Below, one piece after another: positions 1 through 64,000 of a DNA stretch of 64,000 nt. The notes under the pieces were generated by a model. The model had not been told where the DNA came from. It did not search any database and worked only from the letters and a program-made list of their open reading frames with translations. Origin of the DNA: an uncultured Clostridia bacterium (GTDB taxonomy: Bacteria > Bacillota > Clostridia > TANB77 > CAG-508); assembly GCA_947623595.1 (NCBI GenBank), contig CANQHC010000001.1, forward strand, positions 65,299 through 129,298, read 5' to 3'. A program made the position numbers and the translations under genes. Every line of letters starts with the position of its first letter. The stretch's first letter is position 1.

Positions 1-1
1 A

Positions 2-394
2 TATCAAGGATTACCAGCAGTAGGAAGAATAGAGATACCAAAAAATGGCATTAATATTCCTATATTAAGTAATGTATCTGTAAAAGGGATGGAAATAGCA
101 TCATGCTTATTATATTCAACAGGAAACTTAAATCAAAAGGGCAACAACTTAATTGTAGCACATAATTATAAAAATTTATTTCGTGATAATAAGAAATTAA
201 ATGTGGGTGACAAAATATATGTAACATCCTTAGATGGAAAAAGAGTAGAATATACTGTTTATGATAAATTTACAACAACACCAGAAAGATTTGACTATGT
301 TGCTAGAAAAACGAGTAGCCCAGAAATAACTTTATCAACATGTACAAATAATGATGATTATAGACTTGTTATTTTAGCAAAGGCTAATAATTAG
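2..394 (+). CDS. Sortase, 5'-truncated by the window edge
   Basis: C-terminal part of a sortase, a membrane-anchored transpeptidase that links LPXTG proteins to the cell wall. The open frame runs from the first bases of the window. It shows VGRIEIPKNGINIPIL near the start of the catalytic beta-barrel, the catalytic histidine in VAHNYKN, the cysteine in LSTCTN and a downstream arginine (DDYRLVILAK). This order His-Cys-Arg and the barrel length fit a class D/E-like sortase. A second sortase lies at 16237-16971 and an LPXTG substrate at 15735-16139. The N-terminal membrane segment is outside the window. The internal ATG at 89 is not the true start, because conserved residues precede it. Confidence 0.85.
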   Translation, partial: YQGLPAVGRIEIPKNGINIPILSNVSVKGMEIASCLLYSTGNLNQKGNNLIVAHNYKNLFRDNKKLNVGDKIYVTSLDGKRVEYTVYDKFTTTPERFDYVARKTSSPEITLSTCTNNDDYRLVILAKANN

Positions 395-403
395 TGAATA
401 TAG

Positions 404-448
404 AAACTGTAATTCCAATAAAATATTGAGTTACAGTTTTATTTTTTT
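404..448 (+). terminator. Intrinsic terminator after the sortase gene
   Basis: AAACTGTAA (404-412) pairs with TTACAGTTT (431-439) and is followed by a T-rich tract. Confidence 0.75.
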
Positions 449-552
449 GAATTGACATAATTCGTATTAATTAATTGTTAAAAGATAACTTGGAATTTTT
501 ATAATAGTACTTTTTAGAGTGAATCTTAAAAACGAAAGAATGCATATAATTG

Positions 553-581
553 TTGATATATTCGGCATATTATGGTAAAAT
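553..581 (+). promoter_or_regulatory. Putative SigA promoter of ftsY
   Basis: TTGATA (553-558), a 17-nt spacer and TAAAAT (576-581), about 75 nt upstream of the ftsY start. Confidence 0.55.
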
Positions 582-620
582 ACAAAATGAAAATAAAGTC
601 ATAAGAAAAAATAAATTAAG

Positions 621-656
621 AAAGGAGAGTATGGTAATAAACCATACAATAAAATA
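621..656 (+). promoter_or_regulatory. ftsY translation-initiation region with SD, hairpin and mini-ORF
   Basis: A strong SD (AAAGGAG, 621-627) lies 29 nt before the ftsY ATG, too far for normal initiation. Between them GTATGGT (629-635) pairs perfectly with ACCATAC (641-647) around a 5-nt loop; with the hairpin folded the SD-ATG distance becomes 10 nt. The same stretch encodes an 8-codon ORF (631-657) whose TAA overlaps the ftsY ATG as TAATG. Either a spacing hairpin or translational coupling could be at work. See the findings for three similar cases. Confidence 0.6.
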
Positions 657-1562
657 ATGGGCTTTTTTGATAAATTAAAACAAGGTTTAAGTAAAACAAA
701 AGAATCTTTTAATGAAAAAATAAATAATGTATTTAGTAATTTTAGAAAGGTAGACGAAGAACTATTAGAAGAATTAGAAGAAGCACTTATAATGTCAGAT
801 GTTGGAGTAGAAACTTCTACTAAAATTATTGCAAATTTAAGGGATAGAGTAAAAAAAGAAAGGATAGAAGATGAAGAAGGGGTAAGAAATGCATTAAGAC
901 TTGAAATTCAGCAGATATTGGATGAAGTAGATAATTCCTTAAAGTTAGAAACAAAACCTTCCGTTATTTTAGTAGTTGGAGTTAATGGAGTTGGAAAAAC
1001 TACTTCTATTGGAAAAATTGCAAACCGTTTAAAGAAAGATGGGAAGAAGGTAGTAATAGCAGCTGCTGATACTTTTAGAGCGGCAGCAGTAGAGCAATTA
1101 GAAATATGGGCTAATAGAGCAGGTTGTGAAATGGTAAAGAGAGATGAAGGTTCAGATCCAGCTTCAGTTGTATTTGATGCTATTCAAATAACCAAACAAC
1201 AAAATGCTGATGTGCTAATTTGTGATACTGCAGGTAGGTTACATAATAAAAAATATTTAATGGATGAATTGATAAAAATAAAAAAAGTAATTGATAAAGA
1301 ATTACCAGAAGCTTCAAAAGAAGTATTGATGGTATTAGATGCTACAACTGGGCAAAATGCAATTTTACAGGTAAAAGCTTTTAAAGATACTGTAGACATA
1401 AATGGATTGATTTTGACTAAATTAGACGGCACAGCAAAAGGAGGAGTAGTAGTAGGAATCGTTTCTGAAAATCAAATGCCAGTCAAATTTGTTGGTGTTG
1501 GAGAGCAAATTGATGATATGGAAATTTTTAATAGTAACGATTTTGTAAAAGCTTTGATATAA
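657..1562 (+). CDS. ftsY: Signal recognition particle receptor FtsY
   Basis: GTPase receptor for the SRP-ribosome complex; it delivers nascent membrane proteins to the Sec translocon at the inner face of the membrane. Helical N domain (residues ~20-95), then the G domain: P-loop GVNGVGKTT (~108-116), DTFRAAA (~138), DTAGR (~190), TKLDG (~254) and the closing GVGEQ. At 301 aa it is the short form without the acidic A domain, usual in Firmicutes. Its partners ffh and ylxM are not adjacent. The start is the ATG at 657; no nearer SD exists, and initiation appears to depend on the upstream hairpin or mini-ORF. Confidence 0.96.
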   Translation: MGFFDKLKQGLSKTKESFNEKINNVFSNFRKVDEELLEELEEALIMSDVGVETSTKIIANLRDRVKKERIEDEEGVRNALRLEIQQILDEVDNSLKLETKPSVILVVGVNGVGKTTSIGKIANRLKKDGKKVVIAAADTFRAAAVEQLEIWANRAGCEMVKRDEGSDPASVVFDAIQITKQQNADVLICDTAGRLHNKKYLMDELIKIKKVIDKELPEASKEVLMVLDATTGQNAILQVKAFKDTVDINGLILTKLDGTAKGGVVVGIVSENQMPVKFVGVGEQIDDMEIFNSNDFVKALI

Positions 1563-1570
1563 GTCTAAGA

Positions 1571-1618
1571 TTATGTATACTGCGAATAAAAATATTGCAA
1601 GACATCAAGTATACATAA
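1571..1618 (+). other. 11-bp inverted repeat between ftsY and the UPF0182 gene
   Basis: TTATGTATACT (1571-1581) is exactly complementary to AGTATACATAA (1608-1618), with a 26-nt loop. There is no T-run after it, so it is not a classic terminator; it may be an RNA fold or an operator. Confidence 0.5.
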
Positions 1619-1623
1619 ATAAG

Positions 1624-1669
1624 AAAGGAGGATATGTTAGAATTAAAAAGCTAACGTAAAATACTAATA
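1624..1669 (+). promoter_or_regulatory. SD-hairpin-start region of the UPF0182 gene
   Basis: SD AAAGGAGG (1624-1631) is 38 nt from the ATG at 1670. An 8-bp stem with one G-U pair (1633-1640 with 1651-1658; core GTTAG/CTAAC) lies between them; folding it leaves 12 nt. A 6-codon ORF starts at 1634 within the stem and stops at 1654. Confidence 0.55.
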
Positions 1670-4525
1670 ATGGAAAAAGAAAAAGAATCTAAAACTAAAG
1701 AAGAAAATAAAAGTCTATTTAAAAAATTATGTAAATCTAGAAAATGGATTGTATTGGCCTTTTTATTAATAGCTATTCTAGTTTCATATATTATTTATAG
1801 AGGTAATTATCTTGAGACATTAGAACTAGGAGAACAATATCTAAATATATTTTGGCAAGATCTAGTTTTTCAATTAGTTACTTTTACAACTAATTTTATT
1901 TTCCTATTTTTACTTATTTATATAACGAATATGAGAATAAAAAAGGGATTATTGATTTTTTTTGAAGAAGAAAAAAAATCAGTTCCTAAACTTGTAAATA
2001 AGTCAATTGCTTTTATTGTTTCTATTATAGTAAGTTTTTTTATTACAAATGTGATTATAAAAAAATTAATGTTAAGTATGAATGCTACAGCCTTTGAAAT
2101 GACAGATCCTATATTAGGTTATGATATTGGATATTTTATTTTTGTTCAGCCATTTGTACAATTTATACTAAAATATTTATTATATATTTTTGTAGGTATA
2201 ACTGCTTATGCTGCTATATATTATATTATCGCATTTAATATTTATTTTGATGGAATTAGCAGAGAAACGTTAAAAAGAAGTATTTTAATGAAACAATTGA
2301 GTACTAATATTATTATAATAGCAATTATAGTTGCAGGAATTATTTTTACCGAAACATTTAATGTAGGACTTCAAAGATTTATAGAATTGCAAGATAATAC
2401 TTCTTATTCTATATGGGGAGCAGGTATATCAGAAGTAACTATTAAATTATGGGGATATAGAATTTTAGCTGTTGTAATTTTAGTATCTATTAGTGTAGCT
2501 GTTCATTACTTTAATAAAGGAGATACTAAAAAGCTTCTTATTTCTTTATCTGCAGTCCCTATATATTTAGTATCAATGCTAATTATTTTAATGGGATTTG
2601 AACTTATTTTTGTTAACACTAATGAATTAGAAAAACAACAAAAATATATAAAAGCTAATATTGAAGCTACCAGGCAAGCATATGGAATTAACATAGAAGA
2701 AATTAATTTAGGAGAAAATGAAACTATTACTAAAGAAAATATAAGGCAAAACTCAGACTTAGTTAATAATATTGTAATTGCTAGTAAAGATATTGTTTTA
2801 AAAAATCTAAATACATTACAAACTAATAAAGGATATTATGCATATCGTACTACAAAGATTGCAAAATATAATATAAATGGACAACCTAGTTTAGTATATA
2901 TTTCTCCAAGGGAAATAACTAATACTACTAATACATATGATAACACCACATATCAATATACACATGGAAATGGTGTTATAATAACATCTGCTACTTCAGT
3001 AGATAATAATGGAGATTTGAATCACTTACAAAAAAGTTTTACCGCAAATAATAATGATATTGTTTCTATTACTGAGCCAAGAATTTATTTTGGATTGGAA
3101 ACAAATGATATAGTTGTAACTAACAGCAATGGAAAAAAAGAGTTTGATTATCCAATTGAAAAATCGACTAAAGCTGAAAATGCAGAAAATGTATATGAAG
3201 GAAATGCAGGACTAAAACTAAATTTCTTAGATAGATTAATACTTTCAATAAAAGAAGGGGACTTTAAATTAGCTTTTTCAGGAAAGGTAAATTCAGAAAG
3301 CAAAATATTAATTAATCGAAATATTATTGAGAGAGCTAAAACTTTAATGCCATATATATTATATGATGAAAATCCATATATGGTTGTAACAGACGAAGGT
3401 AGATTAGTGTGGGTTCTAGATGGTTATACTACAGCAGATTCATATCCATACTCGCAAAGAACAACAATTCAAAAGGATAATATCTTGCAAAAAAAGGATA
3501 TAAATTATATTAGAAACTCTGTAAAAGTCTTAATAGATGCTTATGATGGAAAAATTGAATATTATATTACTGACAGAAGTGATCCTATCATTATGGCTTA
3601 TCAGAAAATTTTTAAGGACTTATTTGTAGACAAAGATACTCCTATTCCAGAAGATATAAGTAACCAATTTATATATCCAGAATTCTTATATTCTATACAA
3701 TCAGCAGTTATGGAAAGATATCACTATGTTCAAACTGATGTATTATATAGAGGTGACGATATTTGGGATGTTCCAACACACAACACAACAAGAGTTTCTA
3801 CAAAAGTCGGAACAGAGATAAATCCATATTATATTATGCTAAAAACAGTTGATGAAGATGAAGCTAATTTAGGTTTAGTATTGCCATATACACCATATCA
3901 AAAACAAAATATAATAGCTTATTTGGTTGGAACATATAAAAATGGAGAACTAAGCTTAAAATTATATAAATATCCATCAGATAGTAATATACTTGGTCCA
4001 ATGCAAATTGATACTCAATTAGAACAAGATGAAAGAATTTCATCAGAAATATCAAGCTTAAATGTAACAGGTACAAAATTATTAAAAAATATGATAGTAA
4101 TTCCAATAAACAATTCTCTTCTTTACGTAGAAACAATCTATCAACAATACATAAATGAAGAAGATTCAACACCAATTCTAAAAAAGGTAGTTGTTGCATC
4201 TGGAAACAAAGTGGCAATTGGAAATAATTTGAGTCAAGCATTAAATAATTTGGTATCACAATATGCAGTAGATATTGAAATAGATAATACTGATAATGTG
4301 GATGATTTAATGAATGCAATTATTAGGGCAAATAATAATTTGAAACAATCTAGCACAAATGGTAACTGGGAAATGGCAGGAAGGGATATGGCAAGACTAC
4401 AGGAATTAATTACAGAATTAGAAAAATTAATTGAAAAAGAAGATGATGAAGACAAAAACAATGAGCAAAATGAAACAGTAAATAATTCAGTAGTAAACAA
4501 TATCATAAATAATGTAACACAATAA
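1670..4525 (+). CDS. UPF0182 family large membrane protein
   Basis: 951-aa member of the UPF0182 (COG1615) family, whose function is not established. The N-terminal ~320 residues hold about seven hydrophobic spans, followed by a large domain expected outside the cell. Family hallmarks visible in the C-terminal half include GPMQIDTQLEQDERIS and LLKNMIVIPINNSLLYVE. The tail is Glu/Asp/Asn-rich. It follows ftsY on the same strand with 107 nt between, which includes an inverted repeat and an unusual initiation region. The start is chosen because the protein begins with a charged cytosolic segment before the first span and only the hairpin-linked SD is available. Confidence 0.88.
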   Translation: MEKEKESKTKEENKSLFKKLCKSRKWIVLAFLLIAILVSYIIYRGNYLETLELGEQYLNIFWQDLVFQLVTFTTNFIFLFLLIYITNMRIKKGLLIFFEEEKKSVPKLVNKSIAFIVSIIVSFFITNVIIKKLMLSMNATAFEMTDPILGYDIGYFIFVQPFVQFILKYLLYIFVGITAYAAIYYIIAFNIYFDGISRETLKRSILMKQLSTNIIIIAIIVAGIIFTETFNVGLQRFIELQDNTSYSIWGAGISEVTIKLWGYRILAVVILVSISVAVHYFNKGDTKKLLISLSAVPIYLVSMLIILMGFELIFVNTNELEKQQKYIKANIEATRQAYGINIEEINLGENETITKENIRQNSDLVNNIVIASKDIVLKNLNTLQTNKGYYAYRTTKIAKYNINGQPSLVYISPREITNTTNTYDNTTYQYTHGNGVIITSATSVDNNGDLNHLQKSFTANNNDIVSITEPRIYFGLETNDIVVTNSNGKKEFDYPIEKSTKAENAENVYEGNAGLKLNFLDRLILSIKEGDFKLAFSGKVNSESKILINRNIIERAKTLMPYILYDENPYMVVTDEGRLVWVLDGYTTADSYPYSQRTTIQKDNILQKKDINYIRNSVKVLIDAYDGKIEYYITDRSDPIIMAYQKIFKDLFVDKDTPIPEDISNQFIYPEFLYSIQSAVMERYHYVQTDVLYRGDDIWDVPTHNTTRVSTKVGTEINPYYIMLKTVDEDEANLGLVLPYTPYQKQNIIAYLVGTYKNGELSLKLYKYPSDSNILGPMQIDTQLEQDERISSEISSLNVTGTKLLKNMIVIPINNSLLYVETIYQQYINEEDSTPILKKVVVASGNKVAIGNNLSQALNNLVSQYAVDIEIDNTDNVDDLMNAIIRANNNLKQSSTNGNWEMAGRDMARLQELITELEKLIEKEDDEDKNNEQNETVNNSVVNNIINNVTQ

Positions 4526-4571
4526 AAAAATATAAGTAAAACATTTACAATACTTTTTGAATAAAAGAATG

Positions 4572-4608
4572 AAAATCCTGCATCTTAATAATAGATGGAG
4601 GATTTTTC
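4572..4608 (+). terminator. Terminator-like hairpin that buries the next gene's SD
   Basis: AAAATCCTGCATCT (4572-4585) pairs with AGATGGAGGATTTT (4593-4606) with one mismatch, followed by T residues. The GGAGG that should serve the ATG at 4609 lies in the 3' arm. The element can end transcription of the UPF0182 gene and, on read-through RNA, would hide the downstream ribosome site. Confidence 0.65.
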
Positions 4609-4899
4609 ATGTTCAAGAAAAATAAACTAGAAAAATTGCTAATTAGAAAGTTAGAAAATATAAATTTCATATTGTCTAAAAATAATGTTTTAGAGTTAGT
4701 CGAATTGTTGGGAAATAAAAAACAACTTTTTATAAGAAATTTTATGACAGGTATTGCAAAAGGAATTGGAATCGGGATAGGAGTTACAATTTTGACAGCA
4801 ATATTACTAATAATACTTCAAAAAATTGTAACTTTAAATATTCCTTTAATAGGAGATTATATTGCAGATATTGTTGAAATTGTAGAAAATAGTAGATAA
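4609..4899 (+). CDS. DUF5665-type small membrane protein
   Basis: 96-aa protein with a basic N-terminal helix, then a glycine-patterned segment (GIAKGIGIGIGVTIL) leading into one hydrophobic span (~51-72) and a C-terminal IPLIGDYIADIVEIV. This pattern matches DUF5665, a small family found in Firmicutes with no known role. The ATG is preceded by GGAGG with 8-nt spacing, but that SD is paired in a terminator-like stem. It lies between UPF0182 and pgsA and has its own terminator, so it may be a separate unit. Confidence 0.7.
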   Translation: MFKKNKLEKLLIRKLENINFILSKNNVLELVELLGNKKQLFIRNFMTGIAKGIGIGIGVTILTAILLIILQKIVTLNIPLIGDYIADIVEIVENSR

Positions 4900-4955
4900 A
4901 ATTTGTTTTTCCTATTTATTTTTTTTAGGGTTTTATATATAATGTAATTAAATAT

Positions 4956-4985
4956 AAACTATTGAATAAAAATACAATAGTTTTT
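4956..4985 (+). terminator. Intrinsic terminator after the DUF5665 gene
   Basis: AAACTATTG (4956-4964) pairs with CAATAGTTT (4975-4983), followed by T residues. Confidence 0.75.
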
Positions 4986-5031
4986 CAATTATATGTAGTA
5001 CTTAAAATTAAAAAATAAAGGTGGAAAAAGA

Positions 5032-5631
5032 ATGAATTTAGCTAACAAATTAACAATTTTAAGGATTATTTTAGTACCAATAATGGTAATTATTCCTTTT
5101 TTTCAAATTCAAGGTGATGTTTGGGGAATTCCAATAACTTATATAATAATAGATATTATTTTTATTATTGCTGCTTTAACAGATAAATTAGATGGTTATA
5201 TTGCTAGATCTAGAAATCAAATTACAGCTTTTGGTAAGTTTTTAGATCCAATTGCAGATAAGATTGTAGTAGTTTCAGCAATGATAATGTTGGTAGAATT
5301 TGGACATTTACCTGGTTGGATACCAATAATTATTGTATTTAGAGAGTTTGTAGTTTCAGGGTATCGTTTAATTGCAGTAGAAAAAAGTGGAAATGTAATA
5401 GCAGCTAATTTTTGGGGAAAACTAAAAACAGTAACCCAGATGATAGCAATTATACTTGCATTTGTTGATCCAAATCCTTATGGAACTATTTTTAATGGCG
5501 AATTATCAGGATATAATTTTGTTATTAATTTATTAGTAACCTTATCAATGAGTGTTTGTGTTATTGCAACAATTTTTTCTGGTTGGGAATACATAAAAGG
5601 CGGAAAAGATTTATTTAAAGAATCTAAATAA
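5032..5631 (+). CDS. pgsA: CDP-diacylglycerol--glycerol-3-phosphate 3-phosphatidyltransferase
   Basis: Membrane enzyme that makes phosphatidylglycerol phosphate from CDP-diacylglycerol and glycerol-3-phosphate, the committed step to phosphatidylglycerol. The CDP-alcohol phosphotransferase signature DG-x2-AR-x8-G-x3-D-x3-D is complete (DGYIARS, then GKFLDPIADK). About five to six hydrophobic spans, 199 aa, normal length. SD AAAGGTGG sits before the ATG. ligA follows after 39 nt on the same strand. Confidence 0.95.
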   Translation: MNLANKLTILRIILVPIMVIIPFFQIQGDVWGIPITYIIIDIIFIIAALTDKLDGYIARSRNQITAFGKFLDPIADKIVVVSAMIMLVEFGHLPGWIPIIIVFREFVVSGYRLIAVEKSGNVIAANFWGKLKTVTQMIAIILAFVDPNPYGTIFNGELSGYNFVINLLVTLSMSVCVIATIFSGWEYIKGGKDLFKESK

Positions 5632-5667
5632 AACTATAAAAATTAATATAACATTATGAAAGGATAA

Positions 5668-7671
<2,004 letters not shown>

Positions 7672-7762
7672 GGAAAAATGATAATAAAAAATAATAAGTT
7701 TAAAATTGAGTTTTTCGTAAATATAGCATTAATAATGGTAGAGAAAGGAATAATATTAAATT

Positions 7763-7996
7763 ATGGAAGGAAAATATACTTTTGAAAATTTTTATCAGAA
7801 TTTAGAAGATGGTTATCAAATATATTATACCTATGTAAGAAATAGATACCTATTATTTAAAACAGCTGATAATTGTTATACTCAAAAACTTCTAACTGTT
7901 CATGATAAAAATCCTCAACCAAGGCATAGCATGCTTACTTTTAAAAGAGTAAAGGAAATATTTCCACATATGACAGAAATTGAATATAAAATATGA
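7763..7996 (+). CDS. Small protein of unknown function
   Basis: 77 aa, rich in aromatic residues (several Tyr and Phe), no signal peptide or membrane span. An SD (AAAGGA) lies 13 nt before the ATG, a long spacing. Base composition matches the neighbours. It lies 91 nt after ligA. I recognise no family; the presence of a spaced SD and a compact end favour a real gene. Confidence 0.5.
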   Translation: MEGKYTFENFYQNLEDGYQIYYTYVRNRYLLFKTADNCYTQKLLTVHDKNPQPRHSMLTFKRVKEIFPHMTEIEYKI

Positions 7997-8013
7997 ACTA
8001 ATTTTATGGTATT

Positions 8014-8042
8014 TTGACTTTTTGGATAAAATATAGTATAAT
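8014..8042 (+). promoter_or_regulatory. SigA-type promoter of the GC-rich cassette gene
   Basis: TTGACT (8014-8019), 17-nt spacer, TATAAT (8037-8042). The -10 ends 32 nt before the ATG at 8075, the same distance as in the cassette at 49061-49558. Confidence 0.75.
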
Positions 8043-8074
8043 TAATATATCACAACTTGAAAGGAGTAATCAGC

Positions 8075-8323
8075 ATGATTATTCGCACTATGAACAAATC
8101 CCAGAAGGAGAGCATTAACATCGCCCTTCGCCGTTTCGGATTGGAAATCGAAGGCGGGTCCGTGACCAGCATTGGCAGCAACGGCAAGGAGCGGTGGTGG
8201 ATTTCCATTTTCAGGGGGCCTCTAGCAAACTACGACACCAAGGCTGTGGCCAAGGTGTTGATGAAGAAGCTTATGGTGGAGGAACTCGTACTTGACGGGG
8301 TTCTCTGCGTGGCTCCCTCCTAA
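8075..8323 (+). CDS. GC-rich orphan small protein
   Basis: 82-aa protein of unknown function. Its coding region is roughly 55% G+C by eye while neighbours are under 30%; codons such as CGC, GCC, GGC and GTG are common here and rare elsewhere. The start is the ATG at 8075, with AAAGGAG 8 nt upstream; the in-frame TTG at 8057 has no SD. The protein mixes basic and hydrophobic stretches (NKSQKESINIALRRFG; WWISIFRGPL). It has its own consensus promoter and terminator, so it behaves as a one-gene cassette. The composition suggests recent transfer or strong coding selection; no family was recognised. Confidence 0.75.
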   Translation: MIIRTMNKSQKESINIALRRFGLEIEGGSVTSIGSNGKERWWISIFRGPLANYDTKAVAKVLMKKLMVEELVLDGVLCVAPS

Positions 8324-8342
8324 TCCTTCGTTCGCAAACTCC

Positions 8343-8400
8343 TAAAAAAAGCGTGCAATTGCGCGCAAGCTCCCACTAGCCAGGTGGGAGCATATTTTTT
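8343..8400. terminator. Back-to-back terminators shared by the GC-rich gene and rqcH
   Basis: Plus strand: GCTCCCAC (8369-8376) pairs with GTGGGAGC (8384-8391), then ATATTTTTT. Minus strand: the near-palindrome GCGTGCAATTGCGCGC (8351-8366) is followed, reading leftward, by seven T. The plus-strand hairpin overlaps the last codons and stop of rqcH. Confidence 0.8.
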
Positions 8401-10076
8401 GGTTTTACAGTTACTGTTTGCTGATTTGTATAAGTAACCATTCCTGGTTTTGACTTATTTGGCTTTTTTACATATTTTACAAAAGTATAATCCACAGAAA
8501 CATTAGAAGATTGAAAACCCTTACTGTGATATGCTGCAATGCTAGCAACTTGATTTATAAGTTCCTGTGTAGGCGTTTTCCCATTTGTTACTAAGATAAC
8601 GTGACTGCCATGGATATCTTTTACATGGAACCAAATATCTTCTTTATTAGCTATTTTAAATGTAAGTTCATCATTTTGTTTATTATTTTTTCCTACCAAA
8701 ACTTTGAAATTTTCAACATTATAACAAATAGGATCAATTAATTTATTTTCTCTTTTTGTTTTCTTCTTTTTTAATTGTTTTTTATTAGTATTCTTTTGAG
8801 AATTAGAAAAAGAATCTTGAATCTCATCATAAATTCCATCTAATTCTTTAATAGAATTAGATGATTGAAGCTCATAAACAATACTTTCTAAGTAATTAAT
8901 TTCTTTTTCCAAATCTATTTTTTGATCTTGAACAATTGCAAATGTATTTTTTAATTTATGATATTTTTTAAAATATTTTTTCGCATTTTCAGAAGGGGAA
9001 ATAGCAATGTCTAATGGAATATTAATAGCTTCGTTTTGATTATAATAATTAGGCAAAGTAATGTTATCAATGTGTTCTTTAGAAATTTCATATAAGTGAC
9101 TGGTAATTAATTCTCCATAAAGTTTGTATTTTTCCATTTCATTACATTCTTTTAGTTTATCATCAATAGTGGATAATTTTTTGGAGATTTTTTTCAATCT
9201 TCCCAAAATAAAATTTAATAATTGATTTCTGTATAATAAAAACTGTTCATCCTGTTCTTTTTGAGAATAATAAATATCTAAAAAATTATTTATTTGTAAA
9301 TTTTGATATGAAGAATTACAAATGCTTAATACATAATCATTTTGGAAAGGTTCACAATTAACTTGTTTTATCGCTATTTTACTTTTTAATTCTAATAAAT
9401 ATTTAGAAATAGCAATATAGTTTTCTTTATTAATGTCATTAGATAATGACAAATTATGAATTACACTTTCTATTAAACTTTTACTAATACCTGTGAAATG
9501 TGACATAAAAAAAGCAGGAAAATTAGATGTTTCTAATTCATTTTCAAAAGAAGAATAATTTGAAATATCTGTTTTATCAGATGTGGGTAATGTATATTCA
9601 AATTTTGGCATAATATCACGATAGGCGCCATCTTTAATAGAAAAATGTTTAAGAGAATCTATTATAATATTTTTATTATCTAAAAGTAATATATTACTAT
9701 GTTTTCCCATAAGCTCTATTACTAATTTTTTATCAACTATTTCTTTAAATTCATCATTTCCTGAAAGTTCAATAATCATAATTCTTTCAAATTGTAAAGT
9801 AGTAATATTGGTAATACGAAATCCCATTAGATGTTTTCGTAAAAGCATACAAAAATTAGGAGCTGACAAAGGATTTTCTTTCTTAGTTGTAGTTAAATAT
9901 ACAGAATACAAATTAGATGAGGTATTAATAGATAATGCATATTGAATTCCTGCTGAATAAATACCAAGTAAAATTTCATTAGAATTTGGTTCATATATTT
10001 TTTGAATTTTTCCATCAATTAAACAATCTTTTAGTTCTGAAACTACAGCATTTAAAACAAAACCATCAAAAGCCAT
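8376..10076 (-). CDS. rqcH: Ribosome-associated quality control protein RqcH (NFACT family)
   Basis: Binds stalled 50S subunits carrying peptidyl-tRNA and recruits tRNA-Ala to add C-terminal alanine tails; older annotations call it fibronectin-binding protein. 566 aa. The N-terminal NFACT-N domain begins MAFDGFVLNAVVSELKD; a coiled-coil middle follows (~290-430); the NFACT-R domain contains DIWFHVKDIHGSHVIL. The start was moved to 10076, where GAAAGGAGC lies 7 nt upstream; a longer frame to 10121 lacks an SD. The C terminus ends in KNMLPPG, codons inside the terminator of the convergent GC-rich gene, so its last residues may have been replaced when that cassette arrived (inference). Confidence 0.92.
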   Translation of the reverse strand: MAFDGFVLNAVVSELKDCLIDGKIQKIYEPNSNEILLGIYSAGIQYALSINTSSNLYSVYLTTTKKENPLSAPNFCMLLRKHLMGFRITNITTLQFERIMIIELSGNDEFKEIVDKKLVIELMGKHSNILLLDNKNIIIDSLKHFSIKDGAYRDIMPKFEYTLPTSDKTDISNYSSFENELETSNFPAFFMSHFTGISKSLIESVIHNLSLSNDINKENYIAISKYLLELKSKIAIKQVNCEPFQNDYVLSICNSSYQNLQINNFLDIYYSQKEQDEQFLLYRNQLLNFILGRLKKISKKLSTIDDKLKECNEMEKYKLYGELITSHLYEISKEHIDNITLPNYYNQNEAINIPLDIAISPSENAKKYFKKYHKLKNTFAIVQDQKIDLEKEINYLESIVYELQSSNSIKELDGIYDEIQDSFSNSQKNTNKKQLKKKKTKRENKLIDPICYNVENFKVLVGKNNKQNDELTFKIANKEDIWFHVKDIHGSHVILVTNGKTPTQELINQVASIAAYHSKGFQSSNVSVDYTFVKYVKKPNKSKPGMVTYTNQQTVTVKPKNMLPPG

Positions 10077-10109
10077 AAAAAAGCTCCTTTCATAGACAAT
10101 AGTAGAAGA

Positions 10110-10138
10110 ATAATAACACATTTTGTAGAAAATATCAA
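10110..10138 (-). promoter_or_regulatory. Putative rqcH promoter
   Basis: On the minus strand TTGATA (10138-10133), 17-nt spacer, TATTAT (10115-10110). It diverges from the sigH promoter 18 bp away. Confidence 0.55.
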
Positions 10139-10156
10139 CTTTTTACAAATTTTCTA

Positions 10157-10185
10157 TTGACAGAAAAAAATAGAGTAGATATAAT
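10157..10185 (+). promoter_or_regulatory. Consensus SigA promoter of sigH
   Basis: TTGACA (10157-10162), 17-nt spacer, TATAAT (10180-10185). The leader then carries a near-direct repeat AGGCGGTACAT / AGGAGGTACAT (10197-10222 region); the second copy contains the SD. Confidence 0.8.
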
Positions 10186-10226
10186 ACAAACATATAGGCG
10201 GTACATCATAGGAGGTACATTTCATA

Positions 10227-10892
10227 ATGAGTAAAACTGATAGATTTTATCCTACAAATACAAATTACACAGAAATGTCAGATGAAGACTTAATACATTT
10301 AATTAAGTCCGATGATAAGCACGCTTTAGAGCATCTTATCAGTCGTTATAAAAATCTTGTAAATATGAAAGTTAGTAAATATTACATTGTTGGTGCTGAA
10401 AGAGAAGATATAGAGCAGGAAGGTCTTATTGGTTTATTCAAAGCAATAAAAAGTTACCAAGAGGGCAAACAAAATTCTTTTAAAACTTTTGCCAATATTT
10501 GTATTGAAAGGCAATTAATTACTGCAATAAAAAGTTCTAATCGACAAAAACATATGCCTTTAAATTCCTATTTATCTTTAAATATGAATGCTTATGATAA
10601 CAATGATGATAGTAATACAGGTGATGCAGATTTAATTGAAATATTAAATGCAAATTTAGTTGAAGATCCATTAGATACTATTACTCAAAAAGAATATTAT
10701 CAAACAATAGAAAATACTATAAATAATGCCTTAAGTGAATTTGAAAAAAAGGTTTTAAATCAATATATGCAAGGTGAAAGCTATATGCAAATAGCTGAAA
10801 AATTAGATACACCTGTTAAATCAATTGATAATGCTATTCAAAGAATTCGCAAAAAAGCATTAAAAGAAATAATGGATGAAAATAATAACTAG
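10227..10892 (+). CDS. sigH: RNA polymerase sporulation/post-exponential sigma factor SigH
   Basis: Sigma-70 family factor that in spore formers directs early sporulation and stationary-phase genes. 221 aa. Region 2 includes EREDIEQEGLIGLFKAIKSY, and region 4 is the helix-turn-helix at YMQIAEKLDTPVKSIDNAIQRIRKK. There is no extended N-terminal region 1 and no region 3, typical of SigH. A TTGACA-17-TATAAT promoter and AGGAGGT SD precede it. It lies just upstream of tRNA-Thr, whereas in many Firmicutes sigH is near rpmG-secE-nusG. It could be another small sigma, but the length and motifs fit SigH best. Confidence 0.85.
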   Translation: MSKTDRFYPTNTNYTEMSDEDLIHLIKSDDKHALEHLISRYKNLVNMKVSKYYIVGAEREDIEQEGLIGLFKAIKSYQEGKQNSFKTFANICIERQLITAIKSSNRQKHMPLNSYLSLNMNAYDNNDDSNTGDADLIEILNANLVEDPLDTITQKEYYQTIENTINNALSEFEKKVLNQYMQGESYMQIAEKLDTPVKSIDNAIQRIRKKALKEIMDENNN

Positions 10893-10917
10893 CAATTTTC
10901 TTATGAATAAGTGTTAT

Positions 10918-10993
10918 GCTTCTATAGCTCAGTAGGTAGAGCGCAGCCATGGTAAGGCTGAGGTCGCCGGTTCGATTCCGGCTGGAAGCTCCA
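10918..10993 (+). tRNA. tRNA-Thr (anticodon GGT)
   Basis: Cloverleaf: acceptor GCTTCTA (10918-10924) with TGGAAGC (10983-10989), D arm GCTC/GAGC, anticodon stem CAGCC/GGCTG with loop ATGGTAA (anticodon GGT), T arm GCCGG-TTCGATT-CCGGC. The CCA end is encoded (10991-10993). Confidence 0.97.
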
Positions 10994-11002
10994 ACAACGA
11001 AT

Positions 11003-11066
11003 CTGTTCGAACTCTTTAGAACAGGAGATACAAAATCAATCAGAAAATAAGTCTGGTTGATTTTTT
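11003..11066 (+). terminator. Hairpin and terminator after tRNA-Thr
   Basis: CTGTTC/GAACAG (11003-11008, 11019-11024) is followed by AAATCAATCAG (11033-11043) pairing with CTGGTTGATTT (11053-11063) and a run of T. Confidence 0.7.
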
Positions 11067-11159
11067 TGTGCTTATCGAAAAAATCTTCTATCAAGATAAA
11101 ACTGAACCAAATAGAGTGGTATTATATTTATCGAACTAAATAAAAGATAATTTAAAATG

Positions 11160-11188
11160 TTGTAAAAATTTGAAGCTATTGATATAAT
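11160..11188 (+). promoter_or_regulatory. Promoter of the GH10-like gene
   Basis: TTGTAA (11160-11165), 17-nt spacer, TATAAT (11183-11188). Confidence 0.6.
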
Positions 11189-11219
11189 GGTTTTAAACTA
11201 AATAAGAGAAGGTGAAATA

Positions 11220-12839
11220 ATGCAAGAATTTTCATTAGAACTAGAAGCACCCATTGATGGAATTTATTTAAGTTCAGAAACTATTGAATTATTAAGTATA
11301 ATTCAATGTAAAACTATAGAAGAATTAAAAAAGTTTGCAATAAATTGTTCTCAGTTAGATATTTCTGAAAGCGATTTAATTAACTGGAATGAGAGTAATA
11401 TAGAAGACATAAAAAGAAATTTGGTTGAACAATATAAAAACTCTTTAACACCTATGAAACAAAGTATAGAAGATAGTAGAAGTGTCTTGAAATTAGCATT
11501 AGAGCATTCAGGGATTACTGATGAGGAAGTAGATTCATATATATCAGTATTTCAAAAGGATGGTTATAAAGGCATTAAGCAAAAATTGAAAGAGGAACAT
11601 CCAGAAAGTTATGATATTTTTACAGAAAAGGCTCATAGATTTATTGGAGCTGAAAGGGATCAAATTACAAGTGTGACCTATGAAGAATTAACTGGAATAA
11701 ATACTATTTTATCTAATCATAATACCATTTTAATGGCAGCAGGAAGGTATTATGATATTACAAAAAAAATGTATGATGAGCAGATACCAGATATGGAAAA
11801 ATATGACTTTTATTATGCTCAAATGGGATTGGATTTTTGTTATAGAAATGGAATGTATGCAAGATATCATACATTATTAGACAAACAAACTATGGAAGAA
11901 CATTTAGCAGGTAAGCCAAAAGAGTATGTTCTAAAAGAATTACAGGAATATGTAAAGCAATCCATAGATTTTATTTCAAAATATAATGAGGAACATAAAA
12001 TAGATGGAAAAGGATTAATCGTGTCTGTTGATCTATTTAATGAAATAATTTCTTTTGATGAACCATATATAAATATGTGGCAAGAATTATATAATATTTC
12101 TACTGAAGAATTAATTAGTGTTTTTCAGTATGCACAAGAAAACAAACCAGATGGAGTAACTTATGTATATAATGAACCATTTTTAGAAAATCCTGAAAGG
12201 AGAAAGACAGTAATGGAGCAATTATTTAAAATAAATGAATTAGCTCCTGGATTAATTGATACGCTTGGAACTCAGATGCATATTGAAATGGATCAAAATA
12301 TAGAAGGAATTAGGCAATGTTTTAGCGACTTAAAAAAAATAGATGAATTAGGAATTGGAACTCAAATAACAGAATTTGATATGTGCTTACCAGAAAGATT
12401 TATGTTTGATGAAAATGGAAAATTACGCTCTGAAAAGGATTTGGTAGAACTTGCAAATAGTAAAATGAGTGAAAGTGGTATTACAATTAAAAGTATAGCA
12501 GAATTTAAGGCAATGAAAATGAAAGAAATTTCAAGAGCTATTAAAGAAACTGGTATACATTTAGATGGAATAACGTATTGGTCTATAAGTGATACATTAG
12601 ACCATAATTTAGAAAGAACTAATAGAAAAACTTATGAACAGGGTATAAAAAGAGATGAAGCTAGGACAAGATATGCTGGACTATATTCCGGTTTAGAAAG
12701 AAGTAAAACAATATCTACGCAAAGATTAGGTAAAGAAACGCTAGAAGAACAAAAGGATACTTCTTTTCTCGACCAAATAGAGAGTGAACAAACAAGACAA
12801 TTAAGAGATCAAAAAGAAAATTCTGAACAAATTATATAA
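11220..12839 (+). CDS. Cytoplasmic GH10-like glycoside hydrolase domain protein
   Basis: 539 aa. The middle and C-terminal part resemble family 10 glycosidases (xylanase fold): SVDLFNEI holds a Glu at the acid/base position, VTYVYNEPF matches the next strand, and IGTQITEFDM carries the nucleophile Glu; GITYWSISD matches the closing strand. Unlike secreted xylanases it has no signal peptide, and an N-terminal ~150-residue helical region has no recognised match. The C-terminal ~60 residues are charged and Gln/Glu-rich. The next gene starts 10 nt downstream and belongs to a small helical family found again at 62966-63247. Its substrate is unknown; it may be an intracellular enzyme or an exported effector. 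Confidence 0.7.
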   Translation: MQEFSLELEAPIDGIYLSSETIELLSIIQCKTIEELKKFAINCSQLDISESDLINWNESNIEDIKRNLVEQYKNSLTPMKQSIEDSRSVLKLALEHSGITDEEVDSYISVFQKDGYKGIKQKLKEEHPESYDIFTEKAHRFIGAERDQITSVTYEELTGINTILSNHNTILMAAGRYYDITKKMYDEQIPDMEKYDFYYAQMGLDFCYRNGMYARYHTLLDKQTMEEHLAGKPKEYVLKELQEYVKQSIDFISKYNEEHKIDGKGLIVSVDLFNEIISFDEPYINMWQELYNISTEELISVFQYAQENKPDGVTYVYNEPFLENPERRKTVMEQLFKINELAPGLIDTLGTQMHIEMDQNIEGIRQCFSDLKKIDELGIGTQITEFDMCLPERFMFDENGKLRSEKDLVELANSKMSESGITIKSIAEFKAMKMKEISRAIKETGIHLDGITYWSISDTLDHNLERTNRKTYEQGIKRDEARTRYAGLYSGLERSKTISTQRLGKETLEEQKDTSFLDQIESEQTRQLRDQKENSEQII

Positions 12840-12849
12840 GGAGTTTTTT

Positions 12850-13308
12850 ATGATAGACATAGAATATGCAATAGCATATAGTGAAGTGCTGGAAATATTA
12901 AAATATATTCCAGTAGAAGATTATAATAAAATACCCAATAATATAATTAAATTGTTTGAAACAAATGCAAATAATTCTTATAACTTTAGCTATAATCCAG
13001 ACAAAACACTAGAAGAACAAGAAGTATCAAAAATAGCTAGAGGCATAATAGCAATTTTATTTAGAGATTATTGGGCTACTGATACTCAAAAAGAAAAAAT
13101 TATTGCAAAGCAAAATTATGATAGGCAAAAAATTGAACAACAACAGAGAGAAATATATAATCCAGAGGAAATATTCAAGAATAAAAAGAATAATTACAAT
13201 ATTCAACCAGTAGAAAAACAAGAAGAAAAATTAGATTTAGTTAAATATAAGAAAATAAAATGGTATCAAAAATTATTTTCAAAGATTATGAAAATATTAT
13301 GTAAATAG
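12850..13308 (+). CDS. Small helical protein, paralogue of the 62966-63247 product
   Basis: 152 aa, function unknown. The first ~85 residues align without gaps to the protein at 62966-63247 (shared IAYS-x-V, IP-x-[ED]-x-Y-x-KIP, Y-x-F-x-Y, K-T-x-x-x-Q, SK-x-AR). After residue ~90 come a Gln-rich linker and a basic C-terminal end (YKKIKWYQKLFSKIMKILCK). Ten bases separate it from the GH10-like gene, and the SD AAGGAG lies in the gap, so the two form an operon. An adaptor, chaperone or immunity role for its partner is possible but unproved. Confidence 0.7.
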   Translation: MIDIEYAIAYSEVLEILKYIPVEDYNKIPNNIIKLFETNANNSYNFSYNPDKTLEEQEVSKIARGIIAILFRDYWATDTQKEKIIAKQNYDRQKIEQQQREIYNPEEIFKNKKNNYNIQPVEKQEEKLDLVKYKKIKWYQKLFSKIMKILCK

Positions 13309-13367
13309 TATAAAATGTTAATACTTATATTATTTATTAAATGCTTTTTTACTGAGGAGTTAATTGT

Positions 13368-14297
13368 ATGAAAACAAATTTTAAAGAAATAATAAAAGAA
13401 ATATGTGACGAAAATGATATAAAATATAAACTTTTATCTAAAGATTGGATTATAATGCTGGAGAAAAACGGGAATACTAGATTTATTTCAGGATATAAGT
13501 TTGATTTGAATTCACATGGTATTGGGTTAATAGCAGATGATAAGTATGCTTTATATGAAGTATTAAAATATAAAAAAATACCTGTAATTGAGCATAAAAT
13601 CGTATACAATAAAACAAATAAATTCACTTATGCAATAGGTTGTAATACATATGATTATGTAAAAGAATATTTTGAAAAAAACAATAAACATATTGTTATT
13701 AAACCAAATAGTGGCACATGTGGACATGATGTATTCAATGTAACTGATGTAAAAGAGATAGATAATATTTTAGATAAATTGTTTATTAATAATTATTCTG
13801 TTAGTATATGTCCTTTTTATAACATAAAACATGAGTATAGGGTTATAATATTAAATGGAAAAAGTAAACTATTATATGCTAAATGCCTTCCAATAGTGAT
13901 TGGAGATGGACATAAAACCATAAGAGAATTATTACTAGAATTTAACTATCAATTTTTTTGTGATAAATTAAAGAACGAAAAATATGACAAAGTCCTTGAT
14001 AATAACGAAAAATTTGAGTATAGTTGGAAATTTAATTTATCACAAGGTTCAATAGCCAAGAAAGTAGAGAATAAAGAATTAGAAGATAAATTGTTAGATC
14101 TAGCTGAAAAAATTTCTAAGGAAATAAATTTAAAATTTGGAAGTATTGATATAATTGAAACTTTTGATAATAGAATACTAATATTGGAAGTTAACAGTGG
14201 GGTAATGTTAGAAAATTATATCAAATTGAATTTACAAGATTATGAAATTGCAAAAGATATTTATAAAGAAGCAATAGAAAGCTTATTTGAAAATTAA
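13368..14297 (+). CDS. ATP-grasp ligase-like protein
   Basis: 309 aa, mostly the ATP-grasp fold. Visible elements: DDKYALYEVLKYKKIPVIEH (entry to the central domain), HIVIKPNSGTCGHDV (phosphate-binding loop), EYRVIILNGK, GDGHKTIRELL (as in cyanophycin-synthetase and RimK-like ligases), and FGSIDIIE...ILEVNSG with metal-binding acidic and Asn residues. It probably activates a carboxylate and joins it to an amine; the substrate cannot be told. SD GAGGAG precedes the ATG. The gene is very AT-rich. Sixty bases separate it from the small helical protein, so co-transcription is possible. Confidence 0.8.
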   Translation: MKTNFKEIIKEICDENDIKYKLLSKDWIIMLEKNGNTRFISGYKFDLNSHGIGLIADDKYALYEVLKYKKIPVIEHKIVYNKTNKFTYAIGCNTYDYVKEYFEKNNKHIVIKPNSGTCGHDVFNVTDVKEIDNILDKLFINNYSVSICPFYNIKHEYRVIILNGKSKLLYAKCLPIVIGDGHKTIRELLLEFNYQFFCDKLKNEKYDKVLDNNEKFEYSWKFNLSQGSIAKKVENKELEDKLLDLAEKISKEINLKFGSIDIIETFDNRILILEVNSGVMLENYIKLNLQDYEIAKDIYKEAIESLFEN

Positions 14298-14469
14298 TTT
14301 TTGCAAGGGCACTAAATTTTATAAAATTATGTTTACTTTAAAAAAGTTATTCATATTAACATAAGACGACAAAGTTTTTCTTGAAAAAAGTAAAATATTA
14401 TGCTAAATTATAAATATTGAATATAATGATAAATTAATATTTAATAATAGAACAAGGAGGAAAACAAGC

Positions 14470-15564
14470 ATGAAAATGGGAATAGTGGGGCTACCTAATG
14501 TAGGAAAAAGCACATTATTTAATGCAATCACAAAAGCAGGAGCAGAATGTGCTAATTATCCATTCTGTACAATTGAACCAAATGTTGGAGTAGTAGCAGT
14601 ACCAGATGAGAGGTTACAAAAATTAGCAGAGATTTATCATCCACAAAAAATTACGCCAGCAGTTGTAGAGTTTGTTGATATTGCAGGATTAGTAAAAGGA
14701 GCAAGTCATGGAGAAGGTCTTGGAAATAAGTTCTTATCACACATTAGAGAAGTAGATAGCATTATAGAAGTAGTAAGATGTTTTGAAGATTCTAATATTG
14801 TACATGTTGACGGAAGTATTAATCCTGTAAGAGATATAGAAACAATTAATTTAGAACTTATTTTTGCAGATATGGAATCAATAGATAAAAGATTGGATAA
14901 TGCAAAGAAAAAACTAAAAGCTGATAAAAAATATCAAGAAGAAATTAATGTTTTAGAAAAAGTAAAAACTGCATTAGAACAAGGAAAACCAGCAAGAATA
15001 GTGAACCTAAATGAAGATGAAAAAGAAATATTGAAAGATTCATTTCTTTTAACAATGAAACCAGTACTTTATATAGCTAATGTGTCTGAAGAACAATTAA
15101 CAAATGAACCAGAAAAAGATGAAAAAGTAAAACAAGTAATAGAATATGCTAAAAATGAGCAAGCAGAAGTAATTCCATTATGTGTAAAGATAGAAGAAGA
15201 ATTAGCTAGTTTGGAAAGTGAAGATCAATTAGAAATGTTAGATGCATTAGGACTAAAAGAATCTGGTTTAGACAAAGTTATTAAAGCAAGCTATGATTTA
15301 TTAGGTCTTATGTCATTTTTAACAGCAGGAGAGCCAGAAGTAAGAGCTTGGACTATTCAAAAAGGAACTAAAGCACCACAAGCAGCAGGAAAAATACATA
15401 CTGATATAGAAAGAGGATTTATAAGAGCAGAAATTGTTTCATACGAAGACTTAATTAGAGAAGGTTCTATGAATAATGTAAAAGAAAAAGGGCTTATGCG
15501 TTCAGAAGGAAAAGAATATGTTATGCAAGACGGAGATGTTGTTTTATTTAGATTTAATGTATAA
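14470..15564 (+). CDS. ychF: Ribosome-binding ATPase YchF (OLA1 family)
   Basis: Obg-related P-loop protein that binds the ribosome and prefers ATP. 364 aa, normal length. G1 is GIVGLPNVGKST at the N terminus; the second loop follows ECANYPFCTIEPN; DIAGLVKGAS is G3; the atypical NVSEE replaces the NKxD of true GTPases, as expected. A coiled-coil insert (~135-180) and a C-terminal TGS domain (EVRAWTIQKGTKAPQAAGK) complete it. SD AAGGAGG lies before the ATG. No close neighbour on the same strand shares its unit. Confidence 0.97.
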   Translation: MKMGIVGLPNVGKSTLFNAITKAGAECANYPFCTIEPNVGVVAVPDERLQKLAEIYHPQKITPAVVEFVDIAGLVKGASHGEGLGNKFLSHIREVDSIIEVVRCFEDSNIVHVDGSINPVRDIETINLELIFADMESIDKRLDNAKKKLKADKKYQEEINVLEKVKTALEQGKPARIVNLNEDEKEILKDSFLLTMKPVLYIANVSEEQLTNEPEKDEKVKQVIEYAKNEQAEVIPLCVKIEEELASLESEDQLEMLDALGLKESGLDKVIKASYDLLGLMSFLTAGEPEVRAWTIQKGTKAPQAAGKIHTDIERGFIRAEIVSYEDLIREGSMNNVKEKGLMRSEGKEYVMQDGDVVLFRFNV

Positions 15565-15734
15565 AAACGAATATATAAATAAAAAATAATAAATTTTATA
15601 AAAAAAATACTTGACTAATTAAAGATTGAAGTATAAAATATTTTATAGAATACAAAAAACATGTATATTTTTTCTTTTTTAAGCAAATACTATGAAAAGA
15701 AAAATTATCAAAAGAAAAAAAGGAGATTTGGATT

Positions 15735-16139
15735 ATGAAAAACAAAAATTATATTTTAGTATTTACTTTGATTATCGCTTTTTTATTAGTAATGGTATCT
15801 TATGTACAAGCTTCTAACGGAAATAATGGTAATCCATTAATTATTATCAATAATACAGGAAACAATGAAGCAGGAAATGACCAAACTGGAAATAACAACG
15901 TAGCACAAAACAATCAACAGAGTAGTCCAAATAATGTGCAAACAAATAACCAACAAGGTAACTTATTAAGCAATAATATTACTAGAAACAATACGGTAGG
16001 TAATAATGCTACAAACGGAACAGCAAATAATACATTACCAAAAACAGGTGTGGCTGAAGATTCTACTTTAATTGTATTTATTGCAATTTGCATCGCATCA
16101 GCAATTTATGCTTTTGTTAAAATTAGAAATTATAAATAG
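15735..16139 (+). CDS. Asn-rich LPXTG cell-wall-anchored peptide
   Basis: 134 aa. An N-terminal signal sequence (about residues 7-27, ending near VQA-S) precedes a low-complexity region dominated by Asn, Gln, Gly and Thr. The C terminus has the full sorting signal: LPKTG, a hydrophobic span, and the basic tail KIRNYK. Sortase should cut after Thr and link it to peptidoglycan. A convergent sortase gene lies 97 bp downstream and another at the left edge. The mature part is short (~75 residues) with no domain, so it may act as a spacer or wall decoration. Confidence 0.85.
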   Translation: MKNKNYILVFTLIIAFLLVMVSYVQASNGNNGNPLIIINNTGNNEAGNDQTGNNNVAQNNQQSSPNNVQTNNQQGNLLSNNITRNNTVGNNATNGTANNTLPKTGVAEDSTLIVFIAICIASAIYAFVKIRNYK

Positions 16140-16182
16140 AATTTTAATAATGAAAACATTAATGATTCAATTAAATAAAATT

Positions 16183-16210
16183 AAAAGAGGCTGTTATAGT
16201 AGCCTCTTTT
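16183..16210. terminator. Bidirectional terminator between LPXTG and sortase genes
   Basis: AAAAGAGGCT (16183-16192) pairs with AGCCTCTTTT (16201-16210); A-run and T-run make it work for both convergent genes. Confidence 0.85.
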
Positions 16211-16236
16211 AGTTGATTTTATAAAAAATATATATT

Positions 16237-16971
16237 TTAAATTTTTTGCTTTGCTTTTACAACTGTTCTTCTTCCATTTATATTATTACATGTAAGTAAT
16301 GTAATTATTTTAGATGTTCCAACATCTTGATTGGTACAAGATAAATCATTATCATTTACATCATACTTATCAAAAACAGAATAAATTATTTTGTTACCTG
16401 ATAAATCGTAAATTTCAATTAAATCATTTTTCTTTAATTCTGATAACCTACCAAAGAACTTATTTCCTACATAATTATGACCTGCAATACATAAATTTCC
16501 AAATTCATTTGGCATTGGACCTGCAAATCTGCATAAAGAAATTTTCAATAATTCATTATTGGTTTCAGATAAAATAGGGTAGTTTAAATTAATTTGAGGA
16601 ATTCTAATCATTCCTATAACAAAGGGGTTTTCAATAATAACAGATTGAGCTTGTGCAACGGGTAAATTATTATTTCTATTTTCATATAGTAGTGTTAATG
16701 TATAATTATTTAGCAATTCTTTTGATAATTTTTCTTGCTCATTAGATTTTTGGATGTGATAACAGAATATAATAAAAAAGATAATTGCCACTATAATTGA
16801 TACAAAGAATTGCAAGCGATATTGATTTTTACGGATATAACTTAAAAAATTTTTCTTTTTCAAATTTAAACTTTGGCTGTGTGAAAAATTTACTAACTCA
16901 TTGCTAAGTTCAGAATGAAAATTTTTATTTGAATTAGATACTTTATGGATTTTCGTCAATATTTGGTTCAT
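16237..16971 (-). CDS. Sortase (class D-like)
   Basis: 244 aa transpeptidase for LPXTG proteins. A cytosolic N-terminal ~50 residues and one membrane span (~55-72) anchor a catalytic barrel. The barrel opens with IGMIRIPQINLNYPIL, has the catalytic His in IAGHNYVG, the Cys in LLTCNN and the Arg in GRRTVVKAK. The AGGTGG SD is 5 nt upstream of the ATG on the minus strand. It faces the LPXTG gene at 15735, its likely substrate. The partial sortase at the left edge is a paralogue, so two sortases lie within 17 kb. Confidence 0.9.
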   Translation of the reverse strand: MNQILTKIHKVSNSNKNFHSELSNELVNFSHSQSLNLKKKNFLSYIRKNQYRLQFFVSIIVAIIFFIIFCYHIQKSNEQEKLSKELLNNYTLTLLYENRNNNLPVAQAQSVIIENPFVIGMIRIPQINLNYPILSETNNELLKISLCRFAGPMPNEFGNLCIAGHNYVGNKFFGRLSELKKNDLIEIYDLSGNKIIYSVFDKYDVNDNDLSCTNQDVGTSKIITLLTCNNINGRRTVVKAKQKI

Positions 16972-17218
16972 AATACCACCTTTAAATTTTATATTTTCTC
17001 TTTTAGTATTAGCAATATTAATAAAAATATTCGTTTGTAATATCTTCAGTTAAAACTAAATATTACCTTAGATTGATTGAATTTTAAGTTAATATTAAAA
17101 AATGGTTAGTTAAAAAGTTAAATTCCAAATATTAAAAAATTTTCAAAAAAAGGTGTAAAAATAAATAATGTATGATAGAATATAACATGAAATTTAAAAT
17201 TAAGGAGAGTGTATATCA

Positions 17219-17926
17219 TTGCCAGATTTGAAATATAAAAGGGTATTATTAAAACTAAGTGGAGAAGCTTTAGCAGGAGATGCAAAACATGGAATTGATG
17301 TAAAAACATTAGGAAATATTTGTGATCAAATAAAAAAGTTAATTGAATTAGGTGCTCAAGTAGGAGTTGTTATTGGAGGAGGTAATTTTTGGAGAGGCAA
17401 ATACGGGCACCAAATGGAAAGAACAACTTCAGATTATATGGGAATGCTTGCTACTTGTATGAATGGGTTAGCATTGCAAGATGCATTAGAATCAAGAGGA
17501 ATTTATACAAGGTTACAAACAGCAATAGAAATGAGAGAAATTGCTGAGCCATATATTAAGAGAAAGGCAATAAAACATTTAGAAAAAGGAAGAGTTGTTA
17601 TCTTTAGTTGTGGTACAGGAAGCCCATATTTTACAACAGATACAGCAGCAGCTCTTAGAGCAGCTGAAATTGATGCAGAAGTTATTTTAGTTGGAAAAAC
17701 AATTGATGGAGTATATTCAGATGATCCAAAAACAAACCCAAATGCAATAAAATATGATAAAATTAGTTATTTAGATATATTAAATAAAGATTTAAAAGTG
17801 ATGGATTCAACAGCTACATCTCTATGCAGAGATAATAATATTACATTAATTGTATTTGCAATAGAGCAACCAGAAAATATGGTTAAAGCAATTATGGGGG
17901 AAAAAGTAGGAACTATTATAGAATAA
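17219..17926 (+). CDS. pyrH: UMP kinase PyrH
   Basis: Phosphorylates UMP to UDP with ATP; amino-acid-kinase fold, cytosolic hexamer. 235 aa. Motifs: LLKLSGEAL (phosphate loop), [46 protein letters not shown] and [10 protein letters not shown]-type DGVYSDDP. The start is TTG at 17219, with AAGGAG 11 nt upstream; no ATG fits. It opens the conserved pyrimidine/translation/envelope run pyrH-frr-uppS-cdsA-rseP-polC. Confidence 0.96.
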
Positions 17927-18015
17927 TTAGTTAAAATTTAAAATAATTATTATATAAAGCAATAAAAATTTTATAATAAAACTAATATAAAATATTAATT
18001 TAAAGGAGAAAAACA

Positions 18016-18564
18016 ATGAATAATGATATTTATGAAGAAAAAATGAATAAAACGATAAGTGTTTTTAAAGAAAATTTATCAGAAATTAGAGCAGGAAGAG
18101 CTAATCCGGCAATATTAAATAAAATTACAGTTGATTATTATGGAGTACCAACACCTATTAATCAAGTAGCAGGAATATCTGTTCCAGAAGCTAGAATGAT
18201 TTTAATTCAACCTTGGGATGCAAACTTGTTAAAAGAAATAGAAAAAGAAATATTAAAATCAGATATTGGAATTAATCCAAATAATGACGGAAAAGTTATT
18301 AGATTGAATTTCCCTGAATTAAATGAAGAAAGAAGAAAAGAAATTGTTAAAGATATTAGAAAATTAGCAGAAGAAGCAAAAGTTGCTATTCGTTCTATTA
18401 GAAGAGATGCATTGGATGAAGCTAAAGAATTAGAAAAGAAGTCAGAAATTACAGAGGATGAATTAAAAGTAGAAGAAGATCAAATTCAAAAATTAACAGA
18501 TAAAAAAGTTCAAGAAATAGATAATTTATTAGAAGCAAAAGAAAAAGAGGTTATGAGCATTTAA
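18016..18564 (+). CDS. frr: Ribosome recycling factor
   Basis: With EF-G it splits post-termination ribosomes. 182 aa, the standard length. Shows the two-domain pattern: [18 protein letters not shown] and [20 protein letters not shown] near the N terminus, then [34 protein letters not shown]-type helices (quoted in parts: [24 protein letters not shown]). SD AAAGGAG sits 6 nt before the ATG. It follows pyrH by 89 nt, the usual order. Confidence 0.97.
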
Positions 18565-18574
18565 TTATTTGAAG

Positions 18575-18617
18575 AAAGGAAAGATGTTATTTTAAAATTT
18601 TAACATCTATTAAAAAT
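18575..18617 (+). promoter_or_regulatory. SD-hairpin-start region of uppS
   Basis: SD AAAGGA (18575-18580) is 37 nt before the uppS ATG. AGATGTTA (18582-18589) pairs perfectly with TAACATCT (18601-18608); folded, the SD-ATG gap is 10 nt. A 3-codon ORF begins at the ATG inside the stem (18584). Confidence 0.6.
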
Positions 18618-19325
18618 ATGGAAGAAACAAATTTACCAAAACATATCGCAATTATTATGGATGGAAACCGTAGGTGGGCAAAAGAAAGAGGCTTAGAAAC
18701 AAAATTAGGACATAAAGAAGGGGCTGAAACATTAAAGAAAATTGCTAAATATGCAAATGACATAGGAATTAAGTATTTAACTGTATATGCTTTTTCAACT
18801 GAAAATTGGAAGAGAACAAAAGAAGAAGTAGGAGCTTTAATGATGCTATTACAAAAATATGTCGAAGAATTTTTGAAAGAGACTGATTCACATAATATGA
18901 AACTAAATATATTAGGTGATATTTCAAAATTAGATAAAAATCTTCAAAATAGTATAGCAAAACTAATAGAAAGAACAAAAGATAATACAGGGCTTACCTT
19001 AAATATTGCTTTTAATTATGGAGGAAGAGATGAAATAGTAAAAGCAGTGAAAAAAATTGCAACTGAAGTAAAAGAAGGAAATATAGAAGTAGAGTCAATT
19101 GACGAGGAATTAGTTTCTAATTCCCTTTATACAGCAGGTCAACCAGAACCTGATTTACTAATACGTCCTGGTGGAGAACAAAGAATTAGTAACTATCTTT
19201 TATGGCAATTGGCATATACAGAATTCTTATTCATTCCAAAATATTGGCCAGATTTTACAGAGGCTGATTTGGATGAGGCAATATCTATTTTTGACAAAAG
19301 AAATCGCAAGTTTGGCGGTAAATAG
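18618..19325 (+). CDS. uppS: Isoprenyl transferase (undecaprenyl diphosphate synthase)
   Basis: Makes the C55 cis-polyprenyl diphosphate that carries peptidoglycan precursors. 235 aa. Motifs: IAIIMDGNRRWAKERGL (catalytic Asp), GHKEGAETL, YAFSTENWKR, LNIAFNYGGRDEI, LIRPGGEQRISNYLLWQLAY and TEFLFIPKYWPDF. The AUG lies far from its SD but next to a strong hairpin (see the preceding entry). cdsA follows after 15 nt. The standard neighbour dxr is absent from this run. Confidence 0.97.
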   Translation: MEETNLPKHIAIIMDGNRRWAKERGLETKLGHKEGAETLKKIAKYANDIGIKYLTVYAFSTENWKRTKEEVGALMMLLQKYVEEFLKETDSHNMKLNILGDISKLDKNLQNSIAKLIERTKDNTGLTLNIAFNYGGRDEIVKAVKKIATEVKEGNIEVESIDEELVSNSLYTAGQPEPDLLIRPGGEQRISNYLLWQLAYTEFLFIPKYWPDFTEADLDEAISIFDKRNRKFGGK

Positions 19326-19340
19326 AAAGGAAACAAAAGT

Positions 19341-20153
19341 ATGAATGTAAAAAGAGTTGTATCTGGACTAGTATTATTCCCTATAGTAGCTGTAGTATTA
19401 ATCTTTGGAAATCAATATGTTGTAGATGTTGTGATAGCAACAATTGCAATTATGAGTTTACATGAATTTTATAAGGCATTTCGTACCGGAAGAAAAGCTA
19501 GGCCTATAGATTGGATTGGTTATTTAGCAGCTGCAATGATTTCAGTTATCCATGTATTACCTAGAGGATGGATTTTAAGAACAATAGGTGTACTATTACC
19601 ATGTACTATTTTACTTTTGTTTTTACATGTTATAATCACGAATTCTAAATATGATATAAAAGATATTGCTGTTACTTTTTTTGGAATTTTTTATATTGTT
19701 ATATTTTTAATGTTTATTTCAATAATTCATGAAAATTTGCCAAATGGAAAATTCTTAATATGGTATGCGTTTTTTACTGCTTGGGGAACTGATATTTTTG
19801 CTTATATTGTTGGAAAATCATTCGGCAAACATCATTTTACTAAAGTTAGTCCAAATAAAACAATAGAAGGTTGTATTGGAGGAATTGCAGGAGCAATTTT
19901 ATTAGTTTTTCTTTATACTTTAGTATGCAATTATGTTTTTAACTTAGATTTTTCATATCTTACAATGATTGGTATTGCATTTGTCTTAAGTATAATTAGT
20001 CAAGTTGGAGATTTATCAGCATCTAGTATTAAGAGATATACTGGAATTAAAGATTTTAGTAATTTGATTCCAGGGCATGGTGGAATGTTAGATAGAATTG
20101 ATAGTGTTATTTTTATAGCACCATTTGCATATTTTTTATTTATGCTAATCTAA
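19341..20153 (+). CDS. cdsA: Phosphatidate cytidylyltransferase
   Basis: Integral membrane enzyme forming CDP-diacylglycerol from phosphatidate and CTP, the precursor used by PgsA (5032-5631). 270 aa, about seven to eight hydrophobic spans. The C-terminal CTP-transferase signature is complete: SQVGDLSASSIKR, then IPGHGGMLDRIDS. SD GAAAGGA precedes the ATG, 15 nt after uppS. Confidence 0.95.
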   Translation: MNVKRVVSGLVLFPIVAVVLIFGNQYVVDVVIATIAIMSLHEFYKAFRTGRKARPIDWIGYLAAAMISVIHVLPRGWILRTIGVLLPCTILLLFLHVIITNSKYDIKDIAVTFFGIFYIVIFLMFISIIHENLPNGKFLIWYAFFTAWGTDIFAYIVGKSFGKHHFTKVSPNKTIEGCIGGIAGAILLVFLYTLVCNYVFNLDFSYLTMIGIAFVLSIISQVGDLSASSIKRYTGIKDFSNLIPGHGGMLDRIDSVIFIAPFAYFLFMLI

Positions 20154-20179
20154 TTAATTAGAACGCAAAATTATCTAAG

Positions 20180-20208
20180 CTTCTAATTTATGCATTATAA
20201 ATTAGAAG
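20180..20208 (+). other. 12-bp hairpin between cdsA and rseP
   Basis: CTTCTAATTTAT (20180-20191) pairs perfectly with ATAAATTAGAAG (20197-20208), loop GCATT. No T-run follows; it may stabilise mRNA or attenuate. It stands where dxr is usually found. Confidence 0.5.
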
Positions 20209-20261
20209 ATAGGTAAAACAAAAAATAATAATATATTAAAAACTAAAAAGGAGAAGTGAAA

Positions 20262-21524
20262 TTGCTAAATATTTTTATAATAGCATTAAAAATTATTTTT
20301 ATATTAGGATTTTTGGTATTAATACATGAAGGTGGACATTTTTTAATTGCAAAACTATGTAAAATAAAAGTTAATGAATTTGCAATTGGATTTGGTCCAA
20401 CTATTTGGAAAAAGCAAGGAAAAGAAACAAAGTATGCACTTAGACTAATACCACTTGGTGGTTTTGTTAATATGGAAGGAGAAGAAGAACGTTCTGATAA
20501 AGAAGGTTCTTTTAGTAAAGCTAGTATTCCAAAAAGAATTGCAGTAGTAGCTGCAGGTGGTTTAGTTAATATTATATTTGCTTTGATTGTTTATTTTTCT
20601 TTGATGAGTTTTACTGGAAATAATATTTCTAATGTGATAGATTCAATTATACCTAATACTGATGCACAATTATCACAGTTACAACCTGGAGATAAGATTG
20701 TAAAAGTAAATGGAAAAAATATTTATTATAAAACTAGTTTAGATAAAGTTCTTGAAGAATGTAATGGAGATTTATTAGAAATTGAAGTTGAAAGAAATGG
20801 AGAAAAATATACATTTCAAGTAAATCCTATGAAAGAAGAATATAATTATACAGGAATTGCAATTGCAAATAGTGATAACTTAAATACTAAAATTGCAGCA
20901 GTATATCCTAAAAGTCCAGCTGAAGTTTGTGGTTTAAAAGCAAATGATAATGTAATTTCAGTAAATGGAGTTGAAGTTAAAGATAATCCTCAGAAGATGG
21001 TAGATGAAATAAACAAAACTTTGAAAGAAAAAATAGTTTTTTCTATAGAACGAGATAACAAAGTACAAGAAATAGAGGTAGTGCCAGAAGTAAAAGCAAA
21101 TTATTATGTAGGTGTTTACTTAAAATTAGCTGAAAACAATTTTAAAAATAATATATATTATGCTTTTTGGAAAACTGGGGAGTTTGCATTTTCTATTATA
21201 GATAATTTAAAAATGTTATTTACTGGAAATGTTTCCATAGATCAAATGATGGGACCTGTTGGAATAAGTAGCGTCGTTGCAGAAACTAATGGAGTAGCAG
21301 ATTTTATATATATTTTAGCATTAATTTCTATATCATTAGGTTTTACAAATTTACTTCCATTTCCACCTCTTGACGGAGGAAAGATAGTTCTTTTACTATT
21401 AGAAGCTTTTAGAAGGAAACCTTTAAAAGAACAAACTGAAGTAGCAATTCAAATGGTTGGTTTTATGTTTTTTATTGGATTGTCAATTTTAGTTACTTAC
21501 AATGATATACTAAGAATTTTTTAG
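20262..21524 (+). CDS. rseP: RIP metalloprotease RseP (site-2 protease)
   Basis: Intramembrane zinc protease that cuts membrane-bound anti-sigma factors and cleared signal peptides. The HEGGH zinc motif lies in the first span (LVLIHEGGHFLIAK); two PDZ-like regions follow (around PGDKIVKVNGKN and LKANDNVISVNGVEV); the second active-site motif is NLLPFPPLDGGKI. I choose TTG at 20262, 8 nt after GGAG; GTG at 20256 is in frame but only 2 nt from the SD. About 420 aa, normal. It precedes polC, as in many Clostridia. Confidence 0.95.
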   Translation: MLNIFIIALKIIFILGFLVLIHEGGHFLIAKLCKIKVNEFAIGFGPTIWKKQGKETKYALRLIPLGGFVNMEGEEERSDKEGSFSKASIPKRIAVVAAGGLVNIIFALIVYFSLMSFTGNNISNVIDSIIPNTDAQLSQLQPGDKIVKVNGKNIYYKTSLDKVLEECNGDLLEIEVERNGEKYTFQVNPMKEEYNYTGIAIANSDNLNTKIAAVYPKSPAEVCGLKANDNVISVNGVEVKDNPQKMVDEINKTLKEKIVFSIERDNKVQEIEVVPEVKANYYVGVYLKLAENNFKNNIYYAFWKTGEFAFSIIDNLKMLFTGNVSIDQMMGPVGISSVVAETNGVADFIYILALISISLGFTNLLPFPPLDGGKIVLLLLEAFRRKPLKEQTEVAIQMVGFMFFIGLSILVTYNDILRIF

Positions 21525-21653
21525 TAAGAAATAAGAAATTGGAAATTATATAACAAATAATAAAATGATTTTATCGTACATGTAATTAACTATATAGTTA
21601 TTGCAGTTTAAAAATTCATCTTATTGATTTGAAAAAATACTAAAGGAGAAAAT

Positions 21654-24600
21654 ATGGAAGAAACAAATTTAAAAACTGTTAAACAAGTATTTAAAGATTA
21701 TAATTCTAATAGCTTTGCTTTAAGTGAAGCTAAAGTACTATGTGTTAATATTTATAAAAAAACAAATGAATTAGAGATAAAATTAAAGGTAACTTCTACT
21801 ATTCTAATTAAAGATTTAACTGATTTTGAAAAATATTTAGTAGCAAGGTTTAATTTTAAAGAAATTAAAATAAAAATACAAACTGACAATATAGAAAATG
21901 ATGCAGATAAAAAGATTGAAGCAGAGTGGGGAGATATAACAGAATATATGGCATATAAGCACCCATTAACAAAAGCTTTATTAAAAAATAGTACCATTGA
22001 AATTAAAGATAATAAATTAGTTGTTAAAATGGCGAGAAGAGGAAAAGAAATTTTAGAAGCTAGAAGTTTTGAAAAGATATTAGCTTCTAAATTACAGGAT
22101 TTATACCATAAAAACTATGTAGTCACATATCAAGAAGAAATTACTCAAGAAATGATACTACAGTATCAAGAATATGCAAAAGAACTAGAAAAACAAGCAA
22201 TTTTGTTAGCAGAAAAAGAAGCCAAAGAAGCAATTGCTGAAAAGAAAGAAGTAAAAAATGAACAAAGCAATAATCCAACTTCAAATGCTAGTGAACCTAT
22301 ACCAGAAGTACCAAAAGAAGTGCAGGAAGAAAATTCACCACTTATTTATGGCAGAAGTTTAAAGATAAAGGAAGAACTATCAAAAATAGTAGATCTTACA
22401 ATAGATAGTGGTAGAATCTTATTAGATGGAGAGATTTTAAATACAGATTCTAGAGAGCTAAAATCAGGAAAATTTTTAGTTACATTTGATTTATATGATG
22501 GTTCTAGTACAATTACTTGCAAAGCTTTTGTTGAAGCAGAAAAGCATGATGCAGTTATAAAAAGGTTAAAGGGTGCAAAAGGTGTAAAAGTAAATGGAAC
22601 TGCACAATTTGATCCATTTGCAAAAGAATTGGGAGTAATAGCGAATGTTATTATTGAGTCTACAGGAATTAAGAGAGAAGTAAGAAAAGATGAGGCAAAG
22701 CAAAAAAGAGTTGAACTTCATATGCATACTCAAATGAGCCAAATGGACGGAATGACAGCTGCAAAAGATTTATTGAAACGTGCTGTTAAATGGGGAATGA
22801 AGTCTATTGCTATTACAGACCATGGTGTTGTACAAGCTTTTCCAGATGCGCATAAATATTTAGAAAAAGATCATCCAGACTTAAAAGTAATTTATGGGGT
22901 TGAAGCATATTTAGCACCTGATAAGACCTCATGTGTCTCTTTTTCTAGGGGACAAAATATAGAAGATTCAACATATTGTGTTTTAGATTTAGAAACAACA
23001 GGACTTTCTTTTAGAACTGAAAAAATTACAGAAATAGGAATTATGAAAGTAAAAAATCATGAAGTAATTGATCAATTTAGTACTTTTGTAAATCCTGAAA
23101 AACCAATACCACAAAAAGTTGTAGAAGTTACAAATATTACAGATGATATGGTAAAAGAAGCACCAACAATTGATGAAGTTTTACCAAAAGTATTGGAATT
23201 TGTAGGAGACAGTGTATTAGTAGCCCATAATGCTGATTTTGACATAGGATTTTTAAAACATAATTGTTCAGAATTAGGATTAAAACTTGGAAATACATAT
23301 TTAGACACATTACGTTTAGCAAAAGAATTGTTCCCAGAATATAAAAAGTATAAATTAGGTTTAATTGCTGAAAATTTAGGAATTAAAGTAGAAGTGGCAC
23401 ATAGAGCATTGGATGATGTTGATACCACTGTAAAGGTATTTAATGTAATGCTTGATATGTTGAAAGAAAAAGGAATAACTACACTTGATGAAATGGATAT
23501 TAAACTAAGTGGAAAGGCAGATTATAAATCTTTACAAACTTATCATGCTATTATTCTTGCTAAAGATTATGTAGGATTAAGAAATTTATATAAATTAATT
23601 TCAATTTCACACTTAGATTATTTTTATAAAAAACCTCGTATATTAAAATCTATTTATAAAAAATATTCAGAAGGATTAATATTAGGTAGTGCCTGTGAAG
23701 CAGGAGAATTATATAGAGCAATTATTGCAGGAAAAACAGATGAAGAGCTAGAAGAAATAGCAGCTGATTATGATTACTTAGAAGTTCAACCAATCGGAAA
23801 TAATATGTTCATGGTAAGAAATGAAACAGTAAAAAGTGTAGAAGACTTACAAGATATAAATCGTAAAATAGTAGCTTTGGGAGATAAATTACAAAAACCA
23901 GTAGTTGCAACTTGTGATGTTCATTTTATGGATCCACAAGATGAAGTATATCGTAGAATTCTAATGGCTGGGCAGGGATATGATGATGCTGATGAACAAG
24001 CACCACTATATTTAAGAACAACAGAAGAAATGTTAAAAGAGTTTGAATATTTAGGAGAAGAAAAGGCTTATGAAATTGTTGTAACTAATACCAACAAAAT
24101 TGCAGACATGTGTGAAAAAATAAGTCCAATTTCGCCAGAAAAATGTCCACCATATATCGAAGGATGCGAGGAAACAATAAAAACAATTGCATATAATAAG
24201 GCACATGAATTATATGGTGATCCATTACCTGAATTAGTGCAAACTAGATTGGATAAAGAGTTAAATTCAATTATAAAAAATGGATTCTCAGTTATGTATA
24301 TTATTGCACAGAAATTGGTGTGGAAATCTAATGAAGATGGATATATTGTTGGTTCAAGAGGTTCTGTTGGTTCATCATTTGTAGCTAATATGACAGGTAT
24401 TACAGAAGTTAATTCACTTCCACCACATTATAGATGCTCTAATTGCAAATATTCTGATTTTACAGATTATGGATATAAGAACGGGTTTGATCTTCCAGAT
24501 AAAAAATGTCCTAAATGTGGTCATCCACTTTCAAAAGATGGAATGGATATTCCTTTTGAAACATTCTTAGGTTTTGATGGAGATAAAGAGCCTGATATTG

Positions 24601-26033
24601 ACTTAAACTTTTCAGGAGAATATCAAGCTAAAGCACATAGATATACAGAAGTTATTTTTGGAAAAGGTACTACATTTAAAGCCGGAACTGTAGGTACTGT
24701 AGCAGACAAAACAGCTTTTGGATATGTAAAAAAATATTATGAAGAACGTGGAATACCTGTTAGTAATGCAGAAATTTTAAGACTTTCTCAAGGATGTACT
24801 GGAATAAAAAGAACAACTGGACAACACCCAGGTGGAATTATAGTTGTGCCAAAAGGAAGAGAAATTTATGAATTTACACCAGTACAACATCCAGCAGATG
24901 ATCCTAATTCTGATATTATTACAACACATTTTGATTACCACTCAATCGATCAAAACTTACTTAAGTTAGATATTTTAGGACATGATGATCCTACAATGAT
25001 TCGTATGCTTTTCGATTTGACAGGACAGGATCCAACAAAAGTTCCTTTAGACGATAAAGATACAATGTCAATTTTTAGTTCAACTGATATTTTAGGAGTA
25101 ACACCTGAGCAAATACATTCAGAAGTAGGTACTTATGGAGTACCTGAATTCGGAACTAAATTTGTAAGAGGCATGTTAATAGATACAAAACCAACTACTT
25201 TTGAGGAATTACTTCGTATATCCGGGTTATCACATGGTACTGATGTATGGCTTAATAATGCACAATCACTAATTGAGGAAGGAACTATTACTCTTCAAGA
25301 TGCTATATGTACTCGTGATGATATTATGCTTTATTTAATAAAACAAGGATTACCTCCAAAGCCAGCATTTAAAATAATGGAATTTGTACGTAAAGGAAAG
25401 CCTTCTAAAGATCCTGAAAAATGGAAAGAATTTGAAGCAACTATGAGAGAATATAATATTCCAGAATGGTATATTGGATCATGTAAAAAGATTAAATACA
25501 TGTTCCCAAAGGCTCATGCTGCAGCATATGTAACAAATGCTTTTCGTATTGCATGGTTTAAAGTTCATAAACCAGCAGCATATTACACAGCATTTTTTAC
25601 AATACGTGCAGATGAATTCGACAGTGATATTATGTGCCATGGAGTAGAAAAAGTAAAAAATAAAATGAAAGAAATAGATTTACAAGGCAATAGTGCTACA
25701 ACTAAAGATAAAAATATGTATGCAATACTAGAGCTTGTACTAGAAATGTATGAAAGAGGAATTACATTTTTACCTATAGATCTATATGAAAGCCATGCTA
25801 CTAAATTTAAAATGGAATCAGATACAGAGATAAGGCCACCTTTAAATAGTATCCCAGGCTTAGGAACAGTAGCAGCTGAGGGGATAGATGAGGCAAAGAA
25901 AGATGGTAAATTCATGTCAATAGATGATATGAAGATTCGTGCTAAAATAGGAAAATCTGTAATTGAGTTATTAGAGAAAGTAGGTTGTTTGAAAGGAATG
26001 AGCCAAAGTAATCAGATGAGCTTATTTGGTTAG
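21654..26033 (+). CDS. polC: DNA polymerase III subunit alpha, Gram-positive type (PolC)
   Basis: Replicative polymerase with built-in proofreading; it marks the host as a low-GC Gram-positive. 1459 aa. Order: N-terminal domain, OB fold (~240-330), PHP domain beginning VELHMHTQMSQMDG (~350), an inserted DnaQ-like exonuclease with DLETTGL (~444) and VAHNADFD, the rest of PHP, a four-Cys zinc site (CSNCKYS; KKCPKCGHP), the catalytic palm with PDIDLNFSGEY, and C-terminal helix-hairpin-helix. SD AAAGGAG is 5 nt before the ATG. It ends the pyrH run. Confidence 0.98.
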   Translation: MEETNLKTVKQVFKDYNSNSFALSEAKVLCVNIYKKTNELEIKLKVTSTILIKDLTDFEKYLVARFNFKEIKIKIQTDNIENDADKKIEAEWGDITEYMAYKHPLTKALLKNSTIEIKDNKLVVKMARRGKEILEARSFEKILASKLQDLYHKNYVVTYQEEITQEMILQYQEYAKELEKQAILLAEKEAKEAIAEKKEVKNEQSNNPTSNASEPIPEVPKEVQEENSPLIYGRSLKIKEELSKIVDLTIDSGRILLDGEILNTDSRELKSGKFLVTFDLYDGSSTITCKAFVEAEKHDAVIKRLKGAKGVKVNGTAQFDPFAKELGVIANVIIESTGIKREVRKDEAKQKRVELHMHTQMSQMDGMTAAKDLLKRAVKWGMKSIAITDHGVVQAFPDAHKYLEKDHPDLKVIYGVEAYLAPDKTSCVSFSRGQNIEDSTYCVLDLETTGLSFRTEKITEIGIMKVKNHEVIDQFSTFVNPEKPIPQKVVEVTNITDDMVKEAPTIDEVLPKVLEFVGDSVLVAHNADFDIGFLKHNCSELGLKLGNTYLDTLRLAKELFPEYKKYKLGLIAENLGIKVEVAHRALDDVDTTVKVFNVMLDMLKEKGITTLDEMDIKLSGKADYKSLQTYHAIILAKDYVGLRNLYKLISISHLDYFYKKPRILKSIYKKYSEGLILGSACEAGELYRAIIAGKTDEELEEIAADYDYLEVQPIGNNMFMVRNETVKSVEDLQDINRKIVALGDKLQKPVVATCDVHFMDPQDEVYRRILMAGQGYDDADEQAPLYLRTTEEMLKEFEYLGEEKAYEIVVTNTNKIADMCEKISPISPEKCPPYIEGCEETIKTIAYNKAHELYGDPLPELVQTRLDKELNSIIKNGFSVMYIIAQKLVWKSNEDGYIVGSRGSVGSSFVANMTGITEVNSLPPHYRCSNCKYSDFTDYGYKNGFDLPDKKCPKCGHPLSKDGMDIPFETFLGFDGDKEPDIDLNFSGEYQAKAHRYTEVIFGKGTTFKAGTVGTVADKTAFGYVKKYYEERGIPVSNAEILRLSQGCTGIKRTTGQHPGGIIVVPKGREIYEFTPVQHPADDPNSDIITTHFDYHSIDQNLLKLDILGHDDPTMIRMLFDLTGQDPTKVPLDDKDTMSIFSSTDILGVTPEQIHSEVGTYGVPEFGTKFVRGMLIDTKPTTFEELLRISGLSHGTDVWLNNAQSLIEEGTITLQDAICTRDDIMLYLIKQGLPPKPAFKIMEFVRKGKPSKDPEKWKEFEATMREYNIPEWYIGSCKKIKYMFPKAHAAAYVTNAFRIAWFKVHKPAAYYTAFFTIRADEFDSDIMCHGVEKVKNKMKEIDLQGNSATTKDKNMYAILELVLEMYERGITFLPIDLYESHATKFKMESDTEIRPPLNSIPGLGTVAAEGIDEAKKDGKFMSIDDMKIRAKIGKSVIELLEKVGCLKGMSQSNQMSLFG

Positions 26034-26048
26034 AATAAATTGTTTTTA

Positions 26049-26086
26049 ATTATGTAAATGTTTTCTCTTGAAAACATTTACATAAT
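26049..26086. other. 17-bp perfect inverted repeat after polC
   Basis: 17 bases (26049-26065) pair without mismatch to 26070-26086 around the loop TCTT; the core is ATGTTTTC/GAAAACAT. Neither side has a good T-run, so this may be an operator, an mRNA-stabilising hairpin or a weak terminator. Confidence 0.55.
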
Positions 26087-26137
26087 GTTATATAATATAT
26101 TCAAAAATTTATTTTCTATTTTAGTGAGGAGAGTAGA

Positions 26138-28648
26138 ATGAAAGAAGACATAAGTTCAAAGCTTACAGAAGATATAGCAGTTACGAAAAACGATGTCACA
26201 AAAACTACAAAAGATGATAAAAATAATGCAATAAAGCAAACTCCTGAAAAAGTAAAGAGGCATAGAAATAGTGCCGAGCAAAAAGCAAAATTTATAGAAA
26301 AAGCTAGACAAATTCCTGATGATTTAGAAACTTTGCAAAAAGAATTTGGCTATTCTTCAACTTTAACTGTTTATCAAGCTCTTAGTAATGCTGGAATATA
26401 TACGGGTTCTAAAATAGAGAAGTTATTGAATAAAAAGACAGATGAGCAAATAGCCAAAGAAGGCAATGTAACTGTTGAAGCAGTTGCTAGAATAAGAGAA
26501 AAAAATAATAAAAAACAATCATCAATTAATAGACGAAAAATAATTGAAATGGCAAAAAATGGAGTTAGAGTTGTAGAAATAAAGAAAGCACTTAATTATG
26601 GAACTTCTAACGAAATATATAATATTCTAAAATCAGAAGGAATTTTTACAAGAAGGGAGATTATAGCTCTTTTACCTCAAAGAACAGATGAAGAGATTGC
26701 AGAAATGGGAAAAGTAACAGTTGAAGCTGTTGCTAGAATAAGAAAAGAAAAAATAGGAAATGTACAAGATTTTAAATCAAGAGCTGCACAAATTCCAGAT
26801 GATTTAGATACTCTTGCAAAGGAATTTGGATATAGTAGGTTTTCAATTTACAGTGTATTAAGAAGATATAAAATTTATAATAAGTCACAAATAATTGAAG
26901 CTATTCAAAAAAGAAGAATTGAAAATCCGGATGAAGCTGATATTGAAATAGCAAAAGAAGGAAATATAGAAGTTGAAACAGTTAAAAGAATAAGAGAAGA
27001 ATATGAAGAAGCAGGGCAAAAAAATCAAACAAGAATAGAAACTAATAAAGTAAACGCTAAAATAGAAAAAGAAAGAAAAAGAGCTAAACTAAGAGATGAA
27101 CAAGAAGCTAGGTTAGAAAGGGCAAAAAAAGAAAGAGAGAAAAAAGTTCAGCAGTTAAGAGAAAGAGAAGAATTAGTTATACAATTGGGAAAAAATTTAA
27201 TATTACCTTCATCAATATCAATGAGTGTAGGATATTCTATTGAAAAAGTTTATAGAATATTAAAAGAAAATGGAATATATGGTAGAGCAAAAGTTATAAA
27301 TTTATTAGAAAGTAAAACAAATCAAGAAATAGCTGAAGAAGGGAACCTAAATATTAAGGCTGTAGAGCAAGTAAGGCAAGAAGAAGCAGATAAAGTTTTA
27401 ATGAGAAAAATGTCAAAACAAAAAGAACATACAAAAACAAAACAAACAACTTATGTAAAAAGAGAAAAGGTAACATCAGAACAACAAGATGATACATATG
27501 GTCAGTTAGATAAAGAATCTACTCAAAGTGTTCAAAGTACTGAACAAGAAAAGGTAGCAACTAAAAAAATAGACTTTCAAAGCAGAAAGAAAATGATGGA
27601 AGACAAAGAAAACTTAATTTTTAGAGGAATAAAAAATATCGAAGATCCAAGGAAAATAGCAAGAGAAACACAAACAAGTGTGAAATATGTTTATGAAGTA
27701 TTAAAAAAATATCATTTTTATAGTAGGGAACAAGTAGTTAGTTTTTTATCTAGCTTGACTGACGAGCAAATTGCCCAAAGGGGTTCTGTAAATGTAGAAG
27801 CTGTGGGAAGAGTAAGAAAACAAGAAGAAGAAAAAATAAGAAGAAAAAACAGTTCTGAAATGCAAGAGGAAACTTTAAAAAAACAAAGGCTTAATGAAAG
27901 ATTGAAGATTGATGAGAATGTACTATTTTTTAAGCTAGCTAGAGGCTTTGAGCCGATTGAAAAGATATCGTCAATAATGGAATTAAATCCATATGAAATA
28001 AGATTTTTGTTAAAAAGATTGAAAATTTATACAAGAGAGGATCTAGAAAGATTAATAGAAACTTCTCCAAAATTGACTAATCAGCAAATTGCTGAAATTG
28101 CAAATGGAGAAATAAGTGCTGTAGAAAAGATAAGAAATCAAATTAATATAAGAAATGGAATTATAAAAAAAGTTCCTAATAATATTAGAAAAAACATTGA
28201 AATTATGCTCGATAGTTCAAAAACTGTTGAATATATTTCATACAAAACTAAGCGTCCTACATCTGAAATTAAAGCAATACGAGACAAAAGAATTAGAGAT
28301 AAGCAAAGAAATATAACAGAAGAAAGGAAAAAAGTAAATTTAAAGATAGAAATAAATGAATTAAGAAATCTTTTAAAAAATGTAGAATATGCTAGTAAAA
28401 ATTCTCAAGATGTGCTCTTTTTAAAAATTAACAAAATTTTAACACAATATGATACTATTTTATCTCAAACAGAATATGCATTTTTAGCATATAGTTGTAT
28501 GAAAATTGGAAAGTATTTACAAGCTATTCATATTGGTGAAATGTTTTTAAATTTAAGAGATACATCCATTGAAGGGATAATAGGAAGAATAGAAGAAATT
28601 CAAAATTCAAATGAAAAGAAAAAAGAGATGTGCGGTACAACAAGATAA
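26138..28648 (+). CDS. Large charged protein with six HTH-like repeats
   Basis: 836 aa, no signal or membrane span, rich in Lys, Glu and Arg. A ~25-residue module recurs six times: T[DN]xxIAxxGx[VI]x[VI]EAVxRIR, at about residues 101, 183, 269, 393, 552 and 652 (examples DEQIAKEGNVTVEAVARIR and DEEIAEMGKVTVEAVARIR). Before each copy is a second helical unit resembling another helix-turn-helix (FGYSSTLTVYQALSNAGIY type), so each repeat looks like paired HTHs. The region ~300-350 is a coiled coil. Multiple DNA- or RNA-binding units seem likely, but no characterised family was recognised. It follows polC and precedes a DUF1294 gene. Confidence 0.7.
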   Translation: MKEDISSKLTEDIAVTKNDVTKTTKDDKNNAIKQTPEKVKRHRNSAEQKAKFIEKARQIPDDLETLQKEFGYSSTLTVYQALSNAGIYTGSKIEKLLNKKTDEQIAKEGNVTVEAVARIREKNNKKQSSINRRKIIEMAKNGVRVVEIKKALNYGTSNEIYNILKSEGIFTRREIIALLPQRTDEEIAEMGKVTVEAVARIRKEKIGNVQDFKSRAAQIPDDLDTLAKEFGYSRFSIYSVLRRYKIYNKSQIIEAIQKRRIENPDEADIEIAKEGNIEVETVKRIREEYEEAGQKNQTRIETNKVNAKIEKERKRAKLRDEQEARLERAKKEREKKVQQLREREELVIQLGKNLILPSSISMSVGYSIEKVYRILKENGIYGRAKVINLLESKTNQEIAEEGNLNIKAVEQVRQEEADKVLMRKMSKQKEHTKTKQTTYVKREKVTSEQQDDTYGQLDKESTQSVQSTEQEKVATKKIDFQSRKKMMEDKENLIFRGIKNIEDPRKIARETQTSVKYVYEVLKKYHFYSREQVVSFLSSLTDEQIAQRGSVNVEAVGRVRKQEEEKIRRKNSSEMQEETLKKQRLNERLKIDENVLFFKLARGFEPIEKISSIMELNPYEIRFLLKRLKIYTREDLERLIETSPKLTNQQIAEIANGEISAVEKIRNQINIRNGIIKKVPNNIRKNIEIMLDSSKTVEYISYKTKRPTSEIKAIRDKRIRDKQRNITEERKKVNLKIEINELRNLLKNVEYASKNSQDVLFLKINKILTQYDTILSQTEYAFLAYSCMKIGKYLQAIHIGEMFLNLRDTSIEGIIGRIEEIQNSNEKKKEMCGTTR

Positions 28649-28671
28649 ATATAATAAAAGGAAAAATATAT

Positions 28672-28956
28672 ATGAATATAGAGGAAGTATTTAATATACA
28701 AAATATTTTAATTTATGTAATTTGTATTAACCTATTAACATTTTTTGTTATGTGGTTAGATAAAAGGAAAGCTAAAAAAGGAAAGTGGAGAATACCTGAA
28801 AATACATTATTACTCTTAGTTGTTCTAGGAGGAGGGATAGGTGGTATTGCTGGAATGTATGTATTTAGGCATAAAACACAAAAAATGAGGTTTGTAATAG
28901 GTTTTCCTTTAATATTAATTTGTGAAATTTTATTAATTTTATTATTCGTTCTTTAA
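28672..28956 (+). CDS. DUF1294 small membrane protein
   Basis: 94 aa with three hydrophobic spans. The pattern KWRIPENTLLLLVVLGGG, GGIAGMYVFRHKTQK and a following GFP matches DUF1294, a family of unknown function; in other proteins it is fused to a cold-shock domain, absent here. The start is the ATG at 28672 with AAAAGGA upstream; a longer frame from 28630 overlaps the preceding gene and lacks an SD. Confidence 0.85.
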   Translation: MNIEEVFNIQNILIYVICINLLTFFVMWLDKRKAKKGKWRIPENTLLLLVVLGGGIGGIAGMYVFRHKTQKMRFVIGFPLILICEILLILLFVL

Positions 28957-29035
28957 TGGAAATAAATGTAAAATAGTAAAATAAAAATGAAAAATAAAAA
29001 GTTACCATAACAAAATAACAAATAATTTAAAAAAG

Positions 29036-29313
29036 TTATCCACAGAAATTAATCACTATTTTCAGTTATTCACAGAGTTATCCACATTATCCACAATAAT
29101 GTGGATAATATTTTTTGTAAACCTCATGTAATTATTATGTAACATAATCATAGAATTTGTAAAAAATGAGTAATATTTTTGTAATAAAAAGCATATAATA
29201 TTGATGAAAAATATATAAAAATGTAAAAAAAGTAAAATTTTTGAATCTAAAATATGACAAAAATATTACAATTTAAGTATTTTTTGCGCATTAGGAAAAA
29301 AATTTTATCCACA
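29036..29313. promoter_or_regulatory. Cluster of six DnaA boxes
   Basis: TTATCCACA occurs at 29036-29044, 29078-29086, 29087-29095 and 29305-29313, TTATTCACA at 29066-29074, and the reverse complement TGTGGATAA at 29100-29108. Five match the strict consensus TTATCCACA and all match TTATNCACA. The rest of the 538-bp gap (28957-29494) is extremely AT-rich and has no gene. The pair 29087-29095/29100-29108 also forms a hairpin followed by T residues, so it may double as the DUF1294 terminator. Known DnaA-box clusters act in replication control or gene regulation. Confidence 0.8.
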
Positions 29314-29390
29314 GTTTTATAGTACATTATAAATGCTTTTTCATTGAAATAGTAAGAAAAAAATGGAAAAATGTAGAAAAAAAGAAAACT

Positions 29391-29419
29391 TTGACAGTTT
29401 ATATCTCAAGTGCTATAAT
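29391..29419 (+). promoter_or_regulatory. Consensus SigA promoter of the L,D-transpeptidase gene
   Basis: TTGACA (29391-29396), 17-nt spacer, TATAAT (29414-29419): a perfect consensus promoter 78 bp downstream of the last DnaA box. Confidence 0.85.
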
Positions 29420-29444
29420 AAGATGGAGTTCAAATCCATTAAAA

Positions 29445-29472
29445 TTGCTATTGCTTAATTACGCAATAGCAA
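29445..29472 (+). promoter_or_regulatory. 5' UTR hairpin of the L,D-transpeptidase gene
   Basis: TTGCTATTGC (29445-29454) pairs perfectly with GCAATAGCAA (29463-29472) just upstream of the SD AAAAGGAGG. With no T-run it is more likely an mRNA-stabilising or protein-binding element than a terminator. Confidence 0.6.
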
Positions 29473-29494
29473 AAAACAAAAGGAGGATATTATA

Positions 29495-30910
29495 ATGAAG
29501 AAGGAGCGGCAGTACACTATGAGTATGAGAAAGAAGGTAACCATTGGAAGTATATTAATACTATTGGGATTAGCAATTCTCTTAGCAGTGTTCTTCTTTC
29601 AAAGGCAACGCTTTAGTTCTCAAACCTACATTTCTGGCATAGATTGTTCATATCTGACTGTAGAGCAAGCAAAAGAAAAAATCGAGAAAAATATGAATGA
29701 AAAAATTAGTTTTGTTTTCCAGACAGCTAGTAATAAAGCAGAATATAGAACTTATGAAGCAAAACCTGAAGAAATAGCAAAATTTGATTTAATCGTTTCG
29801 GATGAAAAAATAATAGAGCAAGCATTGGAACAGCAACACAAAAACAAAGAAGAAAAAGAATTTGAGTCTCCTGAGATGTTTTTGGTTAATGAGAAAGCTG
29901 TAAAAGAATATCTTAGTCCTATTTTAGAAGGTGAGAAAAAAAGTATGATACCTTCTAAAAATGCTTATTTAGAAATAGGAAAAGATTCTCTACTAAAAAT
30001 AGTTCCAGAAACTTATGGCAATGAAGTAGATTTTGAAAAAGCTTATCAATTAGCAATAAAAAGTTTAAAAGAAGGCGATTCAAATATTGACTTTAGTTCT
30101 TTGATAAACAAGCCTACTGTTTTGGCTTCAAATAGTAATCTTATAGAAGCACAAAACGAAGCTAATCGTATTCTTAGTACTAATGTCAAGATTAAATTGA
30201 ATGATGGAAGTATTGTACTTTTGGATGCTCAAACAATAAAAAATTGGATTGAGCCTACAGAAGACGGAGTATCAGTTATCGTTAACGTAGAGAAAAATGT
30301 GCCTTTGTTTGTAGATTCCATTGCTGAAAAGGTAAGTTCAAGTGGAAGTAAACTTGTTTTTTCAGCAACTGGAATAGGAAAAATCACAATGCCTGTAAGG
30401 CAGGCAATAAGACCAAGTTTGAACAAAGAAGAGTCAATAAAAAAGATTCTGGAAGTAATAGGAACTACTCAAGAAGAACCAATTACTTTGACTTACTCTG
30501 GAAATAGTGTTTCCAACATGTTAAGCAGTTATATTGAACTCGATATTACCAGGCAAACCGTTTGGGTATATAAAAACGGAAAATGTATTTTAGAAACACC
30601 ATGTGTTACTGGAAATGTTGTGGCGGGGCACTCTACGCCAACTGGAATTTACTTCTTAAATTATAAAACAACAAATACAGTTTTAAGAGGTAATAATGAC
30701 GATGGATCTAAATATGCGTCTCCAGTAAGCTATTGGATGCCTTTCAACGGCGGAGTTGGTTTCCACGACGCAACATGGAGAGGAAGATTTGGTGGTTCTA
30801 TATACAAAACAAATGGATCTCATGGATGTGTCAACTTACCTTTAGGCGCAGCAAAAACACTTTATCAAAACATAAACAATAGTATGCCAATAATCATTTA
30901 TAAATCCTAG
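29495..30910 (+). CDS. L,D-transpeptidase with peptidoglycan-binding-like repeats
   Basis: 471-aa membrane-anchored enzyme that makes 3-3 cross-links or attaches proteins to peptidoglycan. An N-terminal membrane span (~17-37) is followed by two PG_binding_4/VanW-like regions (starting near YISGIDCSYLTVEQAKEKI) and a C-terminal YkuD domain with the active-site motif SHGCVNLP. The tail of the domain (GGVGFHDATWRGRFGG) is typical. Strong SD and consensus promoter suggest high expression. It lies next to the DnaA-box cluster, so expression might respond to DnaA (inference). Confidence 0.93.
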   Translation: MKKERQYTMSMRKKVTIGSILILLGLAILLAVFFFQRQRFSSQTYISGIDCSYLTVEQAKEKIEKNMNEKISFVFQTASNKAEYRTYEAKPEEIAKFDLIVSDEKIIEQALEQQHKNKEEKEFESPEMFLVNEKAVKEYLSPILEGEKKSMIPSKNAYLEIGKDSLLKIVPETYGNEVDFEKAYQLAIKSLKEGDSNIDFSSLINKPTVLASNSNLIEAQNEANRILSTNVKIKLNDGSIVLLDAQTIKNWIEPTEDGVSVIVNVEKNVPLFVDSIAEKVSSSGSKLVFSATGIGKITMPVRQAIRPSLNKEESIKKILEVIGTTQEEPITLTYSGNSVSNMLSSYIELDITRQTVWVYKNGKCILETPCVTGNVVAGHSTPTGIYFLNYKTTNTVLRGNNDDGSKYASPVSYWMPFNGGVGFHDATWRGRFGGSIYKTNGSHGCVNLPLGAAKTLYQNINNSMPIIIYKS

Positions 30911-30912
30911 TA

Positions 30913-30945
30913 AAAAAGGCAGATTCTGTTAGAATCTGCCTTTTT
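30913..30945. terminator. Bidirectional terminator after the L,D-transpeptidase gene
   Basis: GGCAGATTC (30918-30926) pairs with GAATCTGCC (30932-30940), flanked by an A-run and a T-run. On the minus strand it lies directly after repeat copy 1. Confidence 0.85.
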
Positions 30946-30948
30946 CAG

Positions 30949-31056
30949 TGCATAGAAAAATCGTTAGATTTTCTAGAGCAACAAGGCCTCAAGTTACCTT
31001 GGGCTGTGCATATTTGCGAAGCAAAATGCACATGTGGCGAAGCCACTTTTCTTATA
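30949..31056 (-). repeat. Structured interspersed repeat, copy 1
   Basis: 108 bp, about 95% identical to the reverse strand of 39409-39518 (three substitutions and two 1-base gaps). Read on the minus strand it folds as GTGGC-TTC-GCCAC, TGTGCA..TTTGC-TTC-GCAAA..TGCACA, CAAGG/CCTTG and GAAAATC/GATTTTTC. An intrinsic terminator follows directly on that strand. It could be a small RNA or a non-autonomous repeat. The rest of 31057-31238 holds the uvrA promoter. Confidence 0.8.
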
Positions 31057-31147
31057 TACTATATTAGTAAGTTTTGAATAAATAATTATTGACATTTTTT
31101 TCTAGTATAGTAAATTTATAAAAAAGTTAAAATAAAATAACAAATAA

Positions 31148-31176
31148 TTGACTTTCACAAACTAATGTTTTATAAT
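31148..31176 (+). promoter_or_regulatory. uvrA promoter
   Basis: TTGACT (31148-31153), 17-nt spacer, TATAAT (31171-31176). The leader then places the SD AGGGGG in the loop of a 7-bp AAATATT/AATATTT hairpin (about 31214-31235). I see no clear LexA box. Confidence 0.7.
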
Positions 31177-31238
31177 ATGTGTGTGATTAGTAAGAAACTA
31201 ATTGCACACTTTAAATATTTTAGGGGGAATATTTAATA

Positions 31239-34064
31239 ATGCAGAATAATATTGTTATTAAAGGTGCAAAAGAACATAATTTAAAAGATATTAATTTAGA
31301 AATTCCAAGGGATAAATTAGTGGTTATTACCGGGCTTTCCGGTTCAGGAAAATCATCTTTAGCATTTGATACATTATATGCCGAAGGGCAAAGAAGATAT
31401 GTAGAAAGCTTATCATCATATGCAAGGCAATTTTTAGGTTTAATGGAAAAACCAGAAGTAGAATCTATTACTGGGCTTTCACCAGCTATATCAATTGATC
31501 AAAAAACTACATCTCGCAATCCACGTTCTACAGTAGGTACAGTTACTGAAATATATGATTATATTCGTTTACTTTATGCTAGAATCGGAGTACCATATTG
31601 TCCAAATTGCGGTAAAAAGATAGAAAAACAAACAATTGATCAAATCGTTGACAATGTTATGAGTTTAGAAAAAGGTACTAAGATACAAGTATTAGCTCCT
31701 GTAATTAGGGGAAAAAAGGGTGAATATACCAAACTTTTACAAAACTTTCAAAAAGAAGGCTTTGTTCGTGTAAGAATAGATGGAAATTTATATGAATTAA
31801 CTGATGATATAGAACTAGATAGAAAGAAAAAGCATAATATAGACTTGATTGTAGATAGATTAGTAGTTAAACCAGATATTAGAACCAGATTAACAGAATC
31901 TACAGAAATAGCATTAAAATATGCAAATAATCTTGTAACTATAGATATTCCAGGAAATAAAGAAATTTTATATAGTCAAAACTATGCTTGCCCAGACTGC
32001 GGTATTAGTATAGAAGAATTAACACCTAGAATGTTTTCTTTTAATAATCCATTTGGAGCATGTCCAACCTGTACAGGTATTGGTTATCTTATGAAAATGG
32101 ACGAAGATTTAATTATTCCAGATAAAAATAAAACACTTTATGATGGAGTAAAGGCTTTTGGTGCTAGTACTATGAAAAAAAATGAAACAATGGCAAAAAT
32201 GTATTTTGAAAGCATTGCAAAACATTATGATGTAGATATAAAAGTTCCTATAAAAAAGCTTCCTAGATGGTTTTTGGAAAAAATTCTATATGGTACAGGT
32301 GACGAAGTAATTGATTTTGAATATACATCATATGCTGGCACAAGAAGGTTTAGCACTCCTTTTGAAGGAGTTTTACCTACTCTTGACAGAAGATATAATG
32401 AAACAAAATCACAGGGAATGCATGATTTTTATGAAATGTATATGAGTGAAAGTCCTTGCCAAACCTGTCATGGAGCAAGATTGAAAAAAGAAAGCTTATC
32501 TGTGAAAATAGCAGATAAAAATATCAATGAATTAACAGACTTATCAATTGATAAAATTAAAGATTTTTTGAATTCTTTAGAATTAAATCGTCAAGATAGA
32601 ATGATAGCAGATCAAATCTTAAAAGAGTTGAACAAAAGATTGCAGTTTTTAATAGATGTTGGATTGGACTATTTAACTTTATCAAGAAGTGCTGGTAGTT
32701 TATCAGGAGGAGAAGCACAGCGTATTCGTTTAGCTACACAAATTGGTTCTGGGTTAACCGGTGTTTTATATATTTTAGATGAACCAAGTATAGGGTTACA
32801 TCAAAGAGATAATGATAAATTATTAGCAACTTTAAAAAAACTTAGAGATTTAGGAAATAGTGTTTTAGTAGTAGAACATGATGAAGATACAATGTATGCA
32901 GCTGATCAAATAATTGATATTGGTCCAGGTCCAGGTGTACATGGAGGTAAAGTAATTGCACAAGGTACTGCTGAAGAAATAAAATTAGTACCAGAATCTA
33001 TCACTGGTCAGTATTTGAGTGGAAAAAAGCAAATTTCAGTTCCTAAAACAAGAAGAAAATCTAATGGAAAAGCAATTGAAGTAAAAGGTGCTACGGAACA
33101 TAATTTGAAAAATATTAATGTAAAATTTCCACTAGGGCAATTTATTTGTGTAACAGGTGTTTCTGGTTCAGGTAAAAGTACATTGGTTAATGAAATATTA
33201 TATAAAACCATTGCAAAAGAATTATATGGCTCAAATGAAAAACCAGGAAAATGCAAAGAAGTAAAAGGAATTGAAAATATTGATAAAATTATCAATATAG
33301 ATCAATCACCAATTGGAAGAACTCCTCGTTCTAATCCTGCTACTTATACAGGAGTATTTGATATTATTAGAGATATTTTTGCCTCTACAGAAGAAGCAAA
33401 AATGCGTGGATATGATAAAGGAAGGTTTAGCTTTAACGTTTCTGGTGGTAGATGTGAAGCTTGTAGTGGAGATGGTGTATTAAAAATTGAAATGCATTTT
33501 TTACCAGATATATATGTTCCATGCGAAGTATGTAAAGGAAAAAGATATAATAGAGAAACTTTAGAGGTAAAATATAAAGGGAAAACTATTAGTGATGTAT
33601 TGGATATGACAGTTGAAGAAGCTTTAGAATTCTTTAAAAATTTGCCTAGAATAAAAAATAAGATTCAAACATTATATGATGTTGGTCTTGGATATATAAA
33701 ACTAGGACAACCATCTACGACTTTATCTGGAGGAGAGGCACAACGTGTAAAATTAGCTACAGAGCTTTCAAAGAAAGCAACTGGAAAAACATTGTACATT
33801 TTAGATGAACCAACTACAGGTCTTCATATAGCAGATGTTCATAAATTAGTAGATATCATGCAAAGATTAGTAGATACTGGAAATAGCATTATAGTAATTG
33901 AGCATAATTTAGATCTAATTAAAACAGCGGATTATATAATTGATTTAGGACCTGAAGGAGGAGAAAAAGGCGGACAAATAATTAGTGTAGGGTCACCTGA
34001 ACAAATAGTAAAAAATGAACAAAGTTATACCGGAAAATTTTTGAAAAAATACTTAAATAAGTAA
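31239..34064 (+). CDS. uvrA: Excinuclease ABC subunit A
   Basis: Damage-sensing ATPase of nucleotide excision repair. 941 aa, full length. First ABC half: [14 protein letters not shown] (~31), zinc cysteines CPNCGKK and CPDCG, signature [16 protein letters not shown]. Second half: [13 protein letters not shown] (~645), zinc module CEACSGDG...[10 protein letters not shown] and [15 protein letters not shown] followed by [12 protein letters not shown]. uvrB and uvrC are not adjacent, and no SOS operator was seen. Confidence 0.98.
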
Positions 34065-34104
34065 ATATGTAATAATTAAATATATAAAAAGAAAATAATA
34101 TAAT

Positions 34105-34235
34105 AGCAAGAGATACAAAGGTAAATGGGCATTTTAAGAAAAACAAAAGTAAAGAAAAAACAAAAAGAAAGGGAATAAAGTAAAATTCTCTATTAATATT
34201 AAAAACAATGCCCATTTAACTTTGCATCTCTTGCT
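34105..34235. other. 29-bp foldback with 73-nt purine-rich loop
   Basis: Arms 34105-34133 and 34207-34235 are complementary at 27 of 29 positions (outer AGCAAGAGAT/ATCTCTTGCT, inner AAATGGGCATT/AATGCCCATTT). The loop holds no coding frame. It lies directly downstream of the Asn-rich microprotein (minus strand) and of uvrA (plus strand). It may be a long terminator or processing hairpin, or a degenerate foldback element. Confidence 0.65.
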
Positions 34236-34248
34236 TAAAATAAGTTAA

Positions 34249-34365
34249 TTATCTACATTCATTGTTGTTATTTCTTTCATTATTGTTATTGTTCTTGCTG
34301 TTATTGTTGTTATTATTGTTATTATTATTTCTGTTGTTGTTTTGTTTGTTTTGGTTTTCTGACAT
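34249..34365 (-). CDS. Asn-rich microprotein
   Basis: 38 aa: MSENQNKQNNNR, then runs of Asn broken by Ser-Lys and Glu-Arg, ending ECR. Over half of the residues are Asn. Its SD GGAGG lies 8 nt before the ATG and a TTGACA-17-TATTTT promoter sits upstream, so this is more than a chance repeat. The poly-Leu frame on the other strand is its shadow. Function unknown; the coding DNA is a near-triplet repeat (AAT/AAC), so its length may vary between strains. Confidence 0.65.
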   Translation of the reverse strand: MSENQNKQNNNRNNNNNNNNNNSKNNNNNERNNNNECR

Positions 34366-34416
34366 AAATGCCACCTCCATTTCTTTTTTACATTATTATT
34401 GTGAACAAAAAATCAA

Positions 34417-34467
34417 AAAATATTCAAAAAAATCAAACTTGTCAAAATTCTTCGATATACTTATACT
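34417..34467. promoter_or_regulatory. Overlapping divergent promoters
   Basis: Plus: TTGTCA (34439-34444), 17-nt spacer, TATACT (34462-34467), serving 34561. Minus: TTGACA (34445-34440), 17-nt spacer, TATTTT (34422-34417), serving the Asn-rich microprotein. The two -35 boxes are the same DNA read on opposite strands, so the promoters should exclude each other. Confidence 0.65.
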
Positions 34468-34560
34468 GTAACAAGTAAAAATTTAATAGTCTTGCCTATA
34501 AATAAAGATGTATGATATAATCAAAAATATTTTAGAAAGACATTATAGTGGAGGTAAAAG

Positions 34561-35241
34561 ATGGAAAATATAGTAATAGGAATTGAAGGCTTGGTTGGAG
34601 CTGGAAAAACTGCTATATGTAGGCAATTACTTAACAAAATTCCAAACAGTATTTTATTACAGGGCGGTAATTTATATAGAGCAATCATATATAGTTTAAT
34701 GTCTTCTGGAATTGATTTGAATCAATTAAAGCAAACAATGAATCAAGTAGATATTAAACAAATTATGGAAAAATTAAAAATTACAATTTCCATTGAAAAC
34801 AAAGACACAGTTATTTATATGAATGGAAAAAAGATGGATGAAAATAGTTTACAATCAGCTGAATCGTCAATAGCTGTATCAGAAATAAGCCATATAGCTA
34901 ATAATCAAGAGCTTTATTTATTTGGAAGAAAACTTATTGAAGGTTTTAAGGAAAAATCTAATGTAATTGTATCTGGAAGAGATTTGATGAATATTTATCC
35001 AAAATTAGATTATCATTTTTTAATAACCGCTTCTTTAGAAGAACGTGTAAAAAGAAAATGCATACAATATAATGGAAGTATTTCAGAAGAAGAAATGAGG
35101 CAAAATATAATACAAAGAGATGAATTGCAAGAAAAATCAGGATATTATAAACAGTATGAGAAGACTATAATAGTTGATGTTACTAATTGTAAAACAGTTG
35201 AAGAAAGCACAAATGAAGTACTCCAATATATTCATTTATAA
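34561..35241 (+). CDS. Cytidylate kinase-like nucleotide kinase
   Basis: 226 aa P-loop kinase. GIEGLVGAGKTAICRQLL is the phosphate loop, QGGNLYRAIIY matches the TGAMYRA segment of CMP kinases, VIVSGRDLMNIYP matches the GRDIGT region and the lid carries basic ERVKRK. The sequence departs from standard Cmk, so it may be a paralogue with altered nucleotide choice; I give no symbol. SD GGAGG precedes the ATG. Confidence 0.72.
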   Translation: MENIVIGIEGLVGAGKTAICRQLLNKIPNSILLQGGNLYRAIIYSLMSSGIDLNQLKQTMNQVDIKQIMEKLKITISIENKDTVIYMNGKKMDENSLQSAESSIAVSEISHIANNQELYLFGRKLIEGFKEKSNVIVSGRDLMNIYPKLDYHFLITASLEERVKRKCIQYNGSISEEEMRQNIIQRDELQEKSGYYKQYEKTIIVDVTNCKTVEESTNEVLQYIHL

Positions 35242-35328
35242 TATTTTATACAAAATTTAAGTTTTTATTATAAATTTTTTCAAAATCAAAGATTTAATTT
35301 TAGAAAAATTATGAATTACATTTTTTAG

Positions 35329-35392
35329 AAAGGAGATTGAGTGTATTATAAATATATTAAATATTTATTTTTAAGTACCTCGAAAAAGTAAA
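35329..35392 (+). promoter_or_regulatory. murD leader: SD, long hairpin and leader-peptide ORF
   Basis: SD AAAGGAG (35329-35335) lies 57 nt before the murD ATG. A stem can form from 35339-35355 with 35361-35381 (perfect ATAAATAT/ATATTTAT top, then TT/AA, GTA/TAC and GAG/CTC with small bulges), leaving 14 nt when folded. Alternatively the SD serves a 16-codon ORF from GTG 35341 that stops at 35391, one base before murD. Confidence 0.55.
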
Positions 35393-36793
35393 ATGAGTTT
35401 TGTGAATGAAAAATTACAAGAATTTGAGCAATACATACAAGGAAAAAAGGTAGCAATCATTGGATTAGGAGTTAGTAATATTCCTTTATTAGATTATTTC
35501 TATGAGCATAATGCAATAGTAAGTATTTTTGACAAAAGAGATGTAAAGAACTTAGATGAGCAAGCATTAAAAAAGATAGAAGAATATAATTTTAATCTAT
35601 ATACAGGAAAAAATGCATTGGAATATTTAAAAGGATTTTCAATTATTTTCCGTTCCCCAAGTTGCAGACCAGATACTCCAGAAATAGTAGAAGAAGTACA
35701 AAGAGGAGCTGTTTTAACATCTGAAATAGAAATGCTAATGCAAACTTGTCCAGGTACAGTTATTGGAATTACTGGTAGTGATGGAAAAACAACAACTACA
35801 AATCTTATTTATCAAATATTAAAAGAAAAAGGATATAATTGCTATTTAGGCGGAAATATAGGTATCCCACTTTTTACAAAAGTTTCTGAAATGTTGCCAG
35901 AAGATATGATAGTTTTAGAACTTAGTAGTTTTCAATTGATGGATATGCAAATAAGTCCACACATTAGTGTTATTACTAATATTTCTCCAAATCATTTAGA
36001 CATTCATAAAAGTTATGAAGAATATATTGAATCTAAGAAAAATATTTTCAAATATCAAACTTCAAATGACATCTTAATATTAAATTATGATAATGAAATT
36101 ACTAGAAAATTAAAATCAGAAGCTAATGGAAAAGTTATATATTTTAGTAGAACAGAAAAATTAGAAAATGGTATTATTTATGATAATGGAATTATAAAAT
36201 CTTGTGAAAATAATGTTAGAAGACATATACTAAATGTAAAAGATGTTCAATTAAAAGGGTTACACAATTACGAAAATATTTGTACAGCTATTGCTGCAAC
36301 CAGTAGTTTAGTTGAGCCAGAAATTCAAGTTGAAGCTATTAAAAAGTTTAAAGGTGTTGAACATCGTATTGAATTTGTAAGAGATATAGATGGAGTAAAA
36401 TGGTATAATGACTCAATAGGTACTTCTCCAACCAGAACAATTGCTGGATTAAATTCTTTTGAAGAAAAGATTGTACTAATTGCAGGAGGGTATGATAAAC
36501 ACTTAGATTACACTCCAATTGCTAAGCCAATATTAGAACATGTAAGTACTCTAATTTTAATGGGAGCAACCGCTTCAAAAATAGAGGAAGTAGTAAAAAA
36601 AGAACTAGAATTACAAGGAAAGAAACTACCAATCTATAATTGTACTTCTTTAAAGGAAACAGTGGAAAAGGCAAATGAAGTTGCAAAACAAAATGAAGTT
36701 GTATTATTTTCTCCAGCAAGTGCAAGTTTTGATTTGTTTAAAAATTTTGAGGACAGGGGAAATCAATTTAAAGCCCTAGTAAATGAAATTTAA
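35393..36793 (+). CDS. murD: UDP-N-acetylmuramoyl-L-alanine--D-glutamate ligase
   Basis: Cytosolic Mur ligase adding D-Glu to UDP-MurNAc-L-Ala. 466 aa. N-terminal Rossmann-like domain (VAIIGLGVSNIPLLDYF), ATP loop GITGSDGKTTTTNLIYQIL (~126), ITNISPNHLDIHKSYEEY, and the C-terminal ligase domain with WYNDSIGTSPTRTIAGL and VLFSPASASFDLFKNFEDRG. It stands apart from the usual dcw cluster. The gene has no adjacent SD; initiation may depend on the hairpin or leader ORF upstream. Confidence 0.96.
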   Translation: MSFVNEKLQEFEQYIQGKKVAIIGLGVSNIPLLDYFYEHNAIVSIFDKRDVKNLDEQALKKIEEYNFNLYTGKNALEYLKGFSIIFRSPSCRPDTPEIVEEVQRGAVLTSEIEMLMQTCPGTVIGITGSDGKTTTTNLIYQILKEKGYNCYLGGNIGIPLFTKVSEMLPEDMIVLELSSFQLMDMQISPHISVITNISPNHLDIHKSYEEYIESKKNIFKYQTSNDILILNYDNEITRKLKSEANGKVIYFSRTEKLENGIIYDNGIIKSCENNVRRHILNVKDVQLKGLHNYENICTAIAATSSLVEPEIQVEAIKKFKGVEHRIEFVRDIDGVKWYNDSIGTSPTRTIAGLNSFEEKIVLIAGGYDKHLDYTPIAKPILEHVSTLILMGATASKIEEVVKKELELQGKKLPIYNCTSLKETVEKANEVAKQNEVVLFSPASASFDLFKNFEDRGNQFKALVNEI

Positions 36794-36862
36794 AATATTT
36801 ATAATGAATAGTCACAAAAGTAAATTGCTTTGAATAATATAGAGCAAAAGGAGGTATACTAT

Positions 36863-37513
36863 ATGGATTATCAAAGCTATGAGGACTACATGCGTCAGAT
36901 ATTGGGCTATTCATCACAAAATCCAAACATTTATGAGCCTTATAATTATGAAATAAATGCAATTAATAATACATATGATAATTTTAATTCATCACTAGCA
37001 GATGAACTTTATCCAGATATTTATCATGTAGTTTATCCAATGGTTTGTAAAGTATGCGAAAATAATAATAAACCAATTACAAAAGATTTATTGGAAAGAA
37101 TGACAGATGAAGTTTATTATTCAATAGAAGATTCAGACACATCTAATACTAATAATCAAAATACAAGAAAAATTGAAACAGAAAAAAATATTAGAAAAAG
37201 TGAAAACAATCTAGAAAAGATAAATAAAAAGTCAGATACCAATATAGAAAAAAATTATAGAAAATCTGAAAATAGTGATAATTTAAAAGTAGATAGTAAT
37301 AATCTATCAGAAGATAGACAAATTAGGCGACCGAATTTTAATTTAAGAGATTTAATTAAAATTTTAATATTAAGGGAATTATTGGGGCAAAATAGACCAC
37401 CAATGAGACCTCCACATCAGCAGTATCCACCAAGGCCACCATATCCAAGAAGTAATTTTCAAGAAGGGCCATATCAACCTATACAACAAAGAAAATATCC
37501 TGGATATTTATAA
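36863..37513 (+). CDS. Protein of unknown function with Pro-rich tail
   Basis: 216 aa, no signal peptide. The start at 36863 has AAAGGAGG upstream; the frame to 36830 has none. A structured N-terminal ~90 residues (YEDYMRQILGY; ELYPDIYHVVYPMVCKVCE) is followed by a low-complexity Asn/Lys/Glu linker, a helix FNLRDLIKILILRELLG, and a C-terminal tail of Pro, Arg and Tyr. The layout resembles some spore-coat or surface-associated proteins, but that is only an impression. Confidence 0.65.
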   Translation: MDYQSYEDYMRQILGYSSQNPNIYEPYNYEINAINNTYDNFNSSLADELYPDIYHVVYPMVCKVCENNNKPITKDLLERMTDEVYYSIEDSDTSNTNNQNTRKIETEKNIRKSENNLEKINKKSDTNIEKNYRKSENSDNLKVDSNNLSEDRQIRRPNFNLRDLIKILILRELLGQNRPPMRPPHQQYPPRPPYPRSNFQEGPYQPIQQRKYPGYL

Positions 37514-37524
37514 AAAATTTTTAT

Positions 37525-37566
37525 AAAAGATATGTAAAAAATAACATGCATATCTTTTATTTTTTT
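37525..37566 (+). terminator. Intrinsic terminator
   Basis: AAAAGATATG (37525-37534) pairs with CATATCTTTT (37549-37558), then ATTTTTTT. Confidence 0.8.
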
Positions 37567-37723
37567 GTTCAAAATAAAAATATCAAATATTATGTTTGTT
37601 TAAAAAAGTCATCCATATATATGAAAGAAATAAAAAAATAGCAAATATAATATTCGAAAAATTCCAGGTTATAGGTAATCCTTTTAACCAAAACCTAAAT
37701 ATTGGTACAAGGCAGGTAAGATT

Positions 37724-38161
37724 ATGAAAGTAAAAGATTGTATGTGTAATGAAGTATATTGTGTTGCACCTGATAATACAATAAAGGAATGCGCAACAAT
37801 AATGTCTAATAAACATGTTGGTTGTATACCTGTATGTGATAATTCTCAAAATGTTGTAGGGCTTGTAACAGACCGTGATATTATTCTAAGAGGTATTGCT
37901 TGTAACAAAGACGTAAACACCACTCCTGTTAGTGAAATTATGACTTGTGAAGTATGTTGTTGTGAACCAACAGCAGATATAACAGAAGCTGAACGTTTAA
38001 TGTCTAAAAATCAGATAAAAAGAATACCTGTTATTGAAAATGAGAAGATTGTAGGAATTTTAACATTAGGAGATTTATCTTATAATGATCAAGTGGAAAA
38101 CAAAGGAGTAACAGAAACTTTAAATAACATTTGTGGATGTAATGACAAAAATGCTGAATAA
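37724..38161 (+). CDS. Cys-rich CBS-pair protein
   Basis: 145 aa made of two CBS domains, a module that binds adenine nucleotides. CBS1: KECATIMSNKHVGCIPVCD then VVGLVTDRDIILRG; CBS2: TEAERLMSKNQIKRIPVIE then VGILTLGDL. It is unusually rich in Cys (about a dozen, including CCC in the linker and CGC near the end), hinting at metal binding or redox sensing. A partial SD (AAGGCAGGT) precedes the ATG. No attached effector domain. Confidence 0.85.
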   Translation: MKVKDCMCNEVYCVAPDNTIKECATIMSNKHVGCIPVCDNSQNVVGLVTDRDIILRGIACNKDVNTTPVSEIMTCEVCCCEPTADITEAERLMSKNQIKRIPVIENEKIVGILTLGDLSYNDQVENKGVTETLNNICGCNDKNAE

Positions 38162-38175
38162 TCTTATGCACTAGA

Positions 38176-38238
38176 ATATGCCCTAAATAGAAACTATTAA
38201 AGATTATAATTAATTATTAATTCATATTTAGGGCATAT
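38176..38238. other. 14-bp inverted repeat between CBS gene and ytvI
   Basis: ATATGCCCTAAATA (38176-38189) pairs perfectly with TATTTAGGGCATAT (38225-38238) over a 35-nt A/T loop. A short T tract follows 9 nt later; a terminator or processing hairpin is possible. Confidence 0.5.
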
Positions 38239-38285
38239 ACATATAGATTTTTCATAAAATAAATCAGAAGGAGTTTTATGTACAT

Positions 38286-39380
38286 ATGGTAATTGATATG
38301 AATTATTGGGGAAAGGTAATAAAAAATATTATCATTCTTGCAATTTCTATAATAGGAGTATATCTAGGTTTTAAATTAGCTATTTTCTATATGCCATTTT
38401 TAATTGCTTTTATAATTTCTTTAATGCTAGAACCTTGCATTCGTTTTATTATGAATAAATTGAAATTAAAACGAAAAACAAGTTCAATTATTATATTTAT
38501 AATAGCAATTATTTTAATTGTAGGGCTGTTAGTATGGGCTGGTGTTACATTAGTATCAGAAGCATCAAATTTATTAAGTAGTTTAAATGTTTATATTGAA
38601 AAAGGCTATTTATTAATTCAAAATTTACTTTCAAAAATTGATTTTAATAATTTTCATATTCCAGAAAATATTATGACAGCAGTTAACAATTCAGCTATGG
38701 AGTTTTTTGAATCATTAACACAATGGGCCAAAAATGCATTAACTGGAGCAATTAATTTTCTTACTTCAGTACCAACAATAGGAATTTATGCAGTTATTAC
38801 ATTATTAGCATTGTATTTTATTTGTGTTGATAAAGTATATATGATAGATCAATTAGAACATCATTTGCCAGAAACATGGGTGAAAAAAATAGGAGTACAT
38901 TTAAAAGAGATTGTAAAGATATTGGGTGGCTATTTAAAAGCAGAGCTAACTTTAGTATTAATTTCATTTGTTATTTGTTTAATTGGACTATATGTTTTGC
39001 ATTTTACAGGTTTTAATATTCAATATCCATTGCTGATGGCTGTTATTATTGGATTTGTTGACTTATTACCAATATTTGGCTCAGGAACTTTTATGGTACC
39101 GTGGGCTGTTATAACTGCTTGCAGTGGAGACTACAATTTATCAATTGCAATATTAGTATTATGGGCAATTATTTCTATAATAAGGCAATTTTTAGAGCCT
39201 AGAATTGTATCTGGTAATATTGGAATCCACCCGATTTTTACTTTGATTTCAATGTACACAGGATTCAAGTTTATTGGAATTATAGGAATGATTATAGGAC
39301 CAATTATTTTAATTATTCTTAAAAATATATTTGCTACATTTATAGATAGGGGAGTAATAAAATCTATTTTTGAGCGTTAA
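38286..39380 (+). CDS. ytvI: AI-2E family permease, YtvI-like sporulation membrane protein
   Basis: 364 aa, seven to eight hydrophobic spans. The family end is clear: ADLLPIFGSG-like VDLLPIFGSGTFMVPW, then RQFLEPRIVSGNIGIHP and GIIGMIIGPII. The length and PAIFG pattern fit YtvI, the sporulation member, rather than transport permeases. SD AAGGAG lies 12 nt before ATG 38286; ATG 38298 is an alternative. An out-of-frame ATG at 38278 opens a 4-codon ORF. Repeat copy 2 follows the gene. Confidence 0.85.
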   Translation: MVIDMNYWGKVIKNIIILAISIIGVYLGFKLAIFYMPFLIAFIISLMLEPCIRFIMNKLKLKRKTSSIIIFIIAIILIVGLLVWAGVTLVSEASNLLSSLNVYIEKGYLLIQNLLSKIDFNNFHIPENIMTAVNNSAMEFFESLTQWAKNALTGAINFLTSVPTIGIYAVITLLALYFICVDKVYMIDQLEHHLPETWVKKIGVHLKEIVKILGGYLKAELTLVLISFVICLIGLYVLHFTGFNIQYPLLMAVIIGFVDLLPIFGSGTFMVPWAVITACSGDYNLSIAILVLWAIISIIRQFLEPRIVSGNIGIHPIFTLISMYTGFKFIGIIGMIIGPIILIILKNIFATFIDRGVIKSIFER

Positions 39381-39408
39381 CTAAAATTTTTCGTGTTCTG
39401 AAATTCAA

Positions 39409-39518
39409 TATAAGAAAAGTGGTTTCGCCACATGTGCATTTTGCTTCGCAAATATGCACAGCCTAAGGTAACTTGAGGCCTTGTTGCTCCAGAAAAATCT
39501 AACGATTTTTCCTATGCA
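39409..39518 (+). repeat. Structured interspersed repeat, copy 2
   Basis: 110 bp, the inverted partner of 30949-31056. Compared with copy 1, GTGGC becomes GTGGT and CAAGG becomes TAAGG in this orientation; both changes keep pairing as G-U in RNA read from this strand. A hairpin (39526-39544) follows within 8 nt. Confidence 0.8.
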
Positions 39519-39520
39519 AT

Positions 39521-39544
39521 AAAAAAGCTTGCTAAAAGCAAGCT
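39521..39544 (-). terminator. Terminator of the minus-strand gene at 39568
   Basis: On the minus strand AGCTTGCT (39544-39537) pairs with AGCAAGCT (39533-39526), followed by six T. Confidence 0.75.
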
Positions 39545-39567
39545 AAATAAAGTAAATTAGAGTTATT

Positions 39568-40110
39568 TTATAAAATTGTTGAAGTTGCTACAAATGAGTC
39601 GTCTGGTGGATATACATATTCATCAGATGGCTTATCTATTTTATTTATTTTTTCTATTTTTAAAATTGGAATTTCTCCATGATAGTCTCCTTTTGTAATT
39701 GTTGCTTCAATTTCGACCCAAGTATTATTCTCAAAACTTATAGCATTATCATATTCACATAAAAAACCAACTACAACAGTTTGAAAATCTGAGGAAATTA
39801 TCATGTCTCTGCCTAAAACAAATTGCTTTTCTGTAAAATCTATTAGGCGATATACATATCCGGAAAAGCAAATTTTTTGTCCAACGTAATTATCAATATT
39901 GTCATGAACAGTTTTCAAAATATTAGTGTAATTATTAGTTGTAATTTGATAAATATCTTTCTTATTAATACTATCATTGGTCTTAAAAAAATTATTTCCT
40001 AGAATTCGATATCCTACTATTATAGTAATAATAATAATTAATATAAATAAAATTACTAAAATAGTTTTTCCTAATTTGTTTCCGTCAACTTTAAAATTAT
40101 AAATAAACAT
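39568..40110 (-). CDS. YcgQ-like (DUF1980/TIGR03943) C-terminal domain membrane protein
   Basis: 180 aa. One membrane span (~16-38) then an outside domain with NYVGQKICFSGYVYRL, FVLGRDMIISSDFQT and WVEIEATITKGDYHGEIPIL, the pattern of the OB-like C-terminal domain of YcgQ/TIGR03943 proteins. In other Firmicutes that protein is paired with a permease (YcgR), absent here. I set the start at 40110 because AAAAGGA lies about 9 nt upstream; ATG 40128 overlaps that SD. Confidence 0.7.
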   Translation of the reverse strand: MFIYNFKVDGNKLGKTILVILFILIIIITIIVGYRILGNNFFKTNDSINKKDIYQITTNNYTNILKTVHDNIDNYVGQKICFSGYVYRLIDFTEKQFVLGRDMIISSDFQTVVVGFLCEYDNAISFENNTWVEIEATITKGDYHGEIPILKIEKINKIDKPSDEYVYPPDDSFVATSTIL

Positions 40111-40217
40111 AAAACTCATCCTTTTCATTAAAAGTTACAATAAATGTATGTGATATCTAAAAAAAATATGACATGCTTTTTTCATTATTAAACTCTATTA
40201 ATTTTTTTCGATTTTCC

Positions 40218-40246
40218 TTGCGATTTTTAGGCAAAAGTGATATAGT
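40218..40246 (+). promoter_or_regulatory. secA promoter
   Basis: TTGCGA (40218-40223), 17-nt spacer, TATAGT (40241-40246). Confidence 0.6.
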
Positions 40247-40311
40247 ATGATAGATGTTATTTTAAAGAGAATATCATTTACGTATATAACAAATTAGGAA
40301 GGATGAAAATC

Positions 40312-43059
40312 ATGGGATTATTTAAAAGCTATAGTGAAAAAGAAGTAAAAAGAGTTAAACCTTTAGTTGAAAAAATCAACAATTTAGAACCAGAAATTCA
40401 AAAACTAACTGACAATGAATTGAGAAATAAAACAAAGGAGTTTAAAAAACTATTAGAAGAAGGAAAAACGTTAGACGATATCCTTCCAGAAGCTTTTGCA
40501 GTTATGAGAGAAGCTTCAAAAAGAGTTTTAGGAATGAGACATTTTGATGTGCAATTAATTGGTGGTATAATATTACACCAAGGTAGAATTGCAGAAATGA
40601 AAACAGGTGAAGGAAAAACATTAGTAGCAACCCTTCCAGTATATTTGAATGCTTTAACAGGTAAAGGTGTTCACGTTATTACAGTTAATGATTACTTAGC
40701 AAAAAGAGATAGTGAATGGATGGGAAAAGTATATAAATTTTTAGGGCTAACTGTTGGATTAGTAATTGCAGGAATGGAACCTGAAGCTAAAAGAGATGCA
40801 TATAATTGTGATATTACTTATGGAACTAACAATGAATATGGATTCGATTACTTAAGAGATAATATGGTTATTTATAAAGAGCAATTAGTTCAAAGAGAAT
40901 TAAATTATGCTATCGTAGACGAGATTGATAGTATTTTAATTGATGAAGCTCGTACACCACTTATTATTTCTGGTAGAGGAACACAATCATCAGATTTATA
41001 TAAAAAAGCTGATAGCTTTGTAAGAAAATTAACTCCAAAAATAATAGTTGAAGAAGATGTTAAAGATGAAGAACAAGCAGAAGATAACGAAAAATATGAT
41101 TACATCGTAGACTTAAAAGCAAAATCCGCTTCTTTAACTCAAAAAGGTATAAAAAAGGCAGAACAAGAATTCAACCTAGAAAACTTCAATGATATAGAAA
41201 ATTCAGAATTAGTACACAATGTAAATCAAGCACTTCGTGCATATGGTATTATGAAAAAAGATATTGATTATATCGTAAAAAATGGCGAAGTTCTAATTGT
41301 TGATGAGTTTACAGGAAGAATTATGTATGGAAGAAGATATAACAATGGTTTACATCAAGCAATTGAAGCAAAAGAGCATGTAAAAATTGCAGATGAATCA
41401 AAAACATTAGCAACAATAACATTCCAAAATTATTTTAGAATGTATAATAAACTTTCTGGAATGACTGGTACTGCTATGACAGAAGAGTCAGAATTCCAAG
41501 AAATCTATAACTTAGATGTTATTGAAATACCTACAAATAAACCAATGATACGTAATGATCATCATGACATTATTTACAAAAATGAAGATGCTAAATTTAG
41601 AGCTGTTATTGAAGAAATTAAAAAGAGTCATGAAAAAGGTCAACCAGTTCTAGTTGGTACAGTATCTATTGAAAAATCAGAAAAATTAAGTGGAATGTTA
41701 AAAAGAGAAGGAATAAAACATGAAGTATTAAATGCTAAATTCCATGAAAAAGAAGCTGAGATTATAGCTCAAGCAGGTAAATATGGCGCTGTTACAATCG
41801 CTACAAACATGGCTGGTCGTGGTACCGATATTATGCTTGGAGGAAACAGTGAATATTTAGCAAAACAAGAAATGAGAAAACAAAGATATACAGAAGAGCA
41901 AATAGAACAAGCAACAGCATTTAACGAAACAGATGATCAAGAAATAATTGCTTCAAGAAAGAAATTTAAAGAATTACAAGATAAATTTGAAGCAGAAATA
42001 AAAGAAGAAAAGCAAAAAGTTCTTGATGTTGGTGGACTTAAAATTATAGGTACAGAAAGACATGAATCAAGAAGAATTGATAACCAGCTTCGTGGACGTA
42101 GTGGTCGTCAAGGAGATCCTGGAGAATCAATATTCTACATTGGGCTTGATGATGATTTAATGAAAATATTTGGTGGAGACGCTATTACTAAAGTTTATAA
42201 TACTTTGGGAGCAGATGAAGATATGCCAATACAAGCTAAAATTCTTTCTAATGCTGTTGAATCAGCACAAAAAAAGGTTGAAAGCAGAAACTTCAGTATT
42301 CGTAAAAATGTACTTCAATATGATGATGTTATGAATGTACAAAGAGGAATTATTTATGATGAAAGAAGAAAAGTACTAAACGGTGAAAACTTAAAAGAAT
42401 ATATCTTAAAAATGGTAGATTCTTTAATTGCCGAATTAGTAGCTGAATATTTATCAGATCCAGAAAATATTAATGTAGAATCATTTATGCAAGATATATT
42501 AGTTACATTTGGAATTACGGAGTTAAAATCTATTTCAGCTAAAAAAATAAAGACAGATGAGGTTGTAGAAGAACTTACACAAAAAGCTCATGAATTATAT
42601 GAAGAAAAAGAAAAGTCTATTGGTGAAAACAATATGAGAGAACTTGAAAGAGTTATTATGCTAAAAATAGTAGACGAAAGATGGATGAATCATATTGATG
42701 GAATGGATGAATTGAAAGATGGTATAGGACTTCGTGCTTATGGACAAAAAGACCCAGTTGTTCAATATAGAATTGAAGGTGCTGATATGTTTGATCAGAT
42801 GGTATATGACATAAAATCAGATGTTGTAAAATTCTTAATGAATGCTAGAAAAAGAGAAACATCTATGCAAAGAACTACATCAGTTAAAATTACTGGTGAA
42901 GGCTTTGAAGACACTCTTACAAATTTGGATAGTCAAGCACCAAGAAAAACAGGAGGAAATACTACAGTAGTAAACACTGAGCCAAAAATTAATAGAAATG
43001 CCCCATGCCCATGCGGTTCGGGAAAAAAGTATAAGAATTGTTGCGGAAAGAATAAATAA
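40312..43059 (+). CDS. secA: Preprotein translocase subunit SecA
   Basis: ATPase motor that pushes proteins through SecYEG. 915 aa. Walker A in [31 protein letters not shown] (Walker B), [33 protein letters not shown], and [11 protein letters not shown]. The C-terminal SEC-C zinc tail [16 protein letters not shown] is complete. ATG 40312 is 9 nt after AGGAAGGA; the in-frame ATG at 40303 touches the SD. prfB, the usual neighbour of secA in Firmicutes, lies 6.7 kb downstream, separated by an accessory segment. Confidence 0.98.
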
Positions 43060-43129
43060 TATTAATACTTTCAAAAGATTTTGAAAGTGAATAAATTACT
43101 ATTCAAAAATAAAAATTTAAAACAATTGA

Positions 43130-43175
43130 AAAAAAGGAGTGTATCTAAAAAAATGGATAGCGCTTCTTTTTTTAT
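43130..43175 (+). terminator. secA terminator
   Basis: AAAAAAAGGAGTG pairs with CGCTTCTTTTTTT (with G-U pairs and a bulge) around an A-rich loop. The region 43060-43429 holds also a 10-bp hairpin ACTTTCAAAA/TTTTGAAAGT (43072-43093) and the next promoter; I see no convincing gene in it. Confidence 0.65.
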
Positions 43176-43366
43176 GTTATGTACTATCAGTTGAACTAAA
43201 AAATAATATAAAACATATTTATTTACAAGATGCAATTGATAAAATCTTAACAAGATTCAAGAAGAACGATAAATTTATTTGTGCATTTCTAACAGCATGT
43301 TACACAAGAATGAAAACTTTGATATTATAAATCAAATTATAAATTTTGGAGACTTTTCAAAAAAGA

Positions 43367-43395
43367 TTGAATTTAATTTATATATATGATACAAT
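43367..43395 (+). promoter_or_regulatory. Promoter of the RhuM gene
   Basis: TTGAAT (43367-43372), 17-nt spacer, TACAAT (43390-43395). Confidence 0.5.
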
Positions 43396-43429
43396 ACAAA
43401 TGTTCGTAATATAAAAGGAGAGATTTATT

Positions 43430-44437
43430 ATGGATAATGAAAATGGAGATATTATAATATATCAAACAGATGATGGACTAACAAAAATAGATGTCAAAAT
43501 TCAAAATGAAACAGTATGGTTATCTCAACAACAGATGGCTGAACTATTTGGTACTTCAAGAACAAATGTAATAGAACATATAAACAATATTTATTTAGAA
43601 GAGGAACTTGATAAAAATTCAACTTGTCAGAATTTCCGACAAGTTCAAAAAGAAGGAAATAGAACTGTTTCAAGAGAAATTCCTTTTTATAATTTAGATA
43701 TGATAATTTCTTTGGGCTATAGAATAAAATCTAAAATTGCTACTAATTTTAGAAAGTGGGCAACAGAAAGATTAAAAGAGTATATGATAAAAGGTTTTAC
43801 TATGGATGATGAAAGACTTAAAGGAAATGGTGGAGGCAATTATTGGAGAGAGTTGCTTGCTAGAATTAAGGATATTAGATCATCAGAAAAAGTGCTATAT
43901 AGGCAAGTTCTTGATTTATACGCAACGGCTGTTGATTATAATCCGAAAGATGAAAAGTCTATTCAATTTTTTAAAATTGTTCAAAATAAATTACATTATG
44001 CGACTCACGGACATACTGCTTCAGAAGTAATATATGAAAGAGCCAATGCTGATAAGCCATTTATGGGATTAACAACATTTAAAGGAGATATTCCAGTCTT
44101 TAGTGATGTAGTAATTGCTAAAAATTATTTAAGTGAAGAAGAATTAAAAGTTTTAAATAACCTTGTATCAGGATATTTTGATTTTGCTGAAATACAAGCA
44201 ATAAGACATAATCCAATGTATATGGAAGATTATATTAAACAATTAGATACAATACTCTCTTCTACAGGAGAAAAATTATTAACTGGAGCTGGTACTATAA
44301 GTCATGATAAGGCAATAAAAAAAGCAAAGACAGAATATAGGAAATATCAAGTTAAGACTGTTAGCCCTGTAGAAAAAGAATATTTAAAGGCTTTGAAAGA
44401 AATTAATAGTAAACTAAAAGAAAAGAAGATTAAATAA
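43430..44437 (+). CDS. RhuM family protein
   Basis: 335 aa. The N-terminal part has the RhuM pattern: ETVWLSQQQMAELFGTSRTNVIEHINNI-like HTH (LSQQQMAELFGTSRTNV), FRQVQKEGNRTVSREIPFYN and GYRIKSKIATNFRKWATERL. The C-terminal half (LHYATHGHTASEVIYERANA; GLTTFKG) belongs to the same family. RhuM proteins occur on islands and are sometimes listed with toxin or defence genes; their biochemical role is unsettled. SD AAAGGAG, own promoter. It begins a short accessory stretch after secA. Confidence 0.9.
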   Translation: MDNENGDIIIYQTDDGLTKIDVKIQNETVWLSQQQMAELFGTSRTNVIEHINNIYLEEELDKNSTCQNFRQVQKEGNRTVSREIPFYNLDMIISLGYRIKSKIATNFRKWATERLKEYMIKGFTMDDERLKGNGGGNYWRELLARIKDIRSSEKVLYRQVLDLYATAVDYNPKDEKSIQFFKIVQNKLHYATHGHTASEVIYERANADKPFMGLTTFKGDIPVFSDVVIAKNYLSEEELKVLNNLVSGYFDFAEIQAIRHNPMYMEDYIKQLDTILSSTGEKLLTGAGTISHDKAIKKAKTEYRKYQVKTVSPVEKEYLKALKEINSKLKEKKIK

Positions 44438-44501
44438 GTATAGTAATATTATTATTAAAGAGATAAAGGAAAAATTTAATTTATAGAAGAGGTGATCATA
44501 T

Positions 44502-45062
44502 ATGAAATACTTTAAAAAACTAATGGGAGATAGAATATACTTATCTCCAAGGAACAGTGAAGATGTAGAAAAATTTACAGAATGGTTAAATGACTTTGAA
44601 ACAACAGATTATTTAGGAAGAAGTGGAATACTTACAACATTAGATGGAGAAAAGAAATATTTAGAGGAAAATAACTCACCTGAAGCAAATTTTGTAATTG
44701 TAACAATTGATGATAATAAAATGATAGGAACGGTTTCGTTAGAAAATATAAACCACATTAATAGATCTGCTACACTGGGAATTTTTATAGGTGATAAAGA
44801 TTTTAGAAGTAAAGGATATGGTACAGAAGCTATAAAATTAATACTTGAATATGGTTTTAGGTATCTGAATTTAAAAAATATAAAACTAGATCTAATGTCA
44901 TTTAATGAAAGAGCTTTAAAATGCTATAAAAAATGTGGTTTTAAAGAATATGGTAGAAGAAGAAAATGTAAGTTTATAAATGGAGAATATTATGATTCAA
45001 TTGAAATGGATATTTTAAATGAAGAATTTAATGAAGATTGTATTAGAAATAAAAACATATAA
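44502..45062 (+). CDS. GNAT acetyltransferase, RimJ/RimL type
   Basis: 186 aa. Starts with a RimJ/RimL-like LMGDRIYLSPRNSEDVEKFTEWL; the acetyl-CoA loop is DKDFRSKGYGTEAIKLIL (R-x-x-G-x-G), with LKNIKLDLMSFNERALKCYKKCGF downstream. Transfers an acetyl group to an unknown amine. SD GAGGTGA. The second GNAT gene starts 18 nt downstream, so they form an operon. Confidence 0.9.
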   Translation: MKYFKKLMGDRIYLSPRNSEDVEKFTEWLNDFETTDYLGRSGILTTLDGEKKYLEENNSPEANFVIVTIDDNKMIGTVSLENINHINRSATLGIFIGDKDFRSKGYGTEAIKLILEYGFRYLNLKNIKLDLMSFNERALKCYKKCGFKEYGRRRKCKFINGEYYDSIEMDILNEEFNEDCIRNKNI

Positions 45063-45080
45063 GAGAGGAGCAAGTAAAAA

Positions 45081-45548
45081 ATGGATGAAATAGAAATTAT
45101 ACAACCAAAAATTGAAAATCAAGTTGAGATAAATGAGTTAGCAAAACAAGTACATAAATTACATGTTAAATGGAATCCAGATTTCTTTTTAGATACTGAC
45201 CAAGTAATACCAATGGAAAGACTTGAAAAATTACTTGAAACAGAAAGTATATATATTGCAAAAAAAGATAAGAAAATTGTAGGATATATAATTATAAATA
45301 TAGTAGAAAAAGATAATGGTTTTATTAGATATAGAAAAACGTTATGTATAGATACATTATGTATTGATGAAAAATATAGGGGACAAGGAATTGGCACTAA
45401 AATGCTAGAATTTGCCAAGAAATTAGGAAAAGAAAAAAATTGTACAGATATCTATTTAAATGTAAATCCTAATAATAAAAATGCAATTAGAGTATATGAA
45501 AATTTTGGAATGAAGGTTAATAAAATATCATATATGATGAAATTATAA
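45081..45548 (+). CDS. GNAT acetyltransferase
   Basis: 155 aa. The central motif is CIDEKYRGQGIGTKMLEFAK (R-x-x-G-x-G acetyl-CoA loop), preceded by IVGYIIINIVEKD and followed by IYLNVNPNNKNAIRVYENFGM. The substrate is unknown. SD GAGGAG, in operon with the preceding GNAT and closed by a strong terminator. Confidence 0.9.
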   Translation: MDEIEIIQPKIENQVEINELAKQVHKLHVKWNPDFFLDTDQVIPMERLEKLLETESIYIAKKDKKIVGYIIINIVEKDNGFIRYRKTLCIDTLCIDEKYRGQGIGTKMLEFAKKLGKEKNCTDIYLNVNPNNKNAIRVYENFGMKVNKISYMMKL

Positions 45549-45554
45549 ATTAAA

Positions 45555-45601
45555 AAAATCTTGCAAAACAGTCTTAAGAGTTTTCTTTGCAAGATTTTTT
45601 T
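45555..45601 (+). terminator. Intrinsic terminator of the GNAT pair
   Basis: A 14-nt arm (45555-45568, AATCTTGCAAA core) pairs with 45587-45600 (TTTGCAAGATT core), ending in T residues. Confidence 0.85.
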
Positions 45602-45616
45602 GAAAAGAAAATCTCT

Positions 45617-45645
45617 TTGACAAACTAGCATTTATATGCTATATT
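45617..45645 (+). promoter_or_regulatory. Promoter of the surface-glycan operon
   Basis: TTGACA (45617-45622), 17-nt spacer, TATATT (45640-45645). Confidence 0.7.
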
Positions 45646-45710
45646 TTTCTTATGAAAATAGGCGTTTTACAAATTTTAATGATAAATGAATAAATATAAG
45701 GGGAATTAAC

Positions 45711-46769
45711 ATGAAGAAAATATTTGGAGTAATAGGAAAAGTACTTATTGTTATACTAATAACTGCAATATTTATATTGATTACATTATTTGGTATGATA
45801 AAAATGATATGTAGTGGAATATCTGAAAGTGCAAAAGAGTTATTTGCAACTACAATGTTGGAAACAGGTCAAATGAAATTTTTGGCTACAATGTTTTTGT
45901 CAAAAGAGGAGCTTCAACAATTAGTAAATAAAAATTCTGTAGCAGCGATGAGTACAGAAGTTGACACTAATTTAATAAAAGTCGGAGAAAAAAATGATAA
46001 AAGTGAATTTGATATTAATGGCATAGAGCTTGAAGAAATATCTGGAACCACTTTTTTCGCTAAAATGTTAATAATCAATGATCCATCAAGACTAAAACTA
46101 GCAACTACATATCCATGGAAAGAATATGGTATTGAGCTAGAGAAATTAGTAAAGCAAAGTAATTCTATAGCTGGAATTAATGGAGGCCTATATGTGTCAA
46201 CAGGAAATAAGGGAGGAAGTCCTTTAGGAGTAGTTGTATGTGATGGAAAAATACAATATAATCAACCATATGGTTATGCAGGATTGCATTTAATTGGTTT
46301 TGATGAAGATAATATATTAAAAATTGAAAGTATTGAAGGGAAAAATGCTAAACAAGTAGAAGAATTAATTAAAAAAGAAAAAATAAGAGATGCTGTTACA
46401 TTTCAAGAAGAAAGCAGTGATGCAAATAATCATTTTGTAAAATTAATTATAAATGGGGAAGAGAGAAAATTTGATGGTAAGGGAAGTGGTGCAAATCCAC
46501 GTACAGCGATAGGACAAAGAGAAGATGGAACGGTTTTACTATTAGTAACAGATGGTAGAGGAGCTTCAGGGCATTTAGGAGCAACAGCATCAGATTTAAT
46601 TAAAATCATGAAAGAATATGGAGCAGTTAATGCAGCAAATTTAGATGGTGGTAGTTCATCTAGTATGTACTATGATGGAAAATATGAAATGTCAAGTGTA
46701 ACATTTTATTATGCAAATTCATCATGGAAATTACCAACAGGTTTTGTAGTAGAAAAAAGGGGAAAATAA
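45711..46769 (+). CDS. Membrane-anchored NAGPA-domain (phosphodiester glycosidase-like) protein
   Basis: 352 aa. An N-terminal membrane span (~7-30) anchors a domain outside the cell with the NAGPA pattern: AGINGGLYVSTGNKGGSPLG, NPRTAIGQREDGTVLLLVTDGR and NAANLDGGSSSSMYYDG. Such proteins cleave or modify sugar phosphodiesters and occur in exopolysaccharide loci. It is first of three genes spaced 12 and ~25 nt apart. Confidence 0.9.
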   Translation: MKKIFGVIGKVLIVILITAIFILITLFGMIKMICSGISESAKELFATTMLETGQMKFLATMFLSKEELQQLVNKNSVAAMSTEVDTNLIKVGEKNDKSEFDINGIELEEISGTTFFAKMLIINDPSRLKLATTYPWKEYGIELEKLVKQSNSIAGINGGLYVSTGNKGGSPLGVVVCDGKIQYNQPYGYAGLHLIGFDEDNILKIESIEGKNAKQVEELIKKEKIRDAVTFQEESSDANNHFVKLIINGEERKFDGKGSGANPRTAIGQREDGTVLLLVTDGRGASGHLGATASDLIKIMKEYGAVNAANLDGGSSSSMYYDGKYEMSSVTFYYANSSWKLPTGFVVEKRGK

Positions 46770-46781
46770 GAGGAGTAAACT

Positions 46782-47978
46782 ATGAAAAAACAAAACGCAA
46801 GTAAAAAAGAGAGTTCTAAATTTAAAAAATTTTTGAAAATTTATGTTGTAATATTATTAATATTAATGGCTCTATTTTTAGGATATGTTGCTAATAGTTT
46901 AATAAAATATGAAAATAATCAGAACGATGTTTATATGGCAAATTTAATAGAAAAACTAAAAAAAGAAAGTAAAAAAGGAAAAATAGAAAAAATGGTAGAT
47001 TTTTCAGATTTGCAGATAAGTGAATTTGAAAACGAAAAGACTACAATAAGTCAAGGTTTAAATTATATTTTAGAAAACAATAATATAACATATAAATTAA
47101 ATGAAGAAAGTACGGAAGAAAATTTAGTTTATAATATTTATGCTAATGATAGGTTAATCTTAGAAGTTCGTTTAAATGGAAGCAAAAAAGAAAATAGACT
47201 TGGACTGTTAACCTTTATTGATTGGAAAATAGATTCAATAAAAAATAAAGCGGAAAACGGATTGTATATATGTGATATTCTTGTACCTAGTAATTATAGT
47301 GTTTTAGTAAATGATAAGCAAATAGGGGAAGCTCAGATAAAACAAAACTCAGAAGAAAGTGGATTATCACAAATATCAAAATATATAGATATTCCACATG
47401 ATGTAACATATCAAATTCCTCAATTATTAAAACAACCATCTATTAAAATTTTAGATGAAAATAATAATGAAGTGCAATATGAAAACAAAGACAATGTATT
47501 TACGGTACAATTAGAATTCAAGAAAATATCTGATAAACAAGAAGCACTTAAAGAAATAAAAAATCCACCTAAAATTATGAAAATAGCAGAAGATTGGAGT
47601 CTATTTTTAACAAATGACTTGACAGGTCGTTTGCATGGTTTTTACAATATTAATAAATACTTGATAAAAGATTCTGATATATATAAATATGCATATAATT
47701 GGGCTACAGGAGTAGATATTACATTTGTAAGTAAACATTCATTAATGTATCCAACCTTCTCAAAAGAGTCTATAAGCAATTTTGAAATTTATAATGAAAA
47801 TGCATTTTCTTGTGAAGTATATTTACAAAAAAACTTGAGACTAATTACTGGAAAAAGAATTGAGGATAAAATGCATGAAAGGATGTATTTTGCTTATTAC
47901 GATGATACGGATGACAATAAGGACAATCCAACTTGGAAATTAGTTAATATGCAGTCAATTGTGGATACAAATAATTAA
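46782..47978 (+). CDS. Single-span extracytoplasmic protein of unknown function
   Basis: 398 aa. A basic N terminus and one span (~19-41) are followed by ~350 residues that should lie outside. No cysteine or catalytic pattern stands out; the C-terminal third (FSKESISNFEIYNENAFSCEV; RMYFAYYDD) has the look of an NTF2-like sheet. It stands between the NAGPA-type and GT2-GtrA genes, so a role in the same glycan pathway is likely. Confidence 0.7.
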   Translation: MKKQNASKKESSKFKKFLKIYVVILLILMALFLGYVANSLIKYENNQNDVYMANLIEKLKKESKKGKIEKMVDFSDLQISEFENEKTTISQGLNYILENNNITYKLNEESTEENLVYNIYANDRLILEVRLNGSKKENRLGLLTFIDWKIDSIKNKAENGLYICDILVPSNYSVLVNDKQIGEAQIKQNSEESGLSQISKYIDIPHDVTYQIPQLLKQPSIKILDENNNEVQYENKDNVFTVQLEFKKISDKQEALKEIKNPPKIMKIAEDWSLFLTNDLTGRLHGFYNINKYLIKDSDIYKYAYNWATGVDITFVSKHSLMYPTFSKESISNFEIYNENAFSCEVYLQKNLRLITGKRIEDKMHERMYFAYYDDTDDNKDNPTWKLVNMQSIVDTNN

Positions 47979-48003
47979 TCATGATAGAAAGGAAATTATG
48001 ATT

Positions 48004-49053
48004 ATGGATGACATAGTAATAATAATACCAGCATATAAGCCACAAAAGGAAATTATGATGCCTTTTATAAAATCTGTAAAAGAAGAATTCAAACATGTAG
48101 TGGTAGTAAATGATGGGTGTGGACAAGCATATGATAGCTTTTTTGAAGAAATAGAAAGACAAGACTTTATAGTCTTAAAACATTACGTTAATCTTGGAAA
48201 GGGACGTGCTATTAAAACAGCATTTAATTATGTGTTAAATAATTATCCTAATATTATAGGTGTTGTAACTGCAGATTGTGATGGACAACATGCACTTGAA
48301 GATATAAAAAAATGTGCTCAAAAATTAAGAGAAAATCCGGACAAATTAATAGTTGGATGCAGAAATTTTAATGAGAGTCAGGTACCTTTAAAAAGTAGAT
48401 ATGGAAATAAAATAACAATTTTTACTTTATCAACATTTGTTGGCATCAAAATAAGTGATTCACAATCTGGATTACGAGCATTCGGAAAAACGATTATGGA
48501 AAAATTTATGCAAGTTTCAGGTGAGAGATATGAATATGAAACTAATATGCTAATTTCATGTAAAGAAAATAATTTTCAAATAGCAGAAGTTCCAATATCA
48601 ACTATTTATATAGAGGGAAATACACATAGCCATTTTAACCCAATAAAAGATTCTATTGTAATATATAAAATATTTATAAAATATATTTTGTCAGCAATAA
48701 GCTCTTTTTTGCTTGATATAGCATTATTTACTATTTTTGTTAATGTATTTCCTGATTTCAGCATAAATGAAATCATTACTAAGATTGTAATAGCTACAAT
48801 TATTGCTAGAATAATCTCATCAATCTACAATTTTTGTATTAATTCAAAACTAGTATTTAAAAATAATAAAACCAAAAAATCTTTACTAAAATATTTTACT
48901 TTAGTGATAATTCAAATGTTTGTATCAGCATTTGCAGTATCAGAATTATTTAAAATTATAGGAATTAATTCAACACTCATAAAATTAGTAGTTGATACTA
49001 TTATATTTATTGTAAATTTTGTTATACAAAGAGAATGGGTATTTAAAAAATAG
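48004..49053 (+). CDS. Bifunctional glycosyltransferase family 2 / GtrA-like flippase protein
   Basis: About 350 aa. The N-terminal GT2 domain begins IVIIIPAYKPQKEI, with VVVVNDGCGQAYDSFF, GVVTADCDGQHALEDI (the D-x-D-like metal site) and SDSQSGLRAFG. The C-terminal ~130 residues hold four hydrophobic spans of GtrA type, ending FVIQREWVFKK. Such fusions add a sugar to a lipid carrier and help move it across the membrane. ATG 48004 has a 10-nt SD gap; ATG 47998 is an alternative. The frame further upstream overlaps the previous gene. Confidence 0.9.
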   Translation: MDDIVIIIPAYKPQKEIMMPFIKSVKEEFKHVVVVNDGCGQAYDSFFEEIERQDFIVLKHYVNLGKGRAIKTAFNYVLNNYPNIIGVVTADCDGQHALEDIKKCAQKLRENPDKLIVGCRNFNESQVPLKSRYGNKITIFTLSTFVGIKISDSQSGLRAFGKTIMEKFMQVSGERYEYETNMLISCKENNFQIAEVPISTIYIEGNTHSHFNPIKDSIVIYKIFIKYILSAISSFLLDIALFTIFVNVFPDFSINEIITKIVIATIIARIISSIYNFCINSKLVFKNNKTKKSLLKYFTLVIIQMFVSAFAVSELFKIIGINSTLIKLVVDTIIFIVNFVIQREWVFKK

Positions 49054-49060
49054 CTTTATT

Positions 49061-49089
49061 TTGACTTAAAATGCAAAAAATGCTATAAT
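49061..49089 (+). promoter_or_regulatory. Promoter of the second compositionally odd cassette
   Basis: TTGACT (49061-49066), 17-nt spacer, TATAAT (49084-49089), with the ATG 32 nt further, exactly as at 8014-8075. Confidence 0.75.
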
Positions 49090-49121
49090 ATATATTACAT
49101 TAACCGAAAGGTGGAAGGACA

Positions 49122-49496
49122 ATGATCAACTTTGTTTTGTGGCTAATTGCGACTTTTCTCACAGCAGTCTTCGCATTTATGCGGTTTCTAGTTCCTGAGC
49201 TCATACCATTTTTCATCCCAATGGTTAACGCTGTTTTAGCATTTTTTTTCTTTGCTAAAACGATCTATTCTCTTGTATACTGGGTTGATTGTAGAAGAGA
49301 TTGTAGTCATAGTGTATATATTCTCTACTATACATGGCTATTTATCTCTGTGGAAACTATTCTACTTTGGATCCTACATGAGTATGTTAATTTCTACCAT
49401 CCTATCATAATGTTTATTTTCTCAGTTATAAGCGGAATAATCTTAGCTGTTGATTTGTTCGAATTATGGATTTCATGGAACAAATGGAAGGACTAA
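49122..49496 (+). CDS. Four-span membrane protein of odd composition
   Basis: 124 aa with about four hydrophobic spans and a short Cys/Arg loop (WVDCRRDCSHSVY). G+C is roughly 37% by eye, above its neighbours, and codon choice (CTC, GCG, ATC, CGG) differs. SD AAAGGTGG precedes the ATG. It is a stand-alone unit with its own promoter and a 13-bp terminator. No family recognised; small membrane proteins of this kind may be toxins, transporters or immunity factors. Confidence 0.75.
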   Translation: MINFVLWLIATFLTAVFAFMRFLVPELIPFFIPMVNAVLAFFFFAKTIYSLVYWVDCRRDCSHSVYILYYTWLFISVETILLWILHEYVNFYHPIIMFIFSVISGIILAVDLFELWISWNKWKD

Positions 49497-49524
49497 AAGC
49501 GCGATAAAATTGCAAAAAACCACG

Positions 49525-49558
49525 ACTAGTTTCATACAATGTATGGAGCTAGTTTTTT
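49525..49558 (+). terminator. Intrinsic terminator of the 49122 cassette
   Basis: A 13-nt arm (49525-49537) pairs with 49541-49553 using two G-U pairs, loop AAT, followed by T residues. Confidence 0.85.
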
Positions 49559-49660
49559 ATGAAAAAGATTATTTTTATTATACTTACGATAGTATTAATT
49601 CCAAATTCTTACAATGAAAGTTATAGTAAGTTAGTTGATAGATATGTATTAGTTAATTAA
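49559..49660 (+). CDS. Possible signal-peptide-like microprotein
   Basis: 33 codons starting directly after the terminator T-run: a hydrophobic start (MKKIIFIILTIVLIP) followed by a short polar tail. The only SD-like GGAG (49545-49548) is paired in the terminator stem. It may be a remnant of a longer exported protein or chance. Confidence 0.25.
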   Translation: MKKIIFIILTIVLIPNSYNESYSKLVDRYVLVN

Positions 49661-49672
49661 TTTTATATTAGT

Positions 49673-49701
49673 TTGAATTTATATATCTTATATGGTATAT
49701 T
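49673..49701 (+). promoter_or_regulatory. prfB promoter
   Basis: TTGAAT (49673-49678), 17-nt spacer, TATATT (49696-49701). Confidence 0.55.
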
Positions 49702-49729
49702 ATAATATAATAAAAGGAGAGTGGAAAAA

Positions 49730-50837
49730 TTGATAGAATTAGAAGATAATTATAAATTTCTACAAGAATTGAGACAAAAATTAACACAAATAGGTGATTC
49801 ACTTTGACATTACAAAATTAAAAGATGATTTAAAAAATTTAGAAATTCAAACAATGGAGCAAGATTTTTGGAATGACAATAAAAATAGTTCAGCTGTTTT
49901 AAAGCAAATAAATAATTTGAAATCTAAAATTGAAAATTACTCTCAAATAGATAAGGAATTAAATAATATAATAGAAATGACCGAACTTTTAAATATGGAA
50001 CCAGATGAAGATATGGCAAAGGATGTACTAAAAGCAACCAATCATTTATCAAAAGAAATTGAAAAATTAGAAATTACCACTTTATTATCTGGAAAATATG
50101 ACTATAACAATTCTATTATAACTATTCATCCAGGTGCAGGAGGAACAGAAGCACAAGATTGGGCAGAAATGTTATATAGAATGTATACTAGATGGGCAAA
50201 TGATAATGGATATGAAGTAAAAGAATTAGATTATCTAGAAGGAGAAGAAGCGGGATTAAAAAGTGTTACTTTTTCTGTTATTGGACCATATTCATATGGA
50301 TACCTAAAAGGTGAGATGGGAGTCCATAGATTAGTTAGAATTTCTCCATTTGATGCAGGCGGAAGAAGGCATACTTCATTTGCTTCTATAGAAGTGCTTC
50401 CAGAAATAACAGAGGATATAGAAGTTGATATTAATCCTGATGATTTAAGAATAGATACTTATCGTTCTTCTGGAGCAGGTGGTCAACATATAAATAAAAC
50501 GTCTTCAGCTGTAAGAATTACACATATACCAACTAATATCGTAGTAGCTTGCCAATCAGAGCGTTCTCAAATTCAAAATAAGGAAACAGCAATGAAAATG
50601 TTAAAATCTAAGTTATTAACACTAAAAGAAAAAGCTCAAAAAGCAACTATAGATGAATTAAAAGGAGTACAAATGGAAATAGGGTGGGGAAGTCAAATTA
50701 GATCATATGTCTTTTGTCCTTATACTCTTGTTAAAGATCATAGAACTAACTATGAAGTTGGAAATGTACAAGCAGTTATGGATGGCGATTTAAACGGTTT
50801 CATAGATAGTTACTTAAAATTTCAATTAAAAAAATAA
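49730..50837 (+). CDS. prfB: Peptide chain release factor 2, with programmed +1 frameshift
   Basis: Releases peptides at UGA and UAA. The product needs a +1 shift: frame one runs from TTG 49730 (GGAG 10 nt upstream) for 25 codons to CTT TGA at 49802-49807, then reading continues at GAC 49806 to give about 368 aa. The slip site CTTTGAC is the conserved one. Downstream motifs: FWNDNKN, HPGAGGTEAQDWAEMLYRMY, the SPF codon-recognition tripeptide (RISPFDAGGRRHTSF) and GGQ (SSGAGGQHINKTSSAVRITH). The in-frame GTG at 49721 is too near the SD. A start at 49794 lacks the conserved N terminus. Confidence 0.96.
49791..49808 (+). promoter_or_regulatory. prfB recoding site
   Basis: SD-like AGGTGAT (49792-49798), then the slippery CTT (49802-49804), the in-frame TGA (49805-49807) and the shifted GAC (49806-49808). 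The site lets RF2 level set its own synthesis. Confidence 0.92.
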
Positions 50838-50863
50838 CATTTTAGTTTATAAAAACATATAAT

Positions 50864-50904
50864 ATACAAGTCAAACTTCAAATGAATTGACTTGTATTTT
50901 TTTT
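50864..50904 (+). terminator. prfB terminator
   Basis: ATACAAGTCA (50864-50873) pairs with TGACTTGTAT (50888-50897), then seven T. Confidence 0.88.
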
Positions 50905-50923
50905 ATAAGGATATGAACTTTTT

Positions 50924-51649
50924 ATGGAATTAGAAGTAATTAAATTTGGTGGAAGCTCACTTGCTAATAATGAAAAAATTGCATTAGCTGTTAAACAAAC
51001 AACTTTATTTTTGAAAGAAAAGAAAAAGGTAATAGTTGTTGTATCAGCCCAAGGAAATACAACCGATAGATTAATAGAAGCGGCACATACATTAAATTCA
51101 ACACCAGATAAAAGGGAATTAGATATGTTAGTATCTGTAGGTGAACAAATATCTTGTTCTAAGTTTGCCATATTTTTGCAAAAAATTGGTTATAAGGCTA
51201 TTTCACTTACTGGATGGCAAGCAGGTATTCTAACAGATTCTAATTACACACAAGCTAAAATAATAAGTATTAATACTAAAAGAATAGAAGCGGAATTATA
51301 TAATAATGATGTAATAGTAATAGCAGGTTTTCAAGGAATTGACATAAATCAGAATATTACTACTCTTGGAAGAGATGGCTCTGATACAACGGCAGTTTCT
51401 ATTGCTTCTGCATTGAAATTAAAACGATGTTATATTTTTACGGATATTGATGGAATTTATGATAGCGATCCTAAAAACAATAAGAATGCCAAAAAATTAT
51501 CTAAAATTTCTTATACACAAATGAAAAAATTAGCGGAAAAAGGTGCAAAAGTTTTACATAAAGCATGTATTGAAATAGCTGAAGAAAACGATATTAAAAT
51601 AATAGTGGCAAAAGTTATGGAATTAAATAGTGGAAGTGTAGTTAATTAA
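50924..51649 (+). CDS. Aspartate kinase lacking ACT domains
   Basis: Phosphorylates aspartate at the head of the Lys/Thr/Met branch. 241 aa: the catalytic domain is complete (EVIKFGGSSLANNEK, VVVSAQGNTTDRL, SLTGWQAGILTDSNY, TTLGRDGSDTTAVSIASAL, YIFTDIDGIYDSDP, KGAKVLHKACIEIA) but the usual ~150-residue C-terminal ACT regulatory pair is absent; no ACT-like frame follows within the next 170 bp. It should therefore be free of feedback by lysine or threonine, unless a separate regulatory subunit exists. Confidence 0.85.
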   Translation: MELEVIKFGGSSLANNEKIALAVKQTTLFLKEKKKVIVVVSAQGNTTDRLIEAAHTLNSTPDKRELDMLVSVGEQISCSKFAIFLQKIGYKAISLTGWQAGILTDSNYTQAKIISINTKRIEAELYNNDVIVIAGFQGIDINQNITTLGRDGSDTTAVSIASALKLKRCYIFTDIDGIYDSDPKNNKNAKKLSKISYTQMKKLAEKGAKVLHKACIEIAEENDIKIIVAKVMELNSGSVVN

Positions 51650-51819
51650 TCTACTTTGGCACAAATATGAATGTTTACTCTTGCAAACTGCAATATATAA
51701 ATATTGCATCAGAAAAGTCATGTGATTTCTTTGATGCAATAAAATATAGTTCTAAAAAAGACAAGACTTGAATATAATTAGATAGACTTGTTTTAAAATA
51801 TTTATAAGGAGTGAACCAA

Positions 51820-52122
51820 ATGCCAATTGATGAAAGAAAATCAATTTCAAACACAACTAATGTTGTTCAAAATATAGTATTAGAAAATAGAGAAAAATTA
51901 AATATTACAGGAGTTTTAGATGTATTAAGTTTTGATGATCAAATTGTAATTTTGGAAACAGAGTTAGGCTTATTAACTGTAAAAGGTGAAAATATACGAA
52001 TTAATAAATTGAGTTTAGATACTTCAGAAGTTACTGTTGAAGGAGAAATATCCCAACTTGCTTATAGCGAAAAAGATTCCGTAGAAAAAAGTGGAGGTTT
52101 TCTTAACAAAATATTTAAGTAG
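51820..52122 (+). CDS. yabP: Sporulation protein YabP
   Basis: 100 aa. Matches the YabP family of spore-coat/cortex assembly proteins: LENREKLNITGVLDVLSFDDQ, VILETELGLLTVKGENIRINKL, TSEVTVEGEISQLAY. The start is ATG 51820, 8 nt after AAGGAG; the GTG at 51811 is inside the SD. yabQ follows after 8 nt. The pair and the divIC-like gene form a cluster conserved in spore-forming Firmicutes. Confidence 0.92.
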   Translation: MPIDERKSISNTTNVVQNIVLENREKLNITGVLDVLSFDDQIVILETELGLLTVKGENIRINKLSLDTSEVTVEGEISQLAYSEKDSVEKSGGFLNKIFK

Positions 52123-52130
52123 GTGAAAAA

Positions 52131-52580
52131 ATGGAGGAAATGTACAATCAATTATTTTGTTTAACAGTTTTTTCAATAACTGGAATAGTTATAGGCATAT
52201 TATTTGACATATTTAGAATTTTTAGAAAAAGCTTTAAAACTTCTGATATAATTACATATCTGCAAGATATCTTATTTTGGATTTTAACTGGTTTTATTGT
52301 GCTATTTGCTATTTTTAAGTTTAATGATGGTGAGATTAGAAGTTATATTTTTATTGGAATTGCATTAGGAATTTTAATATACATGCTGACAATTAGTAGA
52401 TTTACAATAAAATATTGTGTTGCAATTGTACAATGGATAAAGAAAATAATTTCATATCCAATTTCTATAATAATAAAATTTTCTAAGAAAATTATAATAA
52501 ATCCAATAATAAAATTATCCAGAAAATTAATACCAAAAGTAAAGAAAACTAAAAATAATCTACTTAATAAGATTAATTGA
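52131..52580 (+). CDS. yabQ: Spore cortex biosynthesis protein YabQ
   Basis: 149 aa membrane protein required for the spore cortex in Bacillus. About three to four hydrophobic spans in the first ~100 residues, with the family pattern GIVIGILFDIFRIFRK and LQDILFWILTGFIVLF, then a basic tail of Lys and Ile. The gene is 8 nt after yabP. Confidence 0.9.
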   Translation: MEEMYNQLFCLTVFSITGIVIGILFDIFRIFRKSFKTSDIITYLQDILFWILTGFIVLFAIFKFNDGEIRSYIFIGIALGILIYMLTISRFTIKYCVAIVQWIKKIISYPISIIIKFSKKIIINPIIKLSRKLIPKVKKTKNNLLNKIN

Positions 52581-52732
52581 CATTATTTTATGTAAAAAGA
52601 GAGAATTGAGTAGAAAAAATAAAAAAATTAAACAAATTTATAATAAAAAAAAGGAATTTTATGAAAAATGTAGAAAAGATAAATATGGTGTGTTATAATC
52701 ATATTATAAATTTATGAGGAAAGAAAGTACAT

Positions 52733-53014
52733 ATGAAAAACGAAAAATTAAAGTCCGTGTTAAAAAAAATATTAATAGTAGTAATTGCTATTTATGTTAT
52801 ATATACCTTTTTTGTACAGCAGGAAACTTTAAATGCATACAAAGCAGATGAAGAAAGATATAAAGAGCAAATTGCTGCTGAAGAAGAAAGAAAACAAGAA
52901 TTAAATGAAACAAAATCTAACCTTGATTCAAAAGAATATATTGAAGAAGTAGCAAGAGAAAGATTGGATATGTATTTACCTAATGAAAAGGTATATATTG
53001 ATATTAGTAAATGA
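52733..53014 (+). CDS. divIC: Septum formation initiator family protein (DivIC/FtsB-like)
   Basis: 93 aa bitopic protein of the cell-division complex. A short basic N terminus, one span (~14-28), a coiled coil (~30-65) and the typical end KEYIEEVARERLDMYLPNEKVY. It follows yabQ by 152 nt with its own SD (GAGGAAAG). The name is by family and place; divIC, ftsB and ftsL are hard to tell apart. Confidence 0.87.
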   Translation: MKNEKLKSVLKKILIVVIAIYVIYTFFVQQETLNAYKADEERYKEQIAAEEERKQELNETKSNLDSKEYIEEVARERLDMYLPNEKVYIDISK

Positions 53015-53030
53015 TATTGTAGAATAAACA

Positions 53031-53058
53031 GGGGAGTTTTCCCCTTATTTCTTTTAGA
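53031..53058 (+). terminator. Intrinsic terminator after divIC
   Basis: GGGGA (53031-53035) pairs with TCCCC (53040-53044), then TTATTTCTTTT. Confidence 0.75.
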
Positions 53059-53158
53059 ATTGTTCATATTAATTTTTATCTAAAGATTTTTATCTAATAT
53101 TAATTCCGAAAATGAAAAACTTATAAATTTAATTAAAATTATTATATAGGGGGTTTAT

Positions 53159-54571
53159 ATGAATCTAGAAAATCATACACTAGTTGAATTGCGCCAATTT
53201 GCAAAAGAAAAAGGTATCAAAAATAGTTCAAAATTAAAAAAGGACGAGCTTATTCAAGTGCTTTCGGAAGTTTTAAAAGATGATGATGCAGAAAAAGAGC
53301 AAAGTGAAACCATTGAAGATACAAGTATCAAAGTATCAGATAGAGAATATGAAGTAAATAATTATGAGGAAAAAAATGCTGAATCTAATAAAAAATCAGA
53401 CAATACTCTAAATGAACCAAGTGAAGGGTATAAAATAACTAATGCTGATGATCAAATTGTTGAAGGAATATTAGAAGTTTTACCAGATGGATATGGTTTC
53501 TTAAGAGGTGAAAACTATCTGTCCACTCCTAAAGATGTATATATTTCTCCTGTTCAAATTAGAAGATTCCGTTTAGATAAAGGAGACAAAATAAAAGGAA
53601 TTTCTAGAACTCCAAAAGAAGGAGAAAAATTTCCAGCTTTAATATATGTAGGGGAAGTAAATGGTGAAGCACCAGAAATGGCATATCGTAGAACTAAATT
53701 TGATGACTTAATTCCAGTTTATCCTAATGAAAGAATCCGTTTAGAAACAACACCAAATGAATATGCAATGAGAATAATTGACTTAATGTCTCCAATAGGA
53801 AAAGGTCAAAGAGGAATGATTGTGGCACCACCTAAAGTAGGAAAAACTACTTTATTAAAAAAGATTGCTAATAGTATAACTACAAATAATCCTGAAATTG
53901 AATTAATTGTACTTTTAATAGATGAACGTCCTGAAGAAGTTACAGATATGAGAAGAAGTATAAAAGGAGATGTTATATACTCTACTTTTGATGAATTACC
54001 TGAACATCACGTGAAAGTGGCTGAAATGGTATTAGAAAGAGCTAAAAGATTAACAGAACAGAAGAAAGATGTTGTTATATTATTAGATAGTATAACTCGT
54101 TTAGCAAGAGCTTACAACTTAGTAATACCATCATCAGGAAGAACCTTATCAGGAGGTTTAGATCCAAGTGCACTTCATAAACCAAAAAAATTCTTTGGAG
54201 CAGCTAGAAATATAGAGCATGGTGGAAGCTTAACAATTCTTGCAACAGCATTAATTGAAACAGGTAGCAGAATGGATGATGTAATATTTGAAGAATTTAA
54301 AGGTACTGGAAATATGGAAGTACATTTAGATAGAAAATTGTCAGAAAAACGTATTTTCCCAGCAATTGATATTAATAAATCAGGAACAAGAAGAGAAGAA
54401 CTATTGCTTGATTCAAAAGAATTGGAAACAGTATTTGCACTAAGAAAAGCAATGTCTACAATGTCTGTATCAGATGTTACTGAAGAATTGATAACTCAAA
54501 TGATGCAAACAAAAACAAATAGTGATTTTTTGGAAAGAATGTCTTATTTTTTAAAAAATAATTTAAAATAA
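53159..54571 (+). CDS. rho: Transcription termination factor Rho
   Basis: RNA-dependent hexameric helicase. 470 aa. Rho-N SAP-like domain at the N terminus ([20 protein letters not shown]), an acidic/Asn-rich insert (~42-90), the RNA-binding cold-shock-like domain ([19 protein letters not shown]) and the ATPase core: [14 protein letters not shown] (~222), [31 protein letters not shown] and [25 protein letters not shown] before the ATG. Confidence 0.97.
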
Positions 54572-54592
54572 TTTAATAATTAATACAAAAAG

Positions 54593-54627
54593 ATATAAAG
54601 AAGTTTTAAATTTCTTTATATTTTTTT
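54593..54627 (+). terminator. rho terminator
   Basis: ATATAAAGAA (54593-54602) pairs with TTCTTTATAT (54612-54621), followed by T residues. The rest of the gap to 54811 is AT-rich with no gene seen. Confidence 0.75.
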
Positions 54628-54810
54628 GCTTTAAACTCATTTTATTATTTTTTTATTATAAATTATATCAATAATAATGTTAATTTTAGTAATAGTCTAG
54701 AATATTATATTAGTATATAGGATATTAATGTAATTTTTTAATAACTTAAGCGAATATACAAAAAATTGCATATAATATTTTCTAAATTAATGAATCAGGA
54801 GGAAAAACAA

Positions 54811-54912
54811 GTGGAAGAAGAGGAAATAATGAAAGAGAAGGAAGTCATTGAAGAAGAAATATTTGAAGAAGTAGAAGATATTCTAAATGGGGAGGATAAT
54901 AATGAACAGTAG
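54811..54912 (+). CDS. Acidic microprotein coupled to the M23 gene
   Basis: 33 aa from GTG 54811, with AGGAGG 8-9 nt upstream, ideal for initiation. About half of the residues are Glu or Asp (MEEEEIMKEKEVIEEEIFEE). Its end overlaps the start of the M23 gene by 11 nt, and the GGGGAGG serving that gene lies inside it, so the two are translationally coupled. Too polar for a holin. Possibly an inhibitor or chaperone of the enzyme. Confidence 0.65.
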   Translation: MEEEEIMKEKEVIEEEIFEEVEDILNGEDNNEQ

Positions 54913-55648
54913 AATTTTAAAGACAAAAGATAATGTTATTACGCAAAAATATAAAAAAGGTATGCACGATGGAATAGACATAGTTGGAAGTGGGCGTACG
55001 TTAGATTATGTAGTAGCACATTCAGATGGAGTCATAGCAAATGTTAGAAGTGACTATAATAAAACAGATAAAACTGGAAATAGTTATGGCAATTATGTTT
55101 TAATAAAACATTCAAATGGAATGTACACTTTATATGCACATTTAAAATATAATTCAATTACGGTGAAAGTAGGGCAGAAAGTAGAAAGAGGACAAATCAT
55201 AGGATATATGGGAAATACAGGGCATAGTATTGGAGCACATTTGCACTTTGAAGTTAGAGACAAAAACAATAATAAAATTGATCCAACAAATTATATAAAC
55301 TCTAATTTGTTCGATTCTAATTCAAAGGATAATATTGTATTAGAATGGCAGAAAGTAATGAACAAGACTTATAATTGTGGAATAGCAGAAGACAATAGTT
55401 ATGGTCCTGATAGCAAAGCAAATGCCAATAAATATTATTTGCTATATAAATTTCCTACAATAAAAAATGAACATGTAAAGTTTATTCAAGAAAGATTAAT
55501 CGAGAAAGGTTACTCAGTTGGAGAATCTAAAATAGATGGTTCTTATGGTAAAGAAACAGAAAAAGCAGTAAAAGAATTTCAAAAGGCAATGGGAATAGAA
55601 GAAGATGGATATGTAGGAGAGAAGACGACAGAACTTTTATTAAAATAA
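54902..55648 (+). CDS. M23 peptidase with C-terminal peptidoglycan-binding domain (endolysin-like)
   Basis: 248 aa. M23 metallopeptidase: the zinc site H-x3-D is in KGMHDGIDIV, the second motif is GAHLHFEVRD, with NYVLIKHSNGMYTLYAHL between. The C-terminal ~60 residues are a PG_binding_1 domain (FIQERLIEKGYSVGESKIDG; AVKEFQKAMGIEEDG). There is no signal peptide, as in phage endolysins or enzymes released by lysis. The start is ATG 54902 after GGGGAGG; the frame to 54887 runs through the SD. Confidence 0.9.
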   Translation: MNSRILKTKDNVITQKYKKGMHDGIDIVGSGRTLDYVVAHSDGVIANVRSDYNKTDKTGNSYGNYVLIKHSNGMYTLYAHLKYNSITVKVGQKVERGQIIGYMGNTGHSIGAHLHFEVRDKNNNKIDPTNYINSNLFDSNSKDNIVLEWQKVMNKTYNCGIAEDNSYGPDSKANANKYYLLYKFPTIKNEHVKFIQERLIEKGYSVGESKIDGSYGKETEKAVKEFQKAMGIEEDGYVGEKTTELLLK

Positions 55649-55692
55649 AATGTATTTTTATATATAATAATGGTTAAAATATTTTTCGTATG

Positions 55693-55730
55693 CTTAGCCT
55701 GTAAAGATTTTACAGGTTAAGTATTTTATT
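55693..55730 (+). terminator. Terminator-like hairpin after the M23 gene
   Basis: CTTAGCCTGTAAA (55693-55705) pairs with TTTACAGGTTAAG (55709-55721), including one G-U, then a short T-rich tract. Confidence 0.65.
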
Positions 55731-56518
55731 AAGATTTTTACAATTAAATTCTTTATATCTAATTGCGCAAAATGAAAGTTTTGTACAATTAGGAATAGGA
55801 GCTAAATACATGGACAACCACTAGCGGTGTCCTACAAATATGCTGATATACCAATACTTTTAGCGCATTAAACTATATGTTTTTTTTATAAAAACCTCTT
55901 AAAATTGATTCTGATACCTTGTTATTTTACTTTATTAAGTTTATTCTAACATAATATTATTTCTATTATAATTTCTAATTAAAATCTTGTAATTCTCTTA
56001 AAACCTTATTTTATCAATTATTTCAGACAAGTAACTATATTACTTTTTTATAAAAACGGATTAAAATCGATTCTCGTGCGTCGTTTTTTGAGCTATTTTT
56101 TGGTAGTTTTTAAAAATTATTGATTTTACAATATTTTGGCAAATTTATATTATATAAGTTATAATTCTTAAATATTCAAGTCAAATAATTTTATTAGTTA
56201 AATATAAAAATGTCTTAAAATTGATTTTGAAGCTTTATAAAATGAAATTATTTTATAATGTTATAAATAGAAATTTATAAAAATTTTAATTATAACAAAT
56301 GTTCGGTTTTTATTAAATTATACAAACAAATTTGAAATCAAAAATTTTAAATTTTTATAAATTCAGATTTTTTATTTTAATAATTATATTTTTTCGTAAA
56401 AAAATTCTAATACTAAAATTTGGGAAATTTTTTAATCTATGATATTTTTTATATTTTAGAAATCTTTGAAAATAAGCTCCTCTCTCCTACTCTAGCAATT
56501 TTCAATTTTTTCTAATTT
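55731..56518. other. Gene-free AT-rich stretch with degenerate repeats
   Basis: About 790 bp with no credible gene on either strand. It holds (a) a segment shared with 61660-61686 (GTTTTGTACAAT then AGGA-x-TAGGA, 55774-55800); (b) a small hairpin GGACAACC/GGTGTCC (55812-55831 region); (c) three related motifs TATAAAAA-x4-TTAAAAT-x-GATT at about 55887, 56049 and 56203, roughly 155-160 bp apart; (d) a 32-bp hairpin (56229-56260) nearly identical to 60344-60375. It looks like decayed mobile or accessory DNA. Confidence 0.55.
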
Positions 56519-56605
56519 TTAATCATCTAAATTCTCGATTTCATTATAAAAATTGATAAAATTCAAGTTTTCTTCTCGCAAATACTTATCTAATTTAATT
56601 ATCAT
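56519..56605 (-). CDS. Possible 28-aa microprotein overlapping the nuclease-like gene end
   Basis: MIIKLDKYLREENLNFINF and a few more residues. Its ATG overlaps the end of the PD-(D/E)XK gene (TATGATAATTAA), which would allow coupled translation. No separate SD; may be chance. Confidence 0.3.
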   Translation of the reverse strand: MIIKLDKYLREENLNFINFYNEIENLDD

Positions 56606-57632
56606 ATTGCTTTTTATTTAAATCACTATCTATATTTAATAATGCTCCATCTTGCTCTTTAAAATAAATCCAATGATATTCTAAAATATCATTTCCATAG
56701 TTAAGCTTAAAGCTTTTAAATTTTTCACAGCTTCCATCTTTTTTAAGTGGCATTGCAGAACATACTCTAATAGTTAATGGAGTTTTTGTCAAAGGTCTTT
56801 TATAGCCAAAGATTTTATACCATTTATCAGCACTTATAGAATTGCGAAGTAAATAAGTTATTGAAACAGCATATGCTGTGGCTTGTGATAGTACTTTTCC
56901 TAAGGGTTCTCTATTAATATTTTCATCTTTAACTTCTATTACAGTAAGTTTTCCACCAGAAGTTCTAGCTAATATATCAATTCCTCCACCTTTTGCTCCA
57001 TCTTTTGCTGCAAGAAATATTTTTTCAGATGATGCTTTTAACGGTGTCTTCATTGCTAAAAAATAATCTGCAAAAGTTACAGGCTGAATACCACATAACA
57101 ATTTATCTTTTGAACTTGCTTTTACAAATTCAGAAAAAAGTAAATCTTGAACTCCATGCTCTTTATTAGTATTATGAATATTTTGTCTTACTTTCTTTTT
57201 ATATTCTTCTGGTTCATTATCAAATTTTCTAAAGATATTTCTAAATTCACGAGCATCTTTTCCAGACCAAGTTGCATTATCTAATTTTTTTTCACATCCA
57301 AAATATTCTTTATTTCGCTCTTCATATCCTTTTGTAGAAATTGTTACTATTTTATCTTGATTTACTTTAATTTTCGCTACATTTTGTCCCCAATATCTAA
57401 CATCTACATATAAACAATTAACATATTTTTCTAAATCATTAATAATTGTATGATATGTAAAAGGTTTATATTTTCTAAAAGACTTACTCAATTGTTCTTT
57501 TGTTTCTTTTGTTTTTAAAATATTATCAGCATATCCATTAAAATAATTTAACCATTTTTTATTATCTTTTAATATTTCATCTACTTCTGTTATTGTGTTC
57601 ATTAAATAACTTTTCATTTCTTCAATTTCCAT
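56595..57632 (-). CDS. Putative PD-(D/E)XK nuclease-fold protein
   Basis: 345 aa. The C-terminal half contains KGGGIDILARTSGGKLTVIEVKDEN: a G-[IV]-D core with Asp, a ~12-residue gap, and E-V-K, the metal-binding signature of PD-(D/E)XK nucleases (quoted here: GGGIDILA and LTVIEVKDEN). The N-terminal ~170 residues are helical and charged with no recognised domain. SD TAGGGA before the ATG. It lies 80 nt downstream of the MBL-fold gene on the same strand. A role in DNA defence or repair is plausible but not shown. Confidence 0.7.
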   Translation of the reverse strand: MEIEEMKSYLMNTITEVDEILKDNKKWLNYFNGYADNILKTKETKEQLSKSFRKYKPFTYHTIINDLEKYVNCLYVDVRYWGQNVAKIKVNQDKIVTISTKGYEERNKEYFGCEKKLDNATWSGKDAREFRNIFRKFDNEPEEYKKKVRQNIHNTNKEHGVQDLLFSEFVKASSKDKLLCGIQPVTFADYFLAMKTPLKASSEKIFLAAKDGAKGGGIDILARTSGGKLTVIEVKDENINREPLGKVLSQATAYAVSITYLLRNSISADKWYKIFGYKRPLTKTPLTIRVCSAMPLKKDGSCEKFKSFKLNYGNDILEYHWIYFKEQDGALLNIDSDLNKKQYDN

Positions 57633-57712
57633 TTTATTTTCCCTACTTAATCATTTAAATAATAATAAATTTTTATACTACATATTTTTCATCATCGTTT
57701 AATAAAATAATT

Positions 57713-58870
57713 TTACTGCTTAAACCGTATATTGTCAAATACTTCTGGTGCTTCACTATGAATCGGAATAATAACTTCTGGACTAACCGTTTCACACACT
57801 TTTTTTATAGCATCTATATCTGCATGCCCACTAGTATGTAAAAATATACAATCTTTTGGTACTAATTCCTGCAATGTTTTATATTCTTCGAATTCTGGAT
57901 TTAAATATCCTTTCCAATTAGAATATATAAATTTATTTTTAGAAAATATTGTTACCATTTTTCTTGAAAAATTATTATTTCTTATTGGCATAACAAAACC
58001 CTTTGATTGCATTTCATCTATTAATTTAAAGGAAAATTCTTTATATTTACCTTTAAATTTATAATAATCACTTCTAGCAATAGAATCAATATAATCTAAA
58101 ATTTTAGCTTGAACCACATCACATACAAAGATTCTATTTTCATTTTTTGAAGCTTCTTTAAGTGCAGCAAGTCTATCAATATTGGTACAACTACAACATA
58201 CAAAACTATATTTATTATCTTTAAAAATTTCTTCAGCTTTATCTTGCAACTGAAACTCTGTTAAAGTTGGCTCTTTCTTTCGTGAAAGAGTAGTACCTTC
58301 GCAAATCAAACAATCTACTTTTCCTACATATTTTTCCAGAGCTGGTATAACAGATTTTCCCCTTTGTCCATGTAGTCTAAAATCTCCTGTATGTAAAAGA
58401 GTTTTTCCATCACATTCTATCTTTAACATATGTGCGTTAAAAGCTGAATGGTCAACTTCTATTGGAGTAATTAAAATATCCCCAATTTTTATTTTATTTG
58501 GAATTTTATAAGTTTTAAATTTTTTAACCCTTTCCCAATCCTTTTCAGTAATTACATTAGCAAATTCTAAACTTTCTTGGACAAGTTTATATATTTCTTT
58601 TGAAACTTCTCCAATATATATTGGAATTTGAGTTAATACTTTATTATATAGTCCAATATGATCTCCGTGATAATGTGTAATAATAACAGCATCAAAAATC
58701 TTTCCTTCACTATTAGTTAGTCCTGGTACCTCAAGTTCAATATTTTCTTTTTTATTCATACTTGGCAAATTTTCTCCAATATCTATTGCAATTCTTGTAC
58801 CTCTTTCTGATTTAATTTCTGTAACGCAACCTCCAATTTGGTGTGTTCCTCTATGTACTATAATTTGCAT
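57713..58870 (-). CDS. Metallo-beta-lactamase-fold hydrolase, RNase J/beta-CASP-like
   Basis: 385 aa. Zinc motifs in order: THYHGDHIGL, DHSAFNAHMLKIE, LLHTGDFRLHG, then a beta-CASP-like insert (FVCCSCTNIDRLAALKEA), LHTSGHAD and IIPIHSEAPEVF. This matches RNA- or DNA-processing MBL enzymes (RNase J, CPSF73-like) more than lactamases, but the protein is shorter than RNase J and lacks its C-terminal domain. SD AGGAAAGGGAA. It lies between the zinc-ribbon and nuclease-like genes, all on the minus strand with gaps of 34 and 80 nt. Confidence 0.8.
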   Translation of the reverse strand: MQIIVHRGTHQIGGCVTEIKSERGTRIAIDIGENLPSMNKKENIELEVPGLTNSEGKIFDAVIITHYHGDHIGLYNKVLTQIPIYIGEVSKEIYKLVQESLEFANVITEKDWERVKKFKTYKIPNKIKIGDILITPIEVDHSAFNAHMLKIECDGKTLLHTGDFRLHGQRGKSVIPALEKYVGKVDCLICEGTTLSRKKEPTLTEFQLQDKAEEIFKDNKYSFVCCSCTNIDRLAALKEASKNENRIFVCDVVQAKILDYIDSIARSDYYKFKGKYKEFSFKLIDEMQSKGFVMPIRNNNFSRKMVTIFSKNKFIYSNWKGYLNPEFEEYKTLQELVPKDCIFLHTSGHADIDAIKKVCETVSPEVIIPIHSEAPEVFDNIRFKQ

Positions 58871-58904
58871 AAATTCCCTTTCCTTCTTCTATTAAAATTT
58901 TCTA

Positions 58905-59747
58905 TTAAATATTATTTAATAAAAAGCAAAGTAATTTTTGTTTTTTATTACTTTCTCTGACTATTGCTATTAAATTATCTTTATATTTATAAAATTGATT
59001 TCTATATTTCTCATAATCTTCTTGAGTAAATAAAGCAGGACCTTCTAACATTATTTTCTCTCCTGTATCTGTATCAAGAAATTCAAATGATAATTTTCTT
59101 TCTTTTGGTTTCTGCAAATGTTCTATAACCCACATTTCTGTTGCTTGTCCAAATATAAGTGTAGTAGGCTCTATCTTTAGTAAATACTTATGTAGAATGT
59201 CAGATATAACTTGCCTGTCTGTTATAAAATTAGACATTTCTAATAATTCATTTATATACCCATGTTCTAGTAGAGCTTTTTGTATTTCAGGGTTATTTAA
59301 TTCTTCCTCTGTTCCATAACCTATATATCTGTCAAATATGTCTTCATCTGTATAATCTTTTAATGATTTATTTTTTACACGGTCTTGTACTTCTTCATAT
59401 GTTATTATTGTAGTATGATCTTGAATAATTATTTCGTCTTCACTCTTTTTACACTCATAGGCTAGAAACTGTCTTAAAAGCTTTTTTGATTCTTTGTATT
59501 CGTTTGTAAGAGGTATAACATTGTCATCTTCACAATATGGGCATTTAGCAGTATAACCCTCTTTAATTACTTTCATATTCCCTTTTCTGTCTGAAATATA
59601 TAAGTGGTCTTCCTTTATCCATTTTTTTATGAGTTTAGTTTTAAACAAACTATTACAGCAATTACACCCACAGTATTGTACTTTTTCTAATTCTTCCTTA
59701 TTAGCATATCTTTTACCAATTATTTTCTCAAATTCTTCTTTATTCAT
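58905..59747 (-). CDS. Zinc-ribbon-like protein of unknown function
   Basis: 280 aa. The N terminus has two Cys pairs, QYCGCNCCNSLF and TAKCPYCEDDNVIP, likely one zinc ribbon. The rest is charged and mostly helical with no clear domain (EEVQDRVKNKSLKDYTDEDI; FGQATEMWVIEHL). SD GAGGAGA precedes the ATG. It is the first gene of a three-gene minus-strand unit with the MBL hydrolase and nuclease-like protein. No family recognised. Confidence 0.65.
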   Translation of the reverse strand: MNKEEFEKIIGKRYANKEELEKVQYCGCNCCNSLFKTKLIKKWIKEDHLYISDRKGNMKVIKEGYTAKCPYCEDDNVIPLTNEYKESKKLLRQFLAYECKKSEDEIIIQDHTTIITYEEVQDRVKNKSLKDYTDEDIFDRYIGYGTEEELNNPEIQKALLEHGYINELLEMSNFITDRQVISDILHKYLLKIEPTTLIFGQATEMWVIEHLQKPKERKLSFEFLDTDTGEKIMLEGPALFTQEDYEKYRNQFYKYKDNLIAIVRESNKKQKLLCFLLNNI

Positions 59748-59913
59748 TTTTTATCTCCTCTTCATTATTTTTATATCAGTATATCATATATAAAATTTTT
59801 TGTCTTGTTCTGCTCGTACCCAACTAATGTTCGGTATATAAATATGCTATAAATTCATTCATAATCGTTTCCAAAAGTACTATTTATTTGATTACATTTT
59901 TAGTCAATATACA

Positions 59914-60004
59914 ATAAAAATTATACATATTTTTAAAACATGTATAATTTTTATCTACTTAAACTATTAAATTTAACCTATATATTAGTTTATATTATGA
60001 AAGT
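59914..60004. repeat. Dispersed repeat, copy A
   Basis: A 15-bp perfect hairpin (59914-59928 with 59940-59954, core AATTATACAT/ATGTATAATT) followed by 39 bp (59966-60004) that match 61627-61665 at about 36 positions. Lies upstream of the zinc-ribbon gene. Confidence 0.65.
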
Positions 60005-60016
60005 ATTCTCAATAAA

Positions 60017-60310
60017 TTAATATTTTTTTATTAAAATATATTCTTTATCTTCATTTTGTATTTTTCTATTATCCAAATAATCAAATCCAAATTTACGGTA
60101 AAATTCACAAGCATAAACAGATGCAGGTATTATTAATTCTTTGCACCAAATATTAATTGCAATATTATCAATTTTTTCTATTAATTTTTTTCCTATTTTA
60201 TCTATTACATCTTTTCCATGATCTTTAATATTTATTTGATACATATTGCTTAATATTATTTCAGATAATTCTTTTGCATATTCATCTTTATATTCTACAA
60301 TTTTAATCAT
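60017..60310 (-). pseudogene. Internally deleted GNAT acetyltransferase
   Basis: 97 aa where intact relatives have ~150-160. The N-terminal part reads like a GNAT start (VEYKDEYAKELSEIILSNMY) up to HGKDVIDKI, then jumps straight to GKKLIEKIDNIA and the C-terminal ASVYACEFYRKFGFDYLD. The middle strands and the R-x-x-G-x of the acetyl-CoA loop are gone, so it should be inactive. SD AAAGGTG remains. The frame is intact, so the deletion was a multiple of three. Confidence 0.75.
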
Positions 60311-60343
60311 TTTTTCGACACCTTTATAATTTATTCACTTTTT

Positions 60344-60375
60344 GAAGCATTATAAAATAAAATTATTTTATAATG
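60344..60375. repeat. 32-bp hairpin repeat, second copy
   Basis: Differs from 56229-56260 at two of 32 positions; CATTATAAAATA pairs with TATTTTATAATG. Lies upstream of the deleted GNAT gene and downstream of Fic. Confidence 0.6.
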
Positions 60376-60442
60376 TAATTAGAAATTTATTTTAAATTTT
60401 ATTAAATATTTATAAAATTACATTTAAATTTGCTATGATTTT

Positions 60443-61504
60443 TTATACATTTGATAATAAACTTATTAATCTAATATTCTTGTATATTTTCTCTCTTCCA
60501 ATTTTTTCAGATTCTAAGAGTCCGATTTCTTCTAACTGATTTAAGTAGGAAGCTGCCGTTAGTCTTGTAACTCCACAAGATTTTTCAATATAAGAAATTT
60601 TAGTATAAACTTCATAAAACAAACTTTCTAATAGCTCTTTTGAATATATTTTAGGTAGTTTTGCTTTAAATTCTTCTTTATAATCTTTCATTTCCTTTTG
60701 AATATTTTCTATTAACTTAATTGTTTCTTTAGATGTAATTTCAACACCTTTTAAAAAATATATAATCCAATCTTCAAAATTGTTATTGTCTCTAACTTCA
60801 CTAAATAATCTGTAATATTCTTGTTTGGTTTCATTTATATATTTACTTAAGTATAAAATTGGGCTGTTTATTAATTGGTTTAATACAAGATATAGAATAT
60901 TTAGAATTCTACCTGTTCTTCCATTTCCATCATAAAATGGATGTATGCTTTCAAATTGATAATGAATTAAACATACTTTTATTAAAGGATCTATATTATC
61001 TTTGTCATCATTAATGAAATCTTCTAAATTCTTTAAATATGATCTTATTTCTTGTTCATTTTGAGGAGGAGTATAAATAGTTTCTCCAGTAATAGAATTT
61101 TTAAGTTCAGTTCCTGGTAATTTTCTAATTCCTGCATTATTGTGTTCAATAATACCTTGTATTTTAATAATTGTATTTGTATTAATATAACCATCTTTCT
61201 TAATTTGTTCAAATCCACTCCAAATGGCATTTCTATAATCAACAACTTCTTTGGCATTTTCTTCTTTATATCCACTTTCTGTAAGAACTTTATAAATATC
61301 ATCATGAGTTGTAACTATATTTTCGATAGCACTACTATCTTTAGCTTCATTTATAGTCACAGCGTTTATTAAAATATGCATATTGGGGATAGTATTTGCG
61401 TATCCTTTTAATTCTGCTAAAGCTCTTGAAGAAATTGTTAATTGCTCTAAAATTTTTTTTGTTTTTAAATCGATACTTTTATATGGTAACATTTCTAATT
61501 TCAT
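60443..61504 (-). CDS. Fic family protein (AMP-transferase-like) with C-terminal winged helix
   Basis: 353 aa. The Fic core motif HPFYDGNGRTGR is complete (H-x-F-x-D-G-N-G-R-x-x-R). An N-terminal helix has the inhibitory motif SSAIEN ([ST]xxxE[GN]), so this is a self-inhibited Fic. The C-terminal ~60 residues form a winged-helix-like domain (SCGVTRLTAASYLNQLEEIGLL). Likely transfers AMP (or another nucleotide part) to a protein hydroxyl. The start is 61504, with GGAGG 8 nt upstream; the frame to 61555 lacks an SD. Confidence 0.93.
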   Translation of the reverse strand: MKLEMLPYKSIDLKTKKILEQLTISSRALAELKGYANTIPNMHILINAVTINEAKDSSAIENIVTTHDDIYKVLTESGYKEENAKEVVDYRNAIWSGFEQIKKDGYINTNTIIKIQGIIEHNNAGIRKLPGTELKNSITGETIYTPPQNEQEIRSYLKNLEDFINDDKDNIDPLIKVCLIHYQFESIHPFYDGNGRTGRILNILYLVLNQLINSPILYLSKYINETKQEYYRLFSEVRDNNNFEDWIIYFLKGVEITSKETIKLIENIQKEMKDYKEEFKAKLPKIYSKELLESLFYEVYTKISYIEKSCGVTRLTAASYLNQLEEIGLLESEKIGREKIYKNIRLISLLSNV

Positions 61505-61576
61505 TTTTTTATCCTCCATTATATATAAAATATCATAAATTTTATACATTTTCAATAAATATGTATAAAAAATTCA

Positions 61577-61665
61577 AAAAATTATACATATTCAAAAAAT
61601 ATGTATAATTTTTATTTGTTTTAAAGATTAAATTTAACCTATATATTGGTTTGTATTATCAAAGT
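61577..61665. repeat. Dispersed repeat, copy B
   Basis: A 16-bp perfect hairpin (61577-61592 with 61598-61613, core AATTATACATATT) plus the 39-bp tail shared with copy A. Beyond it, 61660-61686 matches 55774-55800. Lies upstream of Fic. Confidence 0.65.
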
Positions 61666-61699
61666 TTTGTACAATAAGGAGTAGGAATAAAACCATTCT

Positions 61700-61834
61700 T
61701 TAATATTCTTCATCTGTTAAAAACTCATAAGCTGATACAATTAATCCCTCCCAATAATCAAATGATTTATTTGGTACTGCTTCCTTTATAACTTCAAGTA
61801 CCTTTTTACATTCTTCTTTATTCTGTAAAGCCAT
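61700..61834 (-). pseudogene. Small ORF, possible 3' part of a broken gene
   Basis: 44 aa (MALQNKEECKKVLEV, ending YEFLTDEEY) in a frame different from the overlapping upstream ORF. No SD before its ATG. It could be the frameshifted end of the gene starting at 61955, or a leftover domain. Confidence 0.4.
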
Positions 61835-61955
61835 TATATCTATAACCTGCTTGAGCCTCTTCTATCTCATATTTTTCATATATGTGAATATCACTAAGGC
61901 CAATTTCTATATCATTTATATCTATATTAAATATTTTCTCTGGTAATTTCAACAT
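61818..61955 (-). pseudogene. Truncated gene, possibly SMI1/KNR4-like
   Basis: 45 aa with a strong SD (GGAGG) and an upstream region resembling that of Fic (ATATCATAAATTTTATA). The sequence IEIGLSDIHIYEKYEIEEAQ followed by AGYRYNGF recalls the start of SMI1/KNR4-type immunity proteins, normally ~130-150 aa; here it stops early. Assignment is tentative. Confidence 0.4.
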
Positions 61956-62180
61956 ATATCTCCCTCCATTGTATATAAAATATCATAAATTTTATATATT
62001 TTCAATTATTATTAAAATATATTTATTCTGCCATTGAATTTAATTTGATATTTAATGTAGGGGAAACTTTTAAATGAAAATGTGATTTCTACCTATAATT
62101 AATTTTTTGATAGCTGTATAATACCATAAATTTAAAAATTTTATATTGACTCATATAAATTGCAACCTGTATATTATAAA

Positions 62181-62597
62181 TTAAAATTTTTTAACAAAGA
62201 AATATTTATTAAGTTTAGGATTTTCTTTATTTTCTCTTATAAATTCAATCTTAAATCCACATTTTTTATAGAATTCAGGTGCTTGAAAATTATAAGTTGT
62301 TAAATTAATATTTTCAAAACCTTTATCTTTAAAAAATTCCTCAACACTTTTTATCAATTTACTACCAATGTGTTTATTTCTATATTGTTGTAATATAATT
62401 AAATCTTCAATATATACTTCTTTATAATATGAATGTCCTGTTATTACTCCAATAATTTTATTATTCTCTTTAGCAATAAAATTAAATGGAGTATAATTAC
62501 AAATAACTTCATTTTTAGTAGCAAATTTATTAAATTCAGCATCTATTAATTTATATACTTCATCATCTAGATTTTCTATATATTCAATATTAATCAT
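62181..62597 (-). CDS. GNAT acetyltransferase
   Basis: 138 aa, seemingly complete. The acetyl-CoA loop is QQYRNKHIGSKLIKSVEEFF (R-x-x-x-I-G variant), preceded by KIIGVITGHSYYKEVYIEDL and followed by INLTTYNFQAPEFYKKCGF. SD AGGAGG is 6 nt from the ATG. Target unknown. Confidence 0.88.
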   Translation of the reverse strand: MINIEYIENLDDEVYKLIDAEFNKFATKNEVICNYTPFNFIAKENNKIIGVITGHSYYKEVYIEDLIILQQYRNKHIGSKLIKSVEEFFKDKGFENINLTTYNFQAPEFYKKCGFKIEFIRENKENPKLNKYFFVKKF

Positions 62598-62622
62598 TTC
62601 AAACCTCCTACAATAATAATTT

Positions 62623-62997
62623 TTAATTATTAAATCTTAGCAAATACCCATCTGGATCTTGTATTAGAAATTCACTATCTTTATATATTTTATTGTCAAC
62701 TTTATATTCGTGTATTTCCAAATCTAAAAACATTTTTATATTATTATTTTTTAACTCTTTATACTTCTTATCTACATCTATTACCCTCATACTTATATTA
62801 ATTCCATTACCATAAGGATATTCCATTTTTCCAACATTCCAATTTTCATTTTTTTCTTCTAACATGATTTGATTATTTTCTAATTGCATAAAATAGAATT
62901 TATCATCATTATCATTTAGTCTATGGATTATTGCAATACATTTTCCTTCAAACTCTTTTAATGGTTCAAATACGCCTACTATTTTGAGATAACTTTT
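62623..62997 (-). pseudogene. 5'-truncated VOC (glyoxalase-like) gene
   Basis: The readable frame extends from 62997, without a start codon until ATG 62889, and ends at 62623. It resembles the second strand onward of a VOC protein (FYFMQLENNQIMLEE; ISMRVIDVDKKYKEL; EFLIQDPDGYLLRF); about 45 N-terminal residues are missing. Its left end is fused to the 3' end of the small helical gene, overlapping by 32 nt: a deletion scar. Confidence 0.7.
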
Positions 62998-63247
62998 TCA
63001 TTATCTCTTGTTTTTTATCATCATCTGCAAAATATTCTAAATATATATTTAATATTAAAATTCTTGCCTCTTTTGATAAGTTTTGATCATCAACAGTTTT
63101 TGAATTATCATATTCAAACTTGTATGTATAGTCTCTGTGCCAATTTATATAATCTATTACATTTTCAGGAATCTTAATATAATTCTCAATAGGAAGAGAA
63201 TCTATAAAGCTATATACTTGTGAATATGCAATTTTATTTTGATTCAT
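62966..63247 (-). CDS. Small helical protein, shortened paralogue of the 12850-13308 product
   Basis: 93 aa from ATG 63247, with AAGGGGG about 8 nt upstream. It aligns without gaps to residues ~8-87 of the protein at 12850-13308 (IAYSQVYSFIDSLPIENYIK against IAYSEVLEILKYIPVEDYNK). The last few residues (NSRRI) come from out-of-frame VOC sequence, so the Gln-rich linker and basic tail of its paralogue have been lost by deletion. It overlaps the stop of the upstream gene by 14 nt, hence tight coupling. Confidence 0.7.
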   Translation of the reverse strand: MNQNKIAYSQVYSFIDSLPIENYIKIPENVIDYINWHRDYTYKFEYDNSKTVDDQNLSKEARILILNIYLEYFADDDKKQEIMKKLSQNSRRI

Positions 63248-63998
63248 GAGAATTCCCCCTTGACTCATTAGATATATTTACTCGTCTTAAATCTTCTTTA
63301 CCTAGGCTTAAAGTTGACGATAGAATCTCATCAACTGTTTCATTAATTGTTTTACTATATGCAGCTCTATTTCTAGTTAATTTTTCTAAGTATTCTTTTA
63401 GTGTAAATTTTGGAATTACATCATATTGATTTAAATAATCTAGTCCATTTTTATCATAAAAACTTTTATCTCTACCACTATAAATTATTGCATCAAAATA
63501 TTCTTTTAAAACTTCTGGAGTTGCTTCTATATAACCTTTTTGTAATATCGTTTCAGCAATTTCTTTCCTTTTTGGAGTCATCATCATATATGAGCCTATT
63601 GAGCAGCCTTTTGCAGGGCCTCTCATTACTCCAATTCTTCTAGGATTACTTTGAGCTTTCGTAAAAAACTGTCTATATGTACAATCAACCAAATACTGTT
63701 TATATGTACCATCATTTAAAGAGATTCTTGCAATTGAAAAATGATGAAACATACCATTACTAAGATTTTGATTTACACCAAAATGAATTGTATTTATATT
63801 ATTTTCTTGACAAATTTTTTCAAAGTCATAACTTGTGCCAATACAATGTTTTGACAATGTGCTAGTTTTTAAATCATTGAATTTTGCTAATTTTTTTCTT
63901 GTATGATGTACTAAATAATCCATAGCTTGTTCTGCATCTGGCTCAGATTCTATTTTTTTAGGAAATTCTGGATTACTACTTTCATTATATATTGGTTC
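63234..63998 (-). CDS. Transglutaminase/papain-like domain protein, cut by the window edge
   Basis: C-terminal ~254 residues; the frame is open to the edge, so ATG 63923 is not necessarily the start. A possible Cys-His-Asp triad is visible: SKHCIGTSYDFEKI, MFHHFSIARISL and YLVDCTYRQFF, in the spacing of transglutaminase-like or papain-like folds. What follows is helical (VIPKFTLKEYLEKLTRNR). It overlaps the small helical gene by 14 nt, as the GH10-like gene abuts its paralogue at 12.8 kb. Function unknown; an effector or modifying enzyme is possible. Confidence 0.65.
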   Translation of the reverse strand, partial: EPIYNESSNPEFPKKIESEPDAEQAMDYLVHHTRKKLAKFNDLKTSTLSKHCIGTSYDFEKICQENNINTIHFGVNQNLSNGMFHHFSIARISLNDGTYKQYLVDCTYRQFFTKAQSNPRRIGVMRGPAKGCSIGSYMMMTPKRKEIAETILQKGYIEATPEVLKEYFDAIIYSGRDKSFYDKNGLDYLNQYDVIPKFTLKEYLEKLTRNRAAYSKTINETVDEILSSTLSLGKEDLRRVNISNESRGNSHESK

Positions 63999-64000
63999 TG

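Follow-up and report, generated by a model that had tools for sequence, protein, structure and literature searches.

The window examined here (the whole stretch of DNA that was analysed, 64,000 bp) corresponds to positions 65299-129298 of contig C1, in a genome of 1.9 Mb and 85 contigs. Between a DUF1294 gene and a gene encoding an L,D-transpeptidase lies a non-coding region that carries six DnaA boxes (C1:94334-94611, on a contig of 129.8 kb) and an array of direct repeats of the WalR type [Table 1].

Table 1. Features of the DnaA-box element and its neighbours (window coordinates)
Feature	Position	Strand	Remarks
polC (PolC-type DNA polymerase III alpha)	21654..26033	+	upstream neighbour in most relatives
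DUF1294 gene	28672..28956	+	conserved upstream neighbour
DnaA box 1 (TTATCCACA)	29036..29044	+	pattern match; 42 bp upstream of box 3
DnaA box 2 (TTATTCACA), core	29066..29074	+	pattern match; offset -12 in 101/104 distinct loci
DnaA box 3 (TTATCCACA), core	29078..29086	+	pattern match; alignment anchor
DnaA box 4 (TTATCCACA)	29087..29095	+	pattern match; hairpin 5' arm
DnaA box 5, inverted	29100..29108	-	pattern match; hairpin 3' arm
Terminator-like hairpin	29087..29117	+	9-bp stem, 4-nt loop, then TATTTTTTG; made of boxes 4 and 5
WalR-type array, 11-bp phase	29116..29185	+	TGTAAA 29116, TGTAAT 29127, TGTAAC 29138, TGTAAA 29158, AGTAAT 29169, TGTAAT 29180
Two inverted copies of the same half-site, spaced by 11 bp	29255..29270	-	TGACA / TTACA
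DnaA box 6 (TTATCCACA)	29305..29313	+	pattern match; 225-227 bp after box 3; recurs in several genus members
YkuD-gene promoter, consensus TTGACA-N17-TATAAT	29391..29419	+	outside the element
L,D-transpeptidase (YkuD + PG_binding_4)	29495..30910	+	downstream neighbour; pairing with the element not conserved

A preliminary description of this DNA had reported six DnaA boxes at 29036-29313 as beyond chance, and the coordinates were confirmed. Under an order-1 model, 0.020-0.033 matches to TTATNCACA are expected per 278 bp and the probability of at least six lies between 1e-13 and 2e-12; allowing for all 64,000 start points raises it to between 6e-9 and 1e-7, so that fewer than one window in ten million would be expected to hold such a cluster. 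Five of the boxes form a tight core of 73 bp (29036-29108), with box 6 located 197 bp further on. Elsewhere in the window TTATNCACA has only one match (51511), 5 of the 19 occurrences of TTATCCACA in the 1.9-Mb genome fall in the cluster, and a paired-box search of the genome found one such element.

In our collection scan the core came up, with its spacing exact, in at least 114 genome stretches from Clostridia, nearly all of them uncultured (including Candidatus Merdicola, among the matches listed). The preliminary description had named absence of the boxes from close relatives as grounds for rejection; on the contrary, 26-27 of 29 genus relatives carry the element when mismatches are allowed. 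It was not found at that tolerance in G007, G017 or G026; of these three genomes, two are less than 90% complete. The genus arrangement is box C, 30 bp, box T, 12 bp, box C, 9 bp, box C, with divergent spacers, and box 4 occurs among relatives as TTTTCCACA, ATTTCCACA or GTTTCCACA. Relative to box 3, present at offset 0 in all 104 distinct loci, boxes are found at +9 (54 loci) besides that at -12, and also in direct orientation at -42 (22 loci) and inverted at -49/-50 (46 loci) and +21/+22 (27 loci); box 1 takes the direct -42 position in this genus, and other genera have the inverted one at -49/-50 in its place. The counts for boxes 2-4 are not independent because the search pattern itself required them for many loci; the boxes at -42, -49/-50 and +21/+22 were not required. 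Across 20 genus members, identity is 99.6% in the box columns, 71% in the 21-bp spacer and 50% in the flank, figures partly biased by the search pattern. The element is oriented along the leading strand in 102 of the 104 loci, as are most genes. By these sequence comparisons, the DnaA-box cluster is non-coding, old and under selection.

Two further observations concern the wider order. Five genomes of family f4 (G039, G043, G047, G050 and G055) have no TTATNCACA pair within 25 bp anywhere in the genome, unlike the rest of the order, and this family may differ in its use of DnaA boxes. In sister genera (L077, L082, L083, L161, L164, L168, L174) the core is preceded, at a distance of about 100 bp, by a conserved intergenic block close to CCAAACAAACATACTGTACACATAA that this genus lacks.

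The neighbouring genes are conserved on one side only. Directly upstream, polC and/or the DUF1294 gene are present in most of 80 loci. Downstream, the first ORFs of the 104 distinct loci fall into 26 unrelated clusters (names assigned by reading the sequences): a rhodanese-domain protein (33), glyS (9), an unnamed family (9), a HAD-like protein (7), uvrA (4), ykuD (4), hpf (2), then lepA and others. The consensus promoter that had been noted ahead of a wall cross-linking enzyme is indeed present; the accompanying proposal that the cluster serves this L,D-transpeptidase did not hold, and control specific to YkuD was ruled out as the conserved role. As the downstream ORFs are so diverse, neither YkuD nor any other single gene accounts for the element, which is unlikely to serve one particular gene downstream. 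The suggested tie to wall synthesis fails by way of YkuD and appears instead by way of the adjacent WalR-type array, which the preliminary description left unremarked. Between polC and the DUF1294 gene (window 26138-28648) there is also a gene of 836 aa with a repeated HTH-like motif (HTH_28 match); its counterparts at that position share only about 25-37% identity, so the gene is changing very rapidly although those next to it are conserved.

In this genus the array starts some 8 bp beyond the box palindrome. Directly behind the boxes, the genus members have TGTAA at offsets +38, +49, +60, +80, +91 and +102, the spacing between boxes and array being kept genus-wide. In the genus, 76 same-strand TGTAA pairs have a spacing of exactly 11 bp, against 0.22 in shuffles; outside it there are 29, against 0.49, and lags of 10 and 12 give counts at or near background. 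Several relatives also have the inverted half-site pair (TTACAA, twice). Variation was found as well: in G030 the array lies on the opposite strand with seven repeats (L075), phased repeats are scarce or absent in some relatives that have the boxes (e.g., L114, L136 and L144), and family f2 (L084, L085) has kept the boxes and lacks the phased array. The repeats follow the direct-repeat form TGTWAH-N5-TGTWAH of WalR-regulated operators, which is the WalR consensus (PMC4168254) also used for C. difficile (PMC9210968); the motif alone would fit a regulator of the PhoP/PhoB type too, which reads similar 11-bp repeats.

The same 11-bp repeats are found in this genome at the promoters of ftsAZ and mreB, i.e., at genes of division and envelope. 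Among relatives, an 11-bp pair lies upstream of mreB in 20 of 26 regions and upstream of ftsA in 23 of 28. Upstream regions order-wide (L308-L321, L337-L363) contain TGTAAY three times at an 11-bp period, overlapping or flanking the mreB and ftsAZ promoters, and these arrays likely constitute a WalR-type regulon in uncultured Clostridia. In the three genomes of family f2 the arrays are absent at mreB and ftsA. Because f2 lacks them at mreB, ftsA and the DnaA element alike, the pattern suggests, from few genomes, one regulator for all three. The best-matching response regulator of the genome scores 320 bits as YycF/WalR (NCBIfam cut-off 340), with the next match at 240, and the adjoining PAS-HisKA kinase matches WalK best (371 bits; NCBIfam cut-off 725); the two make up a WalR/WalK-like pair, with both scores under the cut-offs and the kinase far under. 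No TGTAAY-N5-TGTAAY site was found at the genome's own dnaA.

Several boxes in one non-coding region outside oriC characterize a non-origin DnaA-box cluster, which as such is a known kind. B. subtilis has six clusters outside oriC, and removal of all of them leads to early initiation (PMC5295017; PMC13220808); at several of these, DnaA is a transcription factor (PMC4447404). The likeness to B. subtilis proposed earlier identifies the nearest known kind, and by analogy a titration or regulatory role is plausible. Like those clusters (Okumura et al., 2012, via PMC5295017), the element has several boxes and is intergenic, non-origin and from Bacillota; unlike them, it is present once in the genome by the paired-box search, keeps exact spacing across genera and has a response-regulator array attached. 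For the B. subtilis clusters, which we compared by description only, we found no report of such an array in the literature. In E. coli, an accessory protein sets DnaA assembly at datA and DARS (PMC5295017), and the present element shares with datA, DARS1 and DARS2 a non-coding nature, a set box order and an accessory-protein site. Theirs is for IHF and Fis, whereas here it is a WalR-type array, and the likeness is one of layout, with no sequence homology claimed. WalKR of S. aureus affects replication, with WalR acting on the dnaA promoter and hup (PMC10746227); an envelope regulator of the WalR type is predicted to bear on replication control here also, through sites that, in contrast to S. 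aureus, adjoin a non-origin DnaA-box cluster. As far as the open-licence papers that were searched show, fixed geometry across families combined with a WalR-type operator array is new.

The explanation we favour, with somewhat less than even confidence, is that the element combines a conserved, non-coding site for DnaA assembly outside the origin with the operator of a WalR-type envelope regulator, and would tune DnaA according to the state of the envelope. DnaA would form an oriented oligomer on boxes 1-3 (plus 4/5), and an active WalR-like regulator bound to the adjacent array would help or block this assembly. This would alter how much DnaA oriC has at its disposal, or in which nucleotide state, by titration or in a role like that of datA/DARS, and initiation would consequently follow envelope growth. 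Possible, and held with distinctly more reserve, is the broader statement that this is a dedicated, neighbour-independent site in several Clostridia families at which a WalR-type regulator exerts direct control over DnaA assembly outside oriC and so couples wall growth to initiation. The element may tie replication initiation to envelope growth in uncultured gut-type Clostridia, and so bears on the general question of how bacteria keep the two in step. Its compactness, with DnaA boxes of fixed geometry beside an array of the wall-stress-regulator type, makes it a defined piece of DNA to test. As a well-conserved case it also joins the few non-origin sites of DnaA control and takes their list beyond E. 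coli and B. subtilis.

Alternatively, DnaA and the regulator may share the intergenic region and act there independently of each other. The cluster would then be a plain titration or timing device with the array working separately (e.g., in transcription) and no coupling, which we consider rather unlikely; the early initiation after joint deletion of the B. subtilis clusters and the boxes without phased array in family f2 speak for it, but the array stands so close to the box palindrome at a spacing kept across the genus, and phased repeats recur beyond the genus too. Also unlikely, and a shade more so, is that DnaA and a WalR-type regulator jointly govern transcription of the downstream operon (here ykuD) or of a small unannotated transcript. 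At mreB and ftsAZ the WalR-type arrays serve as promoter elements, DnaA has transcriptional roles at B. subtilis clusters and a perfect promoter starts at 29391, all of which agree with transcription control; yet the YkuD promoter lies 78 bp past the last box and about 200 bp past the main array, the first downstream ORFs are unrelated among loci, and the stretch yielded neither a conserved ORF nor an RNA family (Rfam gave one tRNA alone in the window).

Boxes 4 and 5 may end the polC-DUF1294 transcript because together they form a stem, a loop and a T-run, so that two of the six boxes may double as a terminator in this genus. The fold has a z-score of -6.4, and paired stem changes occur in relatives (TTATCCACA/TGTGGATAA, TTTTCCACA/TGTGGAAAA and GTTTCCACA/TGTGGAAAC), a covariation that is suggestive and based on few changes with one strongly varying pair. 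That the two boxes are merely an intrinsic terminator inflating the box count would draw on these same features and is nevertheless quite improbable: boxes 1, 2, 3 and 6 are conserved outside the stem, and the T-run is confined to this genus, the inverted box pair occurring without it elsewhere (L129, L133, L138, L166). Farther still from credible is a second or cryptic replication origin, for which the density of the boxes and the adjoining AT-rich stretch might speak. The cluster had been described as far from dnaA and not a bidirectional origin, with locating dnaA/dnaN and the skew switch as the check, and our results bear this out. The dnaA gene lies on a different contig (C22), where GC skew switches from negative to positive (the skew minimum) and the dnaA-dnaN gap carries a DnaA-trio run, TACTATTACTACTACTATTATT, resembling that of C. 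difficile oriC2 (PMC7561715), so the skew puts the origin there. By contrast, no DnaA-trios adjoin the boxes in the reading 29087-29200, and no skew switch occurs at the element in this genome, G032 or G057. Skew around the cluster stays positive over 94 kb in one direction and 27 kb in the opposite one, turning negative at about 56 kb of the window, and gene direction, as also stated earlier, is likewise positive on both sides. Nor did tblastn find dnaA near the element in 80 loci. The origin reading was rejected on the skew, which largely refutes it, and on the trios.

At window positions of about 55650-56600, both GC skew and gene direction go from positive to negative, and this switch is probably the replication terminus. 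Its distance to the element is alike in six genus genomes, where the skew maximum follows the element by about 25-35 kb. That the element generally lies near the terminus does not hold for the more distant genomes G032 and G057, which have no turn nearby (the contig of G057 is 400 kb). A search near the window's skew maximum for a dif-like site of the Firmicutes-type pattern gave nothing above chance. Past the switch, at window 60443-61555, a gene encodes a Fic-domain protein (Fic_N, Fic and a SoFic-like C-terminal domain).
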